From: Thermoplasmatales archaeon
GTDB lineage: Archaea > Thermoplasmatota > E2 > DHVEG-1
Length of the DNA stretch: 40,429 bases
Direction of reading: 5' to 3'
Assembly: GCA_020343515.1 (NCBI GenBank)
Contig: CP070798.1
Location: 189,729 to 230,157 of the forward strand
The notes beneath the pieces are model-generated. The model was not told where the DNA came from and did not search any database. It worked only from the letters and a program-made list of their open reading frames with translations. The position numbers and the translations under genes are program-made. Shown one piece after another: positions 1-40,429 of this stretch (positions are counted from its first letter, which is position 1; each line of letters begins with the position of its first letter).

Positions 1-327
1 CAAATAGATAGCTTGAAAGTAAGAACACAACAAAACATTGATGATTTGAAAATAAAGTTAAGTAATATTGATATTGAAACATTAACAGATTTACCAGAAC
101 ATTTTCCATTATTATTTCTATTTGTCTGTTTTGTAGTATTATTTCGTTTTATACGATTAAGGATATTATTTGATTTATCAACTGAACCATCTGAATTTCC
201 ACCATATTTTACCATTACCCGTCCATTAATTTTTATAAGATGTGCATTTCTATTGAACGGAATAGATTGGTGGGTGGTAATCTGGGAAGATATATCTGAC
301 CATTTTGGATGGGGGTGGTTTGATTAA
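1..327 (+). CDS. Small membrane protein, 5' end beyond the window
   Basis: The reading frame is open from base 1, so the gene is probably cut by the window edge; the first internal start-like codon is a TTG at 13. The visible 108 or so residues start with a charged, helical segment rich in Asn, Asp and Lys, then one strongly hydrophobic stretch (FPLLFLFVCFVVLF), then a Trp-rich acidic tail ending in WGWFD. This suggests a single-pass or membrane-associated protein. The stop codon TAA (325-327) overlaps the proposed ATT start of the next gene at 323, so the two are probably co-translated. I do not recognise the family. Confidence 0.5.
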   Translation, partial: QIDSLKVRTQQNIDDLKIKLSNIDIETLTDLPEHFPLLFLFVCFVVLFRFIRLRILFDLSTEPSEFPPYFTITRPLIFIRCAFLLNGIDWWVVIWEDISDHFGWGWFD

Positions 328-925
328 TATAAAATTATTAATAGGTAGTATCATAGCAGTTGCCATTCTTATCGGCGTATCGTTTACCTCTGTAGTTGGT
401 TTTCAGAGTGTTAAATCTAATGTGAAAGCATCACCGTTGTTTACTGTTAGAACCAAGAGGGCGATAGATGAAGAAAGTAAAGAGTTGAATTTTGATTATA
501 TTGGCATGGGTAAGAAAAGTATAATACAAATACCTAAACGGGATGGTTCGACCGGGCTTCTAAACAAAGCGATAGATATATTATCCAATTTGAACGATAA
601 AGAATTCTCTCAACTTATTACTTCAGTTTCAAAGTATTTTTCTCAAGGAAAAAGCGTTAAAGATGATGATATTAAAGAATTAACAAAGGTTCTCTGTCTT
701 CTTCGTAATAATGCTGAAATAGATTATGTTCTTACCGATGTAGAAGGAAAAAATATTTATCGAATTTACGAGACAAGGTTAACTACTACCGGTTTTTGGA
801 ATTTATTTTTATACATTTTGATGTATATTACGGATTTTGCTTGGCTGCTCTTTATTGTTTTTTTAACTTGTTTTGGATTTGAAACATTCTGCGTTAGTAC
901 CTGTATCTCTGAATGTCGATTATAA
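323..925 (+). CDS. Exported membrane protein with SPLFTVRTKRAI motif and Cys tail
   Basis: About 200 residues. The N-terminal hydrophobic segment (LLIGSIIAVAILIGVSF) looks like a signal anchor, followed by the motif SPLFTVRTKRAI, which I associate (from memory) with small exported archaeal proteins of unknown role. The middle is soluble and helical; the C-terminus has a second hydrophobic helix and ends with three Cys (CVSTCISEC). Start choice: an ATG exists at 305 with no ribosome site before it, whereas GGGGGTGG at 309-318 sits just before an ATT at 323 that would give a natural N-terminus (NIKLLIGSII) and overlap the upstream stop; TTG at 320 is the other option. The layout (leader, spacer, Cys-containing tail) would fit a precursor protein that is processed outside the cell, but this is only inference. 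Confidence 0.6.
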   Translation: MNIKLLIGSIIAVAILIGVSFTSVVGFQSVKSNVKASPLFTVRTKRAIDEESKELNFDYIGMGKKSIIQIPKRDGSTGLLNKAIDILSNLNDKEFSQLITSVSKYFSQGKSVKDDDIKELTKVLCLLRNNAEIDYVLTDVEGKNIYRIYETRLTTTGFWNLFLYILMYITDFAWLLFIVFLTCFGFETFCVSTCISECRL

Positions 926-1160
926 ATTACTAAATACAAAGTAATATTTAAGGTGGCAAAAAACTTAAAATAATGCCTCCATTGAAGTGATGATAGTCAC
1001 CCCATTTACTGTTATTAATCACAGATTCTTCTGGTTAAAAACAAATTATTGTACCGATCTCATCTCCACGTTGCTGTATGAAATTAAAAATAATTACAAA
1101 AAATACCTATGGTAAGGCAGAGTGGGGTTGCCATATATTCAAAATATACCTATGGTACTG

Positions 1161-1223
1161 TAATGTACCACGCCTATGGACATGATAAATTAGTTTGTGG
1201 TAATGCAATGTAGGACGCCTATG
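1161..1223 (+). repeat. Pair of short direct repeats ending in ACGCCTATG
   Basis: TAATGTACCACGCCTATG at 1161-1178 recurs as CAATGTAGGACGCCTATG at 1206-1223, about 45 bp apart. Further CCTATGGTA copies stand just upstream (about 1107 and 1149). The role is unknown; they could be protein binding sites or debris of a mobile element. Confidence 0.5.
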
Positions 1224-1297
1224 TATAACATCAGACTACCCCTCCTCCCCTTACATACAAATATATATTTCTAGGCATAATTGTTTTTATTCTATTT

Positions 1298-1491
1298 TTC
1301 TAATTTGTCGTCATTAGATAGGCTGTGGGGATATACATATGTAATTCTATAAGACATGTCAGCCATATTTCTAAAAATAGCAACATGCCGAAATATATAA
1401 TCTTACGAATAATAATCGGTATTATTTTGTTTTCTAATTCATCGTCATTAGATAGGCTACGGTCATATACATATATAATACTATGAGATAC
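1298..1491 (+). repeat. Imperfect 60-bp direct repeat, two copies 134 bp apart
   Basis: Copy one runs from about 1298 to 1357 and copy two from 1432 to 1491. Both hold the identical core TCGTCATTAGATAGGCT followed by a similar segment (ATATACATAT, then TATAAGA/TATGAGA). About four in five positions match by eye. No coding frame runs through them. Possible explanations are duplicated regulatory sites, small RNA copies or element ends. Confidence 0.6.
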
Positions 1492-1561
1492 GTTTTTTTA
1501 TAATTGTAATTCTCTACTTTTTGGTTTGTCTTTGTCTTTATAATATAAAGAATATTAATTA

Positions 1562-1720
1562 TTGGTAAGGGGGGGTATGGTTTTATAAAGCCCCCCCTCT
1601 CATATATAAAGAAGTTCTTTCTTTCACCTAGTATTTTTTATTACAAAAACAATCAAATTTGATTAGAAAAAATAGCTATAGCAAGGAATTAATTAGAGGT
1701 AAGGGGGAGGGGGGGCTATA
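1562..1720. repeat. G-tract/C-tract hairpin and repeated GGTAAGGGGG motif
   Basis: Seven G (1569-1575) face seven C (1591-1597) across a 15-nt loop, giving an all-GC stem in very AT-rich DNA. The motif GGTAAGGGGG recurs at 1698-1707 where it continues into another run of seven G (1709-1715), and an inverted relative (CCCCTCCTCCCCTTAC) lies at 1239-1254. The hairpin might act as a transcription stop for the minus-strand genes ending at 1813, but the repetition suggests a dispersed element. Confidence 0.5.
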
Positions 1721-1812
1721 TCTCGGTATAAATCATATAGCTTCTATATTATTTAACAGCGTTTTCAATAATTAATTTTGATGATATAAGAATGAATTAA
1801 TTATCGTGTTAT

Positions 1813-2172
1813 TCATTTCTTAGCCAACCCCAATAAATCAGCTAAAATTTTTCCCCTCTTAGAGATTTCTTTTGTCAAGAAAGCATGTGGCTTACCTCTC
1901 TCATATGGCACAGGTTCATCGAATTGATCAGACGTTAAATCTACTATTTTGTTATTTGGAAGTTTTATATACCAATGAGTCTCGTTCTTATTCATTTTTA
2001 TAACATACGATTTACTTCCTTCTGGTGCTAAATAGTGGAAGACAACTTCAGCTACAACATAGCAATAACCTGTAGTGGGGCGTTCTGATGTCCATTGATC
2101 TTTATATTGAGGCTCTAGGTGTTTTTTGCCCATTTGTCGAAGGGCATTGTAGAGTTTTTCTCTATCAATCAC
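1813..2172 (-). CDS. YunG-like small protein
   Basis: 119 residues, GTG start, with a good ribosome site GGGAGGT six bases upstream. The features TTGYCYVVAEVV (residues 33-44), a central THWY and the segment VDLTSDQF resemble the YunG-like family, which keeps a Cys near the N-terminus, a His-Trp pair and an Asp-Leu-Thr-x-Asp-Gln-Phe signature; a papain-like arrangement is possible but no activity is known to me. Its start overlaps by four bases the stop of the uracil-DNA-glycosylase-like gene upstream, so the two form one translationally coupled unit. Family assignment is by motif only. Confidence 0.6.
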   Translation of the reverse strand: MIDREKLYNALRQMGKKHLEPQYKDQWTSERPTTGYCYVVAEVVFHYLAPEGSKSYVIKMNKNETHWYIKLPNNKIVDLTSDQFDEPVPYERGKPHAFLTKEISKRGKILADLLGLAKK

Positions 2173-2807
2173 TTTAGAACCTCCCTAATTAGTTCAATTA
2201 GTTTTTCATTACTAGCCATTTTAGGAAATTCAGGGTTAGCTCCAGAAGCATGTTGAATTGGAAGAACGCACATACTTCTGTTGTTTAAAGTAAACTTTGG
2301 AAATCGCCCAGTTTGAACAATATCAGATATATGGTTGGAAAGTAATGGAGGATGATGAAGATTCAAGATATACTTAAAGAAACTATCTCGGCTTGCTTTT
2401 CCCATAAGAAACAGTAAGGTCGGCTCTACAAACTCAATCTCTCTGATTAAAAATCTCCGTTCTAGACAAGTTGTTATTTCTTGATCATCTGGTAGTCGAT
2501 CCCTCTTTCCTTTACCTTCCTTCCCAGGATAGCATTGTGAAATTTCCGTATTATACACAGAGATATAGCCAGATTTACACTTTGGAATTACAATACCATT
2601 TGGAAGTCTTATTACTTGATACGGATAGACAGTCCTATTGAATCTATTCAGAAACTTCTCAAGATTTTTTCCAGTATTTCCCAAAACCCCATCTTCTTTA
2701 TTAAAGAAATTAACCCCACTCCGCCGAAGTTGATTTTCTGCTAGTGCTTGAGAAATAATAAAAACATCGCTTTTAGGATTCACGGCGGTATTCTTGTATC
2801 GATCCAT
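2169..2807 (-). CDS. Uracil-DNA-glycosylase-superfamily-like protein
   Basis: 212 residues. The N-terminal SDVFIISQALAENQ takes the place where UDG-fold proteins have the strand and loop of the active-site motif, followed by GNTGKNLEKFLN, then VYNTEISQCYPGK, and a late VLPIQHASGANP resembling the His-Pro-Ser/His-Ala-Ser motif of the family. The usual acidic catalytic motif (GEAPG in families 4 and 5) is changed here, so DNA glycosylase activity is uncertain; it may bind modified nucleotides or DNA. The ATG has no ribosome site and the message may be leaderless. Co-transcribed with the YunG-like gene (overlap ATGA-type, 2169-2172). Possibly accessory cargo. Confidence 0.6.
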   Translation of the reverse strand: MDRYKNTAVNPKSDVFIISQALAENQLRRSGVNFFNKEDGVLGNTGKNLEKFLNRFNRTVYPYQVIRLPNGIVIPKCKSGYISVYNTEISQCYPGKEGKGKRDRLPDDQEITTCLERRFLIREIEFVEPTLLFLMGKASRDSFFKYILNLHHPPLLSNHISDIVQTGRFPKFTLNNRSMCVLPIQHASGANPEFPKMASNEKLIELIREVLK

Positions 2808-3011
2808 TGGCTAAATGGACTCTCGCAACGAACTCTTTTCCATCTTTGATTATTTCAATATTACAAACAGACTCCATAAGTTTCCATCACGAATCTACCG
2901 GAGATATTTATATTTTTAAGTGTGGTCAACTTTCTATAATCAAATCGAAAAAATACCAAATTTTTTTCCTAGAATCCAAAAGCCACTTCAGGACTTCTTG
3001 GCATTCCTCTA

Positions 3012-3170
3012 CTAATATCTTTTCGGTCGATGTTTCCGATAACATTCCTGACAGTAAACGGGTCTGCTACCATCAGGCTTGAATGGAACTTGGGTTTCAT
3101 TACCGCAGTCTGCACAAGTGACGGTGTGGAGTTCCCGTCCTCTTTCATCAACATTTCTTTCTTTATTCAT
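3012..3170 (-). CDS. 52-residue zinc ribbon, CxxC-x17-CxxC type
   Basis: A short gene on the minus strand, ATG at 3170, TAG at 3014-3012, with AAGGAAG about 10 bases before the start. The product has CADC (residues 19-22), exactly 17 residues, then CQEC (40-43), with the intervening VPFKPDGSRPVYC typical of the CxxC-x17-CxxC zinc-ribbon family found in archaea and bacteria. It should bind one zinc ion; such ribbons occur as stand-alone proteins and as tails on helicases. The tail is basic (RKHRPKRY), suggesting nucleic-acid contact. It lies just upstream of the UDG-like/YunG-like pair on the same strand. Confidence 0.85.
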   Translation of the reverse strand: MNKERNVDERGRELHTVTCADCGNETQVPFKPDGSRPVYCQECYRKHRPKRY

Positions 3171-3486
3171 TTTAAACTTCCTTGTTATTATTTGCGGCTC
3201 TTTATTTTTGATGAGCCTTTATTTCGGCTATGCACAATTAGTATATAATCGTATGCATGACTGGATTTGAAGAGTATATGTAGTAAGATGGAAACACGAA
3301 TTGATGACGTTTTTATTCCTCCGAATCAAACCCAAAATAACCCGTTTTCAATCCCTTTTTATACACCCCCCTCTCTCGAGACCTCTTTCTAATTTAATTA
3401 CAGAACGTAATGTTTATTAGTGACAAAGACATTAGAATTATTGGTGAGGGGTCTGACTTTATGAAACTAAAATGTAAACTATTTTT

Positions 3487-3740
3487 CTATTTCATTTTTG
3501 ATTTCCTCCCCAAATTCAGGCCTCTCTCCTGTACCATAATGGATCAAAGAAAATAATTATTTCAGATTTATGCAGAATATGCTAGTTATCTTGCTTGTGG
3601 TGATGCTGTTGTTTGCAAGTGATATCACTTGATTTTCACCATACTCGGTTTGAATGGTATCTGTGAGCTGTCGCAGGTGTAAGTCTGATATTGTTGATCT
3701 ATGTGCAATGGCAGCAAAGAAAAAAGAATCGTTAGAATTT
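3487..3740 (-). pseudogene. Possible decayed gene, in-frame stop
   Basis: On the minus strand one frame reads through 58 codons without a start (AAIAHRSTISDLHLRQL at its N-terminal side, then TDTIQTEYGENQVISL), meets TAA near 3560, and continues in the same frame for 25 codons of protein-like sequence (HYGTGERPEFGEEIKNE) to a TAG at 3489-3487. Composition looks coding, but I cannot name a family, and chance remains possible. The rest of 3171-3973 shows no other gene except the short frame at 3830. Confidence 0.3.
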
Positions 3741-3829
3741 TAATACATTAATTTTTTAACAAATTCATAGGGGTTTCGGAGGTAAAAATAGGATTATAAA
3801 GGCATTTGATATTCTCAATTTTGAGAGAG

Positions 3830-3955
3830 ATGATGAAGAAAGAAGTTACTTTTGTAATAACAATAGCTGTATTGGTTCTAGGTAGTATTATTCAATTGGT
3901 GTATGGTAGAAAGGCAAAGAAGTTAAGTATGTCACCAATGCAGGGCAACCTCTAA
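3830..3955 (+). CDS. Signal-peptide-like 41-residue ORF, perhaps a remnant
   Basis: ATG-ATG start at 3830/3833. The product begins KKEVTFVITIAVLVLGSI, a classic basic-plus-hydrophobic signal sequence, then has only about 18 further residues (RKAKKLSMSPMQGN) before TAA at 3953. It may be a tiny membrane peptide or, more likely, the 5' stump of a secreted-protein gene whose remainder was lost where the convergent acetyltransferase gene now ends (3974). Confidence 0.3.
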   Translation: MMKKEVTFVITIAVLVLGSIIQLVYGRKAKKLSMSPMQGNL

Positions 3956-3973
3956 CACTATATGTAGGTTAAT

Positions 3974-4453
3974 TTATTTTAGAAAATGTTCAATCTCTCC
4001 TTTATCAAATCTATAATATTTTTTATCTAAACGACTTGCTCCAAACTTTTTATAGAATTGAATCGAAGGTTCATTCCAATCATAAACCGTCCATTCCATA
4101 CGCCCACAACCTTTTTCTTTTGCCTGTTGAACTGAAAATCTAAACATTTCTTTACCGATACCTTTTCTTCTAAATTTTTCCAGAACAAAGAGATCTTCCA
4201 AATGTAATACTGGCAAAGCAAGATAGCTTGAGTAGGTCATATAGTACAAAATATACCCAATAAATTCTCCCCCAAAGCGAACAAGATAGGCTTCAAATTT
4301 GGGATTTTCTGACATGGCATCTTTTTTTAATCTGTTTTTTGCCTGATTATCTGTTGGTTTGTGTTTCTCATATTCAGCCATTTTATCAAGCAAAAAAACA
4401 AAATCATCAAAATTTTCATCAATTACTCTCTCAAAGGTTACTTCTTGATCCAT
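3974..4453 (-). CDS. GNAT acetyltransferase, diamine-acetyltransferase-like
   Basis: 159 residues from the ATG at 4453; a TTG at 4501 would add 16 residues that do not look like the family. The fold markers are LEDLFVLEKFRRKGIGKEMF (strand 4 and the acetyl-CoA pyrophosphate loop with RxxGIG) and YDWNEPSIQFYKKFGA near the C-terminus; the latter closely resembles spermidine/spermine N1-acetyltransferases (WNEPSINFYKRRGA type). Predicted to move acetyl from acetyl-CoA to a small amine in the cytosol. A polyamine or thialysine-like substrate is likely but not proven. It stands alone between gene-poor DNA and the divergent DUF362 gene. Confidence 0.75.
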   Translation of the reverse strand: MDQEVTFERVIDENFDDFVFLLDKMAEYEKHKPTDNQAKNRLKKDAMSENPKFEAYLVRFGGEFIGYILYYMTYSSYLALPVLHLEDLFVLEKFRRKGIGKEMFRFSVQQAKEKGCGRMEWTVYDWNEPSIQFYKKFGASRLDKKYYRFDKGEIEHFLK

Positions 4454-4581
4454 TATACTGTTAGAAATTATGTTGATATTCAAAAATATTTGTACCGTCA
4501 ATCTCTAGTTTTGAATGTAACTAGTCTTATGCCAACATGAAATTTATTATTCCGTTTAAACAAGACTCTGGTTGGGTTAGT

Positions 4582-4666
4582 TATTATTAGGGGCTGAAAG
4601 ATTTATGAAAATTTTAGTGAGTATGATTTATATAATATTATGCTATTATTAATATTATTAGGGGCT
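4582..4666 (+). repeat. 14-bp direct repeat around a leader-like mini-ORF
   Basis: TATTATTAGGGGCT occurs at 4582-4595 and again at 4653-4666, the second copy being the ribosome-binding region of the DUF362 gene at 4672. After the first copy an ATG at 4605 opens a 15-codon frame (MKILVSMIYIILCYY) that stops at 4652, right before the second copy. So the translation-initiation region is duplicated and the first copy drives, at best, a short hydrophobic leader peptide. Confidence 0.5.
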
Positions 4667-4671
4667 CTGAA

Positions 4672-6549
4672 ATGAAGAAAATTTGTAAGAAAAGATTGTT
4701 CATGAGGTTGAAGAATCTTAAAGGAATCTGGTTTCATATCCTTGGGATTGCTTGTATGATTTGGTTTTTAGTACGGGTTATTCCTGCACCCCACAGGTCT
4801 CAGTATCCCTGCCAGCAGATTTCAATCCCAATTGCATTGGGATATATTGCCTTTTGGAGTGGCCTATTCCTTGGTCTTTCACAATGGATACGAAAAGTAA
4901 AATTACGAACTACTGCAGTTGTACCAGCTATTCTCGTTATTTTCATTATAGCTTTTTCTATTTCGGGGATGGTATTTGCGGATACTTATCTTAGCAATAT
5001 CGCTGCGTCAGATCCGTGGGATCCTATTCCAAAAGACCCCATTGGCACTCCACAAGGCCTCAACCCTGGAAGAGTCGTCTGGGTGTGGAACCCAGATGCC
5101 ACCGAGTCAGATTTAAAAGGATATTGGTGGAAAAAAGAAAACAATAAGCAAGCGGTCATTGACCAGATGTTTTCTACGGGAATACTAGGATTGGCTGAAG
5201 TAGATGATGATTATACCGCATGGGGTCTGTTATTCAAACATTTTAACGATGTCCATGGGCATGGTGAAGTAGGATATCAACCTGGTGAAAAGATAGCCAT
5301 TAAAATAAACCTTAATAACTGCTGGAATTACTATATTAACCCTTATACGGCTAGAGATAACGACAGAGATGCCAGTCCATTCGTTGTAAAAGCACTTCTT
5401 AGGCAGCTTGTAAATGTAGTTGGTGTTGCCCAAGAAGATATCACTGTTTATGATGCTTCACGAACATTGCCAAACTGGTTTTATAATCGTGTTTATTATA
5501 AATCATATCCTGCAGTGCCATTGGTGCCAGAATTCTCGGATATAAACTATGTTGATGCAAAAGGTGGAGCATCTGGACGACAAAAAGTAGAACCTAGTAC
5601 ACAAAAAATTTACTTTGCAGATGAATTTGGTATTTCTAGAACGCTTCCTACGTGTGTTCTAGATGCAAAATATATCATAAATATGCCTCTGCTGAAGAAA
5701 CATTCAATTAAAAATGGTGTTACATTATCAGGAAAGAATTTTTTTGGAACCTGGATCGAACCTGTTGTCGACATTCATCCTTACCATGAAGCATCTTTTG
5801 TCCTTGGTAATCCTGCACCACAAACAGACCTCCTAGCACATGAACAGATCGGAGGGAACACCTTATTGTATATTGGAGATGGAATGTTTGGAACTCGTGA
5901 AGACCATAGAACCATTGCTAAATTTCAGATGTATCCATTCAACAATGATTGGACCAACAGCCTTTATTTCTCGCAAGATCCCGTGGCTATCGACTCGGTA
6001 ATGTATGACTTCCTACATGCAGAGGGTACAAACCCTAATGAAGGATCACAAAACTATCTACATCAATCAGCAGAACCGCCATCTGGCGTCTATGACCCTG
6101 AAAACGACGGGGTCAACTTATCAGAAAGCCTTGGGGTCCATGAACATTGGAATACAACGGTGGATATTTTTTCATCTGAACGGTATTGTGGTCCATCTAC
6201 TGACGGGGTTGATTACATCTCTTATGGCGAGGAATATGCTCAACCTGCGATAATCATAACAAAGCCAACGGAGAAACGCCTATATATATCTGGAAAAGAA
6301 ATTCGTCATCTACCTGTGACCCTTATAATAGGAGATATCGATGTGGAAGCAAAGATAAACGGTTTATCCGCAGATGTTGAAAAAGTAGAGTTTTACATCG
6401 ATGGTGAGTTGCTGCATACCGACTATGATGAACCATATACATGGTTATGGGATACCCCAGCTTTCTTCAGACATAGAATAAATGCAATCGCTTATTACAA
6501 TGAGCGGAATTACTTAAATTATGACATTATCGTTTGGAAGTTTTTCTAA
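4672..6549 (+). CDS. DUF362 domain membrane protein with C-terminal Ig-like module
   Basis: 625 residues. Three hydrophobic helices lie in the first 105 residues (around 18-38, 50-72, 80-105), followed by a large domain with KIAIKINLNNCW, PLLKKHSIKNGVTLSGKNFF and YFSQDPVAIDSVMYD, the hallmarks of DUF362. The C-terminal 100 residues form an Ig-like module (VEKVEFYIDGELLH, then EPYTWLWDT), which recurs in the protein at 36591-38090. The domain lies after the membrane helices and carries the exported-type Ig module, so it is probably outside the cell. DUF362 proteins are often linked to redox chemistry, but no iron-sulfur Cys motif is visible. AGGGG precedes the ATG. The reductase at 6621 follows by 71 bases and is likely co-transcribed. 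Confidence 0.8.
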   Translation: MKKICKKRLFMRLKNLKGIWFHILGIACMIWFLVRVIPAPHRSQYPCQQISIPIALGYIAFWSGLFLGLSQWIRKVKLRTTAVVPAILVIFIIAFSISGMVFADTYLSNIAASDPWDPIPKDPIGTPQGLNPGRVVWVWNPDATESDLKGYWWKKENNKQAVIDQMFSTGILGLAEVDDDYTAWGLLFKHFNDVHGHGEVGYQPGEKIAIKINLNNCWNYYINPYTARDNDRDASPFVVKALLRQLVNVVGVAQEDITVYDASRTLPNWFYNRVYYKSYPAVPLVPEFSDINYVDAKGGASGRQKVEPSTQKIYFADEFGISRTLPTCVLDAKYIINMPLLKKHSIKNGVTLSGKNFFGTWIEPVVDIHPYHEASFVLGNPAPQTDLLAHEQIGGNTLLYIGDGMFGTREDHRTIAKFQMYPFNNDWTNSLYFSQDPVAIDSVMYDFLHAEGTNPNEGSQNYLHQSAEPPSGVYDPENDGVNLSESLGVHEHWNTTVDIFSSERYCGPSTDGVDYISYGEEYAQPAIIITKPTEKRLYISGKEIRHLPVTLIIGDIDVEAKINGLSADVEKVEFYIDGELLHTDYDEPYTWLWDTPAFFRHRINAIAYYNERNYLNYDIIVWKFF

Positions 6550-6620
6550 GGGCATAAAGAAGGTAAATAGACTATTATACTACAGTTTTATAAGATTTGT
6601 ATTTGAGGAAAAGAAAACTG

Positions 6621-7829
6621 ATGAAATTTGATGTCGTAATTGTTGGCGCTGGGCCTGCTGGCTCCACTGCTGCAAAATATCTAGCAGAAAAAGGAGTAAA
6701 AGCCCTTCTAATAGACAAAAACACGTTTCCAAGAGATAAACCATGCGCTGGCGGTATACCTATCAGAGTATTAGAGAGATTTCCATATATAAAAAATACT
6801 GATCTAATTGATTCATATTCATATTGCAGCTATACCCATTATTACAACCTTAAAAATACTGCAGAATTTCAAAGAAAGGAGCCAGTTGCTGCAATGGTAC
6901 TCAGAGAAAAATTTGACCATGGATTGGTGGACCTTGCAACTGAGAAAGGTGCCACGCTCATCGAGGGAAAATCTGTTGAAGACATAAAACTATCAAAGTA
7001 TAATGCAACGATTATGCTAGATGATGGGACTATTATTAAGACTAAGATAATCATTGGTGCCGATGGCGTATGGAGTACAATAGCAAAAAAATCTGGTTTA
7101 AGTCACCAGCGACCCATCGCTATATGTGTTTTCCAGGAACATCCATTAAACAGTAACAAGTTAGATAAATTCTTCAGTAAAAAACGATGGTGCCATATCT
7201 TCGTTAATTTCCAGGGACTGGCTGGCTATGGATGGATATTCCCCAAGAAAAACCGTGTAAACATCGGCATCTACGAATCTAGATTAACACCATACTTAAA
7301 AGATAGAAAAAATTTAAAACTAGTTTATAACAATTATTTAGCTTTTCTTAAGGCGAATGAGATAATACCATATGATCTCAAGATGGGAAAAGTGAGAGGA
7401 GCAGCGGTGCCTGTATCTCCGCTTGATAAAACCTACACTGATAGAGTAGTTCTCTGTGGGGATGCAGGTGGATTCATCAGTCCAATTACAGGGGAAGGCA
7501 TTTACTATGCAATGTCTTCTGGTCAGCTCGCTGCACATGTAGTTGCCCAGGCTCTAGAAGCTGGCGATTGCAGCGCAAGGTTTTTATTGCGATATAAAAC
7601 AATGTGGCAAAACGATTTTGGCAAGGACATCAAACTCCTTTTACAGGCTGGTAAAAGATGGGCACATGACAATGACAAATTTTTTAGACTAGTGTTGTCA
7701 GATGATACGCTCTCGGAATTAATATTTGATATTATAACTAGTCAAATCCAGTTCCATGAATATAAGTGGAAACTCATCCGACGCTATTTATATATCAATC
7801 TCAAGGATCTAATTGGTAGAAGGAAATAG
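6621..7829 (+). CDS. Geranylgeranyl-reductase-family FAD protein
   Basis: 402 residues from the ATG at 6621 (GAGGA about 11 bases upstream); an earlier TTG at 6597 adds eight residues before the FAD motif and is less likely. VVIVGAGPAGSTAAKYLAEK is the N-terminal ADP-binding fold; DKPCAGGIP, GADGVWSTIAKKSG, GYGWIFPKK and VVLCGDAGGFISPITGEG follow in the order expected for geranylgeranyl/digeranylgeranyl-glycerophospholipid reductases. The family saturates isoprenoid chains, here probably of archaeal membrane lipids or quinone/prenyl side chains, using reduced flavin. Because archaea often carry several paralogues, the exact substrate is open. The DUF362 gene upstream may supply electrons or simply share the promoter. 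Confidence 0.8.
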   Translation: MKFDVVIVGAGPAGSTAAKYLAEKGVKALLIDKNTFPRDKPCAGGIPIRVLERFPYIKNTDLIDSYSYCSYTHYYNLKNTAEFQRKEPVAAMVLREKFDHGLVDLATEKGATLIEGKSVEDIKLSKYNATIMLDDGTIIKTKIIIGADGVWSTIAKKSGLSHQRPIAICVFQEHPLNSNKLDKFFSKKRWCHIFVNFQGLAGYGWIFPKKNRVNIGIYESRLTPYLKDRKNLKLVYNNYLAFLKANEIIPYDLKMGKVRGAAVPVSPLDKTYTDRVVLCGDAGGFISPITGEGIYYAMSSGQLAAHVVAQALEAGDCSARFLLRYKTMWQNDFGKDIKLLLQAGKRWAHDNDKFFRLVLSDDTLSELIFDIITSQIQFHEYKWKLIRRYLYINLKDLIGRRK

Positions 7830-8206
7830 TCATCCTTTTGGGCAGGGATAAATGACTTATTTTACAATTGTTCAACATGAAATCATGTTCAAAAAGCGTT
7901 ATTCGTATTATAGAGAAGGCAAATATGTAACAAATAATTAATAATGAAGAATTTTAAGAAATATTTAACCACGTATGATGACCTTTTCATAACTCCCATC
8001 TCCTCACTAAGGTCATCCTTTTCAGTGATAACGGCTCTACAACCCCTCGCCAGTCAACCTAAAATTATGTAATGAATAACGCAAGACTGTTTATAAAAAT
8101 TTTTAAATTTTTAAAAACTCATTGTGTTCGGGGTGCAAAAAGGATTGTAAAGATAGGTTACTAAAAAATTAAATATTACAAATTTATTTCTCTGGAGGGT
8201 GACAAT
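7830..8206 (+). promoter_or_regulatory. Intergenic region with two inverted repeats and the Lrp-gene promoter
   Basis: No gene is seen. AACATGA/TCATGTT (7874-7889) is a tight palindrome after the reductase gene. GATGACCTT (7977-7985) and AAGGTCATC (8009-8017) are perfect inverted repeats with a 23-nt loop followed by CTTTT, so a stem-loop RNA or terminator is possible. Further on, A/T-only DNA (8092-8120) and a TAAATATTA box near 8168-8178 precede a strong ribosome site GGAGGGT (8194-8200) for the regulator at 8207. Confidence 0.45.
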
Positions 8207-8743
8207 ATGCCAAAAAGTAGTAAAAAACAAATGTACGCCGATGAAATGAAGATTGTCGAGGAGCTGCAAAAAAACTCTAAAGAAAGCATTGACGCAATAG
8301 CAAAACGATGTGGTTTTTCCAGACAGAAAGTATGGAGAAACATAAAACGATTAGAAAAAAACAAAACAATCTGGGGATACCATGCAGTGGTTGATGATGA
8401 AAAACTGGGTTTAAGACGTTATTTTATCCTTATTAAAAGGACAAATAAACCTGCGACAAAAGAAAAAATAGATTATGTAATTACAAGAAAATTAAGTAAA
8501 GAAACGGCAGAAATCGGAGTAAATGTTGAATGTAGCTATTATGTTCACGGTTCTTTTGACTGGCTAATCTGTATCACTGCATCCCATCTTAGGCAGGTGA
8601 AAAAATTTTGTGAAGCCTTTAACGTTTTATTTGAAGAGGGTTATGTGGCAAATATTCAAGTTTTAGAAGTAATCTTCCCAGTTGAAAAAAACGGTATGAA
8701 TAACCCAGATATTGATAAAATCAAGGAGTTTTTTCCAATATAA
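8207..8743 (+). CDS. Lrp/AsnC-type transcription regulator
   Basis: 178 residues. A basic N-terminus leads into a winged helix-turn-helix (IDAIAKRCGFSRQKVWRNIK, residues 28-47; then LEKNKTIWGYHAVVD), followed by an Lrp-like ligand-binding/assembly domain with YYVHGSFDWLICITA. Such proteins bind promoter DNA as dimers or octamers and respond to amino acids or other small ligands. ATG start with GGAGGGT seven bases upstream. A paralogue lies at 23195-23722 and shares even the N-terminal coding sequence (AAAAAACAAAT). The gene stands alone; its target is unknown. Confidence 0.85.
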   Translation: MPKSSKKQMYADEMKIVEELQKNSKESIDAIAKRCGFSRQKVWRNIKRLEKNKTIWGYHAVVDDEKLGLRRYFILIKRTNKPATKEKIDYVITRKLSKETAEIGVNVECSYYVHGSFDWLICITASHLRQVKKFCEAFNVLFEEGYVANIQVLEVIFPVEKNGMNNPDIDKIKEFFPI

Positions 8744-8830
8744 TTAGAGTGTAAAACACCATTTCTTAATGCAATCCCTAGTTTATAAAAAACATTGGTA
8801 CAACGGTTCATAAAATAAAATTAGTGTATT

Positions 8831-8912
8831 AAAACGGGGAAGCGAGAAAATAATTGAAAACATCACGAGGTTGTAGGAGAAATTCTGTCCTCGTTTTTAA
8901 CATTCCCCTTTT
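8831..8912 (+). ncRNA. Nested stem-loop element, candidate small RNA or two-way terminator
   Basis: Outer stem: AAAA-c-GGGGAA (8831-8841) pairs with TTCCCCTTTT (8903-8912) with one bulged C. Inner stem: ACGAGG (8865-8870) pairs with CCTCGT (8889-8894), which is followed by a T run. A TATA-like box (ATAAAATAAAA, about 8810-8820) lies 20-25 bases before the outer stem on the plus strand, as expected for an archaeal promoter. It sits between convergent genes (Lrp ends at 8743, carbonic anhydrase at 9011). No Rfam family is recognised. Confidence 0.4.
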
Positions 8913-9010
8913 ATCTTCAGATAGTTCTAAGTTGCTTCCTCCCTCAAACATATTATTTGTTGGCGAATCTCTTTTTTATTGTATGCCGGGTTTATTTCTT
9001 TCAACCTTAT

Positions 9011-9514
9011 TTAGTCACTTTTGTAAAAGAGAAATTTACCTTGTCTGTGTTTCAGTGATAGTTTTTTATATTCCTCAGCATTCTTTCGGGCCAAATTAGG
9101 AAAACTTTCATCTTGTTTAACAATCTTTCCGGGTACACCCATGACCATGCTTTTTTTAGGAACCTTCATATTAGCAGTAACCAATGCATTTGCGCCAATG
9201 ATTGATCCAGATCCAATTTTTGCTCCGTTTAACACGGTAGCATGGATACCTATTAAACAATCATCACCAATAATGGCACCATGTATCACCGCTGCATGTC
9301 CAATGGAATCATTTTTACCAATTTTTACACAATAATCTTCATCTGTGTGTATCACACTACAATCTTGAATGTTTGATCCATCCCCAATTTCTATAGAATT
9401 TAGATCGCCACGAATAACTGCTTGAGGATAAATACCGCAATTTTTGCCAATAATGACATTTCCAATAACAATAGCGCTTTTTGCAACAAAAGTAGTTTCA
9501 TGTATTTGTGGCAT
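9011..9514 (-). CDS. Gamma-class carbonic anhydrase-like left-handed beta-helix protein
   Basis: 167 residues of hexapeptide repeats (for example IGNVIIGKNCGIYPQAVIRG) with the gamma carbonic anhydrase signature: R35, D37, Q50 and three His, H56, H73 and H78, in the right spacing to bind metal between trimer subunits. The short loops (no long acidic loop as in Methanosarcina Cam) place it with CamH/YrdA-type proteins. These hydrate CO2 weakly or not at all in vitro, so CO2/bicarbonate conversion is likely but not certain. Cytosolic. Divergent from the winged-helix gene at 9646, with a palindrome between them. Confidence 0.85.
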   Translation of the reverse strand: MPQIHETTFVAKSAIVIGNVIIGKNCGIYPQAVIRGDLNSIEIGDGSNIQDCSVIHTDEDYCVKIGKNDSIGHAAVIHGAIIGDDCLIGIHATVLNGAKIGSGSIIGANALVTANMKVPKKSMVMGVPGKIVKQDESFPNLARKNAEEYKKLSLKHRQGKFLFYKSD

Positions 9515-9564
9515 AAATCAAAACCTCATCACTCAAAATAAAAAGATCATCTTATAGTTTTTCA

Positions 9565-9588
9565 TCAGTCACTTATTCATATGACTGA
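9565..9588. promoter_or_regulatory. Perfect 7-bp inverted repeat between divergent genes
   Basis: TCAGTCA (9565-9571) and TGACTGA (9582-9588) are separated by 10 bases, a half-site spacing suited to a dimeric helix-turn-helix protein. It lies midway between the divergent carbonic anhydrase (start 9514) and winged-helix (start 9646) genes and could be an operator for either, perhaps bound by the winged-helix protein itself. Confidence 0.4.
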
Positions 9589-9645
9589 AAGAATCATAAT
9601 CTATTTAATTCAGCATAGTATTAACTTTCAATAGTGAGGGCCGTT

Positions 9646-10050
9646 ATGAGCATCGTTGATACTGTTGAACAAAGCGTAGGTAAAGTATGGAAAGCGTTAG
9701 ATTCAAAAGGCCCTTTGACAGAAAACATTCTTATGTTGGGAACGAAGCTTGAAAGCAATATGTTCTACACTGCAGTTGGATGGCTTGCAAGAGAAAATAA
9801 AATTTGTAAAGAGGATGACACCTATAAACTAGGGGAAACCAATTTAACACAAAAAATCGGGAAAGACGCTGGTAAGGTGTGGCGTGTACTTGATACATGG
9901 GGAGAGGTTGATGTGTTATCTATTTCTCGATTAGCACGAATTGAAGTAAAAGATGTATTTCCTGCAATTGGCTGGCTTGCAAGAGAAAGAAAAATAGAAG
10001 GAAAGATGATAGACTTAGAAGAAAATAAAATGAAATTTTGGCTTAAATAA
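9646..10050 (+). CDS. Double winged-helix protein (DUF2582-like repeats)
   Basis: 134 residues from the ATG at 9646, which has GAGG at the right distance; a GTG at 9634 overlaps that site and is rejected. Two similar halves are visible: VGKVWKALDS...FYTAVGWLAREN and AGKVWRVLDT...VFPAIGWLARER, each a small winged-helix unit of the DUF2582 type. The duplication means one chain could make the dimer-like DNA-binding surface by itself. It is probably a transcription factor, but no ligand domain is present and its target is unknown. It is monocistronic; the next gene is convergent. Confidence 0.8.
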   Translation: MSIVDTVEQSVGKVWKALDSKGPLTENILMLGTKLESNMFYTAVGWLARENKICKEDDTYKLGETNLTQKIGKDAGKVWRVLDTWGEVDVLSISRLARIEVKDVFPAIGWLARERKIEGKMIDLEENKMKFWLK

Positions 10051-10306
10051 CATCTTAAAGGGCAACAGTGAATTGTTGGTTGGATGATGGAGGGAGTTGT
10101 CACCATGATGTTTGCCTATTTTGTTGGAGATAGCATGTTTACACTATAGCTTCATATTCTTCTTGTCTCGCCCATCCTCCCATAGATTCAACACATAACA
10201 TTGGGCCGAAGTTATAACCTAACCCTTACATTACATTTGTAAACATCTACTGTTTTAAAAACATATCCTTACATCCTTGTTTTTCCTATTTACATATGCC
10301 TTTTTA

Positions 10307-12100
10307 CTAAATTATATGCCTATATTTGAAGAACGCAATTACCCCTATTAAAAGAATTATTGCTGCCGCTATTATAAGGTACAAATATTGAAACTCATCG
10401 TTATTCCTTATGGTTATCTCTATAGAGCTCGATTCGTAAGGATGTTTTGTGACAAGAATTTCTTGGATTCTATCCCAATTCACATCAGGTGCAGTAAACG
10501 TGACTGTGCCTTTGAAATCTGTGTCCAGGCTGATGTCCATAAAATTTACTCGAGCACCAGGTATTAAATCACCATTGCCATTTCTTACTGTTACAGTAAA
10601 CTCTTCATTCTCCATCACAAAGGGGGCGATACATATCTGGATTTTTCTAGTTGAACCATTATTTGTTCCACCTAAGTTTAATACCTCTATTGATGCAGAT
10701 GTAGGAAGGTAACCATGTTTGCTTGACGCGATTGAGTAAAATCTATCAACTGTAACATTTGGCGCTAAATAAGAGACAGTGCCGTTTTCATTTGTCTTTT
10801 TTTGTTCTGAGTTAAATGAGACTGTTACCTCTTCTAAAAGAATGCCATTCTCATCTTTTACTGATACATAAAAAACATATGATTCGTTAATAACATTTTC
10901 AATTTCCATGGTTAACTTTTTTTGATTGATACTTTTATCTCTTATAGTAACTCTGCCCTCTGCAAAGTTATATCCTTTTTTAATCGCATAGATATAATAT
11001 TCTCTGTCCATGAACACAGAAGGGGCAATAAATTCTACTATTCCATTGGAATCCGTAGATTCATCTATTTTTTGAGAACCTCTCCATACACTTACTTCTT
11101 CAACACCAGAGCCCGTATCATCAGTGACCTCAGCTGTAATCAAATCACCTTCATAAACTTCAGAGTGGGTTACTGAAATTTCCAGGTCAGAGTCTAAATC
11201 ACGGGCAAATAAACTAATTATTATTTCTTCTTCGGCATATGTACTATATCCATCTTTATTAACATACACTGAAAAATAGTTGTCATTGTTTATCGAAGGG
11301 GCATAGATGTATGTATGTCCGTTGCTATCAGTTATATATTCAGATTGTTTTGAACCTTCGTAATACGTTTCTATGATTGCATTTTCTAAACCACCATATT
11401 TACTAATGACACTAACTTCAATATTTTCTTTACCAGATTCGACGATAGATGGAGAAATAACTTCCATCAACTTCATTCCCTGATCTAATTCATAGATCGT
11501 GATCATCGTTGAATTTGATTTATAACCTGTTTTATTTACACTGATTCCATAATTTGTGGTTACAAGAACATCAGGTGCAGAAAGAGTTACATTGCCTTCT
11601 GAATCAGTAACATACTTAGCGGAATTAAACCATATATTGGCCCCCTCTACAGGTTCATCTCTATACTTGACAGTAACATTAAATTCCTCCATCTCTGCTA
11701 TGTAGTCTGTTGAGAATTCAATGTTTAATACGCCGGTTCTATTTTTCACAAGAATAGAATGACTGGCATTTAACCCTCCAAGAACTTCGGCTTTTACAAC
11801 ATATTCTTTATCTTCAATGGGAACTGAAGGCATTGTAAATCTGATTATCCCAGTGGAGCTATTTGTCCAGTTTACAAATAATGAATCTCCGAAGATTACT
11901 TTGGCTTGTATCGGCTTGCCGTCGAGTGTTACGATAAATTCCACTTCTTCCCTTTCAAATGCATCTGCAGGTCCTGTAATCTCTAAAGTACCTTGTGCTT
12001 CAATTGTGAAACAATTGATAGATATTGCAAAAAAAATCATTGTTAATATAATCAGCGAGATAACATAGTTTTTTTTAGTTAAATCTATCCCTCCTAGCAA
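10307..12100 (-). CDS. Secreted, membrane-anchored Ig-repeat surface protein
   Basis: About 590-597 residues. A signal peptide (NYVISLIILTMIFFAIS) is followed by roughly six beta-sandwich repeats of 85-95 residues, each holding a phrase such as APSVFMDREYYIYAIKKGY or APDVNWDRIQEILVTKH; these resemble carboxypeptidase-regulatory-like or bacterial Ig-like domains. The C-terminus is a single helix (YLYLIIAAAIILLIGVIAFF) and a short basic tail, so the repeats face outside. No PGF-type sorting motif is present. Likely a cell-surface adhesin or structural protein. Start: the frame begins at a TTG (12100), but GGAGGG (12090-12095) lies inside it, and six bases after that comes TTA (12082) giving a more natural N-terminus (TKKNYVIS). 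Confidence 0.75.
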   Translation of the reverse strand: MLGGIDLTKKNYVISLIILTMIFFAISINCFTIEAQGTLEITGPADAFEREEVEFIVTLDGKPIQAKVIFGDSLFVNWTNSSTGIIRFTMPSVPIEDKEYVVKAEVLGGLNASHSILVKNRTGVLNIEFSTDYIAEMEEFNVTVKYRDEPVEGANIWFNSAKYVTDSEGNVTLSAPDVLVTTNYGISVNKTGYKSNSTMITIYELDQGMKLMEVISPSIVESGKENIEVSVISKYGGLENAIIETYYEGSKQSEYITDSNGHTYIYAPSINNDNYFSVYVNKDGYSTYAEEEIIISLFARDLDSDLEISVTHSEVYEGDLITAEVTDDTGSGVEEVSVWRGSQKIDESTDSNGIVEFIAPSVFMDREYYIYAIKKGYNFAEGRVTIRDKSINQKKLTMEIENVINESYVFYVSVKDENGILLEEVTVSFNSEQKKTNENGTVSYLAPNVTVDRFYSIASSKHGYLPTSASIEVLNLGGTNNGSTRKIQICIAPFVMENEEFTVTVRNGNGDLIPGARVNFMDISLDTDFKGTVTFTAPDVNWDRIQEILVTKHPYESSSIEITIRNNDEFQYLYLIIAAAIILLIGVIAFFKYRHII

Positions 12101-12190
12101 TCATAGCTTTTCCAAACTCTTCGCCTAATAACTTTTGTGAAATAAAATGTGCAAAACAATATTTAACTTTTTAGTTATTATGGTTTTTAA

Positions 12191-12916
12191 ATGGGCTGGA
12201 GGCTGATAGATACAGACATTGCAGATCCCTATTATGTCACTGCCGCAGATGATGCGATATCTCAGGCAAGAAAAGAAAAGAGGATACAGAATACCCTCCA
12301 TTTTTACAGACGAAGCCCTGCAGCTGTCTCTGTTGGGAGATCGAGAAAAATTCATAATGACATCAACCTGGAAGAATGTTTAAAAAACAATGTAAAGATT
12401 GTGAGAAGAACAACAGGTGGAGGCTCGATATATACCGATGAACAATGCTTAATTTACAGTCTAGTATTTGATAGAGAAACCGGGGAGTTACACTCATCTG
12501 ATGAGATCTTTGAAAATGTTTGCCACTCTCTCATTAATACATTGGAAAGGTTTAATATAAACGCCATCTACAAACCGCCAAATGATATCCTCCTTAACGA
12601 AAAAAAAATATCAGGTTCGGCTCAAATAAAAAAAGATAACATTGTACTTATTCACGGTACCTTACTGCTTGATACAAATTTGGGGTTAATGAACACGGTG
12701 CTTAAAAAACCTAGAAATGTAATGGTATCCACTATCCGCAGAGAAATGGGTTTCGCCCCTTCTATGAAAGAAATAAAAGAAGAGCTTAGAAAAGAATTTG
12801 AAATGTACTTTGATATCAACTTCGAAAAAACTAGGTTTTCAACATATGAAAATGATTTGATAGATAAACTGCTTAAAGAAAGATACCTTAACGACAAGTG
12901 GAATTTTATGAGATGA
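12191..12916 (+). CDS. lplA: Lipoate-protein ligase A, catalytic part only
   Basis: 241 residues. The biotin/lipoate-ligase fold is shown by residues 72-79 (RRTTGGGS), and NDILLNEKKISGSAQIKKDN at 131-150, which contains the Lys that grips the lipoyl-adenylate phosphate. It attaches lipoate (or octanoate) through an adenylate to a Lys of H-protein or 2-oxoacid dehydrogenase E2 subunits. The usual C-terminal accessory domain is missing, as in archaeal two-part ligases (Thermoplasma LplA plus LplB), so a separate partner gene is expected elsewhere. The ATG has no ribosome site; a TTTAAC-type TATA region 25-30 bases upstream suggests a leaderless message. First gene of a four-gene operon. Confidence 0.85.
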   Translation: MGWRLIDTDIADPYYVTAADDAISQARKEKRIQNTLHFYRRSPAAVSVGRSRKIHNDINLEECLKNNVKIVRRTTGGGSIYTDEQCLIYSLVFDRETGELHSSDEIFENVCHSLINTLERFNINAIYKPPNDILLNEKKISGSAQIKKDNIVLIHGTLLLDTNLGLMNTVLKKPRNVMVSTIRREMGFAPSMKEIKEELRKEFEMYFDINFEKTRFSTYENDLIDKLLKERYLNDKWNFMR

Positions 12917-12920
12917 AAAT

Positions 12921-13790
12921 ATGAGAGTCAAAAAAGTCAATGCGTTTACAGAGTCAATAGATGGCGGGAATCCTGCAGGGGTTGTAACAAATCCATCGCA
13001 GTTAACAGAAGAGCAAATGAAATATATCTCCAAAAAGTTGGCTGTTTCAGAAACTGCATTTGTTTTTCCGAGCAATAAAGCAGATTTTAAAGTAAGATTT
13101 TTTTCACCTAAAATTGAGGTTGATCTCTGTGGACATGCAACCATTGCAACATTTTTTACCATGGCTGAAGAGGGCGTGTTTCCTCAGAAGAAAGAGAGAA
13201 TCTCAATAACTCAAGAAACAAAAGCTGGTATTTTGCCAGTAAATGTATACTTTAAAAATAGTACCTGTGAAAAAGTTATGATGACTCAAGTTAGGTCGTC
13301 ATTCAAAGAAATAAAGTTAAACATTGAAGAAATCGCAAATGCTTTAAACATAAAAAGAAATGAAATCGATGAATCATTACCAAATCAAATTGTTTCTACA
13401 GGCCTTTTTACCCTACCAGTTTGTGTTAAATCATTCACTACATTACAAAAAATGAAGCCGAATTTTAATCAGATAAAAAAGATATGTATGGATAGAGGAT
13501 TTGGAAGTTTTCACGTATTTACATTTGAAACATTAGAAAAAACCTCGACATATCATGCACGAAATTTCGCTCCATGTTATGGCATAGATGAGGACCCGGT
13601 TACTGGAACCGCAAATGGAGCAGTTACAAGCTATCTGGTAAAAAATGGCATAATCAAAGAGAAACAACTTATATGTGAACAAGGAGATATTATAGGGCGA
13701 CCTGGTAGAGTGTTTGTAGATATAGAGGGAGATGTAGTACGGGTTGGAGGTAAAGCCAAATTAGTTGAAGAAACAGAAATTGAGGTATAG
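12921..13790 (+). CDS. PhzF-family isomerase-like protein
   Basis: 289 residues with two similar halves as in the diaminopimelate-epimerase-like fold. Conserved marks are DGGNPAGVV (residues 14-22), SETAFVF with the likely catalytic Glu44, DLCGHAT (68-74), and DEDPVTGTANGA in the second half. PhzF of phenazine synthesis performs an allylic isomerisation; most archaeal relatives have unknown substrates. It starts four bases after the ligase stop and precedes the homocitrate-synthase-like gene by four bases, so it is in the same operon. It might act on an unsaturated or enol intermediate in an acyl-chain pathway, but this is a guess from context. Confidence 0.85.
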   Translation: MRVKKVNAFTESIDGGNPAGVVTNPSQLTEEQMKYISKKLAVSETAFVFPSNKADFKVRFFSPKIEVDLCGHATIATFFTMAEEGVFPQKKERISITQETKAGILPVNVYFKNSTCEKVMMTQVRSSFKEIKLNIEEIANALNIKRNEIDESLPNQIVSTGLFTLPVCVKSFTTLQKMKPNFNQIKKICMDRGFGSFHVFTFETLEKTSTYHARNFAPCYGIDEDPVTGTANGAVTSYLVKNGIIKEKQLICEQGDIIGRPGRVFVDIEGDVVRVGGKAKLVEETEIEV

Positions 13791-13794
13791 CGAA

Positions 13795-14988
13795 ATGAAC
13801 GATGTTTCTGTAAGTCCTTATAATACGCTACCAGAAGTATTAAAAGATTTTAGACTACCTGACAACATTGTAATCTATGATAGCACACTCCGGGACGGAG
13901 AACAGATGCCAGGTATCTCTTTTTCTCCAGTACAAAAACTATCTATAGCGAGAAAACTAGATGAAATAGGGATACCCGAGATAGAAGCGGGGTTCCCTGC
14001 TGTTTCAAAAACTGAGGAAAAAACGATTAAAACCATTGCAAACGAGGGGCTCAATGCCAAAATACTCGTGCTCTCCAGGTTAAAAAAAGAAGATATTGAT
14101 GCTGCAATACGTACTGATGCAGATCTTGTATTACTTTTCATTGCATCATCTCCATTACATTTGAAATATAAGTTGCATTGTTCAGAACAAGAAATCAAGG
14201 ATAAAGTTATAGAATCCATTGAATATTCAAAGGACCACGGGATAATACCAAGTTTTAGCACCGAGGATAGTACTAGAACGCCGTTGAATTTTTTAAAGGA
14301 ACTCGTGATATTAGCAGATGAAACTGGTGCGAAACGCATTGGATTTACAGATACTGTTGGCTGCGCTACACCTCAGGCCATAAAATATCTTTTTTCCAAT
14401 ATGAGAAAACTAGTTTCTACGCCGTTCTCTGCACATATACATAATGATTTTGGATTGGGGTTGATCAATGCAATTACCGCATTGAGCGCTGGAGCTACGC
14501 ATGTATGTACAACTATTAATGGCTGGGGAGAGCGAGCAGGTAATGTTCCTATTGAACAACTAGTTATGTCCCTAAAAATCTTGTATAAAAAAGAAATGGG
14601 GATTGATACAACGAAACTTATTGAGTTATCGGAAATGGTTTCACATTTCACTGGTCTGCCCATTCCAAAAATGCATCCAATGGTAGGTATGAATGCTTTT
14701 ACACATGAATCAGGAATCCATGTTGCAGCCATAATTGAAAATCCTCGAACCTACGAATCCATATCACCAGAGCTAGTTGGCAATAAAAGTAACATATTGT
14801 TTGGGAAACATACAGGTAAGCATTTGGTGAAACAACTGCTAGATAGCCATGGCATCGATGCAGACGAAGAACTACTTCTAGATATAGTTTCACAGGTGAA
14901 ACAACTTGGAGAAAGAAACGGTTGTCTTTCTGATGAAGAAATCCACCAAATAATCAATGAGCTAACAGAGAGGCACAGAGATGGGTAA
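13795..14988 (+). CDS. Homocitrate/2-isopropylmalate synthase-family enzyme, short form
   Basis: 397 residues from the ATG at 13795 (GAGG nine bases upstream); a TTG at 13765 would run into the previous gene. A TIM-barrel acyltransferase: DSTLRDGEQMPG (29-40), SAHIHNDFGLG near 212, and GWGERAGNVPIEQL near 243 are the metal-binding and signature motifs. The protein lacks the C-terminal regulatory domain of true LeuA (over 500 residues), so it matches NifV, AksA or homocitrate synthase in length. These condense acetyl-CoA with a 2-oxoacid; AksA lengthens 2-oxoglutarate stepwise to 2-oxosuberate. Its placement between a lipoate ligase/PhzF pair and a biotin-synthase-like radical SAM gene hints at making a C6-C8 acid. 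The gene overlaps the next one by eight bases. Confidence 0.8.
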   Translation: MNDVSVSPYNTLPEVLKDFRLPDNIVIYDSTLRDGEQMPGISFSPVQKLSIARKLDEIGIPEIEAGFPAVSKTEEKTIKTIANEGLNAKILVLSRLKKEDIDAAIRTDADLVLLFIASSPLHLKYKLHCSEQEIKDKVIESIEYSKDHGIIPSFSTEDSTRTPLNFLKELVILADETGAKRIGFTDTVGCATPQAIKYLFSNMRKLVSTPFSAHIHNDFGLGLINAITALSAGATHVCTTINGWGERAGNVPIEQLVMSLKILYKKEMGIDTTKLIELSEMVSHFTGLPIPKMHPMVGMNAFTHESGIHVAAIIENPRTYESISPELVGNKSNILFGKHTGKHLVKQLLDSHGIDADEELLLDIVSQVKQLGERNGCLSDEEIHQIINELTERHRDG

Positions 14989-15892
14989 AATATTCCGAAG
15001 CTATTATGTTTGGCCGAAATTTCCTTCGATTTCTATGTCTGGCAATATATGTGCATTAAGTTGCAAACATTGTAATCATACATATCTCAACGATATGATG
15101 AGTCTTACAACAACTGAAAAATTTGTGGAGACATGCCGGCAGCTTGCTGATAAGGGCGCTGTGGGCTTTTTGTTGAGCGGCGGGTGCGATAAGAACGGAA
15201 AGATGTTGAATCTCAGAAAACTCCTTCCATATATAAATCAGGTTAAAAGAGAAACAGATCTTATAATAAAACTTCATGCCGGTTTTGTAGATAAACCCCT
15301 TGCTGAAGATATTGTTAGTGCAGGAGTTGATATTGCTTCTGTAGAGGTAGTTGGTTCAAACGAGACAATAAATGAGATCTTTGATTTCAATGCAACCACA
15401 ATGTCATACACAAGTACGCTACGAAATCTAGAATCTGCAGGTATGCCATATATTGTCCCACATGTTTGTATTGGACTCCATTATGGTGAGCTAAAAGGTG
15501 AATTCAATGCTTTAAAAATCATAAAAGAATCCTGCAATCCATCTTCATTGGTTATGATAATATTTAGACCTACAAAAGGAACCGTTTTGGAAAATTGTAA
15601 AACACCTTCGGTTAACGATATATCAACTATTGTAAAAAAAGCAAAAGAAATATTTCCAGATAAAGATATCTCACTTGGATGCATTAGACCACGTACACGA
15701 TTCAGAGAAGAAATAGAACTTGCTGCATTACATGCAGGTGTTAACAGAATGGAAATCCCCTCTAAGAATACATTAAAATCTGCAGAGGAGATGGGATATA
15801 CAATTAGAAATATTCAAGCATGTTGCGCACTGCCCAAAGAATTAGAAGAACGTGCCATTATAGAAACGTCACACACCCATTGTAACCCTTAA
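14981..15892 (+). CDS. Biotin-synthase-like radical SAM protein (COG1856 type, LipS2-like?)
   Basis: 303 residues. CALSCKHC (Cys 24, 28, 31) binds the radical SAM 4Fe-4S cluster; LLSGGCDKNGKM and VVGSNETINEIF, plus PHVCIGLHYGELKGEF, resemble the COG1856 group of biotin-synthase homologues. Two extra Cys close together near residue 285 (QACCALP) and others could hold an auxiliary cluster that donates sulfur. From memory, Thermococcus lipoyl synthase is a pair of such proteins, LipS1 and LipS2; this gene is like the second, and its coupling to a lipoate ligase fits. No LipS1-like partner is in the window. Translation overlaps the upstream gene; the 3' end overlaps the convergent DUF63 gene by 24 bases. 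Confidence 0.7.
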   Translation: MGKIFRSYYVWPKFPSISMSGNICALSCKHCNHTYLNDMMSLTTTEKFVETCRQLADKGAVGFLLSGGCDKNGKMLNLRKLLPYINQVKRETDLIIKLHAGFVDKPLAEDIVSAGVDIASVEVVGSNETINEIFDFNATTMSYTSTLRNLESAGMPYIVPHVCIGLHYGELKGEFNALKIIKESCNPSSLVMIIFRPTKGTVLENCKTPSVNDISTIVKKAKEIFPDKDISLGCIRPRTRFREEIELAALHAGVNRMEIPSKNTLKSAEEMGYTIRNIQACCALPKELEERAIIETSHTHCNP

Positions 15893-17086
15893 CAGATCAC
15901 GTAAACCTGGTGATAGCCCTAAAATTAGAATCCCTATTTTGAGAAGATTAACTAAAGTCCCATGGTTCTTTAATTCCTCCTTGTAGAGAACATCGAAGAT
16001 ATATATCACAGCGATAATCAACAAAAATTTTACCATGGGGAATAGCGGTGGCCAAATTTCCATCAAAATATTGGAGGCGGGATGTTTCTCCACATAGAAT
16101 GGTAGCCCCATCTTCAAAGGATCATAGATACTAATGTAACTTGTTAATCCATCAATCATATGGCCAACTATCATGGTGATGTTCAATGGTTCCTTGTAAA
16201 CAGCGATTTTTTTGTACTTTATTGACGCAAAATAGGCTGCTGCAGCAATCAAAGCAACTAGCCCCATAATGAGTATAAAAACGTCGAAACGAACTCCAGA
16301 GGAATCACTCCATTGAATTCCGATAATCCATCTACCAATGAGATATAATCCTGGGAGTAAAAACAACAAACCTCCTGAAAACAATATGGTGTTCACAGTG
16401 ACGTTTTTATGTTTTAAAAAACTGTATACTAATGGCAAAAGGGCTGCACATGAAACTAGATAAAAAATCAACAACTCAACAGGATTAACACCATATTTTG
16501 AACCAAGAGTCCAGATAATGGTGACAAAAACATTTACACCTAAAAGTAGAAAAATAGAATATAGCAATCCATGTTTTTCATCCTTCTTTTTTTTAGACAA
16601 ATTTTCAATGCAAAAACCAGTTACTACAAAAAACAAGGCATATGCAGCAATTTGAAGATAAATTAAAGGCGAAATAAACCAATAAACAGCGGGTACATTG
16701 AAATAATCTGCATCTTCTAAAACCCTGCTTACAGGGCCAAACAGGATATAAGGCATTAAAGCCAGGCAGAATCTCCAGTCAATGGCTACTTTAAGTTTCT
16801 TTAAAAGTTTGTATATTGCATACAATGCAATTATAAGTATAATACCATATGTTATTTCAGATACTAAGGTGTATCCTTCCGATGCTTCTACTCCATGGTA
16901 TATAGCAGTTGCAGCATCTGGGTTTGCATCGGCTACTATAGGTCCCCAGTAGTACTTCCATATCCACTGATCGTAAAAGAGAGATGGTGCAAGGATGCAC
17001 CCAGCTACTACTATAAAGACAACTACAATTAGTAGGCTGAATATGATACGTAACTTGTTTTTCTCAAACCATCCTTTGGATTCCAT
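15869..17086 (-). CDS. DUF63 family multi-pass membrane protein
   Basis: 405 residues, about ten to eleven hydrophobic helices, e.g. IIFSLLIVVVFIVVAGCIL and FCLALMPYILFGPVSRVLED, the latter typical of archaeal DUF63 proteins, along with GHMIDGLTSYISIYDP in the C-terminal half. The function is unknown; it is nearly confined to archaea. Three possible starts lie close together (GTG 17098, ATG 17092, ATG 17086). The TATA palindrome centred near 17112 implies transcription beginning near 17086, so the third is preferred as a leaderless start. It is divergent from the glycerol-phosphate dehydrogenase gene. Confidence 0.85.
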   Translation of the reverse strand: MESKGWFEKNKLRIIFSLLIVVVFIVVAGCILAPSLFYDQWIWKYYWGPIVADANPDAATAIYHGVEASEGYTLVSEITYGIILIIALYAIYKLLKKLKVAIDWRFCLALMPYILFGPVSRVLEDADYFNVPAVYWFISPLIYLQIAAYALFFVVTGFCIENLSKKKKDEKHGLLYSIFLLLGVNVFVTIIWTLGSKYGVNPVELLIFYLVSCAALLPLVYSFLKHKNVTVNTILFSGGLLFLLPGLYLIGRWIIGIQWSDSSGVRFDVFILIMGLVALIAAAAYFASIKYKKIAVYKEPLNITMIVGHMIDGLTSYISIYDPLKMGLPFYVEKHPASNILMEIWPPLFPMVKFLLIIAVIYIFDVLYKEELKNHGTLVNLLKIGILILGLSPGLRDLLRVTMGV

Positions 17087-17103
17087 ATGCATCGACACAA
17101 AGA

Positions 17104-17118
17104 AAAAATAATATATTA
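17104..17118. promoter_or_regulatory. Shared divergent TATA element
   Basis: AAAAATAATATATTAAA contains the self-complementary AATATATT and stands between the divergent DUF63 and egsA genes, only about 60 bases apart. It can serve as a TATA box in both directions: about 26 bases to one side lies ATG 17086 and about 36 to the other lies ATG 17148. Confidence 0.5.
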
Positions 17119-17147
17119 AAGCAGCGGTTTACTTGTTTGAATTCGAC

Positions 17148-18242
17148 ATGGAACGGTTTACAAAGTATAAAACAATGATATTTCCTAGAGAGGTAATAGT
17201 AGGTCATAAGACAACTGATTATATCAAAGAAATGTGCAGACGTATTACAGGAAGTAAAAATATTTTAATCGTTGTCGACAAGAACACGAAAAAGATATCT
17301 GGGGATAGAATTGCCAAAATTCTTCAAGGTGCAGGTTATGAGGTAAATATTGAAACACTTTCATCACCAATAATCAAAAAGGATATCCCTGTGGCTTGGC
17401 CTAATATGAAAGAAGTAAAAGCTGTCATGAGATCTGCTACAAAAAACGAATCAGATTTTTTAATTGGCGTTGGTGGAGGCTCTGTAATTGATGTCACAAA
17501 ACTTGCGGCATATGAGCTTTTCAAATTTTATATTAGCGTTCCAACGTCGGCAGCCCATGATGGTATGGCTTCCCCGCGTGCCTCATTAAAAGACAGAAAA
17601 GGATCTGTTTCAAAGACAGCTGAATCTCCAGTCGCAGTATTAGCAGATACTGCTATAATATCCAAGGCTCCCTATAGAATGCTTGCGTCAGGTTGCGCTG
17701 ATGTTATATCTAATCTATCGGCAGTAAAAGATTGGGAGCTTGCCTATCGGTTAAAAAACGAGGAATTCAGTACATTTGCTGCTTCTCTTTCTGAAACCTC
17801 ATCTTCATTACTTCTTGAGAAAGCTGAGGACATAAGATCAGGGCTAGAAGAGGCGGTTTGGCAGGCTGTGAAATGTATGATAGTATCAGGCGTTGCGATG
17901 AGCGTGGCAGGAGACACTAGACCTGCTTCTGGTTCAGAACATATGTTTTCTCACATGCTAGATCGTATTGCCCCTGGAAAGGCTTTACATGGAGAACAAT
18001 GTGGTGTGGGTGCTATCATGATGATGTACCTTCATGGCGAGGACTGGGAGAAAATTCGAGATTTTTTAGAGATCATAGGCGCACCAACCACTGCTAAAGA
18101 GCTTAGAATACCTAAGAAAAAGATTGTAGAAGCCTTGGTCAATGCTCAAAAAATAAGACCAGAAAGATACACAATTCTTGGAGAACAAGGTCTCACTGAA
18201 GATGCAGCTAAGAAACTAGCGAAAATAACTGGAGTGATATGA
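17148..18242 (+). CDS. egsA: sn-Glycerol-1-phosphate dehydrogenase
   Basis: 364 residues from the ATG at 17148; a TTG at 17133 adds five residues. The enzyme reduces dihydroxyacetone phosphate to sn-glycerol 1-phosphate with NAD(P)H, the step that sets archaeal lipid stereochemistry. Seen: NAD-binding GVGGGSVIDVTK, the SAAHDGMASPRAS segment typical of archaeal EgsA, and zinc ligands around GSEHMFSHMLD and KALHGEQCG, plus the upstream Asp in the SGCADVISN region. Full length. The stop overlaps the start of the UPF0179 gene (ATGATG at 18239), so the two are coupled. Confidence 0.95.
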   Translation: MERFTKYKTMIFPREVIVGHKTTDYIKEMCRRITGSKNILIVVDKNTKKISGDRIAKILQGAGYEVNIETLSSPIIKKDIPVAWPNMKEVKAVMRSATKNESDFLIGVGGGSVIDVTKLAAYELFKFYISVPTSAAHDGMASPRASLKDRKGSVSKTAESPVAVLADTAIISKAPYRMLASGCADVISNLSAVKDWELAYRLKNEEFSTFAASLSETSSSLLLEKAEDIRSGLEEAVWQAVKCMIVSGVAMSVAGDTRPASGSEHMFSHMLDRIAPGKALHGEQCGVGAIMMMYLHGEDWEKIRDFLEIIGAPTTAKELRIPKKKIVEALVNAQKIRPERYTILGEQGLTEDAAKKLAKITGVI

Positions 18243-18667
18243 TGGTTCTTGTAACCTTAATCGGTGAACTATTAGCCAAAGAAAACGAAGAATTCATTTA
18301 TCTTGGACCGAATAATGAATGTAGAAACTGCAAATTGAAAACAGTATGCTTCAATCTTCAACAAGGTAGACAATACAAGATAACTAAGGTAAGAGATAAA
18401 CAGCATAACTGCAACCTTCATGAACGAAATGTTGTTGTCGTTGAAGTAAGTATATTACCTTTAGTAGCATCCATAGATAAAAAATTGTCAGAAGGAGCCG
18501 AAACAAAGGTTAACAAAAAAGAATGTAAAAATATTGGATGCAATTATTTTGACATATGTACAAATAATGCTGTACAGAATGATAAAACCTATACACTAAA
18601 AAAAGCATATGAAAAGATCGAATGCCCAGAAGGCTATGAGTTGTTCAAGGTGGAATTAACAGATTAA
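18239..18667 (+). CDS. UPF0179 family Cys-rich protein
   Basis: 142 residues of an archaeal family of unknown function. Cys are arranged as ECRNCKLKTVC in the N-terminal third, a Cys in HNCNLH, and CKNIGCNYFDICTNN in the C-terminal half, followed by IECPEGYELF; this suggests two metal or iron-sulfur sites. It starts inside the egsA stop (ATGA overlap type), so it is made together with glycerol-1-phosphate dehydrogenase; the overlap with the 3' end of the convergent lipoprotein gene is four bases. Family assignment is clear by the Cys pattern; the role is not known. Confidence 0.85.
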   Translation: MMVLVTLIGELLAKENEEFIYLGPNNECRNCKLKTVCFNLQQGRQYKITKVRDKQHNCNLHERNVVVVEVSILPLVASIDKKLSEGAETKVNKKECKNIGCNYFDICTNNAVQNDKTYTLKKAYEKIECPEGYELFKVELTD

Positions 18668-19299
18668 TGGCAATATACGTTGTAGATTAAACCCTCTTCT
18701 CCTGTAAAGTTCTCAATTGTTCCACTAGGATCCATTACAATCCTTTGCCAATTGTCTGTATTTTCAATAGTTGTATTTTCACTGTTAGAAATGTATGCAA
18801 TACCAATACAGATTATTGAAGTACCAGAGTCGCCACAGTTCCAAATTTCACCAATCAGTTTTATATTCAGGTCTTTATTAATATCTTTTCCTTCATAAGT
18901 GATGTACATTGTTTTATGTTGTTTCAGTAAAGTCCTTTCTCCTGTGATTTTAGTACTTGCATTCAGTTGTATGCTATCTTTAAATGTCTCTTCTAGGGTT
19001 TCTATTGTTTTCTTCTGAAGCTCCTCTTCATCAGTTAATACCAATGTTTTCACAGTTGTCACTGTGAGAGATGCAGGATATTTGCCTTTTAATTCATATA
19101 TCGAGCTGCCCCATTTTTCCAATCCTAAAAAGTGTAAGCCGGTGTTTCTAAGAGATACATTTTCATGCCATCCTTTGGTAATGACTGAATCTGGAATATA
19201 TGCATATTTTATGTTTACACATCCAGAAAAAGCTGTTAACAATATGAATATCAATACAATAAGTAGCAACAGTTGTTTTTTATTCTCGCCAACAGCCAT
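18664..19299 (-). CDS. Putative lipoprotein of unknown function
   Basis: 212 residues from ATG 19299 (a GTG at 19320 gives seven more). A basic N-terminus and hydrophobic stretch LLLLIVLIFILLTAFSGC end in a lipobox with Cys27, so a lipid-anchored extracellular protein is predicted. The mature part is mixed alpha/beta (for example TVTTVKTLVLTDEEELQKK and MYITYEGKDINKDLNIK), with a pair of Cys (NCGDSGTSIICIG) that could form a disulfide. I do not recognise a family. A TTAATTTAAA box about 35-45 bases upstream is a likely promoter. Confidence 0.65.
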   Translation of the reverse strand: MAVGENKKQLLLLIVLIFILLTAFSGCVNIKYAYIPDSVITKGWHENVSLRNTGLHFLGLEKWGSSIYELKGKYPASLTVTTVKTLVLTDEEELQKKTIETLEETFKDSIQLNASTKITGERTLLKQHKTMYITYEGKDINKDLNIKLIGEIWNCGDSGTSIICIGIAYISNSENTTIENTDNWQRIVMDPSGTIENFTGEEGLIYNVYCH

Positions 19300-19381
19300 C
19301 TCGATACTTTTTTTAATCACTTTCTATCTACTTTAAATTAACTACGATAAAAAATGAAATTAGTATGGAGATATGAGAACT

Positions 19382-20551
19382 TTATATCCGAGATTCCTTC
19401 TTCAACAGTTTTGCCTTGTCTGTTTTTTCCCATGTGAAATCAGGGTCGTCTCTACCAAAGTGACCATAAGCTGCAGTTTTCTTAAAAATAGGTCTTCTGA
19501 GATCGAGTACCTGGATAATATCACTTGGTTTAATCGGAAAAAACTCTCGTACAAGTGTTTCAATCTTATCCCTTGAGATTTTATTGGTACCAAAACAATC
19601 AATGTTAATAGAAACCGGCTCTGCTACCCCAATTGCATAGGCAAACTGGATCTCACATTTATCTGCAATTCCTGATGCAACAATGTTTTTTGCAATATAG
19701 CGCGTAGCGTATGCTGCACTTCTATCCACTTTCGTTGGGTCTTTACCTGAAAATGACCCGCCGCCATGCCTACCTACGCCACCATAGGTATCTACCATAA
19801 TCTTTCTACCCGTAAGCCCTGCATCTGCATAGGGACCACCTCGAACAAAGGCACCTGTTGGGTTTACTAGAAATGTTGTGTCTTTGTCAACCCAGTTTTT
19901 ACAAACAGGTTTGATAACTATTTCAATGACATCTTTTTTAATCCGTTCATGGGCTACCCCACTTTCATGTTGTGTCGAGACAACAATTGTGTCAGCCCTT
20001 AGGGGTTTACCATTTTTATCATATTCAACAGAAACTTGCGATTTCCCATCAGGACGGAGATATGAAATAACACCATTTTTCCTCACATCTGAAAGCTTTT
20101 TTGCAAGTTTGTGGGCAAGTGTAATGGGCAATGGCATCAATTCTTTGGTCTCATTGCATGCGTATCCATACATCATCCCTTGATCGCCAGCTCCTTGTTC
20201 TCTATGTAACCCTTTCCCCTCAGAAACTCCCTGGGATATATCTGGGCTTTGCTCAGTGATTTGAACCCATACTGAGCAGGTTTCCCATTCAATCCCGTAT
20301 TCTGATTTTGTGTAGCCTATTCCTTTTATTACTTCCCTAACAACGCGGGGGATGTCAACATATGCCTCCGTAGTCATTTCTCCAAAAACCATTACTCCAC
20401 CGCTTTTTGTACCTGTTTCGATTGCCACCCTGGAGTATTTATCTTGTTTTAATGCCTCGTCGACAATCGCATCTGAAATAAGGTCGCACATCTTATCGGG
20501 GTGGCCCTCAGTTACGGATTCCGAACTTAGAATAATCTTTCTTTTTGGCAT
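19382..20551 (-). CDS. metK: S-adenosylmethionine synthetase, bacterial type
   Basis: 389 residues, typical MetK length. It makes S-adenosylmethionine from methionine and ATP, releasing phosphate and diphosphate. Seen: [15 protein letters not shown] (ATP/Mg site), [12 protein letters not shown], and [19 protein letters not shown] with the P-loop-like phosphate site. These are the bacterial/eukaryotic MetK motifs; most archaea instead use a distinct archaeal-type enzyme (COG1812), so this copy probably came by transfer from bacteria. GGTGATGTT precedes the ATG. It is monocistronic; the window's five radical SAM genes all depend on its product. Confidence 0.95.
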
Positions 20552-20731
20552 AACATCACCTGACCCAATATACAGAGTTATTAATTTTTCAGGCTATGAG
20601 AAACTTTGGAAACTTAAACGTATTTATTAACTTTATTAAAAAGGAAAACAAGTAAATATATTAATCGGCATAGATATATGGAATCAACAGGTTATATTCA
20701 ACTGAATAATCCCCATATGTAAGGTGTTATC

Positions 20732-23008
20732 ATAAATACTAGGGATATTTCTGCAAGGAAAAAGATTGAAGAAAAACTTCGAAAAAGCGAAGAAAGGTTA
20801 CAAGATGTAGCTGAACGTTATCAGCTTATTGTAGATAATGTAGCCGATGTAATCTTACAAACAACACTATCTGGCAAAATAACCTATATAAATCCAACAT
20901 GCGAACGAATTGCCGGTTATAAACCAGAAGAAGTTATTGGAAAAAATTTTACTAAGTTTGCTCCCAAAAAGGAATTACCTCGATATTTTTCAAAGATTAA
21001 AAAGATGATTTCGGGCGAAAAAATAGTTGATTTTAAAACATTTGTTGTTCACAAAGATGGTCATCTTATACCAGTTGAATTTTCTGGTCAAATGATAAAG
21101 AAAGGCAATAGATCATATTTCAATGCAGTTATGAGAGATATCTCAGCTCAAATGAAGGTAGAGGAGAAACTAAAGGTTAACGAGGAAAAATATCGTTCAA
21201 TTTTTGAATCCTCACGAGAAGGAATACTTATTGCCAGTGGTGATGGCAAGATAATCGATGTTAATCCAGCAGCTTTAGAGATACTTGGCTATGAGAGCTC
21301 AGAAGAATTAGTAGGTAAGCCGACATCTGGAGGATATGCATTTCCAGAACAGAGGGCAAAGTTATTCAAGGATTTAATGAGGACAGGGTATGTGAAGAAT
21401 CGTGAGATTGTATTCAAGAGAAAAGACGGTTCCTTTGTTCATACCTTAGGCAGTGCCACTCTTTATAGAAGCAAAGATGGCGGTACTTTCCGTGTCGTTG
21501 GCATCTTTTCTGATATTACCGAACGAAAAAAAGCAGAAAAACAGTTAGTTGAAAGTGAAGAAAAATTCAAAAATCTTGCTGAACAGTCGCCAAATATGAT
21601 ATATATTAATAGGAAAGGCAAAGTAGTGTATGCAAATAAGGTCTGCGAAAATATAATGGGGTACTCAAGAGAGGTGTTTTATTCCCCCGATTTCAATTTC
21701 TTAAACATCATTGCGCCAGAATATAAAGACATGGTAAGGGAATCTTTCAAAATGCACATGGATGGCAAAGAGGTTTCACCATATGAATACGCACTTATAA
21801 CAAAAAAGGGAAAAAGGATCGAGGCTATACACACGACAAAATTAATTCAATATGAAGGAAAGCATGCTATACTTGGAATAGTAACTGACATCACGAAACA
21901 CAAAAAGATTGAAGAAGATATTAGACAAATGAAAGACCACTTACAGAACATCATCGACAGCACTTCTGAATTGGTTTTCGTTGTGGATAAGAATTTAAAC
22001 ATCTCAACCTGGAATAAAATAGCAGAGCTTACTTCAGGATACAAACAACGAGAGGTAATTGGAAAATCACTTAAGTCATATGATTTATTTGATAATTTAG
22101 ATAGCGTAATTGTATGTGTGGAAAGCATAAATAAAAATGAAATCACCACGCCCTTTGAATTGATTTTAAGAACAAAGACCGGTGCAAAAAGGCTTTTAAA
22201 AGTATCATGCTCTAGTCTAAGGAGTGAAACTGGAGAAAAAAAGGGTGTTCTTTTCATGGGAAGGGATATAACGAAAGAGAGTGAAACCCATGGAAAACTA
22301 ATACCTGGAAACAGTTATATAATAACTGACAAAACAAACGATCCAGCAATACATCTGTTCAAAGATTTAACAATCACCGGGTATAGTGGTTTATTTATCA
22401 CTAGAGACACCCCTGAAGCTATACAAAACAACATTCAATCTTTAGAAAACGTCGAAGCAATAATACTAAGCCAAGAAAAAATAATGGGATTTGAACATGC
22501 TGTGGATCTTGATGAATTAACAAAAAAAATTGAGAGCTTTACCGCAAAAAACTCTAGACCATTGATATTGCTTGATAGGATTGATTATCTTATAACTAAT
22601 TTTTCTTTTGATGCAGTTATAAAAGTATTATATAGTATCACAGATACAATTTCAAGGAATAAAGGTGTTTTGTTAGTGCGTCTTAATCCTTCGGTTATTA
22701 ATATTAGCCAGCTGGCAGTTATTGAAGAAGAGTTAAAGCCGTTGCCTAGCCAAAAAATAGATGCAATAGAACTAGAAGATTACCTATATGGTGTTCTAAA
22801 GTTTATAGATGAACAACATCAGCACAATATATTGGTTTCTTTTAAAAAAATTGGGCAAAAATTCTCAATATCTAAAGTAACAACTGCTAAACGTCTTAAC
22901 ATACTTGAGGAAAAAGGTTTGATTTTCATAAAAAAACATGGAAAAACAAAAACTATACATATTTCTGAAAAAGGAAAGACACTATTACATAGAAGAAAGA
23001 TTATTTAA
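20732..23008 (+). CDS. PAS-DUF835-winged-helix regulator with a damaged 5' end
   Basis: About 758 residues if read from the ATA at 20732 (AAGGTG five bases upstream); the first ordinary in-frame start is ATG 21005, inside a PAS domain. Domains: the tail of one PAS/PAC unit (INTRDISARKKIEEKL), four complete PAS domains (each ending in phrases like RDISAQMKVEEKL, SDITERKKAEKQL, TDITKHKKIEEDI, RDITKESE), an archaeal DUF835 domain (about 515-660) and a C-terminal winged helix (FSISKVTTAKRLNILEEKGL). No kinase domain, so it senses by PAS and acts through DNA binding. In the same frame, ATG 20678 gives 14 codons resembling PAC sequence (TGYIQLNNPH), then TAA (20720), then GVIINTRDIS: an intact family phrase broken by one stop. 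Confidence 0.7.
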   Translation: MNTRDISARKKIEEKLRKSEERLQDVAERYQLIVDNVADVILQTTLSGKITYINPTCERIAGYKPEEVIGKNFTKFAPKKELPRYFSKIKKMISGEKIVDFKTFVVHKDGHLIPVEFSGQMIKKGNRSYFNAVMRDISAQMKVEEKLKVNEEKYRSIFESSREGILIASGDGKIIDVNPAALEILGYESSEELVGKPTSGGYAFPEQRAKLFKDLMRTGYVKNREIVFKRKDGSFVHTLGSATLYRSKDGGTFRVVGIFSDITERKKAEKQLVESEEKFKNLAEQSPNMIYINRKGKVVYANKVCENIMGYSREVFYSPDFNFLNIIAPEYKDMVRESFKMHMDGKEVSPYEYALITKKGKRIEAIHTTKLIQYEGKHAILGIVTDITKHKKIEEDIRQMKDHLQNIIDSTSELVFVVDKNLNISTWNKIAELTSGYKQREVIGKSLKSYDLFDNLDSVIVCVESINKNEITTPFELILRTKTGAKRLLKVSCSSLRSETGEKKGVLFMGRDITKESETHGKLIPGNSYIITDKTNDPAIHLFKDLTITGYSGLFITRDTPEAIQNNIQSLENVEAIILSQEKIMGFEHAVDLDELTKKIESFTAKNSRPLILLDRIDYLITNFSFDAVIKVLYSITDTISRNKGVLLVRLNPSVINISQLAVIEEELKPLPSQKIDAIELEDYLYGVLKFIDEQHQHNILVSFKKIGQKFSISKVTTAKRLNILEEKGLIFIKKHGKTKTIHISEKGKTLLHRRKII

Positions 23009-23194
23009 TCCTATAGTTTACCTATTTTAAACCTATTTTAAATAAATCTATATATATGTGATATTTGTAATTATTGTATAGAGCTTTTTGGATATCTGTA
23101 AAGAAAAGCGATAGATTATCTGGTAAAATGGTAAAATTAAACAACCGTAATTTCTACGAGATATACGAGATATTATAAATGGAGGGAACAAGAC

Positions 23195-23722
23195 ATACCC
23201 AAAAGGAGTAAAAAACAAATCAATGAAGATGAAAAAAGGGTTATTGAAGAGCTTCAAAAAAATTCTTCAAATAGCATTGAAAAACTAGCTAAAAACTGTG
23301 GTTTTTCCAGACAAAAGATATGGAGAATCAAAAAAAGACTGGAGAAAAACAAAACAATATGGGGATACCATGCAATAGTAGATAATGAAAAACTCAATGT
23401 TAATCGATACATAATGCTTGTTAAATTAATACATTTGCCTATTGATAATAGTGTAGAGAAAACTATGGTTGAAAGGACCATAGATAAATTGGGAGCAAAG
23501 ATAGGGGTTTCTGTTAAAGATAGTTTCTGGCTTCATGGCAATTACGATTACATGGTCAGTTTTTTTGCTGAGAATCTAAAAAAAGCGAAAAATTTCCAGG
23601 AAATTTTTATGCGCACAAACATCGGTAATATCCTGGAACTTCAATTGTTGGAAAATATTTGTACGATAGAAAAAGACGGGTTTGTGAATCCTAAGGTTAT
23701 TGAAACTAAAAAACTTTTATAA
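23195..23722 (+). CDS. Lrp/AsnC-type regulator, second copy, ATA at the start site
   Basis: 175 residues. Winged helix (IEKLAKNCGFSRQKIWRIKK, about residues 28-47, then LEKNKTIWGYHAIVD) and an Lrp-like C-terminal domain (FWLHGNYDYMVSFFAE). It aligns from its first codon with the regulator at 8207, whose ATG-CCA-AAA-AGT corresponds to ATA-CCC-AAA-AGG here, and both follow a GGAGGG site at nearly the same distance (seven and eight bases). No ATG, GTG or TTG occurs in frame before 23414, which would remove the whole DNA-binding domain. So it either starts at AUA or has lost its start. It follows the PAS/DUF835 regulator. Confidence 0.75.
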   Translation: MPKRSKKQINEDEKRVIEELQKNSSNSIEKLAKNCGFSRQKIWRIKKRLEKNKTIWGYHAIVDNEKLNVNRYIMLVKLIHLPIDNSVEKTMVERTIDKLGAKIGVSVKDSFWLHGNYDYMVSFFAENLKKAKNFQEIFMRTNIGNILELQLLENICTIEKDGFVNPKVIETKKLL

Positions 23723-23764
23723 CCATTTTTTATCAAAGCAGGAGTTTTTAGATAAAAATAAGGA

Positions 23765-24166
23765 TTAGTCTGTCTTTCTAGTGGTCCACATCTTCTCTTC
23801 TATTGTGTCGTAAATGTCATCGTCTGAGACATTTTTCGGTTGTTTTTTGTCGATGAGATAATCCCTCAAGCCATTTTCTTCTTTTGAATATCTCGCGATA
23901 GTATCTTTTTTTAGCTTCCAGTAATGTGTTCGCCACTCTCTACCATCATATAATGTGGTTTCTTCTCTTTCCGTTGTAAGCATCCCTTCTTCTTCAAGGA
24001 TGTAGAATAGCTGTCTATCCTCAGGGTCTAATACGTTGTCAATGACGCGATCGTCAAATCCGAAAATGTCCATTACAAATCCAGCGTCTCTCCGTGCCTC
24101 TTCGATATCTATACCTACTCTGTTTGCAATGGCCTTTGATAAATCATCAAGTGTTATAATGCTCAT
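23765..24166 (-). CDS. DUF6015-like archaeal protein
   Basis: 133 residues, acidic and probably cytosolic. The segment EDRQLFYILEEEGMLTTERE followed by LYDGREWRTHYWKLKK has a winged-helix look (a helix pair and a wing) and matches, from memory, the archaeal DUF6015 family. No catalytic residues are evident. The N-terminal part (DLSKAIANRVGIDIEEARR) also resembles a small helical domain. ATG start with AAGGAACGG upstream. It may be a DNA-binding or adaptor protein; function unknown. Confidence 0.65.
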   Translation of the reverse strand: MSIITLDDLSKAIANRVGIDIEEARRDAGFVMDIFGFDDRVIDNVLDPEDRQLFYILEEEGMLTTEREETTLYDGREWRTHYWKLKKDTIARYSKEENGLRDYLIDKKQPKNVSDDDIYDTIEEKMWTTRKTD

Positions 24167-24230
24167 AAAATTCCGTTCCTTTATCTCTCATAATCCTTCT
24201 TTAAAATTTTTCTCGTATATATGGTTATGA

Positions 24231-24492
24231 AGTAGTATATATAATTTTCCATAAAACACATCATTTTTTCGTTATATTTGAGCGAATCGCAACAAAAATC
24301 GTGAGATTTTTTTCTATTCTGTTAAACTTTTAAAAATTTAAATATAATCATGTATTTATAGAATTTATTTTAAAACTATAAAAAAATTTATATACTCTTT
24401 TACCTTATGCCCTCTCAAGAATGGGGGGAACATAATTCTTTTTAAATCTCTCCTCACCACCTTCGTTCTTCCCCATTCTCTCCTTATAACCC
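24231..24492. other. Intergenic stretch with TATA box and long-range stem
   Basis: Between a divergently oriented gene start and the 3' end of the HD gene. On the plus strand a clear TATA box (TTTATATAC, 24387-24395) is followed about 25 bases later by AGAATGGGG (24418-24426), which pairs perfectly with CCCCATTCT (24471-24479) around a 44-nt loop. The only ATG at the expected start (24421) gives a four-codon frame, so a non-coding transcript is more likely than a protein. Confidence 0.35.
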
Positions 24493-25743
24493 CTAATGAA
24501 AGAGTATTTCCTCAGCTTTTTTTGAAACCCTCCCCCTATATTTCTCATCGGTAATAATCATAACAATCCAGTCAGGGGCAATCCGCGCTCTAATAGCTTT
24601 AGCTATTGGAGTGAATTGGTCCAGATTTTTAACCTCATCTCTATCAATAACCGATATATTTGTCTTGTTGATCCTTGGTTCCGCTCTCTGCAGCTCGAGA
24701 CGTGGTATATCAATTATTAAATGCCCCTTTGGTATATCAAGAGCGTTTTCCAACTCTTCTTCCTTTCTCCGTCGCATGTTCACATCTTCTAACTCCTTTA
24801 TTAAATTCATATCCTGCCTGTCCAATTCGTGCAACGAAGCGGCATACGCTTGTTTAAAGAGGTTTCTATATTTTAAACGGGTAACGATTTCATATTGAAA
24901 ATCCCCTATCTCCTTCAATTTGTTTATAATTTCTGCATCAGTCATCCTAAAGAATTCGAAAGGATCAGTCAACTCTTCAAGGGCTTTTGAAAGCATAAGC
25001 TCAGCGATCCTCACAGTTTTATGAAAATATACAGAAGAATACATGAGGCCTCTAGCCATTAGGATATTCTCCACAACGCTAACGCCCTTTCTTTTGATGG
25101 TTAAACTATCTTCATGAATAAGAATTGTCTGCAATAACCGTTCAATATCTACCATACCGTAGGCTACACCCGTATAATATGCATCACGAATGAGGTAATC
25201 GAGTTGATCTGCATCAATAGCGCTATTCAAAATTTGACTCAAATACGGTTTTAAAGTGATTTTTCCTCGTATAATTTTAACAATTTCCTCTTCATCTAGA
25301 TTATTTTTGTTGAGTATCTGGTTCACACTTAGCGAATGTATAACCTTTTTTTCCTTAGGTTCAAATATCTCGTAATCTCCCAGTATAAGTTTCTCGGTTA
25401 AATCTACATGATCCACACCAAACTTCTCCAAGAGAATGGATTCAAGAGTATGCGAAAAGGGACCATGACCTATATCATGGAGCAATGCAGCACACACTAC
25501 ACTGTCTTTCTCGCTTTTTTCTAAACGTAGTACTTCTGATATCTGCGAAGCTAATTTATATACGCCAAGGGAATGTTCAAGCCGGGTGTGATGTGCACCA
25601 GGAAAAACTAGATGAGTAAAACCAAGCTGTTTGATATTGTACAGGCGTTGTACCTCTGGAGTTTCCAATAAATCAAGGAGGTGCCCTTTAACTTGTATAT
25701 TTCCATGAATAGGGTCTCGCACCATCTTATAATTATCAGCCAT
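24493..25743 (-). CDS. HD-domain phosphohydrolase, SAMHD1/dNTPase-like
   Basis: 416 residues. The HD metal site is complete: H57 in TRLEHSLGVY, H89-D90 in ALLHDIGHGPFSH and the later Asp in AIDADQLDYLIRDAYYTG. This arrangement is that of the COG1078 group, which includes SAMHD1-type dNTP triphosphohydrolases. It likely cleaves dNTPs or related nucleotides in the cytosol and so could act in nucleotide pool control or phage restriction; the substrate cannot be read from sequence. ATG start without a strong ribosome site. It is transcribed away from the redox cluster. Confidence 0.85.
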   Translation of the reverse strand: MADNYKMVRDPIHGNIQVKGHLLDLLETPEVQRLYNIKQLGFTHLVFPGAHHTRLEHSLGVYKLASQISEVLRLEKSEKDSVVCAALLHDIGHGPFSHTLESILLEKFGVDHVDLTEKLILGDYEIFEPKEKKVIHSLSVNQILNKNNLDEEEIVKIIRGKITLKPYLSQILNSAIDADQLDYLIRDAYYTGVAYGMVDIERLLQTILIHEDSLTIKRKGVSVVENILMARGLMYSSVYFHKTVRIAELMLSKALEELTDPFEFFRMTDAEIINKLKEIGDFQYEIVTRLKYRNLFKQAYAASLHELDRQDMNLIKELEDVNMRRRKEEELENALDIPKGHLIIDIPRLELQRAEPRINKTNISVIDRDEVKNLDQFTPIAKAIRARIAPDWIVMIITDEKYRGRVSKKAEEILFH

Positions 25744-25878
25744 TGTGTCATCTTAGAATATAAAAACTTGATTCAAATATCTTTTTAATTATAAATAGAA
25801 TTCAAAAGTAAAATATAAAAAAACTTTGCAATTATGTAATTTGGGCCGATATAGTTATAAGGTGTTGAGGAGAAAGCA

Positions 25879-26136
25879 ATGATTAAAGCAATATTGTTTT
25901 CACTTGAAAATTGTATAAAATGCAATCAAACAAAGGAACTTTTATCTGATAGAGACGATGTTGAAATAGTAACATTTCCTCATAGCATTAATGAATGGAG
26001 TAACGAAAACCTCGAACTTGCAAAATCTCATGATGTTTTTGATGAGTTACAAAAGACAGCACCAGTATTGTGGCTTGACGGAGAAAAAAAGGTAGGCTAT
26101 CTACGGATTAGAAAATGGCTGCAAGATAACAAGTAA
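25879..26136 (+). CDS. Glutaredoxin/thioredoxin-like small protein
   Basis: 85 residues, cytosolic. CIKC (Cys12, Cys15) after the first beta strand, and TAPVLWLDGEKKVGYLRIRKW in the second half (the cis-Pro position is APV), fit a glutaredoxin-like fold. Good ribosome site GAGGAG. It probably carries electrons between a cytosolic reductant and disulfide substrates. First gene of the redox cluster that runs to 29170. Confidence 0.75.
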   Translation: MIKAILFSLENCIKCNQTKELLSDRDDVEIVTFPHSINEWSNENLELAKSHDVFDELQKTAPVLWLDGEKKVGYLRIRKWLQDNK

Positions 26137-26161
26137 TCAACCCTTCTTTTTTTCAAACTTC

Positions 26162-26170
26162 TTTATATAC
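26162..26170 (+). promoter_or_regulatory. TATA box of the thioredoxin gene
   Basis: TTTATATAC centred at 26166, 30 bases before ATG 26196, which decides the start: an earlier ATG-like frame opening at 26172 would lie upstream of the transcription start. The message is therefore nearly leaderless. Confidence 0.55.
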
Positions 26171-26195
26171 TATGATTTTTATTAGCCAAAATAAA

Positions 26196-26606
26196 ATGGA
26201 TGAATTAGAACAAATTAAAAAAAGAAAATTTGAACAATTAAAAAAACAATTAATGAATAGAGGTAAAAATATGAATGAAAATTTTCCAAACGAACCATTG
26301 AAGATAACAGATGCAGATATTAATGATTACATTAAGAGATATTCAACCCTGGTAATTGATTGTTGGGCACCATGGTGTGGCCCATGTAGAATGGTTGGCC
26401 CCATAGTTGAGGAATTAGCAAAAGAAATGCAGGGTATAATTGTGTTTGCGAAACTGAATGTAGATGAAAATCCGGCTACATCAATGAAATATCAAATAAT
26501 GAGTATTCCAACTATGTTGATATTTAAAAATGGTAACTTAGTAGATAAATTTGTAGGCGCAATTCCTAAAGAAGAATTGAAACAGAAACTTAAAACCTAT
26601 CAATAG
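26196..26606 (+). CDS. Thioredoxin with charged N-terminal helix
   Basis: 136 residues. The first 25 residues form a charged helix (MDELEQIKKRKFEQLKKQLM), as in several archaeal thioredoxins; then a canonical thioredoxin with WAPWCGPC (Cys61, Cys64) and the cis-Pro loop MSIPTML. No signal peptide, so cytosolic. It reduces protein disulfides and would be re-reduced by thioredoxin reductase or a ferredoxin-linked enzyme. The next gene begins only five bases after its stop, so the cytosolic thioredoxin and an extracellular thioredoxin-fold lipoprotein are co-expressed. Confidence 0.9.
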   Translation: MDELEQIKKRKFEQLKKQLMNRGKNMNENFPNEPLKITDADINDYIKRYSTLVIDCWAPWCGPCRMVGPIVEELAKEMQGIIVFAKLNVDENPATSMKYQIMSIPTMLIFKNGNLVDKFVGAIPKEELKQKLKTYQ

Positions 26607-26611
26607 TCAAG

Positions 26612-27121
26612 GTGAACAAAATCAAAAAAGTTAGATATTTAATTTTTCTTATATTTTTAGTTTCAATTTTAATAAGTGGATGTTTTAGTGACAATGAGGT
26701 TAAATGGGGAGATGCGCCAGATTTTACATTGACTACAATCGATGGTGAAACATTTACATTATCAGATTATCTTGGAAAAGTTATAGTAATTGATCTTATG
26801 GCTACTTGGTGTTCTCCTTGTATACAGCAAATGAGTCAATTAGAGGCCGTAGTAGATGAATTTAAAGATCAAATTATAGTTATATCTATTGATGTTGATA
26901 AAGGTGAAACAACTAGCGATATTTTAAACAAATTTGGCGAATATGTTGATAAATGGACGTTCATACTAGATACCGATGAAATAGATGTATCTAGTGCATA
27001 TCAAGTTACTTCAATTCCAAAAATCGTGATAATTTCTCAAAATGGAAATATTTATTATTCACATGTGGGTTACATGGACTATTCAGCATTATCTGCTAAA
27101 ATAAATGAATTGTTAAAATAA
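26612..27121 (+). CDS. TlpA/ResA-like thioredoxin-fold lipoprotein
   Basis: 169 residues, GTG start with an AAGGTG-like site. Signal peptide ending in a lipobox (SILISGC, Cys24), so lipid-anchored on the outer face. The mature domain begins DAPDFTLTTIDGETFTLSDY, typical of the TlpA/AhpC-TSA family, with WCSPC (Cys67, Cys70) and cis-Pro in TSIPKIV. It probably reduces disulfides of extracellular proteins, perhaps cytochrome or metal-site Cys, using electrons passed across the membrane by a neighbour in this cluster. Confidence 0.9.
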   Translation: MNKIKKVRYLIFLIFLVSILISGCFSDNEVKWGDAPDFTLTTIDGETFTLSDYLGKVIVIDLMATWCSPCIQQMSQLEAVVDEFKDQIIVISIDVDKGETTSDILNKFGEYVDKWTFILDTDEIDVSSAYQVTSIPKIVIISQNGNIYYSHVGYMDYSALSAKINELLK

Positions 27122-27149
27122 AAGCATAAAATATAGGAGGCATAATCGC

Positions 27150-27674
27150 ATGAAGAAGACTTTGAAAAACGCCTTAGTAATAACGCTAGTAGCTGGACTT
27201 TGTTTATCATTTAGTGGGATAGTAGCTGCAGTTGACCCAAGCTATGAGGAGATTATTGTTTCACCAGCGGAACCACCTCGTTTATCAGAAGTATCGTTTT
27301 CTGTTGACGTCACGGGAGAAAACATTGAAGAAGTTAGAGTAATAGTGGAAGAATGCACTGCTCAAATATGTTACCCAGATCTGCGAAACGAAAGCATGAC
27401 GAATACCCAGGGTAATACCTGGGAAGGCACTGTCACATTGATACATGATGACGCCATATATTGCACTACGTGGCTAGTAATTAAAAGCGATGGAACCTGG
27501 TACAATTTCAAAGATTTAAGGAAAGAATTTAATCTCTCAATAGATACGGGAAACGGTGATACAAATGGAGGAGATGGCAATGGGGGCGATGGAGCCCCAG
27601 GCTTTGAGCTTATACTACTAGTAATTTCTTTAGTCCTTGCGTTGTTCATCTACAAGAAAAAGAGAAGGAGATGA
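27150..27674 (+). CDS. Secreted Cys-containing protein with PGF-type sorting tail
   Basis: 174 residues. Signal peptide (VITLVAGLCLSFSGIVAA), a beta-rich domain of about 100 residues with three Cys (69 and 74 in EECTAQICYP, 105 in IYCTTW), a Gly/Asp/Asn linker, then PGFE (150-153) followed by a hydrophobic helix and KKKRRR. This end is the three-part signal for archaeosortase processing and lipid attachment at the surface. The Cys could be the redox target or a metal site. Strong GGAGG site; overlaps the next gene by four bases, so the sorted protein and the membrane ferredoxin protein are coupled. Confidence 0.85.
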   Translation: MKKTLKNALVITLVAGLCLSFSGIVAAVDPSYEEIIVSPAEPPRLSEVSFSVDVTGENIEEVRVIVEECTAQICYPDLRNESMTNTQGNTWEGTVTLIHDDAIYCTTWLVIKSDGTWYNFKDLRKEFNLSIDTGNGDTNGGDGNGGDGAPGFELILLVISLVLALFIYKKKRRR

Positions 27675-28504
27675 ACCTGAGATTCAGGAGATTAATCTCA
27701 CAGGTTGTCTTCTTTTTTTCTGCTAACCTAGGGTTTAAAATAGAGGGAATTTTTCCAGGATTAAAAACAGGTTTTTGTTATCCCTTTTTTTATTGTCATG
27801 CTTGTCCTTCTGCCACTGCCGCCTGCCCTTTACGAGCCATTGAGATTGGAGTGTACGAGGGTAAATGGAATTGGAAGCTTATATTCTACCCCATTTTGAT
27901 AATTAGTTTTGTCGGCGTTATTTCTGGTCGAGGGGTATGTGGCTGGGCATGTCCTATTGGGCTCCTTCAGCGAGTTACAGGAAAAGTCGCAAAGAAATTA
28001 AAAAAGAAGCAACCTTTTTTGAAAAAACTTGGTCAACATAGGTTAGAACCTTACCTACGATACCTGAAATATATTGTTTTTATTGGTTTAGTAGTGGTAA
28101 CTCCGATTTTGGTAGGTTTTATGTTTACTGACATATGTCCAGTTGGATATCTTGTTGGAACCATTCCTATTTCAATTCTCAATCCCGGAGAATTTAGTCC
28201 AAATGAGTTCTTCTACATAGCACTAGTTATATTCATACTTTTCATTGTATTGATTTTCACTGTAGAACGTGGTTGGTGTCGGTATCTCTGTCCAATTGGT
28301 GCAATGCTGGCTCCATTCAACAAGGTGAGTAAATATCAGGTCTCTGTTGATAAAGATCAGTGCATACATTGCAATATATGTTCAAATGAGGCATGCCCTA
28401 TGGGTATAGACGTTCCAAATATGGAAAGAGATCCAGAATGTATACTATGTGGAAAATGCATAGAGGCCTGTCCAAAGGATGTAATTAAATTTGAGGGGAG
28501 ATAA
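27671..28504 (+). CDS. NapH/MauN-like membrane iron-sulfur protein
   Basis: 277 residues. About four transmembrane helices with repeated Cys-Pro motifs: FCYPFFYCHACPSATAACP (35-53), CGWACPIG (90-97), DICPVG, CRYLCPIG (203-210). The C-terminus carries a two-cluster ferredoxin: CIHCNICSNEACP (231-243) and CILCGKCIEACP (257-268). The family (NapH, MauN, RdxA and similar) moves electrons between quinol or cytosolic donors and redox proteins across the membrane. Between a sorted Cys protein and a double-CxxC thioredoxin-like protein, it is the natural trans-membrane step of this cluster. No CcdA or DsbD is visible here. Confidence 0.85.
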   Translation: MNLRFRRLISQVVFFFSANLGFKIEGIFPGLKTGFCYPFFYCHACPSATAACPLRAIEIGVYEGKWNWKLIFYPILIISFVGVISGRGVCGWACPIGLLQRVTGKVAKKLKKKQPFLKKLGQHRLEPYLRYLKYIVFIGLVVVTPILVGFMFTDICPVGYLVGTIPISILNPGEFSPNEFFYIALVIFILFIVLIFTVERGWCRYLCPIGAMLAPFNKVSKYQVSVDKDQCIHCNICSNEACPMGIDVPNMERDPECILCGKCIEACPKDVIKFEGR

Positions 28505-28507
28505 ACT

Positions 28508-29170
28508 ATGAAAAAGATGTCAGTTGTGCAAGTAGCTTTGCTAGTCCTGATAGCTGTAAGCTTTGGGGAGTTAGTTTTTGATTTTAGCGTATATGAGGAA
28601 CTGTTTTTAGATTTTAATATATATGATGATGTTCATGATACAATAGTTTCTACACTATGTCTAAGCTGCATTAAACTAGATCCAGTGTCTCGTCTTGATT
28701 TCGTATTTGAAACAGGAAATGGGGAAGAGCATCCTGAGTTCGTATGGAAGAATTTAACAAAGGGTCCGTTGTTTATTGAATATAGAAGCGATGTATGTAA
28801 AGCATGTGACGACATGGCACCCATAGTAAAAGATATTTTCAATGTATCTTTTGAAAAAGAAGAAACTTTGTATAAATTAGTTAACTATAGTGGATTAAAT
28901 ATTCATTTCTATCATATAAACCTTGATCATGCCTCACAAGCACAGAAAGACTCATTTCCAATATATGATAAAGACAATATAAAGGGTGTTCCCATGTTTG
29001 TAGTTATCACCGTTAAATATGATCGAGGTACTATCAAGCCATGTTATACAGCAGCATATGGAACTCTTGGGCTCGACACGGACGAGGAACGGAGAGACTT
29101 ATTAATAGATATGATCGATGATGGGGTTAAGCTCTATGAACAAAACCGTGAAGGATACAAATATCCTTAA
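28508..29170 (+). CDS. Membrane-anchored double-CxxC thioredoxin-like protein
   Basis: 220 residues, starting three bases after the 4Fe-4S gene. An N-terminal helix (VVQVALLVLIAVSFGELVF) anchors it; then a pair CLSC (51, 54), and a thioredoxin-like domain beginning PLFIEYRSDVCKAC (Cys97, Cys100) with GVPMFVV as the cis-Pro loop. Two separate dithiol sites in one chain are what a relay protein would have: one to accept, one to hand on electrons. Its place at the end of the cluster and outside the membrane suggests it acts between the iron-sulfur membrane protein and extracellular targets. The gene is followed by a hairpin. Confidence 0.75.
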   Translation: MKKMSVVQVALLVLIAVSFGELVFDFSVYEELFLDFNIYDDVHDTIVSTLCLSCIKLDPVSRLDFVFETGNGEEHPEFVWKNLTKGPLFIEYRSDVCKACDDMAPIVKDIFNVSFEKEETLYKLVNYSGLNIHFYHINLDHASQAQKDSFPIYDKDNIKGVPMFVVITVKYDRGTIKPCYTAAYGTLGLDTDEERRDLLIDMIDDGVKLYEQNREGYKYP

Positions 29171-29198
29171 ATTTATAAAAGTATTATAATAAAAAAGA

Positions 29199-29220
29199 TG
29201 GAAAGGGAAATCCCTTCCTT
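29199..29220. terminator. Stem-loop between convergent genes
   Basis: GGAAAGGGA/TCCCTTCC with a very short loop, followed by TTTAG on the plus strand and preceded by an A run; it can end transcripts from both sides. It lies between the end of the redox operon (29170) and the minus-strand small gene (29220). Confidence 0.6.
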
Positions 29221-29384
29221 TAGATTTCGTTGTTTTTTATTTTTTCTTTTAATATATCAAACTGTTCTCGTGTAAGTGTGCAAATATTTTCTTTTTCACC
29301 TATTACTACTTGGTTTTCTTGCACATCAACCGCAGGACACTTGGGTGGTATACAAACACCTTCCCTACATAAAATTATTTTCAT
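29220..29384 (-). CDS. 54-residue Cys-containing small protein
   Basis: ATG at 29384, TAA at 29222-29220, with GGAGG about ten bases upstream. Product: a strand, then CREGVCIPPKC (Cys6, 11, 16), a middle strand pair with a fourth Cys at 35 (KENICTLTREQFDILKE) and a charged helix. Cytosolic and probably metal-binding or redox-active. Convergent with the redox operon with the hairpin between. Too short for usual length cut-offs but the ribosome site and codon pattern support it. Family not recognised. Confidence 0.65.
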   Translation of the reverse strand: MKIILCREGVCIPPKCPAVDVQENQVVIGEKENICTLTREQFDILKEKIKNNEI

Positions 29385-29415
29385 ATTTTATCTGCCTCCA
29401 TTTAACACATACTAA

Positions 29416-29547
29416 TTAATTATATATCAATGTTTTAAATAATTTTTGGTCAAAAGCATAAAAAACACAGTTTCTACAACCTATGTTCTTCGGGCCAGGA
29501 TATGAGCATCTCATTTCTGAGCCATGTTCTAACCATCTAAGACCCAT
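29416..29547 (-). CDS. Leaderless-start 43-residue Cys ORF (or small RNA)
   Basis: ATG at 29547, TAA at 29418-29416. A TATA box (minus strand TTATAAAT, 29567-29574) lies about 22-25 bases before the ATG, as expected for a leaderless message. The product starts MGLRWLEHGSEM and holds Cys14 and then GCRNC (Cys24, Cys27), so a tiny metal-binding protein is possible. The DNA from about 29480 to 29560 is clearly less AT-rich than its surroundings, and a second frame there is also open (TWLRNEMLISWPEEHR), so a conserved RNA is an alternative. Confidence 0.4.
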   Translation of the reverse strand: MGLRWLEHGSEMRCSYPGPKNIGCRNCVFYAFDQKLFKTLIYN

Positions 29548-29648
29548 CGTCTAGGCTAATCTTTGATTTATAACTTAATATTTCTACCCTTTTCAATTCC
29601 CACCCTTCAACTGTTAAAGTTTATTTATTTAATTTAAACCTTTAGATA

Positions 29649-31031
29649 TCAAATATATTGTGTTATTTCCACCTTGCTTCGATCCACTTTTGAAACAATC
29701 CGTGCTTCGTTTTTACCTACCTTTTTGATCTCCTTTAAAGATATCTCAACCCCTCGCCCAGCTTTCTCCTGGAAACCTTGCTTCAACAGAGAAAACAGTT
29801 TGTCAACAGACGGCTCTTGGTCCCTTAGTTGCTCATCGATGACAACCTGTACCTCAATATGCGTCATATCATGTTGGATTATTCGTGTATCTTTAAGCTT
29901 GTTGGTTTTTAATTCATATAAAATTCGACCGAAAATCTCTGTTATTCCGGAGGCAAGCAATACCCTACCACCAGGTAGGATAAGCGATAAAACATTTCTT
30001 CCATATATCTTTTTGATGAGACCACTCGATATTTCACAGCTGCACGGTTCATAAAGTGGCGCTGCAATATCATTAATCGCATTATACCGAATAATTGGTG
30101 TTCCGTTTCCAAACAGCTTTGTTACAAGTACGAGACCTGGCTCACTGGAGGAAACTGGTTTTCCATCTTTGAGAAATTCCAAATGTAAAAAATCAGACAT
30201 GATGTGATAATGTCCTTGTTTACATTCAAACGCAATAGGGCCTGTCTCTGTTGCCCCATAAACCTCGAAAATCTGAGTTTCAAATTGTTCTTCAATAAAA
30301 TGTTTCAGTGACTTGTCTAGTACAGCCCCAGTTGTTGCTATGTATCGCGGTCTTATGTTTTTTCCAAGTCCTTTTTCCTGTAGAAGAGCCAGGTGGCCGA
30401 GCATACCCACATACCCGCCTATAAACTCTGGCTTAAAATCATTGATCTCCCTGATGATTTTTTTTGGATCGTCATTGGTATCCAACCATTGAATATTGTT
30501 CATCAGACGATCGAGTTTCAGATGTGGAGATAATCCCTGAGTGATATATCCGCTTTCAGCAGTGTGAGGGGCAAAATCTCCGATGATCGTCATTTTGGTT
30601 TTTCTCCAGTTAATTCCATATTCTTTTATGGTCCGTATATAGCCAAAAAGACCACGCACGATATCATACATGTCAACAAAGATAGGAAAAGATTTGCCAG
30701 TTGTTCCAGAGGTAGAAACCTCAATTAGATTTTTCTTATCCACACCTGATGGAATAATGCCATTGGGATAATAATGTTTAATCTCCTCCTTAGAAATTTC
30801 TGGAAGCTTTGTGATATCATCTAATCCATGTATATCCGCTGGATGAATTCCCATCTCTTTGTATTTATCATGATAAACAGGAACTGTATAGGCATATCGC
30901 ACAATCTGTCTCAACCTTTTGTCCCGATATTTCCGTAACTGCTCTTCATTGATTTTCCAGAGTCGATCGATGTCAAAAAAATAGCTTTTGAGAACCTTGG
31001 AAATGAAAATTGGATTGAATAAATAATTCAT
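29649..31031 (-). CDS. PaaK-like adenylate-forming enzyme (phenylacetate-CoA ligase/F390 synthetase family)
   Basis: 460 residues. STSGTTGKSFPIF (around 107-119) is the phosphate-binding loop of adenylate-forming enzymes; YIATTGAVLDKS and FEVYGATETGPIAFECK match the PaaK/coenzyme F390 synthetase family, and the C-terminal domain (VSKVDRSKVEITQ) is present. The family activates an aryl or other carboxylate (or F420) with ATP. No thiolation domain. It lies 110 bases from the divergent B12-type radical SAM gene at 31142, so a shared promoter region and a joint role in making or modifying a lipid or small product are possible. GGAGG stands 13 bases before the ATG, with an in-frame GTA nearer. Confidence 0.8.
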   Translation of the reverse strand: MNYLFNPIFISKVLKSYFFDIDRLWKINEEQLRKYRDKRLRQIVRYAYTVPVYHDKYKEMGIHPADIHGLDDITKLPEISKEEIKHYYPNGIIPSGVDKKNLIEVSTSGTTGKSFPIFVDMYDIVRGLFGYIRTIKEYGINWRKTKMTIIGDFAPHTAESGYITQGLSPHLKLDRLMNNIQWLDTNDDPKKIIREINDFKPEFIGGYVGMLGHLALLQEKGLGKNIRPRYIATTGAVLDKSLKHFIEEQFETQIFEVYGATETGPIAFECKQGHYHIMSDFLHLEFLKDGKPVSSSEPGLVLVTKLFGNGTPIIRYNAINDIAAPLYEPCSCEISSGLIKKIYGRNVLSLILPGGRVLLASGITEIFGRILYELKTNKLKDTRIIQHDMTHIEVQVVIDEQLRDQEPSVDKLFSLLKQGFQEKAGRGVEISLKEIKKVGKNEARIVSKVDRSKVEITQYI

Positions 31032-31141
31032 TTGTACCCGAGGGCCTCCTTTTTGAACATAACTAACCTAAACATTGAGGAATATAAGTGGATAAGGTAT
31101 ACTACTTAAATATATGTTTCTGATAATTGGCATGGGTTTAG

Positions 31142-32452
31142 ATGAATATACTGATAATAGAAAACACTTGGATGGGAGGTTCCAAGTATGGATTCTTTGA
31201 AAAAACATTGCTTACTGCTTTTTCTATTCTTCCCACATTATATGCTCGAAAATTAGCAGCTATTACCCCAAAGAAACATTCCGTTAATGTGTTAACTGAA
31301 AGGTATTCCAAGATCAATTTTGATGAGCCTTATGACATCGTAAATATAAATTTTACAACATCTACGACTCCTAGAGCTTATGAAATCGCAGATAAATTTA
31401 GGGAAAAAGGTACAACCGTGGTTTTAAGCGGCCCCCATCCATCTGTTCTTCCTGAAGAAGCAAAACAACACGGAGATAGTGTTTTGTTAGGATGGGGAGA
31501 ACTCAATTGGCTTCAATTGTTAAAGGATTTTGAAAACAATGAATTAAAGCCATTTTATCAACCTATTAAATACGATAAATCTGTGCACATTCCTCCAACC
31601 AATATTCAATTGCCGGGTTTTGTTATCACAGGTGCCATTGAGGCAACTAGAGGATGCCCATATAAGTGCGATTTTTGCCCTGAAACAAACCTTCCTGGAG
31701 GTTCACAGTTTTATGCCCGCCCTGTGGACGATGTAATAGCTGAAATAAAATCTATGCCGCAAAAAACTCTTATGTTTTATGATACTTCTCTCACAATAAA
31801 ACCAGATTATAGCAAGTCTTTATTTAAAGAAATGAAAGGGTTGCATAAAAAATTTTTTTGCAATGGGAATGTCGATGAGCTTGCCCGGGATGTGGAACTT
31901 GTAAAACTTTCCAAGGAAGCTGGTTGTGTGTCATGGCTTATTGGATTTGAATCAATTTCTCAGGAAACTATTGATAAAGTTGGTAAAAAAACAAACAAAG
32001 TCATGGAATACTTCCAAGCTGTAAAAAATGTACATGACAATGGAATGGCAGTTGTTGGTTGTTTCATGTTTGGTTTTGATAATGATAAGAAAAATGTTTT
32101 TGACGAAACACTTAAAGCGATAAAGGAATTGGAAATTGATGTTGCTGATTTTTGTGTTTTAACGCCATTCCCAGGTACGCCTCTTTTCAACAGACTTGAT
32201 AAGGAAGGTCGCATTCTAACCAAGGATTGGACAAAGTATACGATGAAAAACGTGGTATTTGAACCAAAAAACATGACTGCTGAGGAATTGTTAAATGGCG
32301 TAAAAAAAATGTATTATGAATTTTATTCCAATCCTTATACTGTAAAAAGAATTGTTAGAAGTTTAAGATTAGGATTGTATCCATTTTTCATGGCTTTAGC
32401 AAGAAATGCAGTTGCTAATATGAATAGAAGAGCATTTTATACTTCAAAATGA
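31142..32452 (+). CDS. Cobalamin-binding-type radical SAM protein
   Basis: 436 residues. The N-terminal 150 residues form a Rossmann-like domain of the B12-binding kind (IVNINFTTSTTPRAYEIAD, then VVLSGPHPSVLPEEAKQHGD), without an obvious His lower-ligand motif. The radical SAM cluster motif is ATRGCPYKCDFC near residue 172. The C-terminal part has LTPFPGTPLFNRL and a helical tail, as in the DUF4070-like group. Such enzymes often methylate or couple unreactive carbon; archaeal lipid enzymes GrsA/GrsB belong to the wider class, but this protein is shorter. A close paralogue is at 38265. TATA-like TTAAATATA lies about 30 bases before the ATG. Confidence 0.85.
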   Translation: MNILIIENTWMGGSKYGFFEKTLLTAFSILPTLYARKLAAITPKKHSVNVLTERYSKINFDEPYDIVNINFTTSTTPRAYEIADKFREKGTTVVLSGPHPSVLPEEAKQHGDSVLLGWGELNWLQLLKDFENNELKPFYQPIKYDKSVHIPPTNIQLPGFVITGAIEATRGCPYKCDFCPETNLPGGSQFYARPVDDVIAEIKSMPQKTLMFYDTSLTIKPDYSKSLFKEMKGLHKKFFCNGNVDELARDVELVKLSKEAGCVSWLIGFESISQETIDKVGKKTNKVMEYFQAVKNVHDNGMAVVGCFMFGFDNDKKNVFDETLKAIKELEIDVADFCVLTPFPGTPLFNRLDKEGRILTKDWTKYTMKNVVFEPKNMTAEELLNGVKKMYYEFYSNPYTVKRIVRSLRLGLYPFFMALARNAVANMNRRAFYTSK

Positions 32453-32464
32453 TGCTATTGATTA

Positions 32465-33925
32465 TTAAAATGTCGGCCCAACAGATCTATTTTTTCTAGA
32501 CATTAATCCTAAAAATTTGAAGCCTTCTCTCATGTTTGAAAAAAATAATGATAGATATGATTGTAAAAAGCCTAAATCATCGTTTTTTAATGATTTTATA
32601 AAAAGCCTTAAAATAAATCTCGGTCGTAAATAAAAATCTCTATGGGCTTTAATGCAATAGTCTACGATTTCCTCCTGTTTAAACAGACCTAATACTCTTT
32701 CAGAACCTGCATGTATCAGATATTCTTCCTCAGATATTTTTCCTTGCTGAACTGCGCTGCACCATAAATCAGATCCTGCTACATAATCTAAAGGCAAAAA
32801 CGAGACTGAGTCTATTGGAAGGGTTTTTGCAAAGTTTATTGTTCTTTCAAAATGTTTTTTAGTTTCAAATGGAGCACCTAAAATAAAAGAACCGATGGTA
32901 AAAAAGCCCATTTTATGGCTAAGGTTTACTGCATATTTTATGTTTTCCACAGTTGTCTTTTTATTGTAAAAATCTAGTATATCTTGATTTCCTGATTCGA
33001 GGCCAAATTGCATATGAGTTACACCTGCTTTTTTCATTTTTTGAAATAATTCTTTTTCTGCTGCATCAACACGAGCGGCGGCAATAATGAATTTCATATC
33101 TAATCGCTCTTCGATAATTCTATCAAATATTTCATAGACCTGTTTTTTATTGGAAAGAAAGCTATCATCTTCAAAAGCAACATATTTATACCCATGTCTA
33201 TGAAGCTCTTTTAGCTCTTCTAAGATGTTTTTTGCTGATCGTGATCTATATTTCCTCATACTAATAGAATTTCTCGAACAAAATTTACAGCGGAATGGGC
33301 ACCCTCTACTTGCGATAAAGGCCGTAAATTCACCCTTTTTAATTTTAGGATTGTATTCCCTTCCATAATTATATTTTTTAACTAGATCTCTGGCTGGAAA
33401 CGGAATAGAATCAAGGCTCTGGATAAGTTTTAACGAGGCTCCTTTTTTTATATGCTCATTTTCCCGAAAATAAATCCCTGGTATCTCAGAAAAAGCACTA
33501 TCCCCAACGATTGCCTTCTTAATTTTTATAATTATTGATTCACCATCTCCTTGAACGCTAATATCAGCTTGTGTCTCTTCCAAAGCCTTTTTGGGAAACA
33601 ATGTACAGTGTGGTCCACCAATTATTACTTTAACTTTTGGTTTAACCTTTTTAATTAGTTTGATTATTTCAATTGAATTTTTTAAAGAAAAACTTAAAAC
33701 CGTAATTCCTACAACGTCTGCTGTTTTTACTTCGTCTATTAGTTTTTTCTCTTCAAAAGATTCAGCAGAGAAATCAATTACTGTGACATTATCTCCATCT
33801 TTTTCAAGGATTTTTGCAATATATAGCAAACCAAGTGGCGGAGCAAGTCCTTTGAATGTGCTATTTTTTCTCTTTGTATTAATAAAAGTTTGTTCAATTG
33901 GGGGATAAATCAGTAGAAATTTAAT
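32465..33925 (-). CDS. Cobalamin-binding-type radical SAM protein, ATT start
   Basis: 486 residues when read from the ATT at 33925. The first residues (KFLLIYPPIEQTF) are the standard first strand and PP turn of B12-binding radical SAM proteins, and a perfect AAGGAGGT sits six bases upstream. The first ordinary start in frame, TTG at 33829, would remove that strand. The Rossmann domain continues with VIIGGPHCTLFPKKALEE; the radical SAM motif SRGCPFRCKFC is near residue 210, followed by FGLESGNQDILDFYNKKT. It probably modifies a lipid or cofactor. Convergent with the 31142 gene (12 bases apart at the 3' ends). Confidence 0.8.
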   Translation of the reverse strand: MKFLLIYPPIEQTFINTKRKNSTFKGLAPPLGLLYIAKILEKDGDNVTVIDFSAESFEEKKLIDEVKTADVVGITVLSFSLKNSIEIIKLIKKVKPKVKVIIGGPHCTLFPKKALEETQADISVQGDGESIIIKIKKAIVGDSAFSEIPGIYFRENEHIKKGASLKLIQSLDSIPFPARDLVKKYNYGREYNPKIKKGEFTAFIASRGCPFRCKFCSRNSISMRKYRSRSAKNILEELKELHRHGYKYVAFEDDSFLSNKKQVYEIFDRIIEERLDMKFIIAAARVDAAEKELFQKMKKAGVTHMQFGLESGNQDILDFYNKKTTVENIKYAVNLSHKMGFFTIGSFILGAPFETKKHFERTINFAKTLPIDSVSFLPLDYVAGSDLWCSAVQQGKISEEEYLIHAGSERVLGLFKQEEIVDYCIKAHRDFYLRPRFILRLFIKSLKNDDLGFLQSYLSLFFSNMREGFKFLGLMSRKNRSVGPTF

Positions 33926-34507
33926 CGAGTTACCTCCTTATATAAGAGTTCGATTGAGTTTTTGACAAGTATTATGGATTATGCTCTTTTTAAAACCATT
34001 GATAAAAATAGTAGGTGATTTTAGGTTTTTCCCACATACATGGAATGAAAGAACCAACACCAACAGGAGTCAGGAACTCTTTTGATTAAATGATACATCC
34101 AACACCCCACATCCCACCAAATAAGACTTATCTAATTAGAATGATAATTAAATTCTCCACCTATACGATAAATAAAGAGAACGGATACAGACAACTAAGA
34201 ATGATTTACCATATATCCAACTTGTGAAGATGAGGCGAAGATTACTAGATATATTATATTTCGGGAGGAGGAAACGTGAAAAAGAATTACCTCCAAAAGT
34301 AATCTCTCGCCCCATATTAACTACTGTCACTCTTTCCTTTTATACTTTTCGTTCAATTCTCTTTCTTTTTCTTATTTCTTTTTCTTTAAGCTAGATTCTT
34401 CCTTTGGTACAACCTTTCTTTCTCATCTATATGACCACACAGTTGAGAGTAGCATTTATATACCACAGTATCTATAGATATATGTAATAACTGGGGGAGG
34501 ATTCTAG
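33926..34507 (+). other. Intergenic region with one doubtful small ORF and the surface-protein promoter
   Basis: Apart from the ribosome site of the minus-strand gene at its left edge and the frame 34230-34394 listed separately, nothing convincing is seen. Near its right end a TATA-like stretch (ATTTATATACC, 34454-34464) and GGGGGAGGA (34493-34501) serve the beta-helix protein gene at 34508. Confidence 0.4.
34230..34394 (+). CDS. Doubtful 54-residue membrane ORF
   Basis: ATG at 34230 without a good ribosome site, TAG at 34392. A basic start (MRRRLLDILYFGRRKREKE) is followed by a hydrophobic C-terminal half (FRSILFLFLISFSLS). Its basic-then-hydrophobic layout is protein-like, but AT-rich DNA can produce this by chance. 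No family recognised. Confidence 0.2.
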   Translation: MRRRLLDILYFGRRKREKELPPKVISRPILTTVTLSFYTFRSILFLFLISFSLS

Positions 34508-36481
34508 ATGAAATACATCATCCCAACAATGGTTGTCCTGTTGCTGTTGTCTTCTAGTTTTGTGGGTGTATCATATACTATAGAAAAAACAACCCTATCC
34601 TTTGATGGCGACACCCTGTATGTCGGTGGCTCTGGCCCGAATAACTATAGTAGTATTCAAGCAGCAATTAATGATGCAAACCCAGGTGATACTGTTTTTG
34701 TCTATGATGATAGTTCACCATATTATGAAAGTATTGAAATAGATAAAACAATCAATCTTATTGGTGAAAATAGAGATAAAACTGAAATTATATCGGGTGG
34801 AGATATTATAACTTTATCAGCTGATTTCATAAATATTAGTGGTTTTTCTATTTTGAATTTTTGGGGTACTTCATTATATATTTGTTCTTCTTATAATAGT
34901 ATTAGTTATAACAACTTTTCAGGATTTGATTATTACGAACCTAGGGATCATACAGGTATAGAGATTTCAAACTACAATAACTACAATCTCATATCAAATA
35001 ATAATTTCTGTAATCTGAATGTAACAAGTATTGATATATCCCCCAACTGCATTAATACTACTATTATCAATAACACATTCTTTGACAATCAAGATGATAT
35101 AATAATAAGAAGCTTTTGTCATAATACAACAATTATTGGAAATAAAGTTTTAGGTAATGATGGTTATTCTTCTATTTATATAATTGAGTCTAATAATAGT
35201 ATCATTAAAAATAACTATGTTACTCCTCCTGATGGGTGGACAGGTATTAGGCTTTACTGTTCTCATAATAACATAGTTGATAACAATACCATTATTGGAA
35301 TCAAAGGTAGTTGTGGTATTCATCTCTGGAACTCAAATCATAATAATATATATGACAATTACATGTATAATTGTGGTTTAATTGTTATTAATTCATTTCA
35401 AAATTCTGTGGTTAATAATACAGTTAATAATAAATCCCTTGTGTATCTAGAAGGTTATTCTGATTTAATTATAACAAATGATTCTGGACAAATTGTACTA
35501 GTAAATTGTGAAAATATAACAGTTCAAATGCAGAATTTATCATGTACATCTTGGGGTATTACGTTGTTAGAGACAACAAATTGTTCTATTTCTGATTGCA
35601 TCTTTTCGCATATTGGTCGAGGAATATCCATAGATCATTCTAATAATAATATAATAATGAATAATTTCTTTAAAAATAAAAGTCTCATTTCATTTGATAG
35701 TTCCTATAATAATACAATGAAAAACAATATTTTACAAAATAATTATGTTGGAATATTATGCTATAGATCTGGTTACAACACAATAATCAACAATAAAATT
35801 TCAAATAATATTCGTGGCATTTATTTAGATGACGGATGCACCAGAAACGAAATCATCTTTAACGCCATTTCTAACCAAAAAGATTATGGGATAAAAATTA
35901 CATCTGATTGTTATAATAATATTATTTACCATAATGAATTCTTATACAATGAATATAATGCTATGGATGCAGGTTCAAACACATGGGATGATGGTTATCC
36001 CTCAGGTGGAAACTTTTGGGATGATTATAATGGAGCAGATAATGACGGGGATGGAATTGGAGACACACCATATTTTATTCCTGGTGGTAATAAGGATAGG
36101 TTTCCACTAGGTAATTTTCGGCCAGATACCCCATTAATTAATGGGACTACTAATGGTAAATCAGGAGAAGTATATAATTATTCCATTGTTTCAACAGACC
36201 CAGAAGGTGATGATTTATATTATCTGATTGACTGGGGAGATGGCAATGTGGAGGAATGGATCGGCCCATATAATTCTAGTGAAACCATCGAGGTAAATCA
36301 TACTTGGGATGAAATAGGAGATTATATCATCAGAGTGAAAGCTCAGGATATTTATGGTGGAGAGAGCGATTGGGGAACACTTGAGGTCACAATGCCCTAT
36401 AACTATCATTCCAACTGGTGGTTCATGCGTTGGTTGGATAGATTTCCATTGATTCAGTGGTTGTTGGATATTATTAGATAG
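34508..36481 (+). CDS. Secreted NosD-like beta-helix protein with PKD domain
   Basis: 657 residues. Signal peptide (TMVVLLLLSSSFVGVS), then DTLYVGGSGPNNYSSIQAAI, the usual opening of archaeal NosD-like/CASH surface proteins, and about 400 residues of right-handed beta-helix repeats full of Asn (NNNFCNLN, INNTFFDN, NNKISNN). A Ca-binding-like DGDGIGDTPYF segment follows, then a PKD/Ig domain (YLIDWGDGNVEEW, HTWDEIGDYIIRVKAQD) and a short hydrophobic C-terminus (FPLIQWLLDII). Probably a cell-surface or secreted carbohydrate-binding or structural protein. Strong ribosome site GGGAGGA. Asn/Ser-rich repeats make the codon use visibly different from neighbours. Confidence 0.85.
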   Translation: MKYIIPTMVVLLLLSSSFVGVSYTIEKTTLSFDGDTLYVGGSGPNNYSSIQAAINDANPGDTVFVYDDSSPYYESIEIDKTINLIGENRDKTEIISGGDIITLSADFINISGFSILNFWGTSLYICSSYNSISYNNFSGFDYYEPRDHTGIEISNYNNYNLISNNNFCNLNVTSIDISPNCINTTIINNTFFDNQDDIIIRSFCHNTTIIGNKVLGNDGYSSIYIIESNNSIIKNNYVTPPDGWTGIRLYCSHNNIVDNNTIIGIKGSCGIHLWNSNHNNIYDNYMYNCGLIVINSFQNSVVNNTVNNKSLVYLEGYSDLIITNDSGQIVLVNCENITVQMQNLSCTSWGITLLETTNCSISDCIFSHIGRGISIDHSNNNIIMNNFFKNKSLISFDSSYNNTMKNNILQNNYVGILCYRSGYNTIINNKISNNIRGIYLDDGCTRNEIIFNAISNQKDYGIKITSDCYNNIIYHNEFLYNEYNAMDAGSNTWDDGYPSGGNFWDDYNGADNDGDGIGDTPYFIPGGNKDRFPLGNFRPDTPLINGTTNGKSGEVYNYSIVSTDPEGDDLYYLIDWGDGNVEEWIGPYNSSETIEVNHTWDEIGDYIIRVKAQDIYGGESDWGTLEVTMPYNYHSNWWFMRWLDRFPLIQWLLDIIR

Positions 36482-36590
36482 TCAGTAATTATCTGAAAAA
36501 ATCAGTTTGGAATTATTCATCCACTGGAACAAAAGTCTGACCTTCTTTTTTTCATCAAAGAGAGAATTAAAACCAATCAAATATCACATT

Positions 36591-38090
36591 TTACATTAAA
36601 TATGTAATCACATCAATACTATCTGTCGCTATTCTCCCCTGGGTATCATAAGCTTTTACTTCAATGGTATGTTTTTTCCGAAGGAAATTAATAAATCGGC
36701 CAATTTTATTAACGCTCCATTCATATGGCTCTTCTGTAATATTATATTTTAGTTCCCCATCTATATAAAATTCCAGTTTTTCAAGACCAGCTTCGGCTTG
36801 TACCGATGCTTTGATTTTAACTCTTCCAAGAATAATAGTATTTTTTATTAAATATTGCTTACGTTCTCTACCAAAGAGGTATCGATAACCTTTTCTGGGG
36901 GCTGTGATTCCAACTGTAGGAGGAAGTGTGCCCTCCTCAACTCGAGTAGCATCTACACCATCTGTGTAATATGCATCAAATGGATGTTTATTTTTCCCTG
37001 GAGGTGGATCTGAAAATTTTTCTGTTGAATCTGAGCTGAAGATGGCAGCGATGATCCACAAATTCACCGGATCTACATCTGAATAAGGAGTTTTGCTGGC
37101 ATCCCAAATTTTTGAAATTGTCTTTTTCTCATTTGATTGTATCGTTGCATCCTCATTAATAGCATAATCTATAAAGGCAAATTCAAAAGGTTCTCCAGAG
37201 ACAACTGATATCCATCTGCTTTGTTCCTCAGTTATATAAACCCTTAGTCGTCCGGTATATGATTCTGATTCTTTGTTTTCTATATTTACTGTAGTTGTCA
37301 GCTCTGTTCTGCTCTCGTTCCATTCTGCATTTACCTTTATATGGATTTCAGGGGCATCACGAGCTGCTGCATTTAAAAGCTTTTGTTCAAAAGTAGGTTT
37401 AAAGTCCTTTGTACCCATGATAACCTCATATCCTCCATCGATGAAAACTGTTGGATCTCCCAATCTATTGTAATCTTTGGTAACTCGATTTTCGGCTTTG
37501 CTATTTTCATCCCACACCAAACTAACGTAATAAAAATCTGGATTGTCTGGGTCATATAATTCATGAAGAACATCTGCAACAATTGGACAATTTTTACATG
37601 TTGTAGATGTACTTTCTTCTACAAACACCTTACGAGTATACCCATCCCCGTTATCATCATCTAATACAGTTATGGTATAATAGGTGCTACCATCAGTGGA
37701 AGGATCACCAACAGGGCCATTACCGGCAGCATCATTTACCGTTACATAGTAATGCAAGGTTTCGTTAGTATTCAAATTAATTTTGAAGCTTCCACTTAAA
37801 ATAGATTTATTTGTCCACTCAGTAGCACTTATGGTCTTGTAATACAGTCTTGCGATAGTAACTCCAATATTATCTGAAAAGGTTACAGAAATTGTGATTG
37901 ATCCGCCTTTTTTACCCGTTGCATCGCCAGTAATTAAGTCAATTTTAGGAGGTTCAGTGTCATCTTCTCCACCATTGTTTCCATTGTTATTATCTTTTTT
38001 TTCTTCATTAGTGAAAAAAATGACATACACTGATGATAGTAGCAGAATTGCTACAACTATTACCACAGCAATCTTCAATAATAGTTTCAT
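36591..38090 (-). CDS. Extracellular Omp28-like thioredoxin-fold protein with Ig-like modules
   Basis: 499 residues. An N-terminal signal anchor (LLLKIAVVIVVAILLLSS), Asn/Gly/Asp linker, a fibronectin/Ig-like domain (50-145), then FVEESTSTTCKNCPIVADVL with a redox-type CxxC (Cys165, Cys168) and LGDPTVFIDGG, matching Omp28-like thioredoxin-fold proteins; then a beta domain. The C-terminal Ig module (LEKLEFYIDGELKYN, EPYEWSVNKIGR) is the same type as in the DUF362 protein at 4672. Predicted anchored outside the cell. It may be a target or partner of the extracellular thiol relay at 25879-29170. A TATA-like stretch upstream suggests a leaderless start. Confidence 0.75.
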   Translation of the reverse strand: MKLLLKIAVVIVVAILLLSSVYVIFFTNEEKKDNNNGNNGGEDDTEPPKIDLITGDATGKKGGSITISVTFSDNIGVTIARLYYKTISATEWTNKSILSGSFKINLNTNETLHYYVTVNDAAGNGPVGDPSTDGSTYYTITVLDDDNGDGYTRKVFVEESTSTTCKNCPIVADVLHELYDPDNPDFYYVSLVWDENSKAENRVTKDYNRLGDPTVFIDGGYEVIMGTKDFKPTFEQKLLNAAARDAPEIHIKVNAEWNESRTELTTTVNIENKESESYTGRLRVYITEEQSRWISVVSGEPFEFAFIDYAINEDATIQSNEKKTISKIWDASKTPYSDVDPVNLWIIAAIFSSDSTEKFSDPPPGKNKHPFDAYYTDGVDATRVEEGTLPPTVGITAPRKGYRYLFGRERKQYLIKNTIILGRVKIKASVQAEAGLEKLEFYIDGELKYNITEEPYEWSVNKIGRFINFLRKKHTIEVKAYDTQGRIATDSIDVITYLM

Positions 38091-38264
38091 TTATGTATTT
38101 ATATAGCGTTATAGTATATTTAAATTTAATGATTTGTTATTTTAGAACGATTTTTAAAAAAATACCTATAGAAAAACGTTAATCTACTACTTCTTTATAT
38201 GGAATCTAGCGATAATTGTTTATATCTTATACCCATACTTATAGATAACTACTGAAGAAGTCCT

Positions 38265-39551
38265 ATGAAAATACTGTTGACAATGCCGCACCCTTATTCT
38301 AAGAAAAATCTATTTTCTAAATTCACATATCCTTGTTTAACTCTTCAGCAACTCGCTGGCATTACCCCACGAAAGCATACTGTTGAAATTATAGATGAAC
38401 GTTTTGAGAAAATTAACTTCGATAAACATTATGATCTTGTAGGCATCTCCTGCCTCACATATAATTCTTTAAGGGGGTATGAGATCGCTGATGCTTTTAA
38501 AAAACGAGATGTTAAGGTTGTTTTTGGCGGTTATCATGCATCGTTATTGCCTGAAGAAGCAAAAAAACATGCAGACAGTGTTGTTATTGGCGAAGCAGAA
38601 TTGACTTGGCCTCAACTTCTAAAAGACCTTGGAGAAGGAAAACTAAAACCATTTTATAGGGCAGATAAAGTCGTAGAACCTGAAAATATTCCACCAGCAA
38701 GACATGACATCGGAGTATATACCCTTTTTTCAGAGGCCATTCAAGCCTCTAGAGGATGCCCGACGGGTTGTGAATTTTGCGCTATGCAAAAAATCGAGGG
38801 ACCAAGATTCCGAGGAAGGCCAGTAAACAATATTATAGATGAGATGAAATCCATAAAAACAAAAACAATATTTTTTGCTGATGCATCTCTTACTATAAAT
38901 CCAAGATTTACAAAATCACTTTTTAAAGAGATGAAAGCACTTAATAAAAAATTCGAATGCTTTGGAAATATAAATGTTCTAAGTCGTGATGATGAATTTT
39001 TGAAATTAGCAGTGGATGCAGGAGTCAATAAATGGTATGTTGGCATTGAATCAATTTCTCAAGAAAACATAAATGCTGCAGGTAAGGGAACAAATAAAGT
39101 AGAGGAATATGGAATGGCTATCCGAAGAATAAAAGACTATGGTATGAAGGTCACAGGGTTTTTTATGTTCGGATTTGATAATGATGCCCCAGATATCTTT
39201 AACAGAACACTTAAAGCAATTTATGAATGGGAACTAGATGAGGTCTCCTTCAGTATTGTCACACCATATCCAGGTACACGTTTGTTTCAACGACTTGAAA
39301 AAGAGAGGAGGATTATCTCTTGTGATTGGTCACGATATGCAGAGGGAAATGTAAATTTCAAACCCAAAAAGATGACAGAAGAAGAACTCTCAAATGGGAT
39401 TAGAAATATAGCAATGGAATTCTTTTCATTAAAAAGCATCTTAAAACGAAGTTTCAATAAGAGTGATCTCAACCCATTTAAATCATTAATAATATTTACA
39501 GGCAATATGGGCTTACGAGCATTTTATAAGAATGAGAAATTTAATATGTAG
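38265..39551 (+). CDS. Cobalamin-binding-type radical SAM protein, paralogue of the 31142 gene
   Basis: 428 residues. Same architecture as the protein at 31142: B12-type Rossmann domain (LVGISCLTYNSLRGYEIAD, VVFGGYHASLLPEEAKKHAD), radical SAM motif ASRGCPTGCEFC near residue 165, and VTPYPGTRLFQRL. Both share the phrases FDNDxxxxFxxTLKAI and SLFKEMKxLxKKF. A recent-looking duplication, with about half of the residues identical by eye. Substrate unknown; methyl transfer or carbon coupling on a lipid or cofactor is the likely class of reaction. Start ATG with GAAGAAG upstream. Alone between the minus-strand genes at both sides. Confidence 0.85.
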   Translation: MKILLTMPHPYSKKNLFSKFTYPCLTLQQLAGITPRKHTVEIIDERFEKINFDKHYDLVGISCLTYNSLRGYEIADAFKKRDVKVVFGGYHASLLPEEAKKHADSVVIGEAELTWPQLLKDLGEGKLKPFYRADKVVEPENIPPARHDIGVYTLFSEAIQASRGCPTGCEFCAMQKIEGPRFRGRPVNNIIDEMKSIKTKTIFFADASLTINPRFTKSLFKEMKALNKKFECFGNINVLSRDDEFLKLAVDAGVNKWYVGIESISQENINAAGKGTNKVEEYGMAIRRIKDYGMKVTGFFMFGFDNDAPDIFNRTLKAIYEWELDEVSFSIVTPYPGTRLFQRLEKERRIISCDWSRYAEGNVNFKPKKMTEEELSNGIRNIAMEFFSLKSILKRSFNKSDLNPFKSLIIFTGNMGLRAFYKNEKFNM

Positions 39552-39680
39552 ACAATGAAAACATCTAATAGCTCTCTATCATGGCCAGACTTTTCAACAC
39601 TCAGCTGCTGATACAATCTATCAATGGACTTTTAATTATTTCAGCTCAATAGGGGTTTACTATTCTTGAAATATTCTATA

Positions 39681-40429
39681 TTAAATATTTGAATCCATTT
39701 TGTCGAATAACAAACCATAAACTTTAGATTTATACATAACGTTATAACCTGCTTTTTTTAAGAATTTTTTTGCATAATTCATCCTTTTATTGATCTCATC
39801 CTCAGGGATTTTTGGTTCAATAGATTCAGCTTCAGCACCAGTTTTACGAGAAAATGGGTTAATCTGACCAGCATTAAAATTACATTTTTTAATGAAAAAT
39901 AAAGTTTTTTTAAAATCTTCATCTGTTTCAGAAGGAAATCCAACTATAATATGAGTATGTAATGATAGTTTAGGAAATGCCGTTTTTAGTCTTAAAAGAG
40001 CTTCTTTTATTTTTTTCGTATCATGATAACGGTTCATAAGTTTGAGAATACGGCTACTACCAGATTGAATAGGAACACCTAGACGCGTAATTTTCTGTCT
40101 TTTGAAAATTTCTTCTAAATCGTCGATGTATCGGATTAGCCACCGTGGGCTAAGATTTGCAATCGATATTTTATAATCGGCATGATTATTTGTCAATTTA
40201 TCTAACATCTCTGAAAAGCTACTTCTAATGTCTATCCCATATGCACCAATATCATCTGCGTTGAGTACAAAATGATTATAACCATTATTTAGCCCCCTTC
40301 CAAATTCTTCAACAACTTGCTCAAGGGATTTACTTTTATGAAAGCCAATAGCTTTTTTTATACCGCAATAAGAACAGTTGCTATTACAGCCCCATGAAAT
40401 CCTAATACGGTACATTGCATCATCTAACA
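39681..40429 (-). CDS. Methylthiotransferase-like radical SAM protein, 5' end beyond the window
   Basis: About 248 visible residues; the frame stays open to the window end, and the first internal ATG (40415) lies just before the cluster motif, so the N-terminus is missing. WGCNSNCSYCGIKKAIG is the CxxxCxxC cluster region; GVPIQSGSSRILKLMNRYH and THIIVGFPSETDEDFKKTL are the standard MiaB/RimO/MTTase phrases. The C-terminus ends soon after the barrel with no TRAM RNA-binding domain, so it may not be a tRNA enzyme of the standard kind; a lone MTTase-like protein of unknown substrate is likely. Confidence 0.8.
   Translation of the reverse strand, partial: LDDAMYRIRISWGCNSNCSYCGIKKAIGFHKSKSLEQVVEEFGRGLNNGYNHFVLNADDIGAYGIDIRSSFSEMLDKLTNNHADYKISIANLSPRWLIRYIDDLEEIFKRQKITRLGVPIQSGSSRILKLMNRYHDTKKIKEALLRLKTAFPKLSLHTHIIVGFPSETDEDFKKTLFFIKKCNFNAGQINPFSRKTGAEAESIEPKIPEDEINKRMNYAKKFLKKAGYNVMYKSKVYGLLFDKMDSNI

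Follow-up and report, generated by a model that had tools for sequence, protein, structure and literature searches.

The six-gene operon

The window analyzed here is a 40,429-nucleotide stretch of DNA from a Thermoplasmatales archaeon (contig CP070798.1, positions 189,729 to 230,157). It contains six ORFs, all on the plus strand, which span 25879–29170 and are separated by 35, 5, 28, −4, and 3 bases (Table 1). The six co-directional genes form one operon, and the genes are real. A sequence-only reading of this DNA had described six consecutive plus-strand genes with overlaps or tiny gaps, as the ORF spacing bears out, and had drawn the interval to 29384; the six genes lie within it, but coding stops at 29170. 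Between 29170 and 29384, a small conserved ORF is found on the opposite strand. An Rfam search around the operon returned no match.

Table 1. Genes of the operon, with window coordinates and the evidence for each assignment.
Gene product	Coordinates	Strand	Evidence
Glutaredoxin/NrdH-like (GRX), 85 aa, cytosolic, CIKC	25879..26136	+	PF00462, E 0.002 (weak)
Cytosolic thioredoxin (TRX), WCGPC	26172..26606	+	TIGR01068 over cut-off
TlpA/ResA-like lipoprotein thioredoxin, outside the membrane; LISGC lipobox, WCSPC	26612..27121	+	PF00578, PF08534, PRK03147
Surface Ig/CTERM protein: signal helix, Ig-like beta-sandwich, C69/C74, PGFE + TM + basic C-terminal tail	27150..27674	+	NF045529, alignment, AlphaFold/Foldseek
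NapH-like 4-TM protein, two-cluster ferredoxin tail inside	27671..28504	+	NapH/MauN-like profile, Fer4_5, two 4Fe-4S sites
Double-CxxC protein (dCxxC): N-terminal membrane anchor, CLSC (C51/C54), thioredoxin-fold domain (C97/C100)	28508..29170	+	Alignment, PDB profiles, hhalign

The matches in Table 1 agree with the earlier assignment of the first three products, weakly for the glutaredoxin-like protein and more firmly for the cytosolic thioredoxin and the TlpA-like lipoprotein. A gene-neighbourhood search, proposed by the same reading, found the cluster conserved: the order TRX-TlpA-CTERM-NapH-dCxxC recurs in ~20 genera at about 30–80% protein identity, far more often than by chance, and dCxxC adjoins the NapH-like gene at 37 of 38 loci in the archaeal class, the sole exception stopping at a contig end. 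The other members are less constant. The cytosolic thioredoxin gene is present at 21/38 and the TlpA-like gene at 23/38 of the class NapH loci, while the glutaredoxin-like gene is frequently, not invariably, the first of the cluster, with a homologue upstream in many family members, including the relative G013. The genes around the cluster differ from family to family.

The iron-sulfur protein and its thiol partners

The earlier description of a membrane protein with a two-cluster ferredoxin tail is upheld: Fer4_5 (PF12801) is matched at 53.8 bits against a cut-off of 22, and a twin CxxxCP motif accompanies two 4Fe-4S sites, with every Cys conserved. The protein nevertheless falls below the curated NapH cut-offs of PRK09477 and TIGR02163 (93.2 vs. 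213 bits and 80.2 vs. 234 bits). The twin motif (C90/C94 and C203/C207) is placed on the inner side by a predicted topology that agrees with the charge distribution. A thiol-linked NapH subfamily can be recognized by extra cysteines on the outer face, i.e., C42 and C52 in 95/95 aligned sequences and C156 in 88/95, with Asp in the rest; 55 of these sequences are archaeal and were not chosen by their loop cysteines, whereas the 40 bacterial ones were collected with a regex requiring them. E. coli NapH shares the core cysteines but has no counterparts of C42, C52, and C156. Along the same lines, at loci outside the class, dCxxC accompanies 14/16 NapH-like genes with the loop motif and none of those without it. 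AlphaFold models the N-terminal cysteine loop poorly, at a pLDDT under 50, and Foldseek searches with the predicted structure matched ferredoxin fragments only. No relative of the NapH-like protein was found in the viral contigs searched.

In dCxxC, C97/C100 and the cis-proline P162 are invariant, and the family profile matches PDI, ResA, and thioredoxin in the PDB (PDI and ResA at E 2e-4). Judged by alignment and profile, dCxxC is a thioredoxin-fold protein with a separate membrane-proximal CLSC. The sequence-only reading had correctly noted a membrane anchor and two CxxC pairs but underdescribed the protein, the second pair sitting in a thioredoxin fold. Compared by hhalign with CcdA-associated lipoproteins, dCxxC scores a probability of 98.3%, and by this measure is a homologue of the lipoprotein encoded next to TlpA-CcdA.

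The surface protein carries a Heimdall-CTERM tail (NF045529) over cut-off, and its AlphaFold model (pLDDT 84.6) retrieves Ig-like matches in Foldseek. It had been read as a three-Cys archaeosortase substrate, of which the tail stands, but only two of the three cysteines, C69 and C74, are conserved (pattern C-x4-8-C[YFH]). The archaeosortase family PF09721 has no match in the source genome, as opposed to 21/60 relatives, so the sorting claim depends entirely on the CTERM tail. The motif C-x4-6-CYP resembles the CADAGFCYP of nDsbD, and an Ig-like fold and a Cys pair are also present. Homology to nDsbD (PF11412) was considered and rejected: the hhalign probability is 4.9%, DsbD_N is matched in 1/16 members at E 0.17, and no nDsbD is among the top Foldseek matches.

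Gene fusions connect these proteins further. In two genomes (G321 and G356), a single ORF of 930–960 aa encodes NapH, dCxxC, a further CxxC domain, and Ig(C-x4-C); the Ig(C-x4-C) domain is fused to dCxxC in G259/G261 and L196, and G036 joins TlpA and the Ig/CTERM protein in one polypeptide. The NapH/dCxxC pairing itself is seen across archaea in two gene orders. The surface Ig protein had been proposed as a substrate or partner; these fusions suggest that it belongs to the machine itself, as a partner or a domain, and is more than a substrate.

Clostridial counterparts and the distribution of CcdA

Gut Clostridia encode a triplet formed by a TlpA-like protein, a CxxC peptide of the CD1871A family (NF040920), and a NapH-like protein with an identical outer loop motif. 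The peptide is a membrane protein of ~50 residues with a TM segment and CxECIGIG, similar to the N-terminal part of dCxxC. Of 50 clostridial NapH-like loci, 32 have a TlpA-like gene nearby and 47 have the peptide motif nearby, the motif being found at 0/50 on the reverse strand. Unlike the archaeal operon, the CD1871A clusters consist of separate genes in place of one protein and have no Ig/CTERM partner. Clostridia appear to have a relative of the archaeal relay proposed below, in an independent, bacterial version. A literature search on the CD1871A family name returned no paper.

None of the operon proteins matches DsbD_TM (PF02683). The sequence-only reading had stressed that no CcdA or DsbD is present, which is true within the window but false for the genome, where a TlpA-CcdA fusion lies beside a dCxxC paralogue at a different locus. 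We therefore rejected the absence of CcdA as a key argument. Among 47 NapH-bearing relatives, CcdA is missing in 33 and occurs alongside the relay in 14; given this coexistence, in the source as in other genomes, the relay is not simply a CcdA replacement. The anticorrelation with CcdA/DsbD that had been suggested as a check is not seen inside the archaeal class (19/64 vs. 3/16, Fisher p 0.54) but is found in Lachnospiraceae, with an odds ratio of 0.29 (p 6e-4) that is uncorrected for phylogeny. In Clostridia carrying the NapH type, CcdA was undetected in 30/38 genomes. The relative G013 has no NapH; its cluster reads GRX-TRX-TlpA-CcdA, and CcdA fills the place of the Ig-NapH-dCxxC segment.

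The 37/38 adjacency, the fusions, the outer-face cysteines, the bacterial version, and the CcdA swap in G013 support a functional tie between the NapH-like protein and extracellular thioredoxin-fold proteins. That this protein replaces CcdA/DsbD and feeds such proteins, as had been proposed, agrees with the tie and the swap, but not with the 14/47 genomes in which both systems coexist, and the outward flow it presumes is our inference too.

A candidate iron-sulfur thiol relay

It is fairly probable, in our view, that the operon encodes an iron-sulfur trans-membrane thiol relay with outward electron flow to thiols outside the cell. This reading draws on linkage, fusions, the cysteine pattern, the charge-consistent topology, homology between dCxxC and a CcdA partner, and the CcdA swap in one genome. 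Electrons would enter the NapH-like protein at its cytosolic ferredoxin domain, with reduced ferredoxin and/or thioredoxin as the putative donor, and would presumably cross the lipid through the four-helix membrane part with its twin CxxxCP. To our knowledge, no mid-membrane cofactor has been described that would bridge the lipid in such a relay, which counts against it. The outer-face site (C42/C52, with C156 or Asp) would then be reduced and pass electrons to the membrane-proximal CLxC of dCxxC, from there to its thioredoxin-fold CxxC, and on to both TlpA and the surface Ig protein with its Cys pair. These two may keep other surface proteins, the presumed final substrates, reduced or repaired. 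The relay would thus do via iron-sulfur chemistry what CcdA/DsbD does elsewhere.

Like DsbD/CcdA with TlpA/ResA, the candidate relay combines a membrane conduit, external thioredoxin-fold partners (here TlpA and dCxxC), and a cytosolic thioredoxin encoded alongside; however, the conduit is not a two-Cys thiol shuttle but an unrelated Fe-S protein that carries a 2x4Fe-4S ferredoxin domain. The outward thiol conduits we know of (DsbD, CcdA, and ScsB) are cysteine shuttles of one superfamily. With NapH/MauN (TIGR02163, PF12801), the protein shares Fer4_5, the twin CxxxCP, and eight ferredoxin cysteines, but it differs in C42/C52/C156 and in having thioredoxin-fold partners instead of NapG/NapC/NapAB. 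Ferredoxin:thioredoxin reductase, whose catalytic protein is soluble, passes Fe-S electrons to thioredoxin disulfides; the relay would make the same coupling, a likeness of function. In bacterial flavinylation systems (eLife 2021, PMC8238504), NapH-like proteins are described as modular, similarly serving an extracytosolic carrier, which there is an FMN-binding domain. Where that paper treats thioredoxin-linked clusters, it places them under DsbD and describes no NapH-thioredoxin system. Searches for NapH, TlpA, thioredoxin, and 4Fe-4S together returned no paper, and matches to NapH with TlpA looked unrelated by title and abstract. The proposed machine appears to be undescribed so far.

If the relay exists, an unrelated Fe-S conduit would let anaerobes spend low-potential ferredoxin electrons directly on surface thiols. 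It would further account for the reduced state of secreted TlpA in Clostridia with no detected CcdA, and would give the unexplained CD1871A CxxC peptides a function. We see about even chances that Thermoplasmatota hold a CcdA/DsbD-independent Fe-S thiol reductase whose split form (TlpA + CD1871A + NapH-like) is widespread in Clostridia and is the main reducing route to extracellular thioredoxins where CcdA is missing. Culturable gut Clostridia open the question to direct experiment.

Electrons might instead flow inward, with dCxxC and TlpA oxidizing thiols and the NapH-like protein draining the electrons to ferredoxin, i.e., anaerobic disulfide formation in place of DsbB/VKOR. In principle, Fe-S proteins of the NapH-like kind can pass electrons in either direction, and a VKOR search gave 0/60 relatives. 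Yet an operon with thioredoxins of the TlpA/ResA type plus a cytosolic one suits reduction, and CcdA, a reducing transporter, stands for Ig-NapH-dCxxC in G013 and partners a dCxxC homologue; the reducing direction is thus probably outward, and we hold this alternative unlikely. Quite unlikely is a system dedicated to one enzyme, analogous to CcdA-ResA, that reduces or repairs the cysteines of a single surface metalloprotein or c-type cytochrome. Cytochrome c maturation is the usual task of TlpA/ResA proteins, and the source genome has a PF01578 (CcmF/CcsA) protein. But PF01578 occurs in 10/60 relatives, four of them without NapH, and is lacking from 41/47 NapH-bearing genomes; on this distribution (6/47), we rejected cytochrome c maturation as the client. 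A constant link to a specific respiratory enzyme, named beforehand as evidence against the relay, is not what we found: the neighbours compared by homology vary between families and have no such enzyme in common.

True NapH delivers electrons from quinol to reductases in the periplasm, and the core cysteines common to E. coli NapH would fit a quinol dehydrogenase, or an Fe-S assembly or accessory protein, merely co-transcribed with general thiol-redox genes. Among neighbours compared by homology with the window genes, no NapG, NapC, NapA, or other respiratory reductase was found, unlabelled neighbours being partly annotated. What makes such a role very unlikely is that NapH and dCxxC are fused in two genomes and paired in either gene order, that the loop cysteines follow the presence of the dCxxC partner, and that bacteria bring TlpA, a CxxC peptide, and NapH together in one triplet.

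Composition and conservation of the proposed relay operon

The trans-membrane thiol relay proposed by the sequence-only reading was built on six consecutive plus-strand genes, and these are indeed there, separated by small gaps or an overlap (35, 5, 28, -4, and 3). The source genome, a single 1.92-Mb contig, belongs to a Thermoplasmatota archaeon, whose relatives include Thermoplasmata MAGs such as CP070724. Domain searches identified the first three products as glutaredoxin-like (GRX; a weak match), a cytosolic thioredoxin (TRX), and a TlpA/ResA-like lipoprotein, followed by a Heimdall-CTERM-tailed protein (Ig/CTERM) and a NapH/MauN-like protein (NapH-like); the last protein, termed dCxxC for its two CxxC pairs, has no family name. 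dCxxC is a thioredoxin-fold protein: its family profile matched PDI, ResA, and thioredoxin structures, with C51, C54, C97, C100, and P162 invariant in the family alignment.

A neighborhood search, suggested by that reading, found the order TRX-TlpA-CTERM-NapH-dCxxC repeated across the family and order, with variable flanking genes. In the class, dCxxC accompanies NapH at 37/38 loci, the lone exception stopping at a contig end. Two distant families (f7 and f10) retain just dCxxC, upstream of NapH, the other operon genes being gone, so that NapH and dCxxC form the core. At three loci of these families (L077, L079, L080), NapH-like has an additional N-terminal transmembrane segment (TM) with a C-x3-C pair ahead of it; the NapH and dCxxC genes are flanked by aspartate-dehydrogenase-like and GNAT-like genes.

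Natural fusions join NapH, dCxxC, the Ig protein, and TlpA, which argues that they are parts of one machine. In genomes G321 and G356, one ORF (960/930 residues) begins with NapH-like, continues with the TM-CLGC-thioredoxin fold of dCxxC and a second CxxC domain, and ends with an Ig-like domain carrying C-x4-C and a TM. In G259, G261, and L196, dCxxC carries an N-terminal Ig domain with C-x4-C and has NapH as its neighbor, and in G036 a single protein combines TlpA with Ig/CTERM.

CcdA loci and bacterial counterparts

The absence of CcdA/DsbD claimed for the stretch does not hold for the genome, which encodes a TlpA-CcdA fusion preceded by a lipoprotein gene. This lipoprotein family has no CLxC; hhalign shows it to be a homolog of dCxxC (98.3%, E 2.5e-14), and a single thioredoxin family thus has CcdA as its partner at one locus and NapH at another. 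In the same cluster, the MTH895-type thioredoxin, lipoprotein, and fusion are kept in several relatives. Genome G013, without NapH, carries GRX-TRX-TlpA genes (GRX and TRX ~70% identical to those of the window) followed by a short CcdA in place of the Ig protein, NapH, and dCxxC. A membrane protein with CxxC (173–175 aa), downstream of NapH-like at three loci, looks loosely CcdA-like by eye, with no significant Pfam match.

A full NapH-like gene occurs in 47/60 relatives, 33 of the 47 having no CcdA over the cut-off. The suggested anticorrelation of NapH and CcdA was not seen in the class as sampled (CcdA in 19/64 NapH-positive versus 3/16 negative genomes), but was found among 200 bacterial genomes from the family that includes Blautia schinkii (NapH type in 75, CcdA in 58, both in 11 genomes; odds ratio 0.29, p 6e-4, uncorrected for phylogeny).

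A genome-wide search showed that Clostridia and others encode NapH-like proteins (33–38% identical) with the archaeal-type outer loop C-x5-C-Y-S-C-P-x5-CP and also FCK..CP.G; CcdA is absent from 30/38 genomes carrying this type. A TlpA-like gene lies within ~3 kb at 32/50 of these loci. A peptide ending in C[LM]xC[IV]GxG was found in the surrounding 4-kb stretch at 47/50 loci, versus 0/50 on the reverse strand. The scanned example belongs to the CD1871A family (NF040920), whose layout (TM, then CxECIGIG) resembles by eye that of the dCxxC N-terminal region (TM, then CLSCIKL/CLGCLGL), though it is too short to test.

Cysteine anatomy and proposed electron route

By its charge distribution, NapH-like has the first CxxxCP loop and ferredoxin tail on the inner side (12 K+R), and its C156 loop faces out (0 K+R), which puts C42 and C52 on the outer face too. 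The predicted model is mediocre (cysteine loop pLDDT <50). C42 and C52 occur in 95/95 aligned members and C156 in 88/95 (Asp in the others), where the 40 bacterial members were picked by a pattern requiring the loop cysteines and archaeal members were not. At six loci (L156, L157, L159, L160, L161, L162), C156 is replaced by Asp with dCxxC still present, and a membrane segment of roughly 110–150 residues is added between the two halves of NapH-like. E. coli NapH also has the twin CxxxCP motif and the cysteines of the ferredoxin domain, but V, S, and N at the C42/C52/C156 positions. Outside the class, dCxxC is the partner at 14/16 loop-motif loci versus none of those where the NapH-like protein has a different loop. 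In a quick tree, the motif-bearing proteins fall into a group that takes in just one further protein, L256 (support 0.81), and the bacterial ones form a clade (support 0.997).

From this cysteine anatomy, we propose that ferredoxin-level electrons would enter the cytosolic clusters of NapH-like, pass to the outer C42/C52 site, then to CLxC and the thioredoxin-fold CxxC of dCxxC, and finally to TlpA and the Ig-domain Cys pair. Physically, the chief weakness of this route is the stretch from the inner CxxxCP motifs to the outer site, for which no bridging cofactor is known. Outward flow is suggested by the operon's TlpA and thioredoxin genes and by CcdA replacing part of it. The same machine run as a thiol oxidase, draining electrons inward, is a less probable but live alternative, given the absence of VKOR from all 60 relatives searched. 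The relay does not generally serve cytochrome c maturation, since PF01578 occurs in just 10/60 relatives. An eLife 2021 survey pairs NapH-like systems with FMN domains (PMC8238504), and our literature search found no published description of a NapH-TlpA or CD1871A system. There is a fair chance that the relay, a NapH-like conduit coupled to thioredoxins, is a new class of thiol reductant.

The Ig/CTERM protein and flanking genes

Ig/CTERM is confidently predicted as an Ig-like sandwich, with Foldseek matches to NPC2, FnIII-type, and CD8 structures. Its C-x4-8-C[YFH] pair is reminiscent of nDsbD, a homology unsupported by profile comparison. It had been read as an archaeosortase substrate: the Heimdall-CTERM tail is there, but no PF09721 archaeosortase was detected in the Thermoplasmatota genome, which leaves a divergent sortase or some different mode of anchoring. 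Some genomes of the family lack the ligase/radical SAM pair, which adjoins the operon in many members. The DNA of the small minus-strand ORF is conserved in three congeneric genomes.

Coordinates of the proposed relay operon, its neighbors, and related loci
Feature	Location	Strand	Description
Relay operon	window 25879-29170	+	six genes
Ig/CTERM	window 27150-27674	+	surface protein
NapH-like	window 27671-28504	+	membrane protein, ferredoxin tail
dCxxC	window 28508-29170	+	membrane-anchored
Small ORF	window 29235-29391	-	~54 aa, four Cys, MKIILCREGVCIPPKCP...; between operon and AMP-ligase gene
Divergent pair	window 29649-32452	-/+	AMP-forming ligase (-), radical SAM/B12-type protein (+)
TlpA-CcdA fusion	genome 672711-673406
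CcdA cluster	L082:6130-9428		permease, thioredoxin of the MTH895 type, lipoprotein paralogous to dCxxC but lacking CLxC, TlpA-CcdA fusion
CxxC membrane protein	L153:6606-7133; L154:6070-6594; L196:2542-3063
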